Positions 1 to 64,000 of a stretch of DNA of 64,000 nucleotides are shown here, one piece after another. The position numbers and the translations under genes were made by a program. Origin of the DNA: Bacillota bacterium (GTDB taxonomy: Bacteria; Bacillota; Sulfobacillia; Sulfobacillales; JAIMBI01); contig JAJZWV010000003.1 in the NCBI GenBank assembly GCA_021846505.1, positions 53,866 through 117,865 on the forward strand, read 5' to 3'. The notes beneath the pieces are model-generated. The model was given only the letters and a program-made list of their open reading frames with translations. It ran no database searches and had not been told where the DNA came from. Within the stretch, counting starts at the first letter, position 1. Each line of letters opens with the position of its first letter.

Positions 1-286
1 ACCCATCCCAAATCCCCGCGATGCCCACGATGTCGCCCGGCTGCCACACGCCGGTCGTGTGGATGACGCTGTCCGGTCCGGTGCGCTCGATGGCGGTACG
101 CCCCTCGAGGATGACCCACAGGCCGGTGGTGGGCTCGCCCTGCTGAAATACCCACTCGCCGAGGCGATAGGTGCGCATGACACCGCTTTCGGCCAGGAGC
201 GGTGCAGGCACCCCCGAAAACAGCGGCAGGCTCTCAGGCTTAATAGCGGCCGGCGGCGTCATCGGCGCGTGCTGTGCTTTGTCCAT
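1..286 (-). CDS. Crp/Fnr-type cyclic nucleotide-binding domain protein (N-terminal part, runs off window edge)
   Basis: Reverse strand reads MDKAQHAPMTPPAAIKPESLPLFSGVPAPLLAESGVMRTYRLGEWVFQQGEPTTGLWVILEGRTAIERTGPDSVIHTTGVWQPGDIVGIAGIWDG, a cNMP-binding beta-roll pattern. Confidence 0.75.
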   Translation of the reverse strand, partial: MDKAQHAPMTPPAAIKPESLPLFSGVPAPLLAESGVMRTYRLGEWVFQQGEPTTGLWVILEGRTAIERTGPDSVIHTTGVWQPGDIVGIAGIWDG

Positions 287-421
287 AGCGCCAGTGTAGC
301 GCGTGCGGGCGCCATCGTGATCGTCCGCACGGCAAGGCCTGACCACCGTGGCATGATGGGGGCCGGCGCCGGTCAGGCGCGCAGCGGTCTAATGGCCCGA
401 TGGGGGACAAGGAGTGAGCGT

Positions 422-740
422 ATGGCGCTGGACGTGAATGGCCGCCTCCAAGTGGCGCGGCTGGACAGCGTCCCCGATGGCGGGGGCCGGGCGGTAACGG
501 TCAGTGGCCGCGACGTGGCGCAGTGGCGCCGCGGCCAGGCAGTCTTTGCAACGGATGATGTCTGCTCGCACATGCAGGCGGAATTGGCCGCGGGCACCGC
601 GAACGGGTTCGCCATCACCTGCCCGCGGCATGGCCGGCAGTTCGCTATAAGGACGGGGGCGGCCATCAAGATGCCCCATTGCGGTGTTTGCGGTCACCGT
701 GCTCGACGGGCGCGTGTACATCGATCCATCAGTGCTGTGA
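422..740 (+). pseudogene. Rieske [2Fe-2S] ferredoxin-like protein with a C-terminal frameshift
   Basis: CSH...CPRHG cluster motifs; RBS aaggag; an extra T near 679-680 shifts the frame, and removing it gives ...RTGAAIKMPHAVFAVTVLDGRVYIDPSVL* ending at 740, which matches the intact paralogue at 46095. Confidence 0.75.
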
Positions 741-1060
741 CGCCACCGGCCGGGGCACCAGCGGCGCCACACGGCCTCAGTGAAGGACCCTTGAGGATGG
801 CCGTCGCCAACACCAGGTCCCCACACACTTGCCCCACTCGCTGAAGCCTTTGTTGGACGTGAGCGCCAGGCTGCCGGTTTCGTACCGCGCGCTGACCGCG
901 CGGAAGAACCGGTGCGCCTCCAGCCGGTCGAGCGCCAGCTAGCCCACTTCATCGATGCAGAGGACCTTCGGCCGTGTGTACACCGCCTCGGCCCACCGGC
1001 CCACTTCGCCGAGGTGAAGCCGAGCACCCAAGTCGTCCCGCGCCGGGGTCATGACGGCAT
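740..1060 (-). pseudogene. IstB-like ATPase remnant of an IS21-family element
   Basis: Reverse strand reads VLCIDEVG*LALDRLEAHRFFRAVSARYETGSLALTSNKGFSEWGK, an IstB AAA signature with an in-frame stop and a later frameshift. Confidence 0.75.
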
Positions 1061-2130
1061 CACCGCCGCGCAGTGCTCTAAGGACCGCGCCGCGACGTCG
1101 GGTGCGGCCAAGACCGCCCGCCTCGGGCCCGGGGTGGGGCGGGCCCGTCCCCGGTCACCACGGCGACGGGCTGGCCGACGTGGGCCGGCGGCACCCGCCA
1201 GGCGTGGCCGTCCGCCTGCCCCAAGCCGTCTGCGCCCACTTGCCGGTGCCGCTGTTCCCTGTAGGCGTACGGGTGGCCGGGGCGCCACGGCGCCAGCGCC
1301 GGTGTGTCTGCTGCCCGCCGGCTGGCGGGCGTGGCGTGGCGTGGATCCGCTCGTCCGCGCCCGTGGCCACCCCGTGGGCCCCCGGGCGATTCCAGGCGCG
1401 GTCGTCCACCACCGTGCGCACGCGGGGCCAGAAGTTCCCGCGCAGATACCAAATGGGGCGCTCCGCCTGGCCCTCGGCATGGGTGTCATACGCTTGCGCG
1501 GCGTTCGGCACGAATCCCGGGAAGCGGGCGCAGGCGAGAAAGCGGGGAGGCCCGGGGCGGCCCATCCCCCGCAGACGGGCCCACGCCATGGGGCGCCTGT
1601 GGTCCGGCGCCATTGGGGAGTGTACGCCTGGTGCTTGCAGCACCGGCGACGATGACCCGGGGGCGCCATGCACTCCCTCGTCTCCGCACCCCTCGCCGCC
1701 AAAACCGTAGGGCCAGCGAGCCGCGGTCCAGCCGCCGTGGCCCCTTTCCAGGCCGATCCCGACGGCGCACAGGTCCAGCGCCACGGCGTGCCCCCTCCTC
1801 GGGGCCTTGATACGACGTTCCCGCCTCAGAGGTGGGCTCACCCCGCGGTGGGCGTGACCGGGCGCCCGCATCATCTCGTCAAGGCGCCGCCGGACTGCCG
1901 GCCTTGGTGGCAGAGGCTCCGGCGACGAGGCGGTGGCGCCCCACGCCTCGGCCAGCCCCTGGCCACATCTGCCAGCCGGTTTACACCAGCGTAGGCGGCC
2001 ATCACCGGCCGGGACCGCCTCAGCAGATCCGGGTACCCCTAGCTTTCGCGCCTCGCGCCGAAGGTCGCGCCCCCAAGAGACCCGGCGCAGCGCCTCGGCT
2101 AGGTCCACCCGCCGCCCTCTTCGTGCCATA
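1060..2130 (-). pseudogene. IstA-like transposase remnant of an IS21-family element
   Basis: Reverse strand contains FPGFVPNAAQAYDTHAEGQAERPIWYLRGNFWPR (IstA C-terminal integrase core pattern) inside a frame-broken ORF. Confidence 0.6.
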
Positions 2131-2167
2131 CTGGCGCTAGATGGCCAAGAAGGAGGACGAGCTTCCG

Positions 2168-2539
2168 ATGGCTCATGACCTCATCACCGCGCGCCTGCGC
2201 GAACTGCCCCGGGGCGGCCGCTATCGGGTGCTGGTGGATCGGCTGTGGCCCCGGGGCGTCCGCCGGGACGCGGAGCTTTGGGAGGAGTGGCTGAAGGACG
2301 TGGCTCCCAGTGCGGGCCTGCGCCAGTGGTACGGCCATGACGTCGAGCGCCATGGCCGGTTCGCAGCGCGCTACCGCGAGGAGCTGGACGCCGCCCGGGG
2401 CGATCCGCCCTTGGCCCGCCTGGCGGAGCTGGCGGCCATGAGGCCGGTCGCACTGCTGACGGCCACTCACCGCCTCGAGGACAGCCATGTGCCGATATTG
2501 GCGCAGTTTGTGCGCGAGCGGCTGTCCTCTCCCGGGTAG
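2168..2539 (+). CDS. DUF488 family (YeaO-like) protein
   Basis: MAHDLITARLRELPRGGRYRVLVDRLWPRGVRRDAELWEEWLKDVAPSAGLRQWYGHD; start chosen after RBS aaggagga (longer ORF starts at 2141). Confidence 0.85.
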   Translation: MAHDLITARLRELPRGGRYRVLVDRLWPRGVRRDAELWEEWLKDVAPSAGLRQWYGHDVERHGRFAARYREELDAARGDPPLARLAELAAMRPVALLTATHRLEDSHVPILAQFVRERLSSPG

Positions 2540-2550
2540 GCGGGCCCGCG

Positions 2551-3108
2551 CTACGCGCGGCCCAAATACTGGCCGGTGCGCGTATCTACCATAATGCGGT
2601 CGCCGGTTTCAATGAAGAGCGGCACCTTGACGACGGCGCCGGTCTCGGTGGTGGCGGGCTTGTTGCCCCCGCTGGCGGTGTCGCCGCGCAGTCCGGGGTC
2701 GGTTTCGGTGACCTCCAGCTCCACGGAGTTGGGCAGCTCCACCGAAATCGGGGCTGCTCGATACAGCACGATATAGCACGTCATGTTTTCCTTGAGGTAC
2801 TTGACGCCATCGCCCACCTGCTCCGCCGACACTCCGAGCTGCTCGAACGACTCAGTGTCCATAAACGTGTACTCGCCGCCGCTCTCGTACAAATACTGCA
2901 TCTCCCGCCGCTCCACCTTGGCCGCCGACACTCGCTCCCCCGCGTTGAAGGTCCGCTCCACGGTGCTGCCGGTCAAAAGGTTCTTCATTTTGGTGCGCAC
3001 AAAGGCTGACCCCTTGCCGGGCTTCACATGCTGGAACTCAATCACCTGCCACACCTGTCCGTCGTACTCGATCGTGACCCCGTTGCGAAAGTCGTTGCTG
3101 GATATCAT
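2551..3108 (-). CDS. efp: Elongation factor P
   Basis: [50 protein letters not shown] with PGKG loop. Confidence 0.97.
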
Positions 3109-3589
3109 GGCTGTCCGCCCCCTTGCAAATTTTGCCCCGCTTGGCTGGCCCAGGCCCCGCCCTGGAGGCGCGCATACAGCGCTTCCAGCGCCAGCTGATA
3201 GCCGATGGCCCCGAGTCCCGTGATTTGGCCCACCGTGGCGGCCGCCAGCACCATCCGATGCCGAAAGGGCTCCCGCTGAAACACGTTGGTCAGGTGCACC
3301 TCCACCACCGGGTACGGCAGCGCGGCAATGCAGTCGCGCAGCGCCCAGCCATAGTGCGCCAGGGCGCCGGGGTTCAGCACCGCCCCATCCAGCCGCCCAA
3401 CCCCGGCCTCAAAAAAGTCGATGAGCGCCCCTTCGCCATTGGCCTGAAACGCTTCGATGGCCACGCCGCGCTCGCGGCCCCACTCCACCGCGGCCGCCTC
3501 AATTTCGGCCAGCGTCGCCGTGCCGTACAGGGCGGGCTCGCGCTGGCCCAGCCGCCCCAGATTGGGGCCATTGGCCAGTCCGAGCCGCG

Positions 3590-3593
<4 letters not shown>
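3105..3593 (-). CDS. aroQ: Type II 3-dehydroquinate dehydratase
   Basis: [23 protein letters not shown]...[30 protein letters not shown]. Confidence 0.95.
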
Positions 3594-4828
<1,235 letters not shown>

Positions 4829-4854
4829 GGATTGCTCCTTTCTCTCCCGCCCCG

Positions 4855-6366
4855 TCAGGGCGCGGCCGGGCCCCCACTCGGATCCGCCGGCGGCGCCCAC
4901 CGGATGCGGGGCCGCCGCGCGGCTTCTGCCTCGTTCAAGCGGCGCACGGGCGTCGCGTGCGGCGCGTCGTGCAACAGCTCCGGCGCCTCCTCAATCTCGC
5001 GGTCGATGGCGGCCAAGGTGTCGGCAAAGCGGTCCAGCGTCTCCTTCGACTCCGTCTCGGTCGGCTCCACCATCAGCGCCTCTTTAACCACCAGCGGGAA
5101 GTACACCGTGGGTGGGTACACGCCGTAGTCAATCAGGCGCTTGGCCACGTCCAGCGCCGAGGCGCCCCGGACCTTTTGGCCCGCCAGCGTCAGCACCAAC
5201 TCGTGCATCACCGAGCGGTCATAGCGCGTTGGATAGCGGTCGGCAAGCCGCGCCCGCAGGTAGTTGGCATTCAGCACGGCGGTGTGCGCCACGTCCCGAA
5301 GCCCCTCGGGGCCGTGACTCAGAATATAGGCCAGCGCCCGGAGCACAATCCCCACATTCCCATAATAGGACCGCACCTTGCCAATCGACTGAGGGCGCTG
5401 GTGATCCCAGGTGAGGCGCCCGGACGCGTCCCGCTGGAGGCGCGGCCCTGGGAGAAATGGCTCCAGCACCGCCTTCACCCCCACCGGGCCCGATCCCGGC
5501 CCTCCTCCGCCGTGGGGGGTGCTGAACGTCTTGTGCAGGTTTAAGTGCACCACGTCAAAGCCCATATCCCCGGGCCGCACTTCGCCCAAAATGGCATTGG
5601 CATTGGCGCCGTCGTAGTATAAGAGGCCCCCGGCGGCATGCACCGCCTCCGCGATTTCCAGGATTTCGTCCTCAAACAGGCCCAGCGTGTTGGGGTTGGT
5701 CAGCATCAAGCCGGCGGTGTCGCTGTTGAGAAGTCCCTTGAGGGCCGCCAGATCCACCCCGCCGCGGGCGTTCGAGGGCACCACCGCCACGCGGTAGCCG
5801 GCCATGGCGGCCGTCGCCGGGTTGGTGCCGTGGGCCGAGTCCGGCACGATGAGGGTGTGGCGCTCCTCCCCCCGCGCGCGAATTAGCGCCCGCATCAGCA
5901 GGACGCCGGTGAACTCGCCCTGGGCTCCCGCGGCCGGCTGCAGCGTCACCGCGTCCATTCCGGAAATCTCGGCCAATATGCGTTCCATGGACGCCATGAG
6001 CTCCAGCAGCCCGGGGATGGTTTCCTCCGGCTGCAGCGGGTGCACCCGCGAGAATCCGGGCAGCGCCGCCACCCACTCATTCACCTTGGGGTTGTACTTC
6101 ATGGTGCACGATCCCAGCGGGTAAAACCCGGTGTCCACCCCATAGTTCAGCTGCGAGAGGCCGGTGTAGTGCCGCACCACATCGCTTTCTGCAACTTCCG
6201 GCAGCCCCAGCGGCGCGGTGCGCTGGAGGGCCGGCCCCAAGAGGGCCGCCTCATCCAGGGGCGGCACGTCGGGCGCCGGCAGCCGCACGCCGCGGCGGCC
6301 CGGGTGCGACCGGTCATAAATCACGGGAATCCGGTCCTCCGACCGCGGGTCCGTCCCTATCGCCAT
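4855..6366 (-). CDS. gcvPB: Glycine dehydrogenase (decarboxylating) subunit 2
   Basis: [62 protein letters not shown]. Confidence 0.96.
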
Positions 6367-7691
6367 GCGGCCACCGCCTCCACCAACTGGTCTAACTCCG
6401 CCCGGGTGCGCTGCTCCGTCACGGCCAGCTGCCAGCCGCCCGCCCACGCCGCATCCCAGCGGCCCATGTCCCAGCCGCCCAAAATGCCCTGCTTCAGCAA
6501 GTGCCGGTTCAAGTCTGCCACCGACCCCGGCACCGACAGCGCCACCTCAAACAGGTAGGGGCCGGCGGGGGACAGGCGCCCGAGGCCGCAGCGCTCCCCA
6601 AGCTGGCCCACCAGGTAGTGGGCCTTGGCGGCGGACAGGCGCGCCACCTCGCGCAGGCCCTCTGGCCCCAAGAGGGCCAGGTACACGGTGGCCTGCAGGG
6701 CGTTCAGCGAGTGGTTGGAGCAGATGTTGGACGTCGCCCGCTCGCGCCGAATGTGCTGCTCGCGCGCCTGCAGCGTCAAGACATAGCCCGTTTTGCCGCC
6801 CATGTCACGCGCGGCCCCCACCACGCGGCCCGGCAGCCGCCGCACCAGCGACTCGGCCACGGCGAAGTAGCCAAATGTCGGGCCGCCGTACTGGAGGCCA
6901 TTGCCCAGCGGCTGGCCCTCGCCCACCACCACGTCAAATCCCATCGCGCCCGGGGGCTCAATCAGCGCCAGCGCCACCGGGTCGGCGGCGGCGATCGCGA
7001 GCGCGCCGCGCTCGTGGGCCCAGCCCGCCAAGCTTCTGAGATCAGCCACATTGCCAAACACATCGGGCTGCTGGACCACAATGCCGGCCGGCGGCTCCAC
7101 CAGCGACTCCAGCAGCTCCTCCAAGGACTGGCCCTCCGCCGGCACCACCACGTGGCCGCCCCGGGCCGCGACGTAGGTTGCCGCCACCTGGCGGCTTTCC
7201 GGAAAAACGCCCCGCGACAGCACCACCGCTTGCCGGCGCGTAGTGTCCATGGCCATCAGGGCCGCCTCCGCCACGGCCGACGCGCCGTCATACATCGACG
7301 CCTGCGAGGCGGCGAGCCCGGTCAAGCCCGCCATCATGCTTTGGAATTCATAAATGACGGCCAGGGTGCCCTGCGACAACTCCGGCTGATACGGCGTGTA
7401 AGACGTCGCAAACTCCCCCCGCCCGGCCAGCGCGGGCACGGCGGCGGGGATGAACCGATCGTAAAACTCGCCCCCCAAGAAGCACACCAGCTCGTCGGTG
7501 CTTTGGTTCTTAGCCGCTTCCCGCCGCATAGTGCGCTGCAGCTCCATCTCCGTCAGGGGCCCCGGCACGTTTAGGGCTCGCCCCAGTCGGGCCGCCTGAG
7601 GGATGTCCGCAAACAGGGCGCCGGTGTCCGAAATCCCCAGTGCTGCCAGCATGGCCGCCCGGTCCTCGTCCGTGTGGGGAATGTAGCGCAA
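6357..7691 (-). CDS. gcvPA: Glycine dehydrogenase (decarboxylating) subunit 1
   Basis: MRYIPHTDEDRAAMLAALGI...FLGGEFYDRFIPAAVPALAGRGEFATSYTPYQPELSQGTLAVIYEFQSMM. Confidence 0.96.
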   Translation of the reverse strand: MRYIPHTDEDRAAMLAALGISDTGALFADIPQAARLGRALNVPGPLTEMELQRTMRREAAKNQSTDELVCFLGGEFYDRFIPAAVPALAGRGEFATSYTPYQPELSQGTLAVIYEFQSMMAGLTGLAASQASMYDGASAVAEAALMAMDTTRRQAVVLSRGVFPESRQVAATYVAARGGHVVVPAEGQSLEELLESLVEPPAGIVVQQPDVFGNVADLRSLAGWAHERGALAIAAADPVALALIEPPGAMGFDVVVGEGQPLGNGLQYGGPTFGYFAVAESLVRRLPGRVVGAARDMGGKTGYVLTLQAREQHIRRERATSNICSNHSLNALQATVYLALLGPEGLREVARLSAAKAHYLVGQLGERCGLGRLSPAGPYLFEVALSVPGSVADLNRHLLKQGILGGWDMGRWDAAWAGGWQLAVTEQRTRAELDQLVEAVAAWR

Positions 7692-7738
7692 GTGTCGATC
7701 CCCTTTGCGAGTCAGATAGTGTGGCCGCCACCCCGGCG

Positions 7739-8119
7739 CTAAGTGGGAAGCTCCCGGTATCCGGCGGCATCCAGCAGGTGGCCGCCCGCCTGCAGCTGGT
7801 CGTCCGTGTCAATGCGCACCAGCCACCCCCGGCCGTAGGGATCCTGGTTCACGAGCTCGGGCTGGTCTTTCACCGCCTTGTTCACGGCCGCCACCGTGCC
7901 GGTCACGGGCGAAAACAAGTCCGACACCGACTTCACCGACTCCACCACGCCAAACACGGCGCCGCGCTCCACATGGCGCCCCACCTCCGGCAATTCCAGA
8001 AACACCACATCGCCCAGCGCATCCTGCGCGTGATCCGTCACGCCCACCGTGCCATCCGCCGCAATCCACTCATGCTCGGCGGTGTACCACCGATCGTCCA
8101 GCACGCTTCCCGTCGCCAT
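7739..8119 (-). CDS. gcvH: Glycine cleavage system H protein
   Basis: [63 protein letters not shown] (lipoyl ESVK motif). Confidence 0.96.
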
Positions 8120-8193
8120 GCCGATTCCCTCCCCGCAAAGCTTCTGCAACCCTCACGGCGCCTCACCCACTGCCCGGCCCCAGGCTGGTGCGG

Positions 8194-9312
8194 TCATGCC
8201 CGCCGGTAAAACGGCAGCTTGACCACCATCGCCGGCACTTGCCGGCCGCGCACCTCGACCGATACCTCCTCCCCGACTTTGATGCCCCACGCGCGCGGCA
8301 CCAGCGCCATCGCAATCGGCACCTCGAGCGTCGGCGAATGGGTCCCGGACGTCACCACCCCAGCTTCGGGCTGCCCCACGCGGGTGACCGCGTAGCCGGC
8401 GCGCGGGATGCCGCCCGAGGCTCGGAGCCCCACCAAGCGGCGCCGCGAGCCTGCCTGCTTCTGGGCCGCGAGGGCCTCGCGGCCCAGAAACCCTCCCGGC
8501 TTCTCCCACTTCACGAAGCTGCCCAGCGCCGCCTCCAGCGGGCTGATGTCCAGCGCCAGCTCATGGCCGTACAGGGGCAGCCGCGCCTCCAGCCGCAGGG
8601 TGTCACGGGCACCGAGCCCGACGGGCTTCACTCCCTGGCGCGCCAGCGCCTCCCACACGGACAGTGTGCCTTCGTGGGGCAGGTACAGCTCAAATCCATC
8701 CTCCCCGGTGTAGCCGGTGCGTGACACCAGCGCCGGGACGCCCGCCACCGGCACGCCCTCTCGAAAGTGATAGTAGCCGATATCGGCCACCGGCGCGCCC
8801 GCCAGCGCCTCGACGGCGTCTACGGCGCCGGGCCCCTGCACGGCAATCAGGCCCATGGCGTCCGACACGTCCGATAAGGCCACCGGCGGGTCCGCGCCGG
8901 CCGCCTGCTGTTTCATCCAGTCCCGGTCCGCCGCCCGGTTGCCGGCGTTGGTCACGAGGAGGTAGCGCCCCGGGCCGCGCCGGTACACCAGCAAATCGTC
9001 CTGGGTGCCGCCGTCCGGGCGGCACATGGGCGTGTACAGCGCCTGGCCCTCGGCCAGGCGGCTGGGCCAGTTCGTGACCAGCTGATCCACGAACGCGTCG
9101 GCCCCAGCACCCTCCACCAGAAATTCGGCCATGTGCGACACATCAAACATGCCCACGGACGACCGGACCCGGCGATGCTCCTCCATAATCCGCTCGTACT
9201 CGATGGGCATCCAATAACCGCCAAATTCCGCCATGCGGGCGCCCGCCGCCTCATGCCACGCCGTGAGCGGCGTGGCCAGCCCCCGCGCACTGGCCGAGCC
9301 CCCCTGCTCCAT
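8194..9312 (-). CDS. gcvT: Aminomethyltransferase (glycine cleavage T protein)
   Basis: ATPLTAWHEAAGARMAEFGGYWMPIEYERIMEEHRRVRSSVGMFDVSHMAEF; start codon choice approximate. Confidence 0.95.
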   Translation of the reverse strand: MEQGGSASARGLATPLTAWHEAAGARMAEFGGYWMPIEYERIMEEHRRVRSSVGMFDVSHMAEFLVEGAGADAFVDQLVTNWPSRLAEGQALYTPMCRPDGGTQDDLLVYRRGPGRYLLVTNAGNRAADRDWMKQQAAGADPPVALSDVSDAMGLIAVQGPGAVDAVEALAGAPVADIGYYHFREGVPVAGVPALVSRTGYTGEDGFELYLPHEGTLSVWEALARQGVKPVGLGARDTLRLEARLPLYGHELALDISPLEAALGSFVKWEKPGGFLGREALAAQKQAGSRRRLVGLRASGGIPRAGYAVTRVGQPEAGVVTSGTHSPTLEVPIAMALVPRAWGIKVGEEVSVEVRGRQVPAMVVKLPFYRRA

Positions 9313-9399
9313 GCCGGCCCCTCCTAAAGTGCTCACGTTCTCTGCGTTTGGACCCTGCCCAGCCAAGCCGCGCCCCCGGCCGCCCCCACTCGCTCCAGT

Positions 9400-10482
9400 C
9401 TACGGCACCCCCGGGTCCAGCGCCCGCGCCAGCGCCTCGTCCACGAGCGCCGGTGGCACAACCGACATCCGGGGCTCTCCGGGCGCGGCCAGCAGCACCC
9501 AGCGGAGGCCCTCGGCCGTCGTCTTCTTATCCTTCGTCAAAAACCCGCGCACGGCGCGCGCATCCAGCGCGGGCACCGCCGTAGGCATGTCCCACCGCTG
9601 AAGCAACGCGCGGACGCCGGCCTGGACCGAGGGGTCCAGCCCCAGCACCGCCTCGGACAAAAAACATGCCGCCAACAGCCCGATGCCCACCGCCTCGCCA
9701 TGCGCCAGCGGGCCCATCCCGGCCGCCGCCTCCAATGCATGGCCCAGCGTGTGGCCCAAGTTCAGCGTCGCCCGCCCGCCATCCGGCTGTCGCTCGTAGG
9801 GGTCCGCCGCCACCACCCGCACTTTGTGCCGCGCCGCGGCGCCGGCCAGTTGCTCCAGCGCCGCGCGGCCCGCCGGCGGCGCTGGCAGCGCGGCCAGTGC
9901 CGCCCACGCCTCCCCACCCAGCAGCAGCGCCGCTTTGGCCACCTCGCCGGCACCAGACCGCCACTCGCGGGCTGGCAGGGTGTCGAGCCACCAAGGGTCG
10001 GCCAGCACCAGGAGCGGCGGGTGAAACGCCCCCACCAAGTTTTTGCCGTGCGGCCCGTCCAGGGCCGTTTTGCCGCCGATGGCGGCGTCCACCTGGCCCA
10101 ACAGCGTCGTGGGGACCGCCGCCCAGGACACCCCGCGCAGGTAGACCGCCGCCGCAAAGCCGGCCACATCGGTGAGCGCCCCGCCCCCCACCGCCACGAA
10201 AAACCCGTGCCGCCGCACGCCATGCGCCAGCGCAGCCTCGACGATCGCCTCGATGCTGGCCCAGGTTTTGCTGGCCTCCCCACCCGGCAGCACCAGCCGC
10301 GCCACCTGAGCGCCCGCCGCCGCCAGCGGCCGCTCCACCACCCCCAGCCGATGCGCCACCGCCGCGTCCGCTACCACAAGACCCCGCTGGCCGCGCCACG
10401 CGCGCGGGAGGCGCTGCCCGAACGCCTCGAGCGCGCCCCGCCCGCCGACGACGTGGCCGGGCGGCAGCGCCTCACTCCACAT
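9400..10482 (-). CDS. aroB: 3-dehydroquinate synthase
   Basis: LPGGEASKTWASIEAIVEAALAHGVRRHGFFVAVGGGALTDVAGFAAAVYLRGVSWAAVPTTLLGQVDAAIGGKTALD. Confidence 0.96.
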   Translation of the reverse strand: MWSEALPPGHVVGGRGALEAFGQRLPRAWRGQRGLVVADAAVAHRLGVVERPLAAAGAQVARLVLPGGEASKTWASIEAIVEAALAHGVRRHGFFVAVGGGALTDVAGFAAAVYLRGVSWAAVPTTLLGQVDAAIGGKTALDGPHGKNLVGAFHPPLLVLADPWWLDTLPAREWRSGAGEVAKAALLLGGEAWAALAALPAPPAGRAALEQLAGAAARHKVRVVAADPYERQPDGGRATLNLGHTLGHALEAAAGMGPLAHGEAVGIGLLAACFLSEAVLGLDPSVQAGVRALLQRWDMPTAVPALDARAVRGFLTKDKKTTAEGLRWVLLAAPGEPRMSVVPPALVDEALARALDPGVP

Positions 10483-11038
10483 CGCCCGCCACCGGCCCTT
10501 CCACATACCCCTCGTCCTTGAGCCGCCGGGCCAGGGCAGCGGCGACGTCGGCCGCCGGCGGTCCGGCGTCGACCCACCACTGGGCCGCCGCTTGATACGC
10601 TGCCCTTCGACCCTCCAGCAGCCGGGCCGCCTGGGCCGCGCCGGCGGCCAGCAGTGGCCGCGCACTGCCGGCGGTGCGGCGCTGCATCTCGGCCCAGTCC
10701 ACCGCGAGCCACACCACCAAGCACCGCGACTGCGCCAGGGCGGCCCGCGCCTCCGCGGTGCAGGGCGTGCCGCCGCCGAGCGCCCACACCCCAGGTCGCT
10801 CCCGGAGCAAGCGGCGCAGCGCCGCCACTTCGGCCGCGCGAAACACGCCTTCACCCTGCCGAAACAGCTCGGCAATGGGCTGCTGCTGCTCTGCTTCGAC
10901 ACGCTGATCCAAATCCTCGAACCGGGCGTGCAGCTGTTCGGCCAACAGCCGTCCCACGGATGACTTGCCCGCCCCCATAAAGCCAATCAGCGCGACGGGT
11001 TTTAGAAGCTTCGGACCCTTTCGAACCACAGCTGCCAT
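10472..11038 (-). CDS. aroK: Shikimate kinase
   Basis: VALIGFMGAGKSSVGRLLAEQLHARFEDLDQRVE Walker A and shikimate kinase pattern. Confidence 0.93.
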   Translation of the reverse strand: MAAVVRKGPKLLKPVALIGFMGAGKSSVGRLLAEQLHARFEDLDQRVEAEQQQPIAELFRQGEGVFRAAEVAALRRLLRERPGVWALGGGTPCTAEARAALAQSRCLVVWLAVDWAEMQRRTAGSARPLLAAGAAQAARLLEGRRAAYQAAAQWWVDAGPPAADVAAALARRLKDEGYVEGPVAGDVE

Positions 11039-12159
11039 CGCTCGAGAATCTCCTCCAGTGAATCGCCGCCAAACTTGTCCAGCACCGCCGCGGCCACGAC
11101 ATGCAGCGCCATCGCTTCCCCCACCACCACTGCTGACGGCACCGCCGTCACATCCGACCGCTCCACCTGCGCCTGGTACGGCTCTTTGGTGGCAATGTCG
11201 ACGCTCTCCAGCGGCTTCATCAGCGTCGACAGCGGCTTCATGCCGACGCGGATCACCAGCGGGGCCCCGGTGGTGATGCCGCCCTCAATGCCGCCTGCGC
11301 GGTTGGTGTCGCGGTAAAAGCCTTGGGCCGCCGACCAGCGAATCGGGTCGTGCACCGCAGAGCCGGTGGATTCCGTCTGCCGAAAGCCGGTGCCCATCTC
11401 CACGCCTTTCATGGCGGGAATGGACAGCATCGCCAGCGCCAGCTGGGACTCCAGCCGGCGGTGCCACTGCACGTAGCTCCCCAGGCCCGGCGGCAGCCCA
11501 AACACCCGAATTTCAAATTGGCCGCCGAGCGTGTCGCCGGCGGCTTTGGCGGCGTCAATGGCCGCGGTCATGGCGGACTCGGCCTCGCGGTCAATGACCC
11601 GCACCGGCGACGCGTCCACCCGCTCAAAGTCGGCCGCCGCGTAGTCGCGCTCCGGCACGGTGTGGCTCCCGATGCGCACCACGTGGCCCGCCACCGTGAC
11701 CGCCAGCGGCGCTAAGAAGGCCCGCGCCACCGCCGCCGTCGCCACCCGCATCGTCGTCTCGCGCGCCGACGCCCGCTCTAGAACATTGCGCAAGTCGCGG
11801 TGGCCGTACTTTAAGCCGCCCACGAGATCGGCGTGCCCGGGCCGCGGGCGGGTGATCATGCGGTCGGGCTGCCCCGGGTCAGGCGACATGCTTTCGCGCC
11901 AATTCTCGTAGTCGCGGTTGCGCACCAGGAGGGCCACCGGACTGCCCAGCGTCCGCCCGTGCCGCACCCCGCCCAAAATTTCCACCCGGTCCTGCTCAAT
12001 CTTCATGCGGTTGCCGCGCCCGTAGCCCTGCTGCCGCCGTGCCAGGTCGCGGTCCACGTCCTCCCGCGTCAGGGGGATCCCCGCGGGCACCCCTTCCACC
12101 ACGCCGACCAAGGCCGGGCCATGAGACTCCCCGGCCGTCACCCACCGCCACTCGCCCAT
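11002..12159 (-). CDS. aroC: Chorismate synthase
   Basis: MGEWRWVTAGESHGPALVGVVEGVPAGIPLTREDVDRDLARRQQGYGRGNRMKIEQDRVEILGGVRHGRTLGSPVALLVRNRDYENW. Confidence 0.97.
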   Translation of the reverse strand: MGEWRWVTAGESHGPALVGVVEGVPAGIPLTREDVDRDLARRQQGYGRGNRMKIEQDRVEILGGVRHGRTLGSPVALLVRNRDYENWRESMSPDPGQPDRMITRPRPGHADLVGGLKYGHRDLRNVLERASARETTMRVATAAVARAFLAPLAVTVAGHVVRIGSHTVPERDYAAADFERVDASPVRVIDREAESAMTAAIDAAKAAGDTLGGQFEIRVFGLPPGLGSYVQWHRRLESQLALAMLSIPAMKGVEMGTGFRQTESTGSAVHDPIRWSAAQGFYRDTNRAGGIEGGITTGAPLVIRVGMKPLSTLMKPLESVDIATKEPYQAQVERSDVTAVPSAVVVGEAMALHVVAAAVLDKFGGDSLEEILERWQLWFERVRSF

Positions 12160-12266
12160 TCGCCTCGCTCCTCCTGAATCTGAGTCCGCCCACCGGCCGC
12201 CAGTCGGTCGGGCGTGGCCGTGCCTTCCACGTTAGCTGTCCCCGGGCCGCCTGGCCAGAAGCCGCG

Positions 12267-12306
12267 CCTCCCTTCACCCAGCCTAGGCTGCCTGGGTGAA
12301 GGGAGG
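12267..12306. terminator. Strong inverted repeat, probable transcription terminator or processing hairpin
   Basis: cctcccttcacccag (12267-12281) pairs perfectly with ctgggtgaagggagg (12292-12306); no clear T-tract. Confidence 0.55.
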
Positions 12307-12313
12307 AGGCGCC

Positions 12314-12736
12314 TCAGCTTGTCGCGGGTGGGTTGAGGGCGGCGGCCAGCGCCGCCCGGTCAAACACCACCCAGCGCTCGGCGATGCGGCCCTGTGCGAC
12401 CCGCACCCACTCAAACAGCTCGATCGCGACTTCGCGGCCCGTCGGCGGCACGCCCTGAAACGGCCCCCGATGGGTGCCCACCACCCGCTGGCGGCAGGCC
12501 ACCCGATCCCCTTCCTGAATGACGTCGAGAAATTCCGCCCGCTGATCAGGGAAGGCGGCCAGCACGCGCGCGCGAAAGGCCGACAGCGACGCGATGTTCC
12601 CCGGGGGCAGCACCGCCTCGAGATCGTGGGCCACAAAGTCGGGCGCGAGCAATTCCTCCAGCCGCTGGCGCCGCTCCCGGTCGTCGGCGATGGCCAGCGC
12701 GCTCACGTAAGTCCGGTACAGCGATTTCTCATCCAA
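12314..12736 (-). CDS. SnoaL-like ester cyclase/polyketide cyclase family protein
   Basis: YRTYVSALAIADDRERRQRLEELLAPDFVAHDL...DVIQEGDRVACRQRVVGTHRGPFQGVPPTGREVAIELFEWVRVAQGRIAERWVVFD; TTG start assumed. Confidence 0.75.
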   Translation of the reverse strand: MDEKSLYRTYVSALAIADDRERRQRLEELLAPDFVAHDLEAVLPPGNIASLSAFRARVLAAFPDQRAEFLDVIQEGDRVACRQRVVGTHRGPFQGVPPTGREVAIELFEWVRVAQGRIAERWVVFDRAALAAALNPPATS

Positions 12737-12983
12737 TGCTCTATCACCCTCCTGACATAGCCGTCGGTCCGAGAAGTCATTCGGCGCCAGGATGCCGGAG
12801 TCCTGCCGCTCACATCCCTCAAGCGCCCGTCCTCGCACCGGCGACACCGCCCGGGTGCGCCCATCTGCGGCCCACAATGCAGTAGCATGCTGGTGGGCCG
12901 CCAAGAAGCTCGGCCCGCGGCGGAAGCGGGCGCGGGAGGACCGGAGGATCCGTGAGAGCCGCGATTGACAGGAGGATGCCTCG

Positions 12984-13805
12984 GTGAAGGTTTTGATTTC
13001 CGTGGACATGGAGGGCATTGCCGGCGTCAGCGGGCGCGACGAGGTGGCGCGCGGCACGTCTGAATATGAGCGCTTCCGCCGCCTGATGACGGAGGAGGCC
13101 AATGCCGCGGTCGCGGGCGCCGCGCTGGCCGGCGCCGACGAGATTTGTGTGAATGACTCCCACGGCGGCATGCGCAATCTTCTGTATGAGCACCTGGACG
13201 CGCGCGCCGAGCTGATTTCCGGGTTCAACAAGCCGCTCTGCATGATGGAAGGCGTCGAGGGCGCCGACGCCGTCGTATGCATCGGCTACCATGCCTGGGC
13301 GGGCACGGCCCGAGCGGCCTTGGACCACACCATCTCCGGCGCGCAGGTCCACAACTGGTGGCTGAATGGCACGCGGGTCGGCGAAATCCAAATCAACGCC
13401 GCGCTGGCCGGCCACTTCGGCGCACCCATCGTGCTGGCCAGCGGCGATGACAAGCTGGCGCAGCAGGTGCAGGCGACGCTGCCGGGGACGGCTACGGTCG
13501 TGGTGAAGCATGCGCTGGACCAGCTGACCGTGCGAAGTCGCCCGCTCACGGCCGTGCGGCGGGACATTCAGGAGAGCGTGCAGGCCGCGGTCCAGAATCG
13601 AAAAGCCGTCCAGCCGGTGCGGCTCGAGGGTCCGGTGACGTTCCAAATCGAAATGGTCCGTGCTAATCACGCCGAGGTCGCGTGCTGGTTTCCCACCGTC
13701 CAGCGCATTGACCCCCGCACGATTGCCGTGACGGCGGACGACGTGGCCACCGCGTGGCGCATGGCCATGGGGGCGCTGCTGCTGGGCTCTACCGCCGACC
13801 GGTGA
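12984..13805 (+). CDS. dppA: M55 family D-aminopeptidase (DppA-like)
   Basis: MKVLISVDMEGIAGVSGRDEV...NDSHGGMRNLL...GYHAWAGT; good RBS. Confidence 0.9.
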   Translation: MKVLISVDMEGIAGVSGRDEVARGTSEYERFRRLMTEEANAAVAGAALAGADEICVNDSHGGMRNLLYEHLDARAELISGFNKPLCMMEGVEGADAVVCIGYHAWAGTARAALDHTISGAQVHNWWLNGTRVGEIQINAALAGHFGAPIVLASGDDKLAQQVQATLPGTATVVVKHALDQLTVRSRPLTAVRRDIQESVQAAVQNRKAVQPVRLEGPVTFQIEMVRANHAEVACWFPTVQRIDPRTIAVTADDVATAWRMAMGALLLGSTADR

Positions 13806-13829
13806 GGCAGAGCCCGCAGCGGACCGATG

Positions 13830-14131
13830 CTTGACACCGCCTCCGCGAGCCCAAGGCTCGCCCGAACCGCCCAGCGGCCTCCGGGGCATCACGCCGAGAG
13901 GCGGCGTCGCAGCGGCCTCGTCCAGCGGTGCCACGGCGGATCCCGCTTGACCCTCGGCGAGCCGGGCCCCTCCTCGCCTCGGCAGGCGCCTCCGGGGCGC
14001 CCGCGACAGCCGTGGGGTGGCCAGTGCGGCGGCCACAGCACAAAGTGAGCTGGCCGCCTCGTGAGGCGGAGCACCACTGGCGGCGCGCCGATGGGCTTTA
14101 CGACCCGACCCCGCATCACGAGAGATGCGGC
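13830..14131 (-). ncRNA. Candidate structured RNA / right-end remnant of an IS200/IS605 (TnpB omega-RNA-like) element
   Basis: At least six perfect hairpins in 300 nt with no convincing ORF; minus-strand 3' end reads GGTTCGG-GCGAGCC-ttg-GGCTCGC-GGAGGCGGTGTCAA, a hairpin plus TCAA arrangement resembling some IS605-family right ends. Confidence 0.35.
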
Positions 14132-14220
14132 GGCACAAGCGCTCGAGGCACCCACTGTTTGCGCCCCTTGGATATAGAAGATGCCCGGGGCCGGCCTCCC
14201 TCGCGGAACAGGTAGCTCCG

Positions 14221-14931
14221 TCAAGGCAAGTCGATGCCTTGGGTGGGAGGTGAGGTAGCCAGGGCCTGGAAGGCCGACGGGTGTGCGGCTACCGCGGTTA
14301 CGGATGCTCGATACCAGCGCTGAGTGTTTAAGTTCAACGTGAGGTTGTTTGCGAAATACAGCAAGTGCCCCGCATCGGTGCCGAAGAAGGCTAACGGCCT
14401 CCCCGAAACCGGCGGCGGCACAACGGTAAAGGCAACCAAGGCGTGAGCCGTATCGGGGCTGAGACATCCCGCTAGGTTGGTGCCCAGGCACTTTTCCACC
14501 GCGACCAAGGGCCCTCCAGGGGTCATGGGTGGCGGGGTAGCCAGGCTGGTCTGATTTTGGCCATTCCCCAGCACGACCCACCAGTCGTGGTATCGAAAAA
14601 TGGTCACCATACCGTACTCGGCTGCGAGAGGGCTCTGCACCGATGCCGTGAAGAAGCCCGGCCCGGGCTTGATGAGGCTAGACGAGGAACGGCTCGCGGC
14701 GGTGGGCGGTATGACCGGAGTCGGTGTGCTCTGCGACCGAATGGCCGGACGACCGGTAAGGCTGCCACACTTCTGAGATGACACATTCGGGGGACAGGCG
14801 AAGCGTCCCTGCCATGTCGTTGTTGCGCCGACCTGAAGATGCGGACCTGCCACCCAGTACGCTCCCGCCAGTACAAGGACCCCCCCCGCCGCAAGGAGCC
14901 ATTGATAGCTCCGGCGCACCCGGTCGCGCAT
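14221..14931 (-). CDS. Hypothetical protein with N-terminal membrane anchor/signal
   Basis: MRDRVRRSYQWLLAAGGVLVLAGAYWVAGPHLQVGA... secreted or anchored protein, no family recognised. Confidence 0.55.
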   Translation of the reverse strand: MRDRVRRSYQWLLAAGGVLVLAGAYWVAGPHLQVGATTTWQGRFACPPNVSSQKCGSLTGRPAIRSQSTPTPVIPPTAASRSSSSLIKPGPGFFTASVQSPLAAEYGMVTIFRYHDWWVVLGNGQNQTSLATPPPMTPGGPLVAVEKCLGTNLAGCLSPDTAHALVAFTVVPPPVSGRPLAFFGTDAGHLLYFANNLTLNLNTQRWYRASVTAVAAHPSAFQALATSPPTQGIDLP

Positions 14932-15325
14932 GATTGCGCCTCCTTGTATATCAATCGTGAGAGACGTGTCTCTCAACCGTCGACCAGGACCGAAAACCTG
15001 CGAACCGGGAAGCGCAAAGCAGGCCGGGGTCGAGGACGGGATCCAGGAGATCGGAGGAGCGGCGCCGAATCGGATGGTGACGTCCGATCGAGGGACAGGC
15101 TGCAGCCTCCTTGCGCCCGAGCGCTCGCAGCGATTGCCGCCTCGCCCCGGTCCGCCCATTGCTGACCCCCACGGTGCGCCCGGCGCTGCGGGCTGCGGGA
15201 GCAGCAGCCCGCAGCACGCCCCGCGGCGTCGCCCAAGCCCTAATCGGACAGCAAGGCGGCGAGTAGCCAGCCGGGCGGCGAGGCTCCCCGAACGATGACG
15301 GTCCCCAGGACAGCAGGTGATTCAG

Positions 15326-16578
15326 ATGGAAACCATCGTGGTGGGCCTCGATGTAAGTCGCGCCCGCGTCCAGGTGGCCGTGACCGATACGGCCGGTCAG
15401 GCCCGCTAGGGGCACGGCCGCTTCCCCAATACGGCGCCCGGGTCGGCGAGTCTGGTCGCGGCGTTGACGACCTGGATCCCGGCGGGCCGGACGGGCGTGC
15501 GCCTCGGGTTGGAAGCCACGGGCGTCTACGCCTGGCCTCTGGCCCTGTTCCTGAGCCAGGCGACCGCCCTGACCCCCTACGCGGCGACGGTCTACCGGCT
15601 CCAGCCCCGCGCCGTCCATCGCCACCTCGCGGCCTTTGCCAGCCGCCGCCAGACGGACCCCGAAGACGCGTGGCACATCGCCGCCGTGCTGGGCCAGCCC
15701 GCCTGGCTGCCCCACCCGTTCCAGATCACGGAGCGGACGGTGGCCCTGCAGCGGCTGACCCGGCATCGGCGCCACTGGGTGCAGACCCTGGCGCAGCTGA
15801 AAAACCACGGGGCGAGCTACCTGTTCTGGCAAGCCAGCGGCCTGGTCACGGCGCCCCCCGGGAGTGACCCGTGGGGGGCGAGGGCCACGGCCCTCCTCAC
15901 GCGCTGTGCCACGAGTGAGGAGATCGCGGCAGCGGCGCTGGCCGACTTGGCACAGTGCCTCGGCGCCGGGGCCCGCGGCCACCTGGCCGGCCCCGCCGCC
16001 GTGGCCCACGCGATCCAGCGGGCCGCGCGCGACTCGTATCGCTTGCCCCCCGTGTTGAAGGATCCCGCGCACCAGATCCTGAGGCTGGACGGTGCAGGAC
16101 ATCCGGTCCCGGACGGGCCAGATCCGCACCGTGGACCAGCGCATCGCCCGCGAGCCCGCCGTCACTACCACGCGCTTGCGGACGGTGCCCGACCTCGGCC
16201 CCGTGTTCGCCGCCGGCCTCCTCGCGGAACTCGGCAACAGCGGCGCCTTCCCCTCGGATGACCCGCGGGCCCCGTTCGCCGGCCTCACGCGGCCCGCGGC
16301 CCCGTCCGGGCCACGGACCCGCGAGGATCGCCCGCTCGCCCGGACCGGCAACGCCTAGCTGTGCTACCACCTGGTGGAAGCCGCCAACAGTGCGGCACCA
16401 TGACCCGCGCTCCGCGGCCTACTATGCCAAGAAGGCCGCCGAGAGCACCCCGTTCGCCCACCGGCCGACGCTGGTCCTGACGGCGCGGAAGTTGACCCGC
16501 TTGGTCTTCGCTCTGCTGCGCGATGATCGGGCGTACCACCCGGAGCACCAATCGGCGCTCCCCCATCGGTCTGCCTAA
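15326..16578 (+). pseudogene. IS110-family transposase, degenerate (stop and frameshifts)
   Basis: METIVVGLDVSRARVQVAVTDTAGQAR* ... LGLEATGVYAWPLALFL ... RRQTDPEDAWHIAAVL ... LRTVPDLGPVFAAGLLAELG ... AAYYAKKAAESTPFAHRPTLVLTARKLTRLVFALLRDDRAY across three frames. Confidence 0.85.
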
Positions 16579-17033
16579 CGGCCGCCCGGGGCCCCCCTTG
16601 GCGGGACCCCGGATCCTGTGAACCGCAGGATCGGGGAGGGGTAGGCGACCGTGCCCTTCTTCGCCAGACCGAGCCCAACATCCTCTTGACATCTACACCC
16701 CACGCTTCTGATCGCCAGCCAGTCAAGAAACGGCTGCCCTGGAGCAATGCGCAACAATGCACCACCGCCCGTTCCCAAAACCTCAGTCAAGTATAGGATG
16801 GCGCCTCTGCCCAACGACGTCACGTCCCGGGCGCTCTCCCAGTGGCGCCGTTGGCCAACAGGCGGGTCGCACCACCAGTGCCGGTTCCATGAGTCCTATC
16901 GTCGGCGGCATGGCAGGATCGCTCCGCTGCGGGGCTCGCCGACTCCAGTATCACGCGACATTCCCAGCACCTGCAGGCCTCTGCACCGCACGAATCGGAT
17001 GCGCGTGGTTGAGGCCGTCTTAGGTATCTTCAC

Positions 17034-17684
17034 TCACCCGACCAGGACGACCCCGACGCGGGCTGGCCCGTGCACGCCAATCCACAGCTGGCCCTCAATG
17101 TCCGCCGTGGAGCTCGGGCCCGAGATGATTTTGACCATCCGCGGCATCCGGGAAGGTGGGGAAGCTGCTCCCGCGGATGGCGCGGGGGTCTCGGACTCCC
17201 CCCGCAGCAGCCCGAGCCCCTCGGCTACATTGGCCACCACCTGGCTCGCGCGCACCACCATCAAGTGGGCTGGGGGCAAGAGACTCGGCCAGAGACCTCC
17301 GCCCGGCCCGCGGTACAGCGCCACGGACCCGGTGTCCGCCACGGCCCAGGCGGATCCGGTCACGCCCAGGGCGGCGCGGGCGGCCAGCGCGCGGATGGCC
17401 CCCTCTTCCGCCGGGCGGCCGTTCAGATAAAGGCTGCCAGCCTGCCACTCGACCGCGGCCCGCTCCCACGCCGGCCCGGTCCAAGCCGGCGCCCAGGCCG
17501 ACGCCGCAAAGCCGTGGCCCGGCCACAGGAGGACACTGGGGGTCGTGCCGGCGCTCCGATCCACCAGCGCGTCCGACGCCGCCGCCAGCACCTGCGGCAG
17601 CGCGGACGGGCCCGCGGCCTCCCAGTAGTGCCCGCCGAGCCCCTCCCAGCGCGCACGAAATTCCTCCACTAAGGCGCGCTTCAT
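17034..17684 (-). CDS. lutC: LutC/YkgG-type LUD-domain lactate utilization protein
   Basis: LUD-type WAVADTGSVALYRGPGGGLWPSLLPPAHLMVVRASQVV...KIISGPSSTADIEGQLWIGVHGPARVGVVLVG; 4-nt overlap with lutB. Confidence 0.9.
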   Translation of the reverse strand: MKRALVEEFRARWEGLGGHYWEAAGPSALPQVLAAASDALVDRSAGTTPSVLLWPGHGFAASAWAPAWTGPAWERAAVEWQAGSLYLNGRPAEEGAIRALAARAALGVTGSAWAVADTGSVALYRGPGGGLWPSLLPPAHLMVVRASQVVANVAEGLGLLRGESETPAPSAGAASPPSRMPRMVKIISGPSSTADIEGQLWIGVHGPARVGVVLVG

Positions 17685-19117
17685 GGTGCGCGCCGCCGTG
17701 CCCACCACTCATGGAAGGTCTCGGGCGCAATCGGCGGCATGTCGCGGGTGGCAAACCAGCCGCGCCACAGCCCAGGCGAGCGCACCAGCTTGCCGCCCCG
17801 CATCATGAGGGGCTGGCCCCGGCGCGCCCACGCCACAAATCGCTGATAGCGCCGCGGCGACGACCACATTCGCCCCCAGGCCCGGTAGGTGAGCCGGGTG
17901 GCGGCCGTCTCCATGCCCGCTTCGGCCGCTTCGCGCCTCAGGCTGATAAAATGGTCCGGCAATGCGATGTCCATGGGGCATGCCTCGACGCACGCATTGC
18001 ACAGGGTGCACAGCGACCGCGGCAGTTCGGGCAGAAAGGTCAAGCCCGCCAAGAGCGGCGTCGACACCGCGCCGATGGGGCCGGCGTAGGTGGACCCATA
18101 GGCGTGGCCGCCCACTTGCCGATACACCGGGCACACGTTGTAGCACGCGCCGCAGCGAATGCAGGTGAGCACATCGGCATACGGGCCCGCCTGCACCGCG
18201 CGGCGGCCATTGTCCACCAAAATGACGTGCAGCTCCTCGGGGCCCTCCAGCTCGCCGGGCTGGCGCGGCCCGCTGATGAGGGTCGTGTAGGCCGACAGCC
18301 GCTGGCCCACGCCAGAGAGCGCCGGCTGCTGAATCAGCGCCGCCAAGTCGTCCCAGGTGCCCACCACCTTGTCGAGACCCGCCACCACCACGTGCACCGG
18401 CGGCAGCGACACCACCATGTCGGCGTTGCCCTCATTGGTCACCAGCACCACCGTGCCGGTTTCCGCCACGAGAAAGTTGGCCCCAGTGATGCCGAGATCC
18501 GCCGCCAAAAAATCTTCGCGGAGCCGCGCGCGGGCAAACGCCGTGAGCGGCCCCACGTCACTGGAGGTGGGCCCCGTCACGCCCGCCGCGTCGGCCGTGT
18601 GCTGAAACACCTCCCACACCTCCTGGCGGTTGCGGTGCGCGGCGGGCGCCAAGAGGTGGCTCGGCCGCTCGCCCAGCAGCTGGATGATATATTCGCCCAG
18701 ATCCGTCTCCCGCACCGAAAGCCCCACCGCCCCGAGCCTCCGGTTCAAGTCCAGCTCCTCGGTCATCATGGACTTGGACTTGACCACCCGCCGCGCGCCG
18801 CGCCGCTGGGCGATGCGGGTGATGTGCTCCGCCACTTCAGCCGGACCGTCAGCCACCACCGCACTCACGCCGTTCGCCGCCAGGCGCGCGCACAGCTCCT
18901 GGACCATCCCGTCCATCTGGTGGATGGCGCGCCGCTTGGCGTCACGCGCCTCCGTGCGCATCGCCCGACCGGTCGCATAGTCCGCGTAGGCCCTCTGGCG
19001 GGCGCCGGCCAATCGGCGGGTCACGTTCTTCACGTTGGCGCGCAGCACGGGATTGGCCAGCGCGCGGTCCCGACGGACCGGCCAGGTGGCCGCATCACGC
19101 GTCAGCACGCCGCGCAT
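17681..19117 (-). CDS. lutB: LutB-type lactate utilization iron-sulfur protein
   Basis: CIRCGACYNVCPVY and CTLCNACVEACPMD ferredoxin motifs; VVKSKSMMTEELDLN; TGANFLVAETGTVVLVTNEGNADM. Confidence 0.94.
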   Translation of the reverse strand: MRGVLTRDAATWPVRRDRALANPVLRANVKNVTRRLAGARQRAYADYATGRAMRTEARDAKRRAIHQMDGMVQELCARLAANGVSAVVADGPAEVAEHITRIAQRRGARRVVKSKSMMTEELDLNRRLGAVGLSVRETDLGEYIIQLLGERPSHLLAPAAHRNRQEVWEVFQHTADAAGVTGPTSSDVGPLTAFARARLREDFLAADLGITGANFLVAETGTVVLVTNEGNADMVVSLPPVHVVVAGLDKVVGTWDDLAALIQQPALSGVGQRLSAYTTLISGPRQPGELEGPEELHVILVDNGRRAVQAGPYADVLTCIRCGACYNVCPVYRQVGGHAYGSTYAGPIGAVSTPLLAGLTFLPELPRSLCTLCNACVEACPMDIALPDHFISLRREAAEAGMETAATRLTYRAWGRMWSSPRRYQRFVAWARRGQPLMMRGGKLVRSPGLWRGWFATRDMPPIAPETFHEWWARRRAP

Positions 19118-19950
19118 CACGGGACCTCCGGCACAAAGCGGCCGGCGCCGGCCACTCCGGCAGGGGTAGCCGCCCCGCGATCCGCCAAGTCCACCAGCTC
19201 CGCCAGATGCAGCACCGGCCAAGGGTTCTCGGTGCGGGACAGGCGGCCGCCCAAGTGCAGCAGACAACCCCAGTCGCACCCCGCCAGCGCACTGCCGCCC
19301 ACGGCCTGGAGCGCCGCCAGCTTTTCGTCCGCCAGCGCGGTGGAAATCTCGGGCTCGGCCATCGCATAGGTGCCGCCAAAGCCGCAGCACTGGTCCCGGT
19401 CGGCCGGATCGGCCGCCGCCACCCCCAGATCCGCCAGGACCCGCGGGCCATCGCCCTCGGCCCGGAGCACTCTTCTCATGTGGCACCCCGTATGCCACGC
19501 CACCTCCAGCAGCGGACCGCTTTTGGCTTCGGCGGGCGCCTCGCGCGAAAGCCACTGCGACAGCTCGACCAGGCGGGCCGCCACGCGCTGGTGCCGCGCC
19601 GCCCATTCGCCCGCCTCCGCCCCGAGCTGGCCCTGGGCCCACGCCAAAAGCTTCGGGTATTCCTCCAGCACCATCGCCACGCACGACCCTGACAGCCCCA
19701 CAATGGCGTCGGGAGCGGGGCGGGCGTCCAGCGCCTGCAGCAGGTTCTGGGCCATGGCCAGCGCCTCCGGCCAGTGGCCGGCATTGTAGGCAAACTGGCC
19801 GCAGCAGGTTTGCCCGGGCGGAAAGCCCACCTGGGTCCCGCGCCGCTCCAGCACCGCCACCGCAGCCACCGCCGTGCTTGGCTTGAACAGGTCGACCAGG
19901 CATGACACAAACAAGTCAACTGTCTGGCCCGGGGCTTCTCGCTCAGACAT
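19117..19950 (-). CDS. lutA: LutA-type (Fe-S)-binding oxidoreductase
   Basis: FVSCLVDLFKPSTAVAAVAVLERRGTQVGFPPGQTCCGQFAYNAG; CCGFGGTYAM CCG domain motifs. Confidence 0.93.
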   Translation of the reverse strand: MSEREAPGQTVDLFVSCLVDLFKPSTAVAAVAVLERRGTQVGFPPGQTCCGQFAYNAGHWPEALAMAQNLLQALDARPAPDAIVGLSGSCVAMVLEEYPKLLAWAQGQLGAEAGEWAARHQRVAARLVELSQWLSREAPAEAKSGPLLEVAWHTGCHMRRVLRAEGDGPRVLADLGVAAADPADRDQCCGFGGTYAMAEPEISTALADEKLAALQAVGGSALAGCDWGCLLHLGGRLSRTENPWPVLHLAELVDLADRGAATPAGVAGAGRFVPEVP

Positions 19951-19953
19951 CGG

Positions 19954-20754
19954 CTACTTCCCCCCGCTCCGCCAGCGGTCCCACGCGACGCCTCCCAGCT
20001 GGGCACTCAGGCGCTGGACGGCCGCGAGCAGCACCGGGGCGATTTCATCTTCGCGGTGCGCGTCGAAGCGCTCGCTGGCCATCGTCACCGACACCGCCGC
20101 CACCCCCTGTCCGGTGTGGTCCACCACGGGGGCGGCGAGGCACCGCACCTCGGCCGAGTACTCGCCTAAGTCGCGCGCGTAGCCCCGCTCGCGCACGCGC
20201 CGAAGCTCCATCTCGAGCGCCGCGCGGGTCCGGAAGGTGTCGGGCGTGCGGGCCGGCAGCTCGGCAGGGACCAGCGCCTTCACCGCCGCCGGCTCGAGGC
20301 CCGCCAAGAGCGCCTTGCCGAGCCCGGTGGCGTAGGCGGGCAGCCGGCTGCCCACGTGCGACGCCAGCTGCAGCGGATGGCTCGATGACGCCTTGGCGAC
20401 GTACAGCACGTCGGCGCCCTCCAGCACCCCCATCTGCACCGTCTCGTCAAACGTGTCCCGCAAGCTTTCCAGCAGAGGCCAGGCCACCGGCACCAGCTGC
20501 AGCTGATGTGCGTAGCCCATCGCCAGCTCCCACAGCTTGGGTCCAGGAGTGTAGCGCTTGGTGGCCGAGTCCAGCCGGATGACGCCCCGGTCGGCCAGGG
20601 TGTGCACCAGGCCATGCAAGCTGCTGCGGGGAAAAGCAGTGGCCTCGAGGAGTTCGGTGAAGGTAAGTCCGGATGGACGCCCGGCGACCGCCTCCAGCAC
20701 TTCCACCACCCGCGCGGCCGACTTCACGGCCGCGTCTCCCTGGCGCTCTGCCAC
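19954..20754 (-). CDS. IclR-family transcriptional regulator
   Basis: SAARVVEVLEAVAGRPSGLTFTELLEATAFPRSSLHGLVHTLADRGVIRLDSATKRYTPGPKLWELA. Confidence 0.92.
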   Translation of the reverse strand: MAERQGDAAVKSAARVVEVLEAVAGRPSGLTFTELLEATAFPRSSLHGLVHTLADRGVIRLDSATKRYTPGPKLWELAMGYAHQLQLVPVAWPLLESLRDTFDETVQMGVLEGADVLYVAKASSSHPLQLASHVGSRLPAYATGLGKALLAGLEPAAVKALVPAELPARTPDTFRTRAALEMELRRVRERGYARDLGEYSAEVRCLAAPVVDHTGQGVAAVSVTMASERFDAHREDEIAPVLLAAVQRLSAQLGGVAWDRWRSGGK

Positions 20755-20857
20755 AGCCCACCTCCCCCCTGCCTCGCCTGCCGCCTTGGGCCCATGGTAC
20801 CAAACCGACGCGAGCGGGGGGCCGCGGGCTCCCGCGGCCCCCCGCTCGCCGTTCCGG

Positions 20858-22219
20858 CTAGGCCGATGCGCTGGGAGCCTGGATCGCCTCCAGCGACTGC
20901 CCCCCGGTGCGGGGCCCAGCCAAACCTCCGACCACCAGATTGTAGGTAAACATCACGCCCATGATCACGGCCACCAGCTTAAAGCCCGAGGCGCCGTCCA
21001 GCACCGGCAGGAACAGGCTCCAGCCCCCAATCATGATGCGCATGACCGCCCACAGCGAGCCCTGTGCGGTATTGCGCACACTGGTGGGAAACAGCTCGAC
21101 GGACCAGACGCGCTGCAGCGGCCACAAGCCAATGCCCTGCCCGAACCCAAACAGCAGCACATTCAGGATGGCCACCGTGGGATCGGTGATGGGGAACGCC
21201 ACCAGCAGGAAAAACGCCGCCGCGCAGAACGCCGCGCTGATGGCATAGAGAATCCGGCGGTCCACCCGGTCATTGAACGGCATGAAGATGACCAGCACCG
21301 CCACGATGGCGGACGCAAACCACAGAATCTCCAACAGGTCGCCCCCCGCCGCCGTGGTGGCGCCCTCCGTCTTGAAGATGTACGGCAGAAAGAACCCATA
21401 CGTGCCCGCCGGGATGCCCCACAGCACATAGATAGGCGTGATGAACGCCAGCCGGCGCCAGCCGCCATTCCGAAACATCTCCCGCCATGGCGCGGCCCGC
21501 CGTGCCTCGGCCGTGCCGGCCGCTTCGGCCGTGAATCCTAGCTGGCGCGCCGCACTGGCCACTTCCGCCGTCTGGCCGTGGGCCATCGCCCAGCGCGGCG
21601 ACTCGGTCAGCGACCGGCGGAGAAGCCACGTCACGATGGCCACCAGCAGGAGGCTGCCAAACACCAGCCGCACCCCGGTGAGGCCCAGATGGCTGAACGC
21701 CAGCGACAGCAGCAGAATCACGATCGGGCCGATGTACCAGAAGATGTTGGTGAAGCCCATCATCTTCCCACGGTCCCGTTTGGGCGAAAACTCCGCAATC
21801 AGGGACCACGACGTGGGAATGTCGGCACCCACCGCCAGCCCCATCACCACCAAGCCTACAATCAGGACCGGGACGCTGCCCGCCAGAATGACCACCAGCG
21901 CGCCGAGCGCGTATATCAGCAAGTCAATTGAGTAGATGAATTTCCGGCCGTAGTAGTCCCCCAGCCGGCCGCCAATAATGGCGCCGACGGCGGTCGAGAA
22001 GCCGTTCGATCCTACGGCCGCGATGAGTCCGACCGTCGAGGTGTTGAGATGAAACAATTGCGTCCACAGAAGAACCGAGGCGCCGCCAGCCACAATGGAT
22101 CCCGCGTCCAGATAGTCTCCCAGCGCCGAAAGGATGGTCCAGCGCCAGTGTGCTCCCGTCAGGCGGGCCTCATCCACTTGGGCCAACACGCCACCGCCAG
22201 AGCCAGGTGCGGTGCTCAA
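20858..22219 (-). CDS. MFS transporter (sugar-porter-like)
   Basis: About 12 TM segments; GGRLGDYYGRKFIYSIDLLIY MFS loop motif. Confidence 0.88.
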   Translation of the reverse strand: MSTAPGSGGGVLAQVDEARLTGAHWRWTILSALGDYLDAGSIVAGGASVLLWTQLFHLNTSTVGLIAAVGSNGFSTAVGAIIGGRLGDYYGRKFIYSIDLLIYALGALVVILAGSVPVLIVGLVVMGLAVGADIPTSWSLIAEFSPKRDRGKMMGFTNIFWYIGPIVILLLSLAFSHLGLTGVRLVFGSLLLVAIVTWLLRRSLTESPRWAMAHGQTAEVASAARQLGFTAEAAGTAEARRAAPWREMFRNGGWRRLAFITPIYVLWGIPAGTYGFFLPYIFKTEGATTAAGGDLLEILWFASAIVAVLVIFMPFNDRVDRRILYAISAAFCAAAFFLLVAFPITDPTVAILNVLLFGFGQGIGLWPLQRVWSVELFPTSVRNTAQGSLWAVMRIMIGGWSLFLPVLDGASGFKLVAVIMGVMFTYNLVVGGLAGPRTGGQSLEAIQAPSASA

Positions 22220-22382
22220 CGTTGCCAGCTCCCTTCACGAGGATGCCAATTTGGTCGAATCCAGAGCCTTCCCCCCAAGATCCGAGGCGAGTTCATCTAC
22301 ACGAACTCGTGTTCATTACTATTCGCGTCTCTCACGGCGAAGTCCTGCCGGCGCCCTGTGATTTGCGAAAAAATTTTGACGG

Positions 22383-23555
22383 TTAGGGGGCTGGCACCAA
22401 CTTCAGCGCGCGGTTCAGCTCGACGCCAAACCCCGGCGCCTCCGGCACGGTGACCACGCCGTCTATCGGCACCGGCTCGCCAAGCAGCAGCGGGTCAAAC
22501 ATCGGCCGAATCCCGGTGGCGGTCGGATGCATCATCAGGAACTCGGAAAACGGAGTAGCGGCCTGCGCTGCGGCAAAGTGATAGCTGTACACACTGGAGC
22601 CATGCGGAATCACCGGCACCTGCCACGTGTCCGCCAGCGCCCCAATCCGCCGCAGCTCTGTCATCCCGCCGCACCAGGTGACGTCCGGCTGCAGCACGTC
22701 GGCCGCCTCCAGCTCAAGCAGCAGCCGAAAGCCCCATCGCGTGGCTTCATGCTCGCCGGTGGCGATGCGCACGCCGGCTGGCCGGCGGCGCCGCAGCTCC
22801 CGGTACGACCAGTAGTCGTCGGCGGGAAAGCACTCTTCGATCCAGGACACGCCCAGGGGCGCCAGCCCCGCCACCAGCTGCTCAGCGTAGTTCAGGTCCA
22901 AGGCCATCCAGCAGTCCACCATCAGGAGAGCGTCGGGCCCGACGGCGCTGCGGGCCTGTGCCACGGCGTCCAGGTTGCGGCGAAGCCCCGCCGCGCCCTC
23001 GTCAGGCCCGTGCACCAGCGGCAATTTGCCGCCCACAAATCCGGCGGCCACCGCCCAGTCCGGGCGGGGCCCGGTGGCGTAGCATGGCAGCTGGCGCCGC
23101 ACGGGGCCCCCCAGCAGCTGAAACACGGGCTCCCCGCGCTGGCGGCCCCACAAGTCCCACAGCGCCAGGTCCACCGCACTGATGGCATTTAAGGCCAGCC
23201 CCTTGCGGCCGTAGTACAGGGACGACTTGTACATCTGGTCCCACACCAGCTCCACCTGGCTGGGGTGGCGGCCCACCACGAACCGCTCCAGGTGGTGGGC
23301 CACCAGCCAAGCCGCGGGCACCCCACCGGTGCTGACGCCCACGCCGATGCGGCCCGATGCATCTTCCACCTCCACCACCACCGACCCCAGCGCGTCGAGG
23401 CCCCAGGACGACCGGGTGGCCCGATACTCCGGGTAGCGGGACATCGGCGTGGCAATTTGGCCCACAATCCAGTGATCCTCCCCCTGGTCGTGGTAGTCGG
23501 CGCCGCCCCCGCGCACGGTGAGCGCGCGCACGGCGGCAATCGTCTCCCGACTCAC
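22383..23555 (-). CDS. rhmD: L-rhamnonate dehydratase-like enolase superfamily enzyme
   Basis: GGGADYHDQGEDHWIVGQIATPMSRYPEYRATRSSWG...SLYYGRKGLALNAISAVDLALWDLWG...DCWMALDLNYA...GEHEATRWGFRLLLE...PHGSSVYSYHF; GTG start. Confidence 0.88.
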   Translation of the reverse strand: MSRETIAAVRALTVRGGGADYHDQGEDHWIVGQIATPMSRYPEYRATRSSWGLDALGSVVVEVEDASGRIGVGVSTGGVPAAWLVAHHLERFVVGRHPSQVELVWDQMYKSSLYYGRKGLALNAISAVDLALWDLWGRQRGEPVFQLLGGPVRRQLPCYATGPRPDWAVAAGFVGGKLPLVHGPDEGAAGLRRNLDAVAQARSAVGPDALLMVDCWMALDLNYAEQLVAGLAPLGVSWIEECFPADDYWSYRELRRRRPAGVRIATGEHEATRWGFRLLLELEAADVLQPDVTWCGGMTELRRIGALADTWQVPVIPHGSSVYSYHFAAAQAATPFSEFLMMHPTATGIRPMFDPLLLGEPVPIDGVVTVPEAPGFGVELNRALKLVPAP

Positions 23556-24583
23556 GGCTCCACCTCCGGCGTCAGCACAATTTTGGCAAAAGGCGCAGGC
23601 CCGCGCGCCTGCTCCTGAAACGCAGCGTCGCCGGCGGCCAGCGGGCGCTGGTCTAGCCAGCCGGCGCCCGCCGGCAGCGCACCAGCTTCCCACAGACGCT
23701 TGGCCACGGCAAAGTCCTGGTCTCGGTAGCAGAACGAGCCCACCACCTCCAACTCATCGCGCACCGCCCGATTGCCGTCAAGATCGGTGGCGGGCTCATG
23801 CAGGCCCACCAGCACCAGCCGCCCGCCCCGCCGCAGGAGATTTAAGCCCCCGCGCCGGGTCTCCGCCAGGCCCACGGCATCGACCACTCGGTCCGCGCCG
23901 TCGGGATGCTCCTGCCGCAGCGCGGCCACGGGGTCCACCTGGCTGGCATCCACTACGCGGCCCGCCCCCCATCGCGCGCCCGGGGCCAAGCGGGCGGCGT
24001 TCGCATCCACCAGCCACACGGCCTCGGCCCCGCGCCGGCGAGCCATCCAGGCCGACATCAGTCCAATGATGCCGGCCCCGTAAATCAGCACCACATCGCC
24101 GGGCTCAATGCTCGCCTGGCCGGTGGCCCGCACCGCACAGGCCAGCGGCTCCACCAGTGCCCCGGTCCACAATCCCTCGCCCGGCGGGTGCACCGGCAAA
24201 AGGCAGGACGCCGGCACCACCACTCGGTCGGCAAAGCCTCCGGGAAAGTCAATCCCGATGATGCGCCGAGCTTGGCACAGCTGGCGTTGGCCGGACTGGC
24301 ACCAGCGGCACTCCCTGCAGGTAACCAGCGGGTTCACCACCACGCTCTGGCCGTGCCAGCGCGGGTCCACCTGCGCGCCCGCCGCCACTACCACCCCGGA
24401 AAATTCGTGACCCATCACCAGCGGCGGCCGCCGCAGCTCGTTGTGCCCGAGGTAGGCGCCAAGCTCCGAGCCACACACCCCCGCGCCGGCCACCTTCACC
24501 AGCACCTCGCCGGCGGCGGGGCGGGGGGACTCCGCCGTCCGGCACACCATCTGCTCCGGGCCCTCCCACACCAATGCCTGCAA
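23552..24583 (-). CDS. Zinc-dependent MDR-family alcohol/polyol dehydrogenase
   Basis: GVCGSELGAYLGHNELRRPPLVMGHEFSGVV; structural Zn CRECRWCQSGQRQLC; start approximate (TTG). Confidence 0.87.
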   Translation of the reverse strand: MQALVWEGPEQMVCRTAESPRPAAGEVLVKVAGAGVCGSELGAYLGHNELRRPPLVMGHEFSGVVVAAGAQVDPRWHGQSVVVNPLVTCRECRWCQSGQRQLCQARRIIGIDFPGGFADRVVVPASCLLPVHPPGEGLWTGALVEPLACAVRATGQASIEPGDVVLIYGAGIIGLMSAWMARRRGAEAVWLVDANAARLAPGARWGAGRVVDASQVDPVAALRQEHPDGADRVVDAVGLAETRRGGLNLLRRGGRLVLVGLHEPATDLDGNRAVRDELEVVGSFCYRDQDFAVAKRLWEAGALPAGAGWLDQRPLAAGDAAFQEQARGPAPFAKIVLTPEVEP

Positions 24584-24605
24584 GCCCTCGTCCCCCTCTT
24601 CTCCG

Positions 24606-24923
24606 CTAGTCCAGATGGTATACCTCTCTGTAGCTATTGGCGTCCGCGGGCGGATCGCCCATGACCGGCTCCATCCAGGCCCACCACCGATGCATCGCTG
24701 GATCTTCGGCCAGCTGCGCCTGGGCTGCCGCCGGGTCCTCCGCCTCAAAGTACGCCAAAAGCTCCCGGCCGGCCGCAAAAATGCTGTAGCGCGAAAACCC
24801 CGCCCGCACGAGTGCCTGCTCGACCTCGGGCCACACCGCCCGGTGGCGCTCGCGGTACTCATCTTCCATGCCCGCCCGAATGCGCATCCGAAACATCGCG
24901 CGGTTCATCGCTGCCATCGTCAC
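24606..24923 (-). CDS. rhaM: L-rhamnose mutarotase
   Basis: FRMRIRAGMEDEYRERHRAVWPEVEQALVRAGFSRYSIFAAGRELLAYFEAED...MHRWWAWMEPVM. Confidence 0.93.
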   Translation of the reverse strand: MTMAAMNRAMFRMRIRAGMEDEYRERHRAVWPEVEQALVRAGFSRYSIFAAGRELLAYFEAEDPAAAQAQLAEDPAMHRWWAWMEPVMGDPPADANSYREVYHLD

Positions 24924-24945
24924 CAGCCCCTTTCGGCCGCCGCCG

Positions 24946-25719
24946 TCACTGCAGGTTCACAAACAGGCCGCCGTCAACCAGCAAGTCGGCGCCGGTGATG
25001 TACGCCGCCTCGTCCGAGGCCAAAAACGCCACCGCGCCCGCAATGTCGCGCGGCGCGCCCAGGCGCCCGACCGGGATGCGGGCTTCGTCGCGGGCCCGGA
25101 GCCCTGGCTCTTCATAGTGGGCGCGGTTGATGTCCGTCAGGATCGACCCCGGCATCACGCTGTTGCAGGTGATGCCATAGGGTCCCAGCACAATGGCCAG
25201 CGACTGCATCAGGGATCGCACGCCTGCCTTAGTGGGCGTGTAGTGGGTCTGCAGCGCCCCACCCACCAGCGCCGAAATCGAGGACATGCTGATGATGCGC
25301 CCGCCCGCGCCACGGTCCCGCATCATCTGCGACGCGCGGTGGCTGCACAGAAATGTGCCTTTTAAGTTGACCGCCGCCACCCGGTCCCACAGGGCCTCGG
25401 TCATGCCCCACCAATCTTGGAACGGGCAGATGCCCGCATTGTTGACCAGAATGTCCACCTGCCCGGCCTCTGAGGCCACCGTGTCGAACAGGCGCGCCAC
25501 TTGGTCCGCATCGGACACGTCCGCCTCGGCTGCCAGCGCCTTGCCGCCGGCTTCTTGTATCGCTCGGACCACGCCGGCGGCGTGCGCTGCCTCCCCAACC
25601 TCCCCGGGGAAGTTGACGATCACCTCGGCGCCGGCTTCCGCGAGCCGGAGCGCGACCGCACGGCCGATGCCCCGCCCCGCGCCGGTGACCACCGCGACTT
25701 TTCCACTCAGCTGTGCCAC
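24946..25719 (-). CDS. SDR-family oxidoreductase, probable L-rhamnose 1-dehydrogenase
   Basis: TGAGRGIG cofactor motif, NNAG, YxxxK region (HYTPTKAG); genome context with rhaM and rhmD; GTG start. Confidence 0.8.
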   Translation of the reverse strand: MAQLSGKVAVVTGAGRGIGRAVALRLAEAGAEVIVNFPGEVGEAAHAAGVVRAIQEAGGKALAAEADVSDADQVARLFDTVASEAGQVDILVNNAGICPFQDWWGMTEALWDRVAAVNLKGTFLCSHRASQMMRDRGAGGRIISMSSISALVGGALQTHYTPTKAGVRSLMQSLAIVLGPYGITCNSVMPGSILTDINRAHYEEPGLRARDEARIPVGRLGAPRDIAGAVAFLASDEAAYITGADLLVDGGLFVNLQ

Positions 25720-25766
25720 TCGCTTCCCCCCCTGCCCGCTGATTCGTGTGCTCGCCCTTGGCGCCG

Positions 25767-26561
25767 TCAGGCGCCGCCCTGACTGACCCATCCCTCCGGA
25801 AACCGCTCCAAGGTGCGGGGATCGTACAAGGACACGAAGCGCCCGCCGGCCGCTCGGATGCGGCGGTAAGCCTCGCGGCACTCCGCCAGACTTTCGTTGA
25901 TGCCGAGCGGACGGTCGTCTTCCAGGTTTTCGTAGTAGAAGGCGACGTCGGACAGGACCACCAGACCCTGTGCGGTCTCCACCTCCACTGCCAGCGAGCT
26001 CCGGTGGTGGGTGCCGGCCCACCAGGTCCGCACCCCCGGCATCACCTCGTCGTACGCATCGTCTAGAAGCCGGAGCCGGCGCTCCCACCAGCAGGTTTCT
26101 ATAAGGTAGCGCAGGTGGCGGTCGGGCACCGCCATCCGCCGCCGCGGGTCAAAGTACGCCGGCGCGACTAGGTCCTCCCACCCGCGCCGGCTGATGCAAA
26201 TCTCGGCGCGCGGGAAGCGATCGATGTTGCCGATGGCGTACGCTTGCAGCGGCGTCACCACGATGGCGTCCACCTCGTCGGGCGCCACCCCGGCTCGTGC
26301 CAGCCACCGGTCCACGGCCTGGGGCCCCTCCACCGCAATGTGTGCCCGCGGCCCCAGCTCCTCGCGCCACACGGCGTTCATGACATCCAGGTAGTCTTCC
26401 GGCGGGCCGGTGTTCACCAGCACCGTGTGCCCGCCCCCCCGGATAACCCCCACAAATACGCCGAGCGGCAGCCACTCGCCAAAGTGGCTCATCCAAAACA
26501 CCTCGGGGCCGGGCACCTCCCCCAAGTCAGCCGCTTTCACCATCCGCACCGTATAGGCCAC
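25767..26561 (-). CDS. Metallo-beta-lactamase-fold (lactonase-like) protein with non-canonical active site
   Basis: VNTGPPED...APDEVDAIVVTPLQAYAIGNIDRFPRAEICISRRGWED...AGTHHRSSLAVEVETAQGLVVLSDVAFYYENLED; MBL topology but HxHxDH replaced by PLQAYA; GTG start after RBS gaaaggggg. Confidence 0.7.
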   Translation of the reverse strand: MAYTVRMVKAADLGEVPGPEVFWMSHFGEWLPLGVFVGVIRGGGHTVLVNTGPPEDYLDVMNAVWREELGPRAHIAVEGPQAVDRWLARAGVAPDEVDAIVVTPLQAYAIGNIDRFPRAEICISRRGWEDLVAPAYFDPRRRMAVPDRHLRYLIETCWWERRLRLLDDAYDEVMPGVRTWWAGTHHRSSLAVEVETAQGLVVLSDVAFYYENLEDDRPLGINESLAECREAYRRIRAAGGRFVSLYDPRTLERFPEGWVSQGGA

Positions 26562-26672
26562 TGCTATCGCCCCCTTTCGGTTCACCTACGAGAACAACAA
26601 TTCACAATCCCTCCGCCACGGTATTCGGCATTGGGCCGGCAATTCCTTGTCGCCGGGCGCCACCGCGCAAAC

Positions 26673-27284
26673 TTAGTGGCCGGGGAGAGGTGCCGCCGAC
26701 AGCGGCAAAAACACGACCGCCGCCAAGCCCACGGCCAGAAAAGGCCCCAGAGGAATCCCGTCTTGGAAAGAAGCGCGGCGGGCGGCCACCAGCCCCAGGC
26801 CATAGATCCCGCCCGCCAGCAGGCCCAGCACCACGCCGGTAAATCCGGCCGGCCACCCCAGCACCAAGCCCATAGCGACTCCGAGCTTCACATCCCCCAG
26901 GCCAAAGCCGTCGCGCGACAGCAGATAGGTGGCCAAAAAGAAGAGGCCCAGGCCCAGCGCCAGCAGCAGATCGGGCTCCCAGGCCACAGTGCCCGTGGCG
27001 AGGCGCACCACGGCCGCCGCCAGCATCACCACGAGCCACCGGTGCGGAATCACCCGCTCCACCAGGTCGGCCCCGGCTGCCAGCACCGCGGCCCACACGG
27101 CCACCGCTCCCGCGGGATGGCCCAGCGCCACCCCCAGGGAGAGTGCCGCCCCGGCCATTACCGCCAGCAGCCCCCGCCACCGCGGCAGCTCCGACCCCTC
27201 CAAGCCCCAGCGATTCGGCTGCGCGGTGGCCCACCAGGCCACCAGCACCCCTACCGCCCCGGCGGCCAGCGCCCATGCGGTCAT
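26673..27284 (-). CDS. Prepilin peptidase (A24 type IV leader peptidase) family
   Basis: Multi-TM; AGADLVERVIPHRWLV and GFGLGDVKLGVAMGLVLGWP (GxGDVK aspartyl motif). Confidence 0.88.
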   Translation of the reverse strand: MTAWALAAGAVGVLVAWWATAQPNRWGLEGSELPRWRGLLAVMAGAALSLGVALGHPAGAVAVWAAVLAAGADLVERVIPHRWLVVMLAAAVVRLATGTVAWEPDLLLALGLGLFFLATYLLSRDGFGLGDVKLGVAMGLVLGWPAGFTGVVLGLLAGGIYGLGLVAARRASFQDGIPLGPFLAVGLAAVVFLPLSAAPLPGH

Positions 27285-28120
27285 CGGCGCCGCCCTTGGG
27301 GGACGGTGACGCCCACCGCTGCCGCCATGGCCGCGAGCGGCGCGTCATCGCCAAACCACCGCACCCAGGACCCCGCCGCCTGGCGCACCAGGAGCTCCCG
27401 GCCATCCACCACCTCGGCGCCATCCGCCAGCGCCTGCTGAAGCAGCGCTGACGGCCCATCGCCATACACCCAATCCACCACGCACTGGCCGGGATGGGAC
27501 CGGGGCAAGGCCCCCCAGGACACGCCGCCCGGCTGCCCGAGCGGCGTCGCGTTGACCACCAGGTCCGCCTGCCGCCACTCGCCCTCGGCCTCCGCCCAGG
27601 GCACGTGCGAACAGTTTCGGATCTGCCCGGCGATCCACGAAACCGGGCTCCTCGTGGCCACCACCACCGCCCCTGCCAGCGACTCCAGCGCCAGCGCCGA
27701 GGCGCGGGCGGCGCCGCCGCCGCCCAGCACCAAGGCGCGGCGCGGCGCCAGATCCCGGTCGGCCAGGGCCGCATAGAGCGCCGGGCCGTCCGTGTTGAAC
27801 GCTTCCCACGACCCGTCTGGCCGGCGCGCCAGCGTGTTGGCCACCCCCGCCCGCAGCACCCAGGGGTCGCGGCTGTGCATCCCGGGCAGCTCCAGTACAG
27901 CCGCCTTCAGCGGGATGGTGATGTTGACGCCGCGGCCGCCTAAGGCCGCCACGGCCCTCACGACCTCCTCCAGCTGGCCGGGCACCGTGTCGATGGGCAC
28001 GTAGTAGCAGTGCGACCACCCCCGGGCCTCATAGGCGGCGCGGTGAATCGCGGGAGAGCGGCTGTGCGCCACGGGATGGCCGAGCACGCCGTAGAGGGCC
28101 GGCTTAGGGAGTGGCGCCAT
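27281..28120 (-). CDS. aroE: Shikimate dehydrogenase
   Basis: LYGVLGHPVAHSRSPAIHRAAYEARG...GGRGVNITIPLKAAVL...NTDGPALYAAL...LGGGGAARAS. Confidence 0.95.
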   Translation of the reverse strand: MAPLPKPALYGVLGHPVAHSRSPAIHRAAYEARGWSHCYYVPIDTVPGQLEEVVRAVAALGGRGVNITIPLKAAVLELPGMHSRDPWVLRAGVANTLARRPDGSWEAFNTDGPALYAALADRDLAPRRALVLGGGGAARASALALESLAGAVVVATRSPVSWIAGQIRNCSHVPWAEAEGEWRQADLVVNATPLGQPGGVSWGALPRSHPGQCVVDWVYGDGPSALLQQALADGAEVVDGRELLVRQAAGSWVRWFGDDAPLAAMAAAVGVTVPQGRRR

Positions 28121-28646
28121 GGCTCGCCCGGGATGCGGCGTCGGCGATTCGTCGCCGGCGCATCGTCTGCGGCAGCACGAGGCGCTCGACCCGCCGCACC
28201 AGCCGCGTCGTCCAATACTCATGCTCGGTCATCGGCAGCACCAGGATTGTATAGCAGTGGAGGCGATTGCCGCCCAGCACATCCGTAAACACCTGGTCGC
28301 CAATCACGGCGGTGGTGCGAGGCTCGGTGTCAATGAGCTCCATAGCGCGGCGAAAGGCGCGGCGGCGCGGCTTGGCCGCATTGGCCACCGCCGGGACGTC
28401 CAGCCACTGCCCAAAGCGGCGGACGCGCGCCGGAAAGTTGTTGGACACCAGGCACAGCCGGAACCCTTGCTGCTTCGCCTGCTGCACCCAGCGGGACAAA
28501 TCTTTGGAGGCGCGGTCATTGTTCCAGGCCACCAGCGTGTTGTCCAGGTCCAGCACCAGTCCGACGATGCCGCGCCGCCGCAGGCGCTCCAGGTTGATGG
28601 CATAGATGGACGGCACATAAAGGCGCGGCCGAAGCCTTTCAACCAA
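28104..28646 (-). CDS. YqeG-family HAD-IIIA phosphatase
   Basis: IVGLVLDLDNTLVAWNNDRASKDLSRWVQQAKQQGFRLCLVSNNFPARVRRFG...AVIGDQVFTDVLGGNR. Confidence 0.92.
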   Translation of the reverse strand: MVERLRPRLYVPSIYAINLERLRRRGIVGLVLDLDNTLVAWNNDRASKDLSRWVQQAKQQGFRLCLVSNNFPARVRRFGQWLDVPAVANAAKPRRRAFRRAMELIDTEPRTTAVIGDQVFTDVLGGNRLHCYTILVLPMTEHEYWTTRLVRRVERLVLPQTMRRRRIADAASRASHGATP

Positions 28647-28845
28647 GCTGCGGCCTCCTCCCGGTGGATCCCAAGTGCTGGAGTGCCTCTAATTATACCA
28701 TGACGCCCACGGCCCTCACCTGCCCGGCGGCAGCGAGCGCTGGCCCGGCGAAGGTGATCCGTGCATCGAAGCCGCCTGGGGAACCCAAGGTTCGGCCTGC
28801 GCGCCTCCATCGCGGGACCGGCCCCCCCGCCCAGGGGGCCTTATC

Positions 28846-29085
28846 GTTGAGGGAGTGGAGCGGCGGCGCACGGCCGAGAGCATCGAGCCCTGGCTCCACG
28901 ATATCCGCGACCTGACCTGCCGCGAAGAGCACCGGTGGGTGCGCACCCGCCGTGTCCCGCGCATCGTGGCCTCTTGGCGCCGTGCCGCCGTCGCCTGGCT
29001 CCGGCCGCGGCCCGGCACACCCTCATCCGGGGTGAATCACTTGCGCTGGCATCCCCACCCGGCCCACTCTCTCCGTCTAGCCTGA
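28846..29085 (+). pseudogene. C-terminal fragment of an ISAs1-like transposase
   Basis: VERRRTAESIEPWLHDIRDLTCREEHRWVRTRRVPRIVASWRRAAVAWLR ... VNHLRWHPHPAHSLRL*, the conserved C-terminus only. Confidence 0.6.
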
Positions 29086-29429
29086 AGGGCCGCGCCCTTC
29101 CGCGGCATCGAAGCCTTCTTCGTCAGCACTGCCGCCTGGGGTCGACATCGGCCCGCTCGACCCACGATCCAAACGGTCCCGGGCCGCCTCAACTTTGCCG
29201 ACCTGTTCTCCCGCCCCACCGGGGGCTTTACACAGGGCGGCAGTTCCCGTAGGGTGACGGTCATCCCTTGGGGGACCGCGTGCGGCGGCATCCTGGGCGA
29301 CACACGCGTCTCGGTGGAGTCTCATCTTCTCACAAGCAGACGGACCAGCGCGACAGGACATTTGGGCGGCGGCTATACCGCAGCCGCCCCGGCATTGGGC
29401 GAGATGGAGCCCAGTCACTGAGGAGGGAC

Positions 29430-30800
29430 ATGCTCATGACTACTGCACCTCATAGACGCTTAAAGCCAGCCATCGGAGTCGTGCAAGCGGTGGCTTTTGC
29501 ATTGGCGGCCACCTCACCGACCGCCTCCGTGTTTCTGACGTATGGATCCGCGTGGGCGGTGGCGGGAACCGGGCTGGTGATCGGATTTCTCATCGGAGCC
29601 GTCATCGCGTTTGGCATTGCGCTCTCGTACGCGGAAGGTGCGAGCGCTTATCCGTACACCACCGGTGGTGACTACTCCATCGTGGCGCAGGCCCTGGGCC
29701 GCCGAGTGGGCAGCGTCTACACCTCGCTGTTCACCTTCAAAGGCATCGTCATTCCGGCGGTGTTGAGTCTCGCCACCGCCGCGTACATACAGGCCGTCAT
29801 ACCCACCTTGCCGCTGGCGCCCACCGCAGTCGTGGTGCTGCTTCTGGTGCTGGTCTTGTCGTTCGAGGGCATTCGGGTATCCAGCGGCGTCGCCACGGCC
29901 ATGGTGGCATTGGAGTCGGTGGTGCTAATTGGCTTCATGGTGGTGGCGGCGACTCACATGCATCAGCCGCTCAGCGTGTTGGTCCACCCGGTGATGTCCA
30001 CTGGCCACACGTTAGTCGCTGCAACCAGCGCGGGCATCATCGCATCAGTGGTGTCGGCGCTGTTTGCGTTCAATGGCTGGGAAGCCAGCCTATATGTGAG
30101 CGAGGAGACGAAAACCAATCCCCGCGGCATCGGTCGAACGGTGGTCGTGAACATCGGCCTCATCGTCGGGCTGGAGGTGGTCGCCATCGTGTTGGCCACA
30201 CTGGCCCTGCCCCACCTGTCCCTCGCGCAGCACAGCGTCATTCCGCTGGCCGTGGTCGTGCGCTCCTCGATGGGAGTGGTGGGTGCGACGGCACTGCTGG
30301 TGGGTGTGGTGGTGGCCACGTTTGACTCGACCCTGGCCTCGACGGTCGTGTACGGGCGCATCTACTACGCGATTGCGCGCGATGGCCACTGGCCAGGCGG
30401 CCTCAATCGCTTCTTTCTCAAGCTGAATCGGCAGGGAGTGCCCTACGGGGCCTTCGTCGTCCTGGGCGTCATCAACGTAGCCATCTGCCTCATGAGCACG
30501 CTGACCTCGCTCGTCATCTTTACGGGGGCACTCCTGATGGTGCTCTATCTCGGCGTCTCGATCTCCAGCTTCGCCACCCGTCGCCGAGCCCACCCGCAAT
30601 TTCGCATGCCCTGGTGGCCGATTCCTCCCGCCATTGGGATCGTCGGCATCTTGATGGTGTTTTCGCAGCTGAAACTGGCGGCCCTGGCCATCGTGCTGGG
30701 CATGGTGGCCGTGGGGCTGGTCTGGAGCTTCGCACATGAATCGGACGCGGGCCAGCGGACGAGGGACTCAGGCGGGGAGCCAGTGGAGTCGCCGCACTGA
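29430..30800 (+). CDS. APC-family amino acid permease
   Basis: LKPAIGVVQAVAFALAATSPTASVFLTYGSAWAVAGTGLVIGFLIGAVIAF...; about 12 TM; RBS aggaggga. Confidence 0.88.
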   Translation: MLMTTAPHRRLKPAIGVVQAVAFALAATSPTASVFLTYGSAWAVAGTGLVIGFLIGAVIAFGIALSYAEGASAYPYTTGGDYSIVAQALGRRVGSVYTSLFTFKGIVIPAVLSLATAAYIQAVIPTLPLAPTAVVVLLLVLVLSFEGIRVSSGVATAMVALESVVLIGFMVVAATHMHQPLSVLVHPVMSTGHTLVAATSAGIIASVVSALFAFNGWEASLYVSEETKTNPRGIGRTVVVNIGLIVGLEVVAIVLATLALPHLSLAQHSVIPLAVVVRSSMGVVGATALLVGVVVATFDSTLASTVVYGRIYYAIARDGHWPGGLNRFFLKLNRQGVPYGAFVVLGVINVAICLMSTLTSLVIFTGALLMVLYLGVSISSFATRRRAHPQFRMPWWPIPPAIGIVGILMVFSQLKLAALAIVLGMVAVGLVWSFAHESDAGQRTRDSGGEPVESPH

Positions 30801-30889
30801 TGCGGGGCCGGGCGATCCGCCCAGGCCGAGGTGGCCAGCCCTCGCCCCGCACCCGAAGCATCGCGCGCCCGGGCGGCTCAGCCGCTTCG

Positions 30890-31576
30890 CTAGGGGGCTG
30901 CGCTGCGGGTGGGCCGTGCGGCGGACCGGACGGGCGGGGCCACAGCCAGGTAGATGAGCAGGATGCCGAGCACCTCCGACGCATAGAACAGAGCCGGGAT
31001 CCCATAGGCCGCCAAGGTGTCGGCCAACGAAAAGACAATCCCGCCCAGCGCCAGCTCCAGATGGGCGAATTTCCTCGTGCGCCACCAAGACAGCAGGGCA
31101 CCCGCCACGAGCGCGGCACCCCCGAGGGTCCCCAGAATGGCAAAGCCGGCAATCACCAAGCCACTGGGCAACACCCGCGTCACCTCTCGGCTGGCCAGCA
31201 GCACCTGTCGCAGGGCAGAGGGGTTGAGCGGGCTGCCGGCCGTTCCCATCACCATCAGCTCCAGCACCACCAGAATGACGGCTAGGTAAGGCCAGGCCCA
31301 GCGCTTCCACAGCAGAAACATGGAGCCCGCGCCCATGGTGGCGGGGATGGCAGCAGCCACCACCACATACGTACGGTACGACACGGGGCTGAAGGTCCCG
31401 CTGACGAGGGCCAGCCACTGGAGCGCCGTGCCCACGGCAATCAGCCAAAACGAAAGGCTCCACCATAAGCTCGGACGCAGCCGGCGCTCCAGATAGTGCC
31501 GCGTGAACACAAGTCCAAGCCATGCGGCAATCACGCTGGTTGCGAGTGCCGCCCATGCGTCTACGGACATGCCCAC
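30890..31576 (-). CDS. Hypothetical polytopic membrane protein
   Basis: About 7 predicted TM segments, no recognised family. Confidence 0.55.
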   Translation of the reverse strand: MGMSVDAWAALATSVIAAWLGLVFTRHYLERRLRPSLWWSLSFWLIAVGTALQWLALVSGTFSPVSYRTYVVVAAAIPATMGAGSMFLLWKRWAWPYLAVILVVLELMVMGTAGSPLNPSALRQVLLASREVTRVLPSGLVIAGFAILGTLGGAALVAGALLSWWRTRKFAHLELALGGIVFSLADTLAAYGIPALFYASEVLGILLIYLAVAPPVRSAARPTRSAAP

Positions 31577-32322
31577 CTTGCCTCCCCGGAGTATGCTGCG
31601 ATTCCTGCGCGCCGCACAGGTGCGGCTGTCGCGCCCGCCATCACGGGCGGCCGGTGCGGACTGGCCTCCACCGGTGACGCCTCCTGCACGGCGCCCCTAA
31701 TCATAGCCGGGACGGGCCCCGGTGGAAACCGGGGCCGCTCGACGGGTGCGGGACGCCGCCGCGCCCCGCGATTTGCCGACCCCTCGACGGTGCCCTTGAA
31801 TTTCGTGGGCTGGTGGGCGAAGCGCAGTCCAGCTTGGGCTGCCTGGGGCCAGTGGGTCGCGCGGCTCAGCGGGGCCGCGGCTGTCCAGCCGTGCGCGCCC
31901 CATGTGACGAGGGCCAGAGGCAGCCCCCCCCCCCCCACGGTGAAAGAGCGGATCGCGGCGCTGGGGAGCTTAGCGGCGCAGCCGCGGGCCCTCGACATGC
32001 CCCCTGCTATATCGGGCACATGACTGCGGCTGAGGGCCGCTCCCTGAGGCGCCAGCCGCCATCGGCGGGCAGCGCAAGTGCGGGATGCCGGTGGTCCAGC
32101 GAGCAGGGAATACGGGGATCGGGATCCTCGCCGGGCCACCGCCCCCACTCCGCTAAGCATAGGGCCCTTCTCCGTGCGAGGCAGCGCCACCCGTGTTCGC
32201 CCCATTTCCACCCCGCAGCAGACATCAGGTGACTCGCGGCCAATACGGTCGACCCCCGCCTCGCTGTGCCGTTGCCCCGTCCACGCGGATCCCGGTTGCC
32301 ACCCGCGCGGCCGAATATGATA

Positions 32323-32354
32323 CCCTCATTCCGACCCACGGGTCGGAATGAGGG
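32323..32354. promoter_or_regulatory. Perfect palindromic operator candidate upstream of/overlapping the TetR gene start
   Basis: ccctcattccgaccc-ac-gggtcggaatgaggg, 15-bp arms with 2-nt spacer. Confidence 0.75.
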
Positions 32355-32362
32355 GGCAGGCC

Positions 32363-32950
32363 ATGCGCACCTTCACCAAGCAAGCCTCGGAGGTCCGCCG
32401 GCAAGCACTGCTGGAAGCGGCGAGCCGCCTATTCCGCGCGCACGGATACGCCGGCACCCAGATGTCCGCCATTGCGGCGGAGGCGGGCCTCAGCAAAGGC
32501 GGCGCCTATTTTCACTTTCCCTCCAAGCAAGCCGTGCTGCTGGCCGCGCTCGCCTTTGAAGCCGAGCAGTTCGACCAGCGGCTCCGTGAGCGGGCCGAGC
32601 AAGCCCCCGACGCGCCCACGCGGCTCATGCTTTACATCACGGGCCACCTCGACGCCTCTGACACGGACCTGCCGCTGGACCTTTGGGTGGAAGCGCTGCG
32701 AGTGCCGGAGGGGGTTGCCTTGCTGCGAGAGGCCTACCGGCGGGTTCGTGAGCAGGTGGCGACGCTGCTCGCGGACGGCGGCCGCGGCGCACCGAATGCC
32801 ACCCACCGCGCCGCGGCGGCGCTGGTCGTGGCGCTGCTGGACGGCCTGGACTTGCAAGCCGCCATCGATCCCGAGGCGGCGCCCAATCCGGCCCTCTTGA
32901 AGGAGGCGGCCCTCAAGATGGTGCGGGCTCTTACCCATGTTGATGAATGA
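32363..32950 (+). CDS. TetR-family transcriptional regulator
   Basis: RRQALLEAASRLFRAHGYAGTQMSAIAAEAGLSKGGAYFHFPSKQAVLLAAL (TetR HTH). Confidence 0.93.
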   Translation: MRTFTKQASEVRRQALLEAASRLFRAHGYAGTQMSAIAAEAGLSKGGAYFHFPSKQAVLLAALAFEAEQFDQRLRERAEQAPDAPTRLMLYITGHLDASDTDLPLDLWVEALRVPEGVALLREAYRRVREQVATLLADGGRGAPNATHRAAAALVVALLDGLDLQAAIDPEAAPNPALLKEAALKMVRALTHVDE

Positions 32951-34118
32951 GCCCCGCGGCCGGGCTCGCATGTTGAGCGTCGCCCTGCTTGGGTTTTTGC
33001 TGCTGGACGATCTGGTCCAGATGGTGCTGCTGCCGCTCATGCCGCCATTTATCCAGTTTCGGCACTGGGCGCCGTGGCAGGCGGGGGTAGTCATGGGCGG
33101 CACCGCCGTCGGGCTGATTCTGCTGAGCCCGGTGATGGGGCATTGGCTGGCGCGTGGCGCCCGGGCACGCCTCTTGTTCGCTGCCAGCGCGCTCGCGACC
33201 GTTGGCGCCGTATTAGCCCTCGGGCAGTCACAATCCTTTTGGGCATTTGCCCTCGCAGTGGGGGTGCTGGGCCTCGCGCAGGCCGGCTTGTCGCCAGCCC
33301 TCTTTGGCAGCCTGGGGGCCATCCTGCCGCCGGCAGAACGCACCGGCCAACTCGTGCTCGTGAACCGGGTGGCCATCCTGGGCACCTTGCTCACGCCCCT
33401 GCTGAGCGCCGGCCTTTTGGCGGTGCTGGGGCCCCGCGCCACGTTTGCCGCCTTGGCCGCAGCGTTCGCGGCGCTGACGCTGGGCGGCCTGTCCAAGGTC
33501 CCCGGCCGGACTCCCCGCCCGCCATCCTCGCCCGCGAACGACCCTCCGCGCCGCGCGGCCTTGTTTTGGGCCACACTGGTCATGGCCGTTGTGGGACTCT
33601 TCGAGGTGCTCCTGCCTCTTCGGCTGGCGAAGCCCCTGCACTGGACGCCGGCCGACACGGCGCTCTACTACTGCGGCCTAGGGATCATTGTCGCCGCCAC
33701 CGAGTGGGTGGCGGATCACTGGGCCTCCCTGGGGTCTCCGGTGCACCGCCTGGTCATCGCCGTGCTGTGGCTGCTGGCCGGGACAGCGGCGCTGCCATGG
33801 ATTCACGCGGCGTGGCCGTTTGCCATCGCGGCCTGGGCCACCGCGCCGGCCATCGGGCTTCTGTTGGACCTGGTATTCGCGCAAGCCGGGGGGACCTCCG
33901 ATGCCGCGGTCGGATTCGGCTGGCTGGAGGCGGCCCTAGCCGCCGGCAGCTTGGTGGGCACCGCCGGCGGCGGCGCCCTCATCTCGTGGGGGGGATGGCC
34001 TCTGCCGCTGTGGGTGCTGGGCGCAGGGCTCGTGGCGGTGCTGATGGTGCTGGGATTGCACCCCCCGGCGTGCGTGGCTGCAGCCCAGCCCGACCGCCGG
34101 CGCCGCGGGCACTCCTGA
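32937..34118 (+). CDS. MFS transporter, probable efflux, co-transcribed with tetR-like gene
   Basis: About 12 TM; overlaps the TetR stop; GVVMGGTAVGLILLSPVMGHWLARGARARLLFAAS. Confidence 0.85.
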   Translation: MLMNEPRGRARMLSVALLGFLLLDDLVQMVLLPLMPPFIQFRHWAPWQAGVVMGGTAVGLILLSPVMGHWLARGARARLLFAASALATVGAVLALGQSQSFWAFALAVGVLGLAQAGLSPALFGSLGAILPPAERTGQLVLVNRVAILGTLLTPLLSAGLLAVLGPRATFAALAAAFAALTLGGLSKVPGRTPRPPSSPANDPPRRAALFWATLVMAVVGLFEVLLPLRLAKPLHWTPADTALYYCGLGIIVAATEWVADHWASLGSPVHRLVIAVLWLLAGTAALPWIHAAWPFAIAAWATAPAIGLLLDLVFAQAGGTSDAAVGFGWLEAALAAGSLVGTAGGGALISWGGWPLPLWVLGAGLVAVLMVLGLHPPACVAAAQPDRRRRGHS

Positions 34119-34261
34119 CGCGGGCGGCCATGCGGGTCCCCCATGAGGCGCTGTCGCCTGCCGGTGGATTGGTTCGCGCCGGACAATCCCTGCCAGCCGA
34201 TGGCCGGGCCCGGTCATGCCCGCGCCACCGCCGTGGAGATCAAGTGGCCCTGGCCTCGGGA

Positions 34262-34856
34262 TCAGCCCGACAGCTGCCCGCCGAGATTCACCAGGATCGC
34301 TTCCACCGTCGGCAGCGACATGCCCACGCCCGTCACATCAAACGACGTGTTCGCCACGTCAAATTGAGCATAGTTCACGCGTACGCCGCTGGCGGTTCCG
34401 GCCCCTCCAGCTCGCGACGACGGCCTGACGGCCCTCAATCGTGACGGTTCGCGGATTGGGCACCCCCGTTGAATAGCGTCCCGGCGCTTCCAGGATGTTG
34501 GGCGACCAAAAAGGCCTCCCCGAACTGGTGTAGTTCAGCGTGACGAATTTCCTCGAATCCGTGCCATGGACGTGCGCGAAAAACGTAAAGCGTCCCGGCA
34601 ACACCGCGTGGCCGGGCGTCACGATGTGAAAGGGCAGTTGCTGTTGCGCTTGGCTCAAGGTGAGCGCCGGGATAGCACCTGGCCGGGATCCGGACGTTTC
34701 GCCTGGCGGCACCCTTTAAGCAGCCCGGCTGACGGGATGGTGGATGCCTGTCGCATGCGCGGTGGGCGTGGCCCATGAGCGGACCAGGAGCCCATCCGGG
34801 GCGAGTGCTGCCACGGCCATGACCCCGAGGGCCAGCCTAACGTGCGATCGCGTCAT
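34262..34856 (-). pseudogene. Secreted DUF4367-like protein, interrupted by nonsense and frameshift
   Basis: MTRSHVRLALGVMAVAALAPDGLLVRSW...SRAA*RVPPGETSG...LTLSQAQQQLPFHIVTPG...TVTIEGRQAVVAS then other frame RVNYAQFDVANTSFDVTGVGMSLPTVEAILVNLGGQLSG*. Confidence 0.65.
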
Positions 34857-35023
34857 GGCAACTCCCTCCCTGGCGCGTCGAACGGACATGCCTAAATCTC
34901 ATCAGATCATCAGGGTTTCCCTCGATTATAAACCCGTTTGAACCCGAAGGGCCCGCCAGCAGCCGGAGCGCGGCGGCACGCGCGCTGAGGATTCGGGGGC
35001 CCCTGGCCTCGAAGGCGCTCCCC

Positions 35024-35575
35024 TCAGCGGTCCGCCAGCAGCAGTTCACCGAGACGGCAGGAAAACCCCGGCAGCACCCCATCCTCCACGGCCGCGTCCG
35101 GATCCGCGATGACCCGGGCATTGTCGCCGGGCCGATGCTGCACCAACGTGCGCCGCTCAGGATCCACCACCCAGACCGAACGGACGCCCGCGGCCAGGTA
35201 CTGCTCAACCTTGCGGTGGATGTCGGGCTCCGACGAATCGTGAACCTCCACGGCCAGGTCGGGCGGGACGTGGACGAAGCCGGTTTCACCCCCGAGCTGC
35301 CGCACCCGCGCCACGGAGTAAAAGGCCACATCGACGCCGCGCAGCGTCTCGGGGTTATCTTGGAGATACACACCCAGCTCAGCGCCGTTTACTTCACCAA
35401 GTTGGTGGGCGGTGACAAACACGTTCAGCAAGGTGGCAATGTGCACCACCAGCTGACCATGCCGGCGGCCGGCCGGGGCCATGATGATCAACTCTCCCGC
35501 GTCGATCTCATACCGCCAGCCGGCCGGGAGCCGGGCCAGCTCCTTGGCGGTCCACGGCTCGGCCATTTTGGCCAT
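35024..35575 (-). CDS. Uma2/DUF820-family restriction-endonuclease-fold protein
   Basis: YEIDAGELIIMAPAGRRHGQLVVHIATLLN...RGVDVAFYSVAR...PPDLAVEVHDSSEPDIHRKVEQYLAAGVRSVWVVDPERRTL. Confidence 0.9.
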   Translation of the reverse strand: MAKMAEPWTAKELARLPAGWRYEIDAGELIIMAPAGRRHGQLVVHIATLLNVFVTAHQLGEVNGAELGVYLQDNPETLRGVDVAFYSVARVRQLGGETGFVHVPPDLAVEVHDSSEPDIHRKVEQYLAAGVRSVWVVDPERRTLVQHRPGDNARVIADPDAAVEDGVLPGFSCRLGELLLADR

Positions 35576-35927
35576 GACACACCTCCGTCGCACGCCTCTA
35601 TCCAATTATAGGCCGTGCCGGCGCGCTCTTCTACCCTCGCCAGCCCAGCCTTAGGGCCTCTGCCCGCGCGGCGAAGAATGGACGATGGCGTGCCGCCCCA
35701 CTCGTCAGACACCCCGGATCGGGTCGGCCCCGACGCGGCCCACGCCTCGGCGGTCTCGCGTTCCCGCGCGGGACCTGCTCGCCGCAGCGCGAGGAGCATA
35801 GTTCTGGGCGTCGGCCCCGCCGCGCTAGCTCGGCGGGCAGGGTGCGGCAAGGTGCCCTGGCAACGGGGCCGCCCGCTGTGGCGTTGACTGGTCAGGGCCA
35901 ATCTCGAGCGGGAGGGGATGAATCCGC

Positions 35928-37136
35928 GTGCAGACAGCTGGCCGTGTCACCGGCCTGCTCCTCGGCCTCGCGATGCTGACCGGGTGTGGCGCGGGGGCCG
36001 GTGCGTCCGCCCGCCTCCCCGCCGCCCAAGCCACCCCATCCGCGCCTGCAGGCCACACCCCGGGCCGTCGGCAAGCGCATGGGCGGTCCGGCACCCCCAC
36101 GGCCGACCTTCCCTATGTTTATGGCTTGCAGATGGCCACGCCCACGACAGGGTGGATCGAGGCGGGCGCGCTCTTTCGGACCACGAACGGCGCCGCCAGC
36201 TGGCACCAAGTGTTCCAGCGCCCGGGCGCGGTCCTGGCCTGGGCAGCGCCCACCGCGCAGCGCGCCTGGGTCGTCATGCAGACCGGCGCCGCAAGCCATC
36301 TGCAGGTGTGGGCCACAGCCGATGCGGGCACCGAGTGGCACGCCCAGTCCCTGGCCGCGCCGTGGCCCGTCACCTCGGTTCACCTCCAGGTCACTGCCGG
36401 CGGCATGGGATCCCTCATCGCCTTGGGGCCACTCGGCAACGGCATGCAGAGCGGAGGCGAGCGCCTGTGGCAAATTATTGGCGGCGCCCTCGTGACCTCA
36501 CCGGCCTACACCACGCGCAGCGGGCATCTATTGGACGCGTCGTGGGTCAGTTCGGCCGACGGATGGGCCACCGCCGCGTCAGCGGCCGGCAACGACACCG
36601 CCTCGGTCTTGCGGCAGACCACCGATGGTGGGCGCCAGTGGACGCCGGTGGCGCTGCCTCTGCCTGCAGGCATCCCGTCTCCTCCGGCCGGATCAAGTCA
36701 CTTCCTGCCCAGTCTCGCACTGGGACCGGCGCCGGTGTTCGTGGAGCCCCAGGACGGCTACCTGGCCGCTGCCCTCTCCACCGCGGCCCCGCCAGCCACG
36801 TATCCCGTGCTGTACCACACCACCAGCGGCGCCGGCTGGACGGTGCAGTGGCTCGGTCCCATCCACCACACCTTCACCCAGCTCCGATGGGTCACGCCGC
36901 AAGTCGTTTGGGCAGTTCTGGCCCCAGGGTTCGGCCCGTCGGCCACCCAGATTGGGGTGTCGGCCAGCGGCGGACGATCCTGGACCCTCGAAAGCGCCCC
37001 GGTCCCGTCCGCCCGCGTCTATGATTTGGTGCCGGTGTCCTCATCCGAGGCAGTGCTCTTTGCGCTCCTCCCCAGCCAGCAGCTCGCGGTGTATGCCACG
37101 GCCAACGGGGGCCGCACCTGGCAGGCTCGCGGCTAG
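35928..37136 (+). CDS. Secreted lipoprotein with BNR/Ycf48-like repeats
   Basis: Lipobox LAMLTGC; repeated LFRTTNGAASWHQVF / LRQTTDGGRQWTPVA / VSASGGRSWTLES / ATANGGRTWQARG. Confidence 0.8.
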   Translation: MQTAGRVTGLLLGLAMLTGCGAGAGASARLPAAQATPSAPAGHTPGRRQAHGRSGTPTADLPYVYGLQMATPTTGWIEAGALFRTTNGAASWHQVFQRPGAVLAWAAPTAQRAWVVMQTGAASHLQVWATADAGTEWHAQSLAAPWPVTSVHLQVTAGGMGSLIALGPLGNGMQSGGERLWQIIGGALVTSPAYTTRSGHLLDASWVSSADGWATAASAAGNDTASVLRQTTDGGRQWTPVALPLPAGIPSPPAGSSHFLPSLALGPAPVFVEPQDGYLAAALSTAAPPATYPVLYHTTSGAGWTVQWLGPIHHTFTQLRWVTPQVVWAVLAPGFGPSATQIGVSASGGRSWTLESAPVPSARVYDLVPVSSSEAVLFALLPSQQLAVYATANGGRTWQARG

Positions 37137-37366
37137 TCACCCGGTGGTGCTGCGCGGGATGCCGCAGCCCCTTAGCGCTGGCGGGGCTTAGACGCGGCGA
37201 GCCGGGCCAGCTCAGCCGTGAGAGATTCTCGGTTCTGCCAGAGCCACCGCAGGGCGGCCCCGCGGAGCCGCACCAGCCGGGTCCACGGGGATCGGACCTC
37301 CCCGGTGTCTTAACGGATCTGAGCCGGCCACGAGTTGCCCAGCCGCGAGCGCAGACGCAGCGGAAC

Positions 37367-38203
37367 TTAGTGGCGGGCGGGGGCCAGGCTCCCGCGCCGC
37401 TCTTGCTGGTAGGCCGCGACAAAGGCCGCCCCCGCCGCCCTCCACGCGGGCTCAGCGGCGTCCCCGGCGGCCAGGAGATTCCACGCGGTCAGCACTTCCA
37501 CTTCGCGGTGGGAGTAGCCCGCGTTGTCGAAATCCACCACCCACCGGCGGTCCCCAGACGCCAGCACATTGCCCCCATGAAAGGCCCGGTGGCACAAGCC
37601 CCACGTCCCCGTAGCCGCTGCCAGCCGCTCCAGCGCGGCTTCGGGCAGCGTTCGCACAGACTGCGCGGTCTTTGCGATTCCCCTGTCAAAGGCGGTCGCG
37701 GGCGACGCGGCAAGCCTGCTCCTGAAGGGCGGCCCAGTGGTCCCGGACCGCTCCCACCTCGAACGGGCGCGGCTCCGCCCTGGGCACTCGCCAAACGCAG
37801 ACCCTAGGTCATGCACGGCGGCCAGCAGGCGGCCAGCCTGCGCCGGATCGGCCGGGGTCACACGGGCAGGATCCAGTGACTGGCCCGATACCCACTCCAT
37901 CACCGCCACGACATGGCCGCCGGCGCGGGCCAACGGCTCCCCGCTGACCGAGCGCGCCACCTTCGGCACCGCGGCGCCTCGCTCGGCCAAAAAGGCGTGC
38001 AGGCGGATGGACCGCTCCGCCGCGGCCGCGGGCACGGCCGCCGTGTCATACACTTTGACAAACCAGTCTCCTGCGCGATGCGCGCGGTTCACCAAGCCAC
38101 CGGGCACCGCGGTCAGGTCTCCCGCGGCCAAGCCGTACTGCTGCCAGAGTGCGGCTTTAAGCCAGGCGAGCGGCTCGCCGGCGCTTACGCTGCCACCGGA
38201 CAT
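37367..38203 (-). CDS. APH/choline-kinase-fold phosphotransferase-like protein (catalytic Asp absent)
   Basis: NRAHRAGDWFVKVYDTA...VVAVMEWVSG...GLCHRAFHGGNVLASGDRRWVVDFDNAGYSHREVEVL. Confidence 0.75.
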   Translation of the reverse strand: MSGGSVSAGEPLAWLKAALWQQYGLAAGDLTAVPGGLVNRAHRAGDWFVKVYDTAAVPAAAAERSIRLHAFLAERGAAVPKVARSVSGEPLARAGGHVVAVMEWVSGQSLDPARVTPADPAQAGRLLAAVHDLGSAFGECPGRSRARSRWERSGTTGPPFRSRLAASPATAFDRGIAKTAQSVRTLPEAALERLAAATGTWGLCHRAFHGGNVLASGDRRWVVDFDNAGYSHREVEVLTAWNLLAAGDAAEPAWRAAGAAFVAAYQQERRGSLAPARH

Positions 38204-38316
38204 GCTCTCGCCCCACCCCCAACATCTCTCGCTCATCTCATGCGGGGCTGCCTGGAGCTTGCCATACTTGACACCCGCGCATACACCTCATATTCTATGG
38301 CATAGGAGGGATAGGT

Positions 38317-38634
38317 ATGAAAGGTTCGCCCTGGATCCCTTTGGTGGTGCTGAGCCTCCTCCAAGGTGGGGAGCTGCACGGCTACGGCATCGCGCGCCGC
38401 GCGCGGGAGCAATCCGAGAACCTGATCACGATGAATGAAGGCCTGCTGTATCCCTTGCTGCACGACTTGGAGAAGCAGGGACTGATCGCCTCGCGGTGGG
38501 ACCGCCCCGAGGCCGGTCGGGACCGCAAGTACTACCGGCTGACGGATCTGGGCCGCGGCCGCCTGGCCGAAGGCCGCCAGGAGTGGCGGCACCAGGTGGG
38601 GGTGCTGAGCACGCTCTTGGGGGTGTCGCAGTGA
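38317..38634 (+). CDS. PadR-family transcriptional regulator
   Basis: PLVVLSLLQGGELHGYGIARRAREQSENLITMNEGLLYPLLHDLEKQGLIASRWDRPEAGRDRKYYRLTDLGRGRL. Confidence 0.94.
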   Translation: MKGSPWIPLVVLSLLQGGELHGYGIARRAREQSENLITMNEGLLYPLLHDLEKQGLIASRWDRPEAGRDRKYYRLTDLGRGRLAEGRQEWRHQVGVLSTLLGVSQ

Positions 38635-39494
38635 GCGCCGAGCGCTGGAGCGGGTATTTGAATCAGGTGCTGGCTCCCCTGCCCGCCGGCGAAGAGCGGG
38701 ACCGGTGCCGCCGGGAGCTCGAAGACCACCTGGACGCACTCTACGCGGCGGCGCGCGGCGAAGGGCACCCGCCCGACCGGGCGCGCTCGGCCGCGCTGGA
38801 AGCATTCGGCGCGCCGCCGGAGCTGGCGGCCGGCTGGGCCGGCAGTGTGCATGCCGCGCCGCTGTGGCCCGTCGTGGTGTGGCTGGTGGGCTTGGCGCTC
38901 AGTGTAGTCCCGCTGGGCCCGCCCGGGGCGTTCAGCATCGGAACCGGAGCGGGAGCCCTCCCGCTCGCCGACTGGCTTCGGGTTTGGGCGCTCATCTGGG
39001 CGCTGGGCCACTGGCCTAGCTTTCGGGCGCTGCCGCAGCGCATCGGGGCGCGCTCGCTCAGGGGCCGCGGGCTTGGCCGGGGCACCTGGCGAGCCATCTG
39101 GCCGTTTGGCGCGTACGGAGCCGCCGTCGGCGCCCTGGCGCTTCAGCTGTGGCCCGCGTATCACGCCGGCGGGCCGCTCTGGCCCCTGTTCGCGGTGGGC
39201 TTGTCCGGGCTTGCCGCCTGCTGGTGGCGGGCCGGGCGCCTGCCGGCCACCTACCCCCTGGGCGCGGGGCTCGCCACCGCCGCCGCCTTTGCGGTGATGC
39301 TGGTGGGCTGGACGCTCTACCCCGCCTGGATCGCGGCACCGTGGGGCGAGCCCCTGACGCCCCTGGGCCTGACGACGGTGCTAGCCGCCCTGTTCTTTAC
39401 GCTGCAGGGCGCCCTGCTGGCCATCGGGTCCCACGCGTGGCCAAAGGCGCCGGCCGACAGCCCCCCGCCGCGCCGTGAGAGGGCGCCGGCTTGA
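38631..39494 (+). CDS. HAAS/DUF1700-like membrane protein paired with PadR
   Basis: WSGYLNQVLAPLPAGEERDRCRRELEDHLDALYAAARGEGHPPDRARSAALEAFG followed by TM helices; GTG start overlapping padR stop. Confidence 0.75.
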   Translation: MSAERWSGYLNQVLAPLPAGEERDRCRRELEDHLDALYAAARGEGHPPDRARSAALEAFGAPPELAAGWAGSVHAAPLWPVVVWLVGLALSVVPLGPPGAFSIGTGAGALPLADWLRVWALIWALGHWPSFRALPQRIGARSLRGRGLGRGTWRAIWPFGAYGAAVGALALQLWPAYHAGGPLWPLFAVGLSGLAACWWRAGRLPATYPLGAGLATAAAFAVMLVGWTLYPAWIAAPWGEPLTPLGLTTVLAALFFTLQGALLAIGSHAWPKAPADSPPPRRERAPA

Positions 39495-40252
39495 CTGCCG
39501 CACCTCCAGGCCAAGAGCGCCAGCTGGGGTTCTTGGCCCTCATTCGCCGGGTGCATCCGGACGCCCAGCTGCGGGAGGTGCGGCCGCTGGCTGGCGGCAC
39601 CTCCGGGGCCATGCTGCGCCTGGACTTTCCAGCCGAGGGCCGCGAGCAGTCGCTGGTCTGCCGCCAGCCCGCGGATGCGGCCTTCAAGTGTCAGGTGATG
39701 GCGCGCCTGGCCGCGCGGGGGCCCGGCGGGGATGTTGCTGCCGCTGGTGCCCGGGCAGGAACATGTGCCCTCCGAAGCGGTGGGGCTCGCCATGCGGCGC
39801 GCCGCCTGCGTGCTGGCCCAAGTCCACGCGGTGGACTGGCGCCACGCGGATCTTGCGCTGCTGCCCGAAAGCTGGCCGCTGGGCCGCGGCGGTGCGCCCG
39901 ATGCGGTGCTGCTGCACGGCGACTACTGGCCCGGCAAGTGGCTGTGGAGTGATGGTCAGCTCCCGTGGGTGCTGGATTGGGAAGACGCCCACGTGGGCGA
40001 CGGCGGGAGGACCTGGCCAACACCCGTATGGAAGTCTGGATTCGCTTCGGCGCGGCGGCGGCGCCGTTTACCGACGCCCATCTGGCGGCCGCCCTCCTGC
40101 CACAGCGGTCCGGCCTCGCCGCCTGCGACGCGTGGGCGGCGCCCCGCGGGCGGGCGCGGGTCCCGCGCTGGACGGCCGACCCCGGTGTGCGCGAGCGGCT
40201 GGCGGCGGCCATCAGCGACTTTGCGGCGTGGGCCAGCTCGCCCGGCCGCTAA
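39491..40252 (+). pseudogene. Aminoglycoside phosphotransferase-like gene with internal deletion/frameshifts
   Basis: N-terminal part in one frame (VRPLAGGTSGAMLRLDF), middle in another (LLPLVPGQEHVPSEAVGLAMRRAACVLAQVHAVDW...LLHGDYWPGKWLW...WVLDWEDAHVGD), C-terminus back in the first frame (REDLANTRMEVWIRFG). Confidence 0.75.
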
Positions 40253-40674
40253 GGCCGGCGGTAAAACGCGAGCCGCCGCTGGCCACGCTGCAGCACCGGC
40301 GACGGCACGGCGGCATTCAGCTTCTTGACCAGCTGGTTGCGCTGGCCCAACAGCTCCTGGGCTTCGCCATCCCGGCCCTCGGCCACCAGCTGGGTGAGGC
40401 GCTCATCGGCCGCGTCGACGGCCTGGCCGATGACGGCCCAGTCCGGGACGAACCCTTGCTCTTTTAAGATTTTCGCCATGAGAAACCCGCCCTCGCCCTC
40501 GCGAAGATACTCGGCCGACAGCGGCGCGCCCTTGCCGGCCACGTCATCGAGCGCACCGGTCCGCACCGCCTGGTCCAGCACCGATTCGATGCGCCCCTCC
40601 CCCACCGACGGCGGCAGGTCCTCGCGCAGCGAGGCAGGCCGTGCCGGCGGAGGCTGGCGCTTGAAAATGCCCAC
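40249..40674 (-). CDS. DUF1992 (DnaJ-homologue-associated) domain protein
   Basis: RIESVLDQAVRTGALDDVAGKGAPLSAEYLREGEGGFLMAKILKEQGFVPDW. Confidence 0.85.
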   Translation of the reverse strand: MGIFKRQPPPARPASLREDLPPSVGEGRIESVLDQAVRTGALDDVAGKGAPLSAEYLREGEGGFLMAKILKEQGFVPDWAVIGQAVDAADERLTQLVAEGRDGEAQELLGQRNQLVKKLNAAVPSPVLQRGQRRLAFYRRP

Positions 40675-40817
40675 GGCGCGCCTCCTCCTGACTCGTCTCC
40701 GTGCAATTTCATTCTATCTCATGCGGGCACCTCGAAGCGCGGCCTGCAAGCCAGCGCGGGGGCGGGCGCCGCTCGTGTGGCGGCGCCTCTGTTTGTCGAC
40801 GGCGCCCGATTCGCGCG

Positions 40818-40880
40818 TTGACTTTTGGGGGCGGTGGGATACACTGAGCTCAGAAACCCGACTAAAGTACTAGGGTATGG
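40818..40880 (+). promoter_or_regulatory. suf operon promoter with Rrf2/IscR-like operator candidate
   Basis: TTGACT-16 nt-TACACT then cccgactaaagtactagggtatgg just downstream, ahead of sufC at 40897. Confidence 0.5.
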
Positions 40881-40896
40881 GAGCGAGGAGGCAGCC

Positions 40897-41676
40897 ATGG
40901 CAGGTCCGGAGTTGGCTATTGACAATCTGCACGTCGCGGTAGACGGCACGCCCGTGCTGAAGGGACTGACGCTCACCGTGCGCGGCGGCGAGGTGCATGC
41001 GGTGATGGGCCCGAATGGCACCGGCAAAAGCACTCTCGCCCAAACCATTATGGGGCACCCGCGGTATCGGGTGACAGCGGGCACGGTCACGTTGGACGGC
41101 CAAGATGTGCTGGCGATGAAAACCGATGCCCGGGCGCGGGCAGGCCTGTTTTTGGCCATGCAGTACCCGAACGAGGTGTCCGGCGTCACCACCGCCAACT
41201 TTTTGCGCACGGCCCTCAACGCCCGCCGGGACTCCAAAGACCCGATCCGGCTCAAGGAGTTTCGCGACGAGCTGGACCAGGCCATGGACATCCTGTCCAT
41301 CGACCACGGCTTTGCCAACCGGTATCTCAACGAGGGATTCTCGGGCGGCGAAAAGAAGCGCAACGAAATTTTGCAGATGCTCATGCTGAAGCCCCGCATT
41401 GCGGTGCTGGACGAGATTGACTCGGGACTGGACATCGATGCCGTGCGCATTGTGGCCCAGGGCGTCCAAGCATCGCGAAATCCCGAGGTGGGCATGCTGC
41501 TCATCACCCACTACCAGCGCATCCTGAACTACATCACGCCCGACCGGGTGCACATTGTGTACGACGGGCACGTGGTGACGTCCGGCGGGCCCGAGCTGGC
41601 GGAGACACTGGAAAGCCGCGGCTACGAGTGGATCCGGGACGAGCTGGTGCCCGCCGGCGAAGGCAGCCGGGCATGA
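40897..41676 (+). CDS. sufC: Fe-S cluster assembly ATPase SufC
   Basis: Walker A GPNGTGKSTLAQTIMG; FSGGEKKRNEILQMLMLKPRIAVLDEIDSGLDIDA. Confidence 0.97.
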   Translation: MAGPELAIDNLHVAVDGTPVLKGLTLTVRGGEVHAVMGPNGTGKSTLAQTIMGHPRYRVTAGTVTLDGQDVLAMKTDARARAGLFLAMQYPNEVSGVTTANFLRTALNARRDSKDPIRLKEFRDELDQAMDILSIDHGFANRYLNEGFSGGEKKRNEILQMLMLKPRIAVLDEIDSGLDIDAVRIVAQGVQASRNPEVGMLLITHYQRILNYITPDRVHIVYDGHVVTSGGPELAETLESRGYEWIRDELVPAGEGSRA

Positions 41677-42953
41677 GCGCCTCGAGCGTGTCCACCCGGC
41701 CAGAGGAGCCGGCGGTGCTGGCGGACCGCCGGCGCGCGGCTTTTGCCCTTTATGAGAGCCTGCCGATTCCGGTGCGGCCCCGCACCCCCTTGAAGGCGCG
41801 CCGCCTGGAGGCCATCCCGTATCGGGAGCCGGCGGCGGCGAGCCTCGCCGAAGTCCCAGCGGCGCTGCGGAGCGCCCCCGACTCGGCGGGCCACGCGGTG
41901 CTGTCCAACGGCCAGGTGGTGGCGTGCGCGCTCGCGGCTCGCTGGCAGCAGGCCGGCGTCCGTTTGGAAAGCTTGGCGGGGGCCGCTCGTGAGGCGCCAG
42001 ACTTCGTGGCCCGGCACTTAGGCGCCCTGATCCCGGCCGACCTGGATCGCTATGCCGCCGCCAACGCCGCGCTGTGGCGCGACGGAGTGCTGCTGGTGAT
42101 TCCCCGCGGGGTGGTGCTGGACGCGCCCATCACGCTGGTGCACTGGGTCGGCGCGGCCGCGGCCGGCGTGTTCCCGCGGACGGTGGTAGTGGCCGAGGAA
42201 GCAGCGGAGGTGTCGGTGGTGGAAACCTATTTGGGCGACCCCGCCGACACCCACCGCTGCCTGGTGTCCGCCGCCACCGAGGTGCTGGCCGGACCCGCAA
42301 GCCAAGTGACGGTGTCGGCGCTCCAGCAGCTGCCGCCTGGCGCCGAGGCGTTTCTCCGCCGCCGCGGCCGGGCGAGCCAAGATGCGCGCATCGACTGGGC
42401 CACCGCCGAGTTTGGGGGAGCGCTGTCGGTCGCAGGCCACCACACGGATCTGGAGGGGCCGGGCTCGGCCACCACCAGCCACACGGTGACGTTCGGGTCC
42501 GGCGCGCAGCACTTTGACTATGACGCGGAAGTCGCGCACATTGGCCCCCACACCACCAGCGACATGCGGGCGCGGGGCGTGATGAGCGGGCGCTCGCGCA
42601 GCATCTTCACCGGCCTGTCGGAAATTCGCAAGGGCGCCCGCCGCGCGGACGCCCGCCAGAAGGAAGAGACGCTGATGCTGTCCGCCGACGCCCGCGCCGA
42701 CGCTATTCCGTCGCTGCTCATTGATGACAACGACGTATTTGCGGCGCACGCCGCCAGTGCAGGGCCGGTGGATGAGCTGGCGCTGTACTACCTGGCGAGC
42801 CGCGGCATCCCCCGCGACGACGCGGTCGATTTGCTGGTGCGCGGATTCTTGGGGCCCGTGGTGGAGCGGATTGCGCTGCCGGCGGTTCAGAGCCGCATCT
42901 GGGAGGCCATTGACCAGAAGCTTCAGGCCGAAAGGGGGCGCGGCGCCGTATGA
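41673..42953 (+). CDS. sufD: Fe-S cluster assembly protein SufD
   Basis: SufBD core: HTDLEGPGSATTSHTVTFGSGAQHFDYDAEVAHIGPHTTSDMRARGVMSGRSRSIFTGL; between sufC and sufS. Confidence 0.95.
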   Translation: MSASSVSTRPEEPAVLADRRRAAFALYESLPIPVRPRTPLKARRLEAIPYREPAAASLAEVPAALRSAPDSAGHAVLSNGQVVACALAARWQQAGVRLESLAGAAREAPDFVARHLGALIPADLDRYAAANAALWRDGVLLVIPRGVVLDAPITLVHWVGAAAAGVFPRTVVVAEEAAEVSVVETYLGDPADTHRCLVSAATEVLAGPASQVTVSALQQLPPGAEAFLRRRGRASQDARIDWATAEFGGALSVAGHHTDLEGPGSATTSHTVTFGSGAQHFDYDAEVAHIGPHTTSDMRARGVMSGRSRSIFTGLSEIRKGARRADARQKEETLMLSADARADAIPSLLIDDNDVFAAHAASAGPVDELALYYLASRGIPRDDAVDLLVRGFLGPVVERIALPAVQSRIWEAIDQKLQAERGRGAV

Positions 42954-44194
42954 CCACCACCCCGGCCACCACCGCGCCGCCCACTTGGGCAGCGGTCGCC
43001 CAAGCGTTTCCGGCACTCCGGCAGACGGTTAACGGCCATCGGCTGGTGTATCTGGACTCAGCCGCCACCAGCCTAAAGCCCCAGGCGGTCATTGATGCGG
43101 TGGTGGAGTACTATGCGGACTACCCCTCCAACGTGCACCGCAGCGTGCACACGCTGGCGGGGCGCGCCACCGAGGCGTACGAGGCCGCCCGGGCCCGGGT
43201 GGCGGCCTTCGTGGGGGCGGACGCCCAAAGCCTGGTGTTTACGCGGGGCACCACCGAGGGCCTGAACCTGGTGGCCTCGGGCTGGGCGCGCCGGCACCTT
43301 AGGCCGGGAGACGAAATTTTGCTGACGCCGGCCGAGCACCACTCCAACCTCGTGCCCTGGCAGCAGGTGGCGAAAGCCACCGGGGCGCGCCTGGTGTTCG
43401 CTCCGCTCACGGCCGACGGCCGCCTGACGGCCGAGGCGATTCGGGCGTCCTTCACCTCGCGCACCCGCCTGGCGGCGGTGGCTCACGTGTCCAACGTGCT
43501 GGGCACCGAAAATCCGATTCGCGAGCTGGTGGCGCTGGCCCACCGCCAGGATGCCGTGGTGGTGGTGGACGGCGCGCAGTCGGCGCCTCACCTCCCGGTC
43601 TCCGTCGCGGCGCTGGGCGTCGACTTCTTCGCCTTCTCGGCGCACAAGATGTGCGGCCCCACCGGCATCGGAGCGCTGTACGGGCGGCCGGAGCGCCTGC
43701 GGGAAGCTGACCCCCTGCTGTTTGGCGGCGAGATGATCGCGGAAGTGGACCAGGAGCACGCCACCTGGGCCGACGTGCCCTATCGGTTTGAGGGCGGCAC
43801 GCCGCATGTGGCGGGCGCCATTGGCTGGGGGGCCGCCGTGGCCTTTCTGGAACGTCTGGGCATGGATCACATTGCGGCCCACAGCCGGGCGCTCGCCATG
43901 GACGCGGCGGCCCGGCTGGCCGCCCTGCCCCGCGTGTCGGTATATGGCCCCGCGGGCGGGCGGCAGGCAGTGGTGGCGTTCAATTATGACGGGGTGCACC
44001 CTCACGATGTCGCCCAGGTGCTGGACAGCCAGGGCATCGCTGTCCGCGCCGGCCACCACTGCGCCCAGCCACTGATGGCCGCGCTGTCCATCCAGTCGTC
44101 CGTACGGGCCAGCTTTTACTTGTACAATACAAGGGAGGATGTCGACCGGCTGGTGGACGGCCTCCGCGAAGTGGGGCGTTACTTTGGGCGCTAA
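42950..44194 (+). CDS. sufS: Cysteine desulfurase SufS
   Basis: YLDSAATSLKPQAVIDAVVEYYADYPSNVHRSVHTLAGRATEAYE; DFFAFSAHKMCGPTGIGALYG; RAGHHCAQPLM. Confidence 0.97.
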   Translation: MTTTPATTAPPTWAAVAQAFPALRQTVNGHRLVYLDSAATSLKPQAVIDAVVEYYADYPSNVHRSVHTLAGRATEAYEAARARVAAFVGADAQSLVFTRGTTEGLNLVASGWARRHLRPGDEILLTPAEHHSNLVPWQQVAKATGARLVFAPLTADGRLTAEAIRASFTSRTRLAAVAHVSNVLGTENPIRELVALAHRQDAVVVVDGAQSAPHLPVSVAALGVDFFAFSAHKMCGPTGIGALYGRPERLREADPLLFGGEMIAEVDQEHATWADVPYRFEGGTPHVAGAIGWGAAVAFLERLGMDHIAAHSRALAMDAAARLAALPRVSVYGPAGGRQAVVAFNYDGVHPHDVAQVLDSQGIAVRAGHHCAQPLMAALSIQSSVRASFYLYNTREDVDRLVDGLREVGRYFGR

Positions 44195-44630
44195 TCTCGA
44201 CGAGTTGTACCGCGAGGTGATTTTGGATCACTGCCAAAACCCGCGGCGAATGGGCGCGATGGAGCATCCCACCCACTCCCTGGGGCTGCACAACCCCACC
44301 TGCGGCGACAAAATTGCCGTGGATCTGCGGGTGGAGGACGGCCGCATCGCGGACTACCGGTTTTCCGGCCATGGCTGCTCCATCTCGATGGCGTCGGCGT
44401 CGATGCTCGGCGACGCGGTGGTGGGCAAAACCGTCGCGGAGGCGGAGCAGGTGGCCCAGGGGTTTGTCCGCTTTTTGACGGGCGACCCCAGCACCGCCAG
44501 TCCGGCCGGGGACTTAGAAGCGCTGGCGGGGGTCAAAAACTTTCCTGCGCGGGTGAAGTGCGCCACCTTGGCGCACAACGCGCTGATGGAGGCGCTGGAG
44601 GGTGCCGCCCGGCCGCCCGGGCCACACTAG
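44184..44630 (+). CDS. sufU: Fe-S cluster assembly scaffold/sulfur acceptor SufU
   Basis: [17 protein letters not shown]...[12 protein letters not shown]...[14 protein letters not shown]...[14 protein letters not shown] start inferred. Confidence 0.93.
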
Positions 44631-44691
44631 GCCCGAGGAGCCCCGACCTTTCCAGCACCCAAGCAGCCAAGGTTTCGAAAGGAGGCGCGTG

Positions 44692-46092
44692 ATGGCAACC
44701 AGGCAGCAGCTGGTGTCCGATGACTACGAGTACGGGTTCAACGACGGGGACGTTGGGGTGCTGAAGTTCCAAAAAGGCCTGACGCGCGAGGTGGTGGACG
44801 AAATCTCCCGCATCAAGCAGGAGCCGGCTTGGATGCGAGACTTCCGCCGGCACGCCTTGGATGTGTTTTTCAAGAAGCCCATGCCCCACTGGGGCGCGGA
44901 CCTATCCGCGCTGGACTTCGAGAAAATCGTGTACTACGTCAAGCCCTCCGATCGCCAGGGGAAAACCTGGGACGAGGTGCCGCAGCAAATCAAGGACACG
45001 TTTGAGCGCCTCGGGATCCCCGAGGCGGAGCGGAAGTTCTTGGCCGGCGTGTCGGCTCAGTATGACTCCGAGGTGGTGTACCACAACATCCACAAGGATC
45101 TCGAGGAGCAGGGCATCATCTTCACCGACACCGACACGGCGGTGCGAGAGTACCCGGACTTGGTGCGGGAGTACTTCGGGACGGTCATTCCTTCCGAGGA
45201 CAACAAATTCGCAGCACTGAACACGGCGGTGTGGAGCGGCGGGTCGTTTGTGTATCTGCCGAAGGGCGTGCACTGCCGGATTCCCCTGCAGGCATACTTT
45301 CGCATCAACTCGGAAAACATGGGCCAGTTTGAGCGCACCCTGATTGTGGCGGACGAAGGCTCTTTCGGCCACTACGTCGAAGGGTGCACCGCGCCCTCGT
45401 ACAACTCCGAGTCGCTGCACTCGGCGGTGGTGGAAATCCTGGTCAAAGAGGGCGCCCGCATGCGCTACACCACGGTGCAAAATTGGGCCTCCAACGTGTT
45501 CAACCTGGTGACCAAGCGGGCCGTGGCGGAGAAGAACGCCACCATGGAGTGGGTCGACGGCAACATTGGCTCCAAGGTGACGATGAAGTACCCGTCGGTG
45601 TACCTGGTGGGCGAGGGCGCCCGCGGCATGGTGCTGTCCATCGCCGTTGCCGGCAAGGGCCAGCATCAGGACACGGGGTCGAAGATGTATCACTACGCGC
45701 CCCACACCACCTCCACCATCTTGTCCAAGTCGATTTCCAAGCACGGAGGCAAGACGACGTACCGGGGCTTGGTGCACATGGCCAAGGGCGTGGAGGCTGC
45801 CAAGTCCAACGTCAAGTGCGACACCTTGATTTTGGATGAGCAGTCCAAGTCGGACACCATCCCCTACACCGAGGTGTCTGACAGCCGGGTGGAGATGGAG
45901 CATGAAGCCACGGTGACCAAGGTGAGCGAAGAGCAGCTGTTTTATCTGATGAGCCGCGGCCTCTCCGAAGAAGACGCCACCCGCATGGTGGTGATGGGCT
46001 TCATCGAGCCGTTCACCCGGGAGCTGCCGATGGAGTTTGCCGTCGAGATGAACCGGCTCATCAAGTTCGAGATGGAGGGAGCCATCGGCTGA
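44692..46092 (+). CDS. sufB: Fe-S cluster assembly protein SufB
   Basis: [38 protein letters not shown]...[20 protein letters not shown]...[39 protein letters not shown]. Confidence 0.97.
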
Positions 46093-46094
46093 GC

Positions 46095-46403
46095 ATGGCA
46101 TGGCAGCGCGTCGCCGCAGTGAGTGAGCTGACGGAGGGCTTTCCAATGGGTGTCTCGGTGGCCGGTTACGAGGTGTGTCTCTTGGCGTGGCAGGGCAAGA
46201 TTTTTGCCATCGACGACGTGTGCAGCCACGCCGAGGCCACCCTCTCCGACGGCGAGCAGCAAGGGCCGATTCTGGAGTGCCCCCGGCACGGGGGCCAGTT
46301 CGACATTCGCACCGGGAGGGCGGTCCACTATCCGGCGTTTGCCCCGGTGGCCACCTATCCCACCAAGATTGAAGAGGGCGCCATCTACGTCGACCTGGCG
46401 TAG
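46095..46403 (+). CDS. Rieske-type [2Fe-2S] ferredoxin
   Basis: IFAIDDVCSHAEATLSDGEQQGPILECPRHGGQFDIRTGRAVHYPAF; last gene of suf operon. Confidence 0.93.
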   Translation: MAWQRVAAVSELTEGFPMGVSVAGYEVCLLAWQGKIFAIDDVCSHAEATLSDGEQQGPILECPRHGGQFDIRTGRAVHYPAFAPVATYPTKIEEGAIYVDLA

Positions 46404-46450
46404 CGGCGCCCCTTTTTCGATCCACTCCGCCCCGGAGGAGGCTTCATCAC

Positions 46451-47514
46451 GTGGACCAGGCCCCCGCACTCGCGCTCGCAGCGTTTCGCCCCCGCTCCAT
46501 GATCCAGGTTGCGAGCCGCGCCCTCGAGCGCGCGCTTTTCGTCCATTGGCCTGAACAACCACTCGCGGGCGCTGGCAGGTTACGGACGTGCCCGCGTTAG
46601 TGGCCGAGATGGACGCGGCCGGCGTGGCCGCCATGGTGGACCTGGACGGCGGCAGCGGCGCTCGCCTCGCGGAGCACCTGCGCCGGCTTCGCGGCCCCTA
46701 TCCGGACCGGTTTGCCATCTTTGCCACCGTCGACTGGGACGGGGCGCTGGCTCACGCCGACTTTGGCGAGCGCTTGGCCCGCGAGCTGTCGGATGCCGCC
46801 GGGGACGGCGCGGAAGGCCTCAAAGTGTGGAAAGACGTTGGGCTCACCCGCCGCACGCCCGAGGGGTTCCGGCTGTCCGTGGCCGACCCGCGCCTCAGCC
46901 CGCTGTGGGAGGTGTGTGCCGAGCGCGCCCTCCCGGTGATGATTCACGTGGCCGACCCGATCGCGTTTTTTCAGCCGCTGGATCCCTCCAATGAGCGCTA
47001 CGAGGAGCTGGCCAGCCACCCCGACTGGCACTTTTGGGGCCCCGGCGTTCCCACCCACGCTGAGCTCATCGAGGAGCTGGAGACCTTCCTGGCAGGCCAT
47101 AGCGGCGTGCGCTTCATCGGGGCGCACGTCGCCTCCCGCTCCGAGAACGTGGGGCTGGTGGCCACGCTGTTAGCGCGCCACCCGAACCTCACCGTGGACA
47201 TCGCTGCTCGCACGGCCGAGCTGGGCCGCCACCCCTACACCGCGCACGACTTTTTGGAGCAGCACATCGGCCGCGTGGCCTTTGGGCTGGACGACTGGCC
47301 GGCTCAGCGCGAGGACTACCGCGCCGCGTACCGGATGCTGGAGACCCGCGACGAGTACTTCGACTACAGCCCCGCCCAAGACCGTTACCCCGGCTTGCAG
47401 AGGCGCTGGAAGATTTACGGCCTAGACCTGTCCGACTCGGCGCTGCGCTCGATCTACCAGGGCACCGCCCTCCAGATCATCCCCCGCTTTTGCACCGCGC
47501 TGGCCGGCCAGTAG
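46451..47514 (+). pseudogene. Amidohydrolase (COG2159-like) with frameshifted N-terminus; long ORF 46588-47514 remains
   Basis: N-terminal fragments VDQAPALALAAFRPRSMIQVASRALERA / RFSSIGLNNHSRALAG / RWQVTDVPALVAEMDAAGV lie in three frames; downstream IHVADPIAFFQPLDPSNERYEEL...FIGAHVAS...FGLDDWP typical of the family. Confidence 0.65.
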
Positions 47515-47596
47515 GGCACCCGGCGTGTCCCCTCGTACGGCCCCAATTCCGACGGGCCACTCCGGTTTACCACTCGCGCTTCCTCGTGCTCCTGCC

Positions 47597-48364
47597 ATGG
47601 CGTTCGACGTCAAAGATTTTCGTGAGTTGGTTGCGATCATCGACAGTCACCCCGAGTGGCAGCGCGAATTGCGGCGAGTAATGCTCACGGACGAGATCGT
47701 GAACTTGCCTGAGTCATTGCACCAACTGGAAAGAAGTCAGCGGCTGCAGATCAAGCACATGGAGGGCTTTGACCTGAGGCTCGCGGCCCTCGCGGAATCC
47801 CAGGAGCGCAATACCGCTCACCTCGCCCAGCTCGACCAGCACTTGGCCGAACTGGACCGGCACATGGCCCGGCTGGAAGTCCGGGTCGAGGAATTGGCGG
47901 CGGCACAGGCACGTACCGAAGTCACGGTAGCCCGCCTAGATAACGCCGTCGGGGTGCTGGCGGGGACCAACCTAGAGTTGCTTTTTGCGCAGCGGGCCGC
48001 TGCGTACTTGCTCATCTGTGGATTCCGTGGTGTCCACGTGCTGTCGCCGAACGACTGGATCGATTCCGTGGACCAAGCGATCGCCGACGGGCGACTCGCG
48101 CCGGGAGACCGCCAGAGCATCCTGCGCGCCGACGCGGTGCTTCGGGCTCGCGATGCCGAGGGGCCGCTGCATCTGGTGGTCGAAGTGTCGTCGGTGGTTG
48201 ATCGCCACGATGTCGAGCGGGCCGTCACTCATGCCGGGCTGCTCGGTCAGGGACTCGAGGGATTGCGCGTGCGCCCCGTCGTGGCGGGGCACGCATACAC
48301 CGCCGGCGCGGAGGCGCTGCTGGCGTCATCACCCGACATCACGGCCGTGCGCATGAGCAGCTAG
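47597..48364 (+). CDS. Coiled-coil plus PD-(D/E)XK-nuclease-like protein (DUF3782-type)
   Basis: Central heptad-like region (RNTAHLAQLDQHLAELDRHMARLEVRVEEL) and C-terminal ADAVLRARDAEGPLHLVVEVSSVVDRHDVERA. Confidence 0.65.
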   Translation: MAFDVKDFRELVAIIDSHPEWQRELRRVMLTDEIVNLPESLHQLERSQRLQIKHMEGFDLRLAALAESQERNTAHLAQLDQHLAELDRHMARLEVRVEELAAAQARTEVTVARLDNAVGVLAGTNLELLFAQRAAAYLLICGFRGVHVLSPNDWIDSVDQAIADGRLAPGDRQSILRADAVLRARDAEGPLHLVVEVSSVVDRHDVERAVTHAGLLGQGLEGLRVRPVVAGHAYTAGAEALLASSPDITAVRMSS

Positions 48365-48635
48365 CGCACGGTCCGCGCCCCTGCCCGGGTGTCGCTCCGG
48401 CCGCCCCTTACCCGTCACACCCCGTTAGCGCATCTCCACGACGCCGATCCCTTAGCGCCGCACGCCCTGCGTCTTGGCATCTTGGTCAGATTTTGGCGTC
48501 GTTTGGTTTTGTTGGCGCCCCCCTTCTTGTATGATGGCAGGGATCTCTTCGAACCAACACGGATCTTGGCAATCATCTTGATGCGCAAGCTCGGTGGCCC
48601 GGGCGGATCTCCTCGTGTGTGAAAGGTGTGATGAG

Positions 48636-51635
48636 TTGGCGACGTTACGAAGCCGCAAGGCGCGGTACGGTTTGACTTTGGCTTCGTCATTGATTTGGAT
48701 GTCGGTGATTCCCCCGGCAATGGCCCTGGCCCAAAGTGGGCCCACGGTTACCCCTGGCTCCGTCACCCTCTCGGGCCCCATCCGGTCGTCCGCGGGGGGC
48801 CATGCGTCGTTTCATGCGGCGGCCCAGGACCCCAACGGTACAGCGATGTACCAGTTCTGGGTGCAGGAGCCCAACGGCCAGTGGACCGATGCCCAAAATT
48901 ATTCGACCAGCCCCAACTTCACGCTGTCGACGCCCTCGGCCGGCAACTACCTGGTCGCCGTCGACGTGATGGATCAGAGCCAGGTGGCCGCCGGCGACTG
49001 GTCCGCGGCGCAGACGACGCTCCCTGATGGCGTGTTTGTCCAAAGTGCGGTGACGGTATCGGCCTCCGCGACGGATGCCACCGCCGGCACACCCATCACG
49101 CTGACGGCGGCCGCCCACAGCATCTTTGACCCGCTGTATCAGTTCTGGTGGGAGCAGCAGGGCCACTGGCATCAGAGTGGCCCGTATCAGTCGGGCAGCA
49201 CCTTTACCTTCACGCCGCCCACCAGTGGCGCGGTCACGTATGTGGCCTACGCCAAAAGTCCGGCTGCGGCCAACAACCCCCATGGCGCCCTGATGAGCCC
49301 CGCCGGCACCGCCACGGAATACGGGCTCGCCTCCCAGGTGTCGGTGGCGGTGGCGGGTCCCACCGTGGTGGCGGATGGCATGGCCAGCGACACGGTCACG
49401 GTGACCGTGCAAGATTCCCTCCACGACACCGTGGCCAACTTCAGCGGCAAGGTGGACTTGATTCCGTCGAGCCCCGTCGTGGACTTCCCCGGCGAAGGCA
49501 CGGCGGCCGTGACGGTGTCCGGTGGCGTTGGCACCCTAGCGTTCACCGTCGCTCCGGGACACGGGGGACAGTCCTACTCCATTGTCTCCGACCATCTGCT
49601 GTCGGCGGCGTCGTCGGCCGGTGGCACGCCTGGCCAGGGCCAGGTGGCCAACGTCAGCTACGGCAGCGCGACGGTGTCCGCGCTGGTGCCGCAAGCCGCG
49701 TCCCTCACCGTGACGCCCATGCTGCCCTCATTGGCCAACAATGCGGCCAACAGCGACACGGTGTGGGTCGGCCTGAGTGATCAGGCGGCCAATCCGGAAA
49801 CCACGCGTGTGGGCCGGTACGTCACCCTGACGCTCACCGGACCCGGAAGCTTCAGCGCCAGCGGCACGCAAGCCACCGAAAGCGAGTACGTGCCGGCAGG
49901 CACCACGCAGGTGTCGACCCAGGTGTACGACGTCCAGGCGGGCTCCGGCAGCATCGTCGTGACGGCCGCTGCGTCAGGGCTGGCCGGCGCTAGTGCCACC
50001 ATTGGCATCGACCAGGTGGGGTCCGCCAATCATCTGGCGATCGCCAGCAGCCAGGTGTTTTTCGGCGGCCACACATACACCAAGTACCAGTTGGAAGTGG
50101 TGGATGCGGCGGGCAACCTGGTGACAACCGGATCGGGAGCTCATGCCACCTTTTCGCTGGCGGACAATGCGCGGAAGTCGCAGCTCGCCTACTACCCCGA
50201 CTCGACCGAAACCACCACGGGGCTTAACTTGGGCACCGAGTATGACAGCTCCAACATCTCAGCCCAGTCCTTCAGCACCACGTCGGGCGTGGCCACCGTG
50301 TATGTCGCCACCGAGTACACCCACACCGCCACCAACCCGACCATCACGGCCACCGACACCACCACCGGCTTCACCGCCACGGCCGCCTACAACTTCGCGG
50401 CGCCGATCAGCGGCTACGCCGTACTGGCGCCAGCGTGGATGAAGACGATGCACCGGGAGACCACACACACCAGTCCTCAGTACGACGAGCGACACCCCCA
50501 TGGGTTTAGCGTTCTGGCTGGCCAAAGGGCCACCGTCTCCGCCCAGCTGACCAACCAGTTTGGCACGCCCGTGGCCGAGGCCAATCAGCCCATCTGGTTT
50601 GAGCTCCTGCAGCCGACGACCGGCACCGGCATGCTTCCCAATGGCGCATCGCAGAGCGGCGACGTGTACGAGGCGTTCACCAACGCCCAGGGCATCGCCA
50701 CCATGCAGGTGAGCACGCCGTCGGGCGCGCCGGCCAACCGGCACGACCACTTCCACATTCGTGTGTTTGGCCAGGCCGACCTCGGCAAAACCTTTGGCCA
50801 GCTTGATAATGCGCGGCCGGTGCGCCGGGCGTGGAAGACGGACAGCTACACGGTCGTGCCCGCGAGCTCATACGCCACCAGCTTCAAGCTGAACTACAGT
50901 GAGCTGGACGTAGACAACGGCAGTGGCAACGATATCCCGTGGGCGGGGACCGGCAATCTGCCCGCAGGCGCGAAGGTTTCCGGATTGGAGTTGCAGGCTC
51001 TCAATGCACTGGGTGCGCCTGTAGTTGCCAACCACTACTGGAACAACGGTGGCGACGGCTTGGTGGTCACCTCCAGCAACAGCGGCGTAGCCTCGTTTCA
51101 CGCCAATGGATTCGATGTCCGCTCGTTTGGCGTGGCGAATCAGTGGTTTGTATCAGACGAGTGGGAATCCAGTGACGGGCGTCCTCGCGCGCTAAACTTG
51201 AACCATCTACAATTGGGCCACGCCGGCACCGCCACCATTACCATCCAGGACATTTCCAATCCCAGCATGCCCACGCTGTCGTTCACCGTGACGGTTGTGC
51301 CGGGGTCCGCGACGGATGACCCCATGGTGGAGTTGAACGGGGCGCCGATTTCCCGCAGCAATCCGCTCACGCTGAACGCCAACCAGTCGCAGCAGCTGTC
51401 CGTCGTGAACGTGGATGCGGGCGGCGACCCCATTCCCAACGCCACCGGCCATCCGCTGACGGTGACGCTGCCCACTCCGCCCACCGGCTTCGTGTGGCGC
51501 ACCACCGCTAGCGGGCCCACCTCGCCAGGATCGGTTGCGGTGACCATTCCCGTGAATGCCAGCAGCGCTCCCGTATGGCTGGTAGGTACGGTCTCGGGTG
51601 CCACCACCCATAGGCGGATCCGAGGCAGCGACTAG
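48636..51635 (+). CDS. Large secreted multi-domain (Ig-like/invasin-type) surface protein
   Basis: Signal peptide (YGLTLASSLIWMSVIPPAMALAQ), beta-rich repeats, VVADGMASDTVTVTVQD and LANNAANSDTVWVGLSD Big-like domains; TTG start after gaaagg RBS inferred. Confidence 0.78.
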   Translation: MATLRSRKARYGLTLASSLIWMSVIPPAMALAQSGPTVTPGSVTLSGPIRSSAGGHASFHAAAQDPNGTAMYQFWVQEPNGQWTDAQNYSTSPNFTLSTPSAGNYLVAVDVMDQSQVAAGDWSAAQTTLPDGVFVQSAVTVSASATDATAGTPITLTAAAHSIFDPLYQFWWEQQGHWHQSGPYQSGSTFTFTPPTSGAVTYVAYAKSPAAANNPHGALMSPAGTATEYGLASQVSVAVAGPTVVADGMASDTVTVTVQDSLHDTVANFSGKVDLIPSSPVVDFPGEGTAAVTVSGGVGTLAFTVAPGHGGQSYSIVSDHLLSAASSAGGTPGQGQVANVSYGSATVSALVPQAASLTVTPMLPSLANNAANSDTVWVGLSDQAANPETTRVGRYVTLTLTGPGSFSASGTQATESEYVPAGTTQVSTQVYDVQAGSGSIVVTAAASGLAGASATIGIDQVGSANHLAIASSQVFFGGHTYTKYQLEVVDAAGNLVTTGSGAHATFSLADNARKSQLAYYPDSTETTTGLNLGTEYDSSNISAQSFSTTSGVATVYVATEYTHTATNPTITATDTTTGFTATAAYNFAAPISGYAVLAPAWMKTMHRETTHTSPQYDERHPHGFSVLAGQRATVSAQLTNQFGTPVAEANQPIWFELLQPTTGTGMLPNGASQSGDVYEAFTNAQGIATMQVSTPSGAPANRHDHFHIRVFGQADLGKTFGQLDNARPVRRAWKTDSYTVVPASSYATSFKLNYSELDVDNGSGNDIPWAGTGNLPAGAKVSGLELQALNALGAPVVANHYWNNGGDGLVVTSSNSGVASFHANGFDVRSFGVANQWFVSDEWESSDGRPRALNLNHLQLGHAGTATITIQDISNPSMPTLSFTVTVVPGSATDDPMVELNGAPISRSNPLTLNANQSQQLSVVNVDAGGDPIPNATGHPLTVTLPTPPTGFVWRTTASGPTSPGSVAVTIPVNASSAPVWLVGTVSGATTHRRIRGSD

Positions 51636-51657
51636 CCTTCTTCCCAGCATCACCAAC

Positions 51658-51691
51658 GAGAGCGCCCCGAGAGAATTCTCGGGGCGCTCTC
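51658..51691. terminator. Bidirectional intrinsic-type hairpin between convergent genes
   Basis: gagagcgccccgaga-gaat-tctcggggcgctctc, perfect 15-bp stem. Confidence 0.75.
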
Positions 51692-51713
51692 TGGCTCGGC
51701 GGGCCGGGGTTGC

Positions 51714-52601
51714 TCAGGATGGGGCCGTGCCCAGGGCCGTATGAAACTGCTGAACGGCCTCGACTGGCAGCACGCCGACACCGCGGGTGGCTACCGAGGC
51801 CGTGCCTATCCCCACTCCCAGCGCGAGCGCGTCCGCCATCGGCGCGCCCAGGGCCAGCGCCGCCAGCACCCCGCCCAGCAGCGCGTCGCCGGCGCCGGTG
51901 GCGTTCGCAGGAGTCGCCGGCGGGGCTGGGATGCGGTGCCAGCGCCCGCGCTCGCGCCAGGAAAGGCCGGCTCTGCCGCGTGTTACGGCGACCCAGCGGG
52001 GGCCCGCTCCAACCCGTATGCTTCGGCCCAGCGCCCGGTACTCCGCCAGATTCGGCACCGCCAAGTCGGGCGCGGCCTGCCATGCGGCGGCCAACTCGTC
52101 GCCCGCCGCATCCAGGGCCATAAAGCGGACGTGCGGCTTCAGCGCCGCAACCCATTGGGCCAGCACGCCAGGGGCGAGGCCTGGGGGCACACTGCCCGAC
52201 AGCGCCACCAAGTCGTTGGACTGGGCGGCCGCCAGCACCCGCTGCAGCAGCGCGTCGGCTTGGCTGGGATGGACCTCGGGCCCACGGCCCCGCACCTCGC
52301 GCCGGCGCGGCCCGTCCAACTCGGTGAGGCAGATGCGGGTCGCTCCCTCCGCCACCCCCGCCAGCACGTGGACGCCCGCCTCCCGCAAGCCCTGCTGCAC
52401 CAGCTCGCCGACGGCTCCTCCATAAAGCCCGACGGCCGTGGCCGGCTGGCCCAGCTGCCGCACCACCCGCGCGACGTTGTTGGCTTTGCCGCCCGGTGTT
52501 GCCTCAGTCCAGGCGGCCACCCGCACGCCCTCCGGCCCCCGTGCGGGATCCAGCCCCATCACCACGTCCCAGGCGGGGTTGAGGCCCACGCACCAAATCA
52601 T
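51714..52601 (-). CDS. PfkB-family sugar kinase (1-phosphofructokinase/tagatose-6-phosphate kinase-like)
   Basis: LNPAWDVVMGLD...GGKANNVARVVRQLGQPATAVGLYGG...NATGAGDALLGGVLAAL. Confidence 0.88.
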   Translation of the reverse strand: MIWCVGLNPAWDVVMGLDPARGPEGVRVAAWTEATPGGKANNVARVVRQLGQPATAVGLYGGAVGELVQQGLREAGVHVLAGVAEGATRICLTELDGPRRREVRGRGPEVHPSQADALLQRVLAAAQSNDLVALSGSVPPGLAPGVLAQWVAALKPHVRFMALDAAGDELAAAWQAAPDLAVPNLAEYRALGRSIRVGAGPRWVAVTRGRAGLSWRERGRWHRIPAPPATPANATGAGDALLGGVLAALALGAPMADALALGVGIGTASVATRGVGVLPVEAVQQFHTALGTAPS

Positions 52602-53431
52602 CGGCAGGCTTTGGCCGCAAGCGCCACCGCACCATAAAGGCCCGCCGAATCAGGCCAGCGGGACAGCCGGACGTCGGGCACCGCCGGCAGGTAGGAGCGC
52701 CAAGCGTCCTGCCATGCAGGCACGGATGCCATCACTCGCTGCGCCCAGCCGCCACCCAGCACCAAACGCTCCACATCCAGCAGCAGGAGCCACTGGCCGA
52801 CCCACCATCCAAGCTCCATGACGCGCGACGCCCACGCCGGATCGTCCAGGCGCGCCATCACGGGCCCGCCGAAGCGCTCTTCCAGCGGCGCGCGGCCCGC
52901 CGCCAGTCCCGGCTGGCCCGACTCCCAGAGGTACGCCACCTCGCCCGACACGCCGTGGGCTCCCTGCCACACCGCGCCATCCTGCCCAAAAGCCAGCGCC
53001 ACGCCCGTGCCGAGATTCAGATACGCCCCGTAAGGCACGCCCTGAAGCCGGCCCCACCGCATCTCGGCCAGGCACGCCGCCTTCACGTCGTTGGCCACGG
53101 CCACCGAGCGGCCCGGAAACGCGGCTTGAAGTGTGGCGGCGGTCAGCGGCGCCTCGGACCAGCCCGGAAGATTGGGGGCCAGCGCCACCACGCCCTCCCG
53201 CTCCACCCCCACGGTGGCCGCCCCGATGGCGGCCACCGGATGCTCCCGATCCCACGCACGTGCCTGCGCCAGCGCCGCGGATACCAGTGCGGGTGCACCG
53301 GAGTAGTCGCGGGTCAGCAGCCGCGCCGTCTGGAGAAGCTCGCCGTCAGTCACGCGAGCCAATCCCACTAAAGTTTTAGTGCCGCCAAAGTCAAATCCCA
53401 AGACCAAGTTAGCTGCGGCGCTCACGGTCAT
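52598..53431 (-). CDS. ROK-family sugar kinase
   Basis: LVLGFDFGGTKTLVGLARV...VANDVKAACLAEMRWG...NLGTGVALAF. Confidence 0.85.
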   Translation of the reverse strand: MTVSAAANLVLGFDFGGTKTLVGLARVTDGELLQTARLLTRDYSGAPALVSAALAQARAWDREHPVAAIGAATVGVEREGVVALAPNLPGWSEAPLTAATLQAAFPGRSVAVANDVKAACLAEMRWGRLQGVPYGAYLNLGTGVALAFGQDGAVWQGAHGVSGEVAYLWESGQPGLAAGRAPLEERFGGPVMARLDDPAWASRVMELGWWVGQWLLLLDVERLVLGGGWAQRVMASVPAWQDAWRSYLPAVPDVRLSRWPDSAGLYGAVALAAKACR

Positions 53432-54251
53432 GCACCACTCTCCACGCAACCGCCGGCGCCTCGGATGCGTCCATGGGCGCCAGCACCTCCCGCCAGTCGG
53501 CGCCCGCGATTGCCGGCTCCGCCTCACGGCCCGTCACCAGGATGTCCACATCCTCCCACGCCAGCATGCGATACGTGGCCCGCCGATTAAACTTCAGGTG
53601 GTCGGCCACGACAATCACGTTCTCCGCTGCTTGGCTAAACTGCCACCCCACTTCGGCCTCAGCATCGGCGGCGGCCGAGCAGGCAAATTCCTTGTCGACG
53701 GCATCCGCCCCGATCACCGCGACGTCCAAAGCCATCGCCTGCAGCGTGCGGAGCGCCATGGGCCCTGTCGTTTCATAGTTCAAGGGCCGCAGGGATCCCC
53801 CCACCACCACCACCGGGATGCCGGAGTTGGTGAGCTGCAACGCCACATTGACGGCGTTGGTCACCACTGTTACCGCGCGCGACTCGGCGACCAGCCGCTC
53901 GGCGACCCGGGCCGCCGTGGTGCCCCCGTTCAGCCCCACCACCGCCCCGTCCGGTATGAGCCTGACCGCCACCTCCGCAATCGCCAACTTCTCGGCCTCC
54001 GCGATGCCCATCTTGTCCTGAAATCCTCGCTCAATAATGAGGCCGCGGACGGCCACTGCGCCGTGGTACCGCTTCCAGTCCGAGCCGTCCCGCGCCAGCG
54101 CGGCCAAGTCCCGGCGCACGGTCACCACGGAGCATCCCAACCGCGCCGCCAAATCGGCCACGCCGGCCGTGCCTTCCGCCTGCACCAGCCGCACCAGCTG
54201 CTCCCGGCGGTGGTCCACCCGCCGCTGGCGCCGCACTTCTCCGCTACGCAT
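53409..54251 (-). CDS. DeoR-family transcriptional regulator
   Basis: RREQLVRLVQAEGTAGVADLAARLGCSVVTVRRDLAALARDG; GLNGGTTAARVAERL effector domain. Confidence 0.92.
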   Translation of the reverse strand: MRSGEVRRQRRVDHRREQLVRLVQAEGTAGVADLAARLGCSVVTVRRDLAALARDGSDWKRYHGAVAVRGLIIERGFQDKMGIAEAEKLAIAEVAVRLIPDGAVVGLNGGTTAARVAERLVAESRAVTVVTNAVNVALQLTNSGIPVVVVGGSLRPLNYETTGPMALRTLQAMALDVAVIGADAVDKEFACSAAADAEAEVGWQFSQAAENVIVVADHLKFNRRATYRMLAWEDVDILVTGREAEPAIAGADWREVLAPMDASEAPAVAWRVVHDRERRS

Positions 54252-55272
54252 CCAGCTTCACCACCGATGTAAGACTCTCAGGCGCGTCCGGATCTCGCCC
54301 GCTGGCCATCGCCCACCACCAGCTGAAGGCTTGCAAGGGCGCGGCCACCAGCGGGCCCGCCCAGCGGTCGTCCACCGCCGCCGGATAGGACAGGAGGCGG
54401 ACCGTGGCCGGCACCTGGCCCGCGTCCCAGCCCTCGGGGCCCACCGCCACGACCAGGGGCGTTCGCTGGCACAGATCGACTACCAGCTGCCGATCGTGCG
54501 CCGCCGTCGCGCGCTGGGCCAGCACAAACACCACGTCCTCCTCGGCCAGTGAGCCCCAGGGCCCGTGGCGGTACTCCAGGGGCGCGTAGGCGTGCGCCAC
54601 CTGATTGGACATCTCGGTGGCTTTCAGCATGCCTTCCCACGCCACGCCGAGCCGGATCCCCCCACCCAGCATAACGGCGCGGCGTGGGATCGGGGCACCC
54701 CCCGCTGGCGCATCCAACCACCCGAGGGCGTTGGAGTCCCGCCAGTCGCTCCACGCCGAGGCGGCGTCAGACAGCGGAGCCATATCCAAGCGCGCCGTGC
54801 GCGCCACCGCCGCTTGGAGCATCACCAGCAGTGTGGTGAACGAGCGGATCATCACCACGGTCGCATCCTCGGCATCTTCGGCCGCCCATACGACATCGGC
54901 ATGGCGCGTCAGCGCAGCGCCGCTATGGCAGGTGAGTGCCACCACCGCCAAGCCGCGCTGCTGAGCGGCCTCAGCTGCCCAGACGGCTTCGCTGGTGTGC
55001 CCCGAGCGCGACACGACCACCAGCGCCCGCTGGCCGGACAGCGCCACCTCCGGCTCGGTCACAATGTCCCCCGCCGGCCGGGCGGACACGCTAAGGCCGA
55101 GCCGCCGTGCCACCGCCGCGGCCGTCAGGGCGACGTAGTAGGATGACCCGCTCCCGGCCAGCAGCACCGGCCCGGCGGGCAGCGGGCCCACCTGGGCAGC
55201 CGCAGCCTCCCACACTGCCCCCTGCTCCCGAATCAGGTGCCGCGTCCACTGCCCGCGCTCCGCCTTCGTCAT
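54244..55272 (-). CDS. SIS-domain sugar isomerase/deaminase (AgaS/GlmS-C-like)
   Basis: LLAGSGSSYYVALTAAAVARRLG...VVVSRSGHTSEAVWAAEAAQQRG...ATEMSNQVAHAYAPLEYRHGPWG. Confidence 0.88.
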   Translation of the reverse strand: MTKAERGQWTRHLIREQGAVWEAAAAQVGPLPAGPVLLAGSGSSYYVALTAAAVARRLGLSVSARPAGDIVTEPEVALSGQRALVVVSRSGHTSEAVWAAEAAQQRGLAVVALTCHSGAALTRHADVVWAAEDAEDATVVMIRSFTTLLVMLQAAVARTARLDMAPLSDAASAWSDWRDSNALGWLDAPAGGAPIPRRAVMLGGGIRLGVAWEGMLKATEMSNQVAHAYAPLEYRHGPWGSLAEEDVVFVLAQRATAAHDRQLVVDLCQRTPLVVAVGPEGWDAGQVPATVRLLSYPAAVDDRWAGPLVAAPLQAFSWWWAMASGRDPDAPESLTSVVKLDA

Positions 55273-55309
55273 CGCTAGTCTCCCTTCGAGCCCTGGTCGG
55301 CCCTAGCCG

Positions 55310-56656
55310 TCACCATCGGGCGGATCCATAAATCTTTCGGCGCTGCAGCGGCGGCATGAGCGGCCCGTGAGCCGCCACCAGTTCGTCCACCAGCTGGCGA
55401 ATTTGATCCAGGGGCAGGACAGACGCTGCCAGTGGGTCCAGCATGGCCGCCTGATAGATGAGGTCCAGGTTCTGGCGCTCCCAGCCATCCACTGTGAGCT
55501 GCTCCACCGCAATGGCTTGGCCGTTCAGCGCGGCGGCGGCGGCCGGCAGTGGCCCCACCGCGCTGGGCCGCACCAGCCGGCCCACGACGCTGCACGGCAC
55601 CTCGACGATGGCTTCGGCCGGCAAGTTGGCAATCAGGCGAGTGCCGCCCCGGTGGCCGACGCGGTTTGGCACGTTGGCGTAAAGCGACAGGGGCTCTCGC
55701 GCGGTGCGGGCCGCCACGAGCCGGGGCGCATACTCGCCGCCGGGGGCGCGGAGCGCAGGCACCCGCCCGGCCGCCAGGTTTTGCCGAAGCGCCTGGTAGC
55801 GCGCCAGGAGCGCTTGGCTGCGCCGCAGGTACTCCCCGACAGGGATCGCCAATCGCTCGATTTCCGCCGGATGGCTCAGGAACCACGCAAAGTACTCCGC
55901 GTTGTGCTCAGAGGACTCGGTCACAAAGCATCCCACGGCCTTCAGCAGCTCAAACCGCACCGGATCGCGGGCAAACGCGGCGGGGTCCTCCGCCAAAGCC
56001 GCCAGGCGCGGGTACAGATCCTGGCCGCGGTGCTGAAGCGTCAGGAACCAGGCCATGTGGTTGATGCCTGCCGAGGTCCAGTCCAGCTCCTTGTATGGCA
56101 CGTCCAGATAGCCCGCGAGCGTGCGCGCGGTTTCCTCGGTGCTGTGGCAGAGTCCGTAAGCCTCCAGCTCCGGCACAGCGCGGTGAATCGCGTCCATGAC
56201 CATCGCCATGGGGTTAGTGTAGTTGAGGAGCACGGCTGCAGGCGACGATTGGCACAGCGCCCGCGCTAGGTCCACGCACACCGGGATGGTGCGGAGCGCC
56301 CGCGCGATGCCGCCAATGCCCCGCGTGTCAGCGATGGTTTGGGGAATCCCATAGCGGGCCGGGATGGCAAAGTCACGTGCCGTGGCGGAATAGCCCCCCA
56401 CCTGAATCTCATTGATGCAGTAGTCGACGTGGGCCAGTGCCCCCTTTGCGCGCGGGTGGTCAAAGCGGTCCACCTGCCCGGCGGCCCCGGCCTGGTCCAC
56501 GAGGCCGCGCACCAGGAGGCCCGCCTGCTGGAGGCGGTCGCCGTCAATGTCAATCAGGTGATAGTCGGCCTCCCGCGTGGCCGGATGGGCCAATAAGTCA
56601 CTCACCACTTGGTGGGTAAACTGCATGCTGCCGGCTCCCACCAGCGCAATTTTCAT
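55310..56656 (-). CDS. Glycoside hydrolase family 4 enzyme (MelA/alpha-galactosidase-like)
   Basis: MKIALVGAGSMQFTHQVVSDLL NAD-binding; INEIQVGGYSATARDFAIPARYGIPQTIADTRGIGGIARALRTIP; NYTNPMAMVMDAI; GLCHS; NHMAWFL. Confidence 0.92.
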   Translation of the reverse strand: MKIALVGAGSMQFTHQVVSDLLAHPATREADYHLIDIDGDRLQQAGLLVRGLVDQAGAAGQVDRFDHPRAKGALAHVDYCINEIQVGGYSATARDFAIPARYGIPQTIADTRGIGGIARALRTIPVCVDLARALCQSSPAAVLLNYTNPMAMVMDAIHRAVPELEAYGLCHSTEETARTLAGYLDVPYKELDWTSAGINHMAWFLTLQHRGQDLYPRLAALAEDPAAFARDPVRFELLKAVGCFVTESSEHNAEYFAWFLSHPAEIERLAIPVGEYLRRSQALLARYQALRQNLAAGRVPALRAPGGEYAPRLVAARTAREPLSLYANVPNRVGHRGGTRLIANLPAEAIVEVPCSVVGRLVRPSAVGPLPAAAAALNGQAIAVEQLTVDGWERQNLDLIYQAAMLDPLAASVLPLDQIRQLVDELVAAHGPLMPPLQRRKIYGSARW

Positions 56657-56929
56657 GAGAGCCTCCGTTTCTGGCGGGGTCTAGCCGCGTCGGGCGCCCG
56701 CACCTCCATATCGTGAGGAAGTTCGCATGGAGCGGGTCGGAATCCTGCTAGAAGCAAAATCCCGGGGCGCTTTCGCGCCGCCGGCCGCTTTAGGACTTCA
56801 TCGCCCACCGATGGACGGGCGAGTCGGCGCTCATCCGGCAGCGTGCCCCGGCAGCCGTGCAGCTGGTGGCCATACGGGCCAACAAAGCGGCGCCTGCGGG
56901 GCATAGCCCCGCCGTGCGCCGATGCGTCG

Positions 56930-58663
56930 CTACCCGTTGAAGCCCAGCCGGTTCACCGGCGTGTAGGCCAGAATCGGGTTGTAGTTGCTGCGGAAGCCCG
57001 TGACGAACGTGCGCACTTCCGACAGGGAGTCGGGCGTGGGCACAAACAAGCCGGGCAGCTGCTGGGCCGCGTACACCTGGTAGGCGTTGAAGCGCTGCGT
57101 CACCTGAGCCTTGGTGCCGCCCTTGTAGGTGGCCGCAATCAGGTGATTCATGGTGCTGCTGTTGTACGCCCCGAGATTGAACCCGGCCGTGGGGAGAAAC
57201 AGGCTGCCGCCCGACGGGTAGAAGTCTGGCACGTACACCCAGCCGAAGCCGCCTGCCATCGCCCACTTGGGCGACTGCGCGGCACTGCCGATGATGTCAC
57301 CAAAGGCTTGGCCACCCATAGGCTGAAGGCTCACGTCGATGCCTTCCTGAGCCCAGTCCTGCTTCAGCAGCTGTGCCATGTTGTCAAAGGTCGTGGACCC
57401 GGTCGAGCACAGCATGTTGAAGGCCAGCTTTTGGCCGTTTTTGGTCATGACGCCGTTGGAGAGGGCCCACCCGTGATTCTCCAGGAGTTTCTTGCCCTCC
57501 TTGGGATTGTACGGGTACGGATTTTTGAGCGCCGCGTCGTAGTACGCGTTGGGGGGCTTCACCGGCACCGGCCCGATGCTGGGCAGGGCGAACCCATGGT
57601 ACATGCTTCTGATGATCGCCGGCTGGTTGATCCCCATCTGCAGGGCTTGGCGGACATACAGGTTGTTGAACAGCCCCCCGACCCCATACGCGTTGGACCG
57701 AAAGTTCAGCGGCAGGTAGAAGAACGCAAACATCGTCCGCGAAATGAGGTTGTATCCCGTCAGCTGACCCCTGGAGCCGTACAGAGACAGGGGCAAGTAG
57801 CCCAGGTCCACCTTGTGCGTCCGCATTTGAGCAAACTCGGCGGAGGTCGACGTTTCGTACAGATAGGTCACCGTCTTGATTTTCGCGGGGTGAGCCCCCG
57901 AGTAGTGCGGGTTGGCCACGAAGGTGTAGTACCCGTTGGTGACCGCCTTCTGAATGCGGTACGGCCCGTCCACCACATGGTAGATGGGGTTGTTGGGCTG
58001 GTTGGCAATCGCCTTGATGAATGAGAGCTCCTTGGTGATGCTGCTGTGCTTGGCCCAGGTCGACTTGGGCACGGGAATCAGCTGGGAGAGCCCGTTGTGC
58101 TCAAACCACACGGGGTTGACCGACTGGTTCAACGTGACCACGACGGTGTGCGGGCCGGCCGCCACCACACTCTTAAACAGGGCGGGCACGCCCCCGGACC
58201 CTGCGAAGCAATACGGGAATGGCGAGGTGGACGCGCTGGCGCCTTGGATCAAGGTCCAGTCATAGGCCACATCCGTGGCCGTGATCGGGTGGCCATTGGA
58301 CCAGTGCCACTTGGGGTTCATCGTGATGGTGTACTGCTTGTCATGGTGGCTGACGGCGATGCCCGACGCAATCGACCGCGAATATTCTATTTGGTCCGTG
58401 CGGCTGAACCACAAAAGCGGCATGTACATGTCCGGGCCGGAGATGCCGCCCCCGGTCAGCGTGCCGCAGTCGGTGGACGACACAATCGGCGGCCACCAAT
58501 TCAAGTTGGTGGCCGCCCCCATCGCAATCGTGAGCACACTCGGTGTGCTGGGGGTGGCCGCCGGAGCGGATCCACACGCCGTCAGGCCGGCCAGCAGAGC
58601 CGCGCCGGCGGCTCCGCCGGCCGCTCGCCGCCATCCCTGCCCCCAGCGCTCGATTCCCAACAT
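56930..58663 (-). CDS. ABC transporter family 5 extracellular solute-binding lipoprotein
   Basis: Lipobox LLAGLTACGS; HWSNGHPITATDVAYDWTLIQG; VRQALQMGINQPAI. Confidence 0.9.
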   Translation of the reverse strand: MLGIERWGQGWRRAAGGAAGAALLAGLTACGSAPAATPSTPSVLTIAMGAATNLNWWPPIVSSTDCGTLTGGGISGPDMYMPLLWFSRTDQIEYSRSIASGIAVSHHDKQYTITMNPKWHWSNGHPITATDVAYDWTLIQGASASTSPFPYCFAGSGGVPALFKSVVAAGPHTVVVTLNQSVNPVWFEHNGLSQLIPVPKSTWAKHSSITKELSFIKAIANQPNNPIYHVVDGPYRIQKAVTNGYYTFVANPHYSGAHPAKIKTVTYLYETSTSAEFAQMRTHKVDLGYLPLSLYGSRGQLTGYNLISRTMFAFFYLPLNFRSNAYGVGGLFNNLYVRQALQMGINQPAIIRSMYHGFALPSIGPVPVKPPNAYYDAALKNPYPYNPKEGKKLLENHGWALSNGVMTKNGQKLAFNMLCSTGSTTFDNMAQLLKQDWAQEGIDVSLQPMGGQAFGDIIGSAAQSPKWAMAGGFGWVYVPDFYPSGGSLFLPTAGFNLGAYNSSTMNHLIAATYKGGTKAQVTQRFNAYQVYAAQQLPGLFVPTPDSLSEVRTFVTGFRSNYNPILAYTPVNRLGFNG

Positions 58664-59036
58664 GGAGCACTTCCTCCTCGTCTCGGCCGCCTCGGGCACC
58701 AAAGGTGCCTCGGGCCAGTGCTACCCGGGGCAAGAGACTCTCTGTGGTATCACCTCCGCCAGCCGGTCCAGCTGTACTACCGTATGAATTCGATCTCAGG
58801 AGGCGATCTCCTGCCTGATACCAATCTGTTTTCACATTTTTCTGGTTCCGTCGCTGGCCAATCTCGTCCCGGGGGGAATGGGCGGCACCCCACCGGGCAT
58901 TTCCCAAGCCTGGCGGAGGCTTGGGCGGACGGTTAGAATGGATCAGGACGGCACAAGCTTCGCGCATCACTGGGCGCTGGCCTAGCTGGCGTGCCAGCCA
59001 ATCCTTCGGTCGTCTGTGAAGGAGGTCCCCCGAAAC

Positions 59037-60512
59037 TTGGAACTCAAAAACTTTATTGCGGGCGAGTGGGTTGCTCCCGCCGCGGCGCGCTACGTGGCCA
59101 AAACCAACCCCGCCACCGGTGCTACGCTCGCTCAGGTGCCTCTCTCGGACGCCGGCGACGTGGATCGCGCGGTGGCCGCGGCCCATGCCGCCTTCGCCAG
59201 CTGGCGGCGGATTCCGGCGCCCAAGCGCGGTGAGATTCTGTTTCGCGTCGGGCGCCGGCTGGAGGAGAAGAAGGACGAGTTGGCTCGCCTGATGACCTCA
59301 GAAATGGGCAAGGTACTCACCGAAGCCCGAGGAGACGTGCAGGAAGCCATTGATATGGCGTACTACATGGCCGGCGAGGGGCGGCGCAGCTTCGGGTACA
59401 CCACGCCCTCTGAGCTGACCGACAAGTTTGCCATGGCGATCCGCGATCCCATTGGGGTAGCCGGCATCATCACGCCCTGGAACTTCCCCGCCGCCATTCC
59501 CTCGTGGAAGATGTTCCCCGCGCTGGTGCTCGGCAACACCATCGTGTTCAAGCCCGCCACCGAGACGCCCCTGGTCGCCGGCGAAATGGTCAAAATCTTG
59601 GCCGAGTGCGGCATTCCTGCCGGCGTCGTCAACCTCGTGTATGGCAGCGGCGGCGAAGTGGGCGAAGCGATTCTGGGAGACCCCCGCGTCGCCTTGGTAT
59701 CGTTTACAGGCTCGGTGGAGACGGGCCGCCACGTGGCCGCGCGGGCGGGCGAGGGCTTAAAGCGCGTCTCTCTGGAGCTGGGCGGCAAAAACGCGGTGAT
59801 TGTCTTGAACGACGCCGACTTGGATTTGGCGGTGGATGGCATTCTGTGGAGCGCCTTTGGCACCACCGGCCAGCGCTGCACCGCCTGCTCGCGGCTCTTG
59901 GTGCAGGAGGGCGTGTACGACGAGCTGGCCGAGCGCCTGGTGGCGCGCATGAAGGGCCTCACCTTAGGGGACGGCTTGGAGCCGGGCACCGACGTGGGCC
60001 CGCTCATTAATCGCGGCGCCCGCGACCGGGTGCATGAGTATGTGGGAATTGGCCAAGCAGAGGGCGCGGTGGTGGCGGCCGGGGGATTCCCGGCCGAGGA
60101 CGGTGCGCTCCAGGCTGGGGCCTTCTACACGCCGACCCTCCTCACCAACGTCACCGCCTCGATGCGAGTGGCCCGGGAGGAGATTTTCGGCCCCGTGCTG
60201 TCCATGATTCGGGTGCAAGATTTGGACGAGGCCATCGCCGTCAACAATGACGTGATTTATGGCCTGTCGTCGTCTATCTTCACCCGGGACGTGAACAGCA
60301 CCTTTCGGGCGATTCGCGACTTGGCCACCGGCATCGTCTACGTCAACGCTGGCACCACTGGTGCCGAGATCCACCTGCCGTTTGGCGGCACGCGCGGCAC
60401 CGGCAACGGCCACCGCGAGGCGGGCACGGCAGCCCTGGACTTTTTCAGTGAGTGGAAGTCCGTGTATGTGGACTTCAGCGGGCGGCTGCAGCGGGCGCAA
60501 ATTGACAGCTAG
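59037..60512 (+). CDS. NAD(P)-dependent aldehyde dehydrogenase (semialdehyde dehydrogenase type)
   Basis: IITPWNFPAAIPSWKMFPALVLGNTIVFKPATETP; FTGSVETG; ELGGKNAVIVL; GQRCTACSRLL; RBS aaggaggt then TTG. Confidence 0.93.
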   Translation: MELKNFIAGEWVAPAAARYVAKTNPATGATLAQVPLSDAGDVDRAVAAAHAAFASWRRIPAPKRGEILFRVGRRLEEKKDELARLMTSEMGKVLTEARGDVQEAIDMAYYMAGEGRRSFGYTTPSELTDKFAMAIRDPIGVAGIITPWNFPAAIPSWKMFPALVLGNTIVFKPATETPLVAGEMVKILAECGIPAGVVNLVYGSGGEVGEAILGDPRVALVSFTGSVETGRHVAARAGEGLKRVSLELGGKNAVIVLNDADLDLAVDGILWSAFGTTGQRCTACSRLLVQEGVYDELAERLVARMKGLTLGDGLEPGTDVGPLINRGARDRVHEYVGIGQAEGAVVAAGGFPAEDGALQAGAFYTPTLLTNVTASMRVAREEIFGPVLSMIRVQDLDEAIAVNNDVIYGLSSSIFTRDVNSTFRAIRDLATGIVYVNAGTTGAEIHLPFGGTRGTGNGHREAGTAALDFFSEWKSVYVDFSGRLQRAQIDS

Positions 60513-60574
60513 CCACGGTCCGTCCGCGCGGTGTGGCGAGTGCAAGAGGACGGCGAGAGATGAAGGAGGCTCCC

Positions 60575-61921
60575 ATGGCGACTGCAAACAAAACCATTCA
60601 ACTGAAGACGGCGGTTCCGGGCCCCAAGAGTGCGGCGGTGCTGGAGCGCATTGCGAAAGCCACGCCCCGAGCGGTGTCGATCGGCACTCCGGTCATCGTG
60701 GACCGAGCTCACGGCAGCGTGCTGCATGATATCGACGGCAACACGTTTATCGACCTCACCGGTGGGATTGGCGTGCTCAACGTGGGCCACACGAACGACC
60801 GCGTGACGGCGGCCCTGCACGAGCAGGTGGACCGCTTTCTGCACACCGACTTCACCTCGATTCCCTATGAGAGCTATGTGGCGCTGGCCGAGCGCTTGAA
60901 CCAGCGGTTTCCCGGGGGCGGGCCCGCGCGCACGTTGTTTTTCAACTCCGGCGCAGAAGCCGTCGAGAACGCGGTGAAAATCGCGCGCGCCTCGACTGGG
61001 CGCAAGGGCATCATCGCCTTCGAAGGCGCCTTCCACGGCCGCACGCTGATGGCCATGACGCTGACGTCGAAGACCCATCCCTACAAGGCAGGCATGGGCC
61101 CGTACGCGCCCGAGGTGTACCGGGTGCCGTATCCTTACCCGTACCGCTGCGAGCTGGGCGGCCATGACGCCCACCACGAGTGTGGCACCCCGTGCTACGA
61201 CCGAATCGAGAAGGCGCTCCTGCTCCAGGTGGCGCCCGAAGACGTGGCCGCAGTAATTGTGGAGCCGGTGCAGGGCGAAGGCGGCTTTGTCGTGCCGCCC
61301 GCCACCTTCCTGCCCTGGCTCCGGGACTTCACCAGCCGACATGACATCCTGCTGATTGTCGATGAAGTGCAAACCGGCTTCGGACGCACGGGAACCTTTT
61401 TCGCCACCGAGCAGGCCGGCATTCGCCCCGATATCGTTACGATGGCCAAGTCCATTGCCGACGGCATTCCCCTGTCCGGTGTGATGGGCCGCCCCGACGT
61501 GATGGACGGCCCGGGCCCCTCGCAAATTGGCGGCACGTACGTGGGCAACCCCCTGGGCACCGTGGCAGGCAATGCCGTGCTGGACGCCTTCGAGGCCGAG
61601 GACCTGCTGGGCCAGGCCAAGCGCCAGGGCGAGTTCCTGCGCACGCGGATGACCCAGATGGCGCAGAAAAGTCCGTATGTGGGAGACGTTCGCGGGCTGG
61701 GGGCCATGGTGGCCATGGAGCTGGTCGCGGACCGGACCACGAAAGCCCCCGCGGACGAGCTGACGACCCGGGTCGTGGGGCGCTGCCAGCAGCAGGGGCT
61801 GCTGCTGCTGACCGCGGGCATCTATGGCAACGTCATTCGGTTCCTGGCTCCCTTGAGCACGCCGCTCGACCTGTTGGATGAGGCGTGCGACGTGCTGGAG
61901 GCAAGTTTGCTCCAGGGCTAA
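60575..61921 (+). CDS. gabT: Class III aminotransferase, 4-aminobutyrate aminotransferase-like
   Basis: FFNSGAEAVENAVKIARASTGRKGIIAFEGAFHGRTLMAMTLTSK; IVDEVQTGFGRTGTFFATEQAGI. Confidence 0.93.
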   Translation: MATANKTIQLKTAVPGPKSAAVLERIAKATPRAVSIGTPVIVDRAHGSVLHDIDGNTFIDLTGGIGVLNVGHTNDRVTAALHEQVDRFLHTDFTSIPYESYVALAERLNQRFPGGGPARTLFFNSGAEAVENAVKIARASTGRKGIIAFEGAFHGRTLMAMTLTSKTHPYKAGMGPYAPEVYRVPYPYPYRCELGGHDAHHECGTPCYDRIEKALLLQVAPEDVAAVIVEPVQGEGGFVVPPATFLPWLRDFTSRHDILLIVDEVQTGFGRTGTFFATEQAGIRPDIVTMAKSIADGIPLSGVMGRPDVMDGPGPSQIGGTYVGNPLGTVAGNAVLDAFEAEDLLGQAKRQGEFLRTRMTQMAQKSPYVGDVRGLGAMVAMELVADRTTKAPADELTTRVVGRCQQQGLLLLTAGIYGNVIRFLAPLSTPLDLLDEACDVLEASLLQG

Positions 61922-61935
61922 CGTTGCCATCCCCT

Positions 61936-61965
61936 AAGCCCCGGGCACTCTGCCCGGGGCTTTTT
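61936..61965 (+). terminator. Rho-independent terminator
   Basis: aagccccgggca-ctc-tgcccggggctt followed by T5. Confidence 0.88.
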
Positions 61966-62063
61966 GGCGCGGCGGACCGGGTGGATTGCCCCGTACCCTG
62001 TAGTGCGATGCGTTCTACAATAAACGTCGCGGCCATCGTCCTGTCGCGACGGAAGGGGTACGC

Positions 62064-62345
62064 ATGGAGCAGCAGATTCCGATCCGGGAACGTAATCAGC
62101 ATACCCGTTCGGTGCTGGACCGTGTGGCCGAGGGCCACGCCGTGACCATCACCCGCGGCGGACGCCCCGTCGCCCGTATGGTGCCGATTGCCGGACGGCC
62201 TCTGATTTTGGACCCGTGCGTTGCGCAGGGACTGGCCACGGCCCCAACGGCCGAGGGGGACTTTCAGATGCCGCCGGCACCAGAGCATGGGACCCGGCCG
62301 CCGCCGTGGCGGCCCTTTTGGGGCGGACCGCGAGCAGGAGCGCGC
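62064..62345 (+). CDS. Phd/YefM-type antitoxin-like protein (possibly C-terminally frameshifted)
   Basis: MEQQIPIRERNQHTRSVLDRVAEGHAVTITRGGRPVARMVPI; reads through in frame into the toxin ATG at 62346. Confidence 0.7.
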
Positions 62346-62530
62346 ATGATTTATCTGGATTCGTCCGCGCTGGTGAAGTTGGTTCGACACGAGCTCGAAA
62401 CGCCAGCCTTGCTGCCGTGGCTGCACAGCCGGCGTGGGAGTCCGCTCGTTGCTTCGTGCCTGTCGCAGGTGGAGGTCGCACACGCATTGCGGCGCCATGA
62501 TGCAGGGGCGCTCCCTCAGATGGACAGCGC
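62346..62530 (+). pseudogene. VapC-like PIN-domain toxin, truncated
   Basis: MIYLDSSALVKLVRHELETPALLPWLHSRRGSPLVASCLSQVEVAHALRRHDAG; C-terminal PIN motifs not found in any frame. Confidence 0.65.
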
Positions 62531-62778
62531 CATGGCCCATTTATGCCTCGCAGAAATTGGGGGACGCCTACGGAGCCTGGCAGCCTGCTGCCAAGACCGC
62601 GAGGCCAGGCGCATGGGCAGGCACCCGAATCCGGCGGTGGCCAACCGTGCGGCCATCCTGGGGCATCGCCCACTCTGGGGCCACCCCCGGCGGCTCCACC
62701 CGCTGCTGGGTGCCCGTTCACGCGGGTGCCCCTGGTGTGGAGCGAAAGCGCTGGCCCCTCACATTTCCGCAAGCCATC

Positions 62779-62823
62779 GCAAGCGGCTCGCGCCGCCAGC
62801 CAAGCTGCGCGCGAGCCGCTTGC
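62779..62823. repeat. Perfect 15-bp inverted repeat
   Basis: gcaagcggctcgcgc (62779-62793) / gcgcgagccgcttgc (62809-62823). Confidence 0.7.
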
Positions 62824-62896
62824 CTCTGAACACAACCGCGAGGTGGCCCGGACGCCGGCGCCAGATGGCGGATGAAGATGGCACCCGGCTCTCGCC

Positions 62897-64000
62897 CTAG
62901 CCTGACTCTCCCTGCACAAAGGCCGCCAGGTCAGCGCTCTGCTGGCGCCGGCTCGGCTCATGCACGTAGGTCATGTGGCCCGCCTCGTAGTACCGCATCT
63001 CAATGTTGCCGCGGAGATGCGCCGGGATGGCCAGGTGCGCAAACGCGTGCTCCGCCGCAAAGTAGGGCGTCGCGCCGTCGTAGTAGCCGCACGCCACGTG
63101 GACGCGCAAGTGCGGGTTGTGACGCATGGCCTCTCCCAGCATCGAGGAAATGCTGACGGAGCGCCCCTCAAACTCCGCGTAGCTCCACGGCCGCACGCGG
63201 CCGGTCAGAATCTCGTACGGCAGGTCGGACTGATAGCCCAGCTCCTGCCGCACGTAGTGGTTGAACGCCGCCGCGTAGGGCCCGTGGATGGCAGCGAGGC
63301 TCGGGTCATACGAAGGCTCTTCGCCAGTGTCGTCCGCGTCATAGCCCACGAATCGGCCGTCGAGCCGGCCAATCACTTGGCCCCGGTCCCGCAGCAGCTC
63401 GCGGAAGAACCGCTGGTGCTCGAGCCGCAGGTCCGCCCGGTCCACGTACGCCTCGCGGAGCCCGGCCACCGCCGCCACCCGCGCCACCATCTCCGCCCGC
63501 TCCGCAGGCGTGAGCCGGGCTCCGCGGCCCAGCGCCCAGGGGTAGTCGCGCGCCGCCAGCGCCTCGGCCTCGGCCCGCACGTCTTCGAGCGTGCGGCCCG
63601 GGTGCTTCCCGTGATAGTGGGCCAGCGCGGCATACGTGGGCAGGTACAGCGCCGCCGGCTGGTCGTTGCCTTCGGTGAAGTCCACAGTGCTTTCGTCAAT
63701 GACCGAGGAAATCAGGATGATGCCGTTGGGCAAAAGGCCATAGCGCTGCTGCAGGTGGTGGGCCAAGGCGCTGGCGCGAATCGTCCCATAGGATTCACCC
63801 GCCAAAAACTTGGGCGAGAGCCAGCGGCCGTTGCGCGAGGTCCACAGCCGAATGAGCGCGCCCACCGACTCCAGGTCCTTCTGGAACCCGTGGTACTCGT
63901 CGGCTTTGCCGCCCTCCACCACCCGGGAGTACCCGGTGGTCACGGGATCGATAAACACCAAGTCGCTCACCGCCAAAAGCGTCTCGGCGTTGTCAGCCAG
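62897..64000 (-). CDS. S10-family serine carboxypeptidase-like peptidase (N-terminus beyond window)
   Basis: LADNAETLLAVSDLVFIDPVTTGYSR...FLAGESYGTIRASALAHHLQQRYG...CGYYDGATPYFAAEHAF...YEAGHMTYV (Ser, Asp, His triad motifs). Confidence 0.9.
   Translation of the reverse strand: MADNAETLLAVSDLVFIDPVTTGYSRVVEGGKADEYHGFQKDLESVGALIRLWTSRNGRWLSPKFLAGESYGTIRASALAHHLQQRYGLLPNGIILISSVIDESTVDFTEGNDQPAALYLPTYAALAHYHGKHPGRTLEDVRAEAEALAARDYPWALGRGARLTPAERAEMVARVAAVAGLREAYVDRADLRLEHQRFFRELLRDRGQVIGRLDGRFVGYDADDTGEEPSYDPSLAAIHGPYAAAFNHYVRQELGYQSDLPYEILTGRVRPWSYAEFEGRSVSISSMLGEAMRHNPHLRVHVACGYYDGATPYFAAEHAFAHLAIPAHLRGNIEMRYYEAGHMTYVHEPSRRQQSADLAAFVQGESG

Follow-up and report, generated by a model that had tools for sequence, protein, structure and literature searches.

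The window, the 64,000-nucleotide stretch of DNA analysed here, carries a set of L-rhamnose genes whose first member encodes an MBL-fold protein lacking the usual metal motif (MBL*). The initial annotation had placed this gene at the head of an L-rhamnose operon, and the gene order in the window agrees. The cluster runs from MBL* through an SDR, RhaM, an MDR dehydrogenase, RhmD, an MFS transporter and an IclR regulator to Lut-like genes:

25767..26561, (-) strand: MBL-fold protein without HxHxDH metal motif (MBL*), 264 aa, GTG start
24946..25719, (-) strand: SDR, L-rhamnose 1-dehydrogenase Lra1-like (333 bits; curated cut-off 400)
24606..24923, (-) strand: L-rhamnose mutarotase RhaM (PF05336)
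23552..24610, (-) strand: MDR-family dehydrogenase, candidate 2-keto-3-deoxy-L-rhamnonate 4-dehydrogenase (5' end provisional)
22383..23558, (-) strand: L-rhamnonate dehydratase RhmD (NF011968, 585 bits, cut-off 393; 5' end provisional)
20858..22219, (-) strand: MFS sugar-type transporter (profile match)
19954..20754, (-) strand: IclR-family regulator (profile match)
17034..19950, (-) strand: three lactate-utilisation (Lut)-like genes: LutA-like (19117-19950), LutB-like (17681-19117) and LutC-like (17034-17708, assigned by eye)

The MBL* reading frame opens with a GTG at 26561, directly upstream of which lies a purine-rich, Shine-Dalgarno-like stretch (AAAGGGGG). Ortholog start sites in other genomes fall at the same position. 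Further along the pathway, a KDR dehydrogenase (KDRDH) of the MDR superfamily is reported to have been characterised in Sulfobacillus thermosulfidooxidans (cited in PMC5674754). Route III is the known pathway in which the diketo acid is hydrolysed to pyruvate and lactate (PMC6336799), and the Lut-like genes would oxidise the lactate product. The initial annotation had also remarked on the lack of a C-C hydrolase. This is true of the window cluster, from which an FAH-family C-C hydrolase is absent, but not of the sister clusters, which contain one. Three FAH proteins are moreover encoded elsewhere in the same genome, one of which (G000:C49) shares 53% identity with the sister-cluster FAH over 208 residues. 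The window also holds a weak PF04909 amidohydrolase match at 46591-47478(+), some 20 kb away from the rhamnose genes.

MBL* matches the Pfam family Lactamase_B (PF00753) weakly but passes the family cut-off (E=5.8e-6), and matches the NCBIfam AiiA-type AHL lactonase profile with E=3.6e-7. Its scores of 29.6 and 21.3 bits lie far below the respective equivalog cut-offs of 375 and 390 bits for the AiiA and AttM AHL lactonases. An AlphaFold2 model built from nine sequences reached a pLDDT of 77.6 and a pTM of 0.85, with low confidence at loop residues 19-26 on the substrate side. The top PDB fold match of this model is the AHL lactonase 8x78 (TM 0.76, E=2.6e-15), and GcL, AiiA and 4-pyridoxolactonase are among the best matches. 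Because profile and predicted-fold matches both lead to this group, they confirm, at the level of a structural model, that MBL* has an MBL fold of the lactonase branch. The likeness to AHL lactonases proposed initially is thereby borne out, and the fold search, in which the absence of an MBL match would have told against it, returned MBL lactonases. Searches with PF04909 and PF08450 gave no match to MBL* at E<=1, which sets it apart from the amidohydrolase and SMP-30 folds of the LRA2 family. No output domain is present beyond the MBL domain.

To describe the former metal site, 27 distinct metal-less sequences were aligned with 12 sampled metal-intact relatives of the same class. The following positions of MBL*, replaced or kept, are of note:

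26235..26252, (-) strand: P104-L-Q106-A-Y108-A109 in place of HxHxDH, invariant in 27/27
26502..26513, (-) strand: P17-G18-P19-E20, loop gained by the metal-less clade and invariant in it (model confidence low at 19-26)
25995..26009, (-) strand: H185-H186-R187-S188-S189, in which H185 is the kept GH-motif ligand and HRS is new and invariant
25947..25949, (-) strand: D205, kept bridging-Asp position (alignment)
25824..25826, (-) strand: Y246 in place of the last metal His, SHDP becoming LYDP (alignment)

All seven metal ligands are kept in each of the 12 intact relatives, where the HxHxDH ligand positions read H, H, D and H. In all 27 metal-less sequences the same positions are occupied by P104, Q106, Y108 and A109, and TPLQAYAIGN stands in place of THxHxDHxG (27/27 versus 0/12). 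The last metal His is likewise replaced by Tyr (Y246) and the Asp of the xDTG strand by Asn (N50) in every metal-less member. Five of the seven ligands are thus lost. The two survivors, H185 of the GH motif and D205 at the bridging position, are retained throughout the clade and are all that MBL* keeps of the set that marks a dimetal MBL metallo-hydrolase (HxHxDH, GH His, bridging Asp and last His). E20, H186, R187, S188 and S189 are further invariant residues of the clade. These results uphold the initial reading of a TPLQAYA replacement, which homologues conserve at every ligand position, of a late metal His exchanged within YDP and of a kept Asp in LSD. The same reading was mistaken in counting the GH-motif His as lost, since both the multiple alignment and a pairwise alignment to AiiA place a His at H185.

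In the phylogenetic tree, calculated with the ligand columns left out, one branch with support of 100/99 sets the metal-less sequences apart from all others; long branches make it uncertain where the distant intact outgroups belong. By this topology, the metal-less clade has one origin. Of the eleven pairs with finite dS, ten have dN/dS values of about 0.06-0.17, the exception being the pair L031/L055 (0.70). Because the replacement is conserved in 27/27 sequences and dN/dS is mostly well below 1, these comparisons indicate that the loss of ligands is a stable state maintained by purifying selection, in line with the earlier view that the gene does not represent one-off decay. The nearest neighbours of MBL*, among which intact HxHxDH motifs would have argued for such decay, are all without the motif.

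MBL* was found in 23 of the 154 genomes of the class, all from one order. Of 399 genomes sampled evenly over the phylum, none gave a further metal-less member in a profile search; besides MBL* itself there were two matches, at E values of 6e-19 and 5e-16, of which the first was inspected and is metal-intact. When about 85,000 species were scanned for exact peptides, a method of limited sensitivity, only seven loci came up, one in Sulfobacillus benefaciens and six in genomes named Bacillota bacterium. Within the limits of these searches, the metal-less clade looks confined to one Sulfobacillus-type order. One genome of the order (G102) carries two metal-less copies in tandem, at L006:7135-7920 and 7962-8783, which are 50% and 56% identical to MBL*.

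Linkage of MBL* to the rhamnose pathway had been proposed and proves exclusive across the class: it lies inside rhamnose clusters, and RhmD is present in 23/23 genomes with MBL* compared with 3/131 without it (Fisher p=2e-24, before correction for shared ancestry). In the three exceptions (G089, G124 and G057) the rhamnose cluster meets a contig end. A rhamnose dehydrogenase and RhmD adjoin MBL* in nearly all clusters examined. RhmD genomes that might use another lactonase in the place of MBL* were sought as well: besides the three with cut clusters, the phylum sample yielded one more RhmD, in G504, whose cluster is without an SDR. RhaM adjoins MBL* both in the window genus and in G119; in many sister clusters it was not detected. 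A role of MBL* as a replacement for RhaM is unsupported, given this co-occurrence. The G119 cluster (L051:1418-8975) further contains, after MBL*, a second enolase (36% identical to RhmD) and a DHDPS-family aldolase, which suggests that the pathway is branched in this genome or makes use of an aldolase.

The sister clusters are ordered IclR-MBL*-MDR-FAH-SDR-RhmD-LutA-LutB. With those gene assignments, they would cover the whole route by which L-rhamnose becomes pyruvate and lactate, apart from the lactonase. Because every other step has another gene, MBL* is a candidate for this one. No SMP-30 (PF08450) lactonase was found in 12 of the 26 RhmD genomes, including the present one and the near-complete G108 and G109; the other 14 encode SMP-30 proteins. 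PF04909 amidohydrolases, the superfamily of bacterial LRA2, occur elsewhere in all 26 RhmD genomes, so their presence does not discriminate.

The neighbourhoods of related proteins support a lactonase slot, lactone opening being the step that they would share between aldose dehydrogenase and aldonate dehydratase. Diverged metal-less copies in G093 and G094 (41-43% identity) belong to clusters whose SDR and enolase-family dehydratase both differ from those of the rhamnose clusters. The nearest metal-intact relatives within the order (G084:C40, G104:C115 and G122:C12) are 29-36% identical to MBL* and, unlike it, have all seven ligands intact and are predicted to serve other sugar acids. Like MBL*, they lie beside an SDR and a sugar-acid dehydratase in 3/3 genomes: an enolase dehydratase in G104 and G084, and an IlvD/EDD dehydratase and UxuA in G122. 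More distant intact relatives are also next to SDRs, but none of the sugar-acid dehydratases searched for adjoins them. Judged from gene order in three intact examples, the arrangement of SDR, MBL protein and sugar-acid dehydratase seems older than the metal loss.

Several other loci have features of their own. At L041:2942-14391 the genes around an intact relative encode a sulfatase, two SDRs, IlvD/EDD and UxuA dehydratases and an RraA-like aldolase, possibly a catabolic cluster for a sulfated sugar. The window genome itself encodes a metal-intact MBL paralog (G000:C94, L045:7300-8043) directly downstream of an SDR. Large proteins of 841-888 aa with no Pfam match are encoded near metal-less copies at L039:6156-8822(-) and L006:2485-5010(+), and in both loci a class V aminotransferase-like gene adjoins the MBL copy. 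These two loci possibly represent a second sugar pathway.

We propose, with some reserve, that MBL* is a lactone-acting enzyme without the canonical dimetal centre, converting L-rhamnonolactone to L-rhamnonate for RhmD. Its substrate, reaction and catalytic residues are inferred, and the lactonase assignment derives from the position in the pathway. The ancestor would have been a metal-dependent lactonase, in keeping with the fact that lactonases are the best matches at both profile and fold level, and the clade has permanently lost five of seven dimetal ligands. The neighbouring L-rhamnose dehydrogenase would make L-rhamnonolactone, which the former metal pocket would still receive. H185 and D205 may activate water as an acid-base pair, or else bind one metal weakly, and the clade-specific polar residues at the old metal site (Q106, Y108, H186-R187-S188, Y246 and E20) may take up the lactone and stabilise its oxyanion. 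The most specific form of this proposal, a metal-independent MBL-fold lactonase that discarded the dimetal centre and rebuilt the site around a His-Asp pair while keeping its role in the pathway, is possible but clearly more speculative.

In favour of the proposal, the lactonase step is required in vivo in A. niger (lraB, PMC5674754). Against it, the amidohydrolase and SMP-30 genes elsewhere in the genomes make a lactonase acting in trans possible. Sugar lactones also open spontaneously, so that a dedicated lactonase is perhaps needless, especially in a warm-growing organism. Spontaneous opening, together with the PF08450 and PF04909 proteins encoded elsewhere, weakens the argument from a missing gene.

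The strongest rival to a lactonase is a non-catalytic pseudoenzyme that binds the lactone or sugar, or acts as a scaffold or regulator of, for example, the SDR or RhmD. We consider this reading doubtful, though it deserves serious attention. The loss of five ligands in every metal-less member would fit it, as would the tandem copies in G102 and the precedent of CPSF100 and INTS9, which have lost motif 2 and serve as partners of an active paralog (PMC4819959, PMC7980224). Yet no intact MBL paralog was seen in the rhamnose clusters that could be such a partner, and MBL* is without an extra output domain. Moreover, the clade shows no variation at many polar residues of the former active site, which makes a constraint from catalysis or tight binding look likelier. 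The same residues might instead build a lactonase with an alternative metal, in which H185 and D205 would form a putative new mononuclear site with H186, E20 or Y246. All five are invariant, the last three newly so, but with two canonical ligands left and Pro, Gln, Tyr and Ala in the HxHxDH loop the usual zinc set is gone, and this solution is unlikely. By sequence, metal-independent catalysis, use of an alternative metal and a sensor or scaffold role cannot be separated.

Two further chemistries have been considered. A metal-free acid-base site would suit an isomerase that interconverts 1,5- and 1,4-rhamnonolactone, or a sugar mutarotase; the SDR product could require ring conversion, and many sister clusters have no detected RhaM. 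Mutarotation is nevertheless covered where RhaM adjoins MBL*, and the ancestral lineage consists of lactonases, so we regard an isomerase as distinctly improbable. Hydrolysis of 2,4-diketo-3-deoxyrhamnonate, which the initial annotation had offered as an alternative substrate, would account for the missing FAH gene in the window cluster. We reject this C-C hydrolase role as very improbable, since in many sister clusters of the order a separate FAH-family hydrolase gene lies beside MBL* and the window genome has its own FAH proteins, one of them close to the cluster FAH. One-off decay or an annotation artefact, in favour of which nothing was found, is refuted by the invariant replacement and the low dN/dS and is scarcely credible.

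When comparing MBL* with known systems, the AHL lactonases (AiiA, GcL, AttM and P. poae 8x78) share its fold, length, GH-motif His, bridging Asp and motif order. In contrast to these enzymes, MBL* has HxHxDH, the last His and the strand Asp replaced, has gained the clade-specific PGPE loop and HHRSS motif, and is encoded in a sugar pathway. The L-rhamnono-gamma-lactonase LRA2 and the SMP-30 aldonolactonases occupy the same predicted reaction and pathway slot, but are metal-dependent and of unrelated folds, amidohydrolase and beta-propeller (PMC9795676). UlaG, the L-ascorbate-6-phosphate lactonase, is an MBL-fold enzyme acting on a sugar-derived lactone, as proposed for MBL*, but is Mn-dependent and belongs to a distant branch of the superfamily (PMC7785958). 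The further well-characterised cases of ligand loss in MBL domains, CPSF100 and INTS9, are non-catalytic (PMC4819959, PMC7980224). Their pseudo-MBL domains resemble MBL* in having lost the HxHxDH ligands while being kept by selection; unlike MBL*, they are eukaryotic RNA-processing scaffolds with an active paralog partner and a beta-CASP domain.

The searches made found no record of MBL* in the literature. The fold and the pathway are already known; what is new, as far as these searches show, is a bacterial catabolic MBL clade in which loss of the dimetal site is fixed. A metal site is the defining feature of the MBL superfamily, and MBL* is an example of how the Pfam label 'metallo-hydrolase' can mislead about the metal. 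A clade of this kind, still strictly tied to one pathway, would be a natural example of an enzyme that took up new chemistry in an unchanged role, or else of a pseudoenzyme that serves metabolism. For the Sulfobacillus-type rhamnose pathway, MBL* is a candidate for the missing lactonase.
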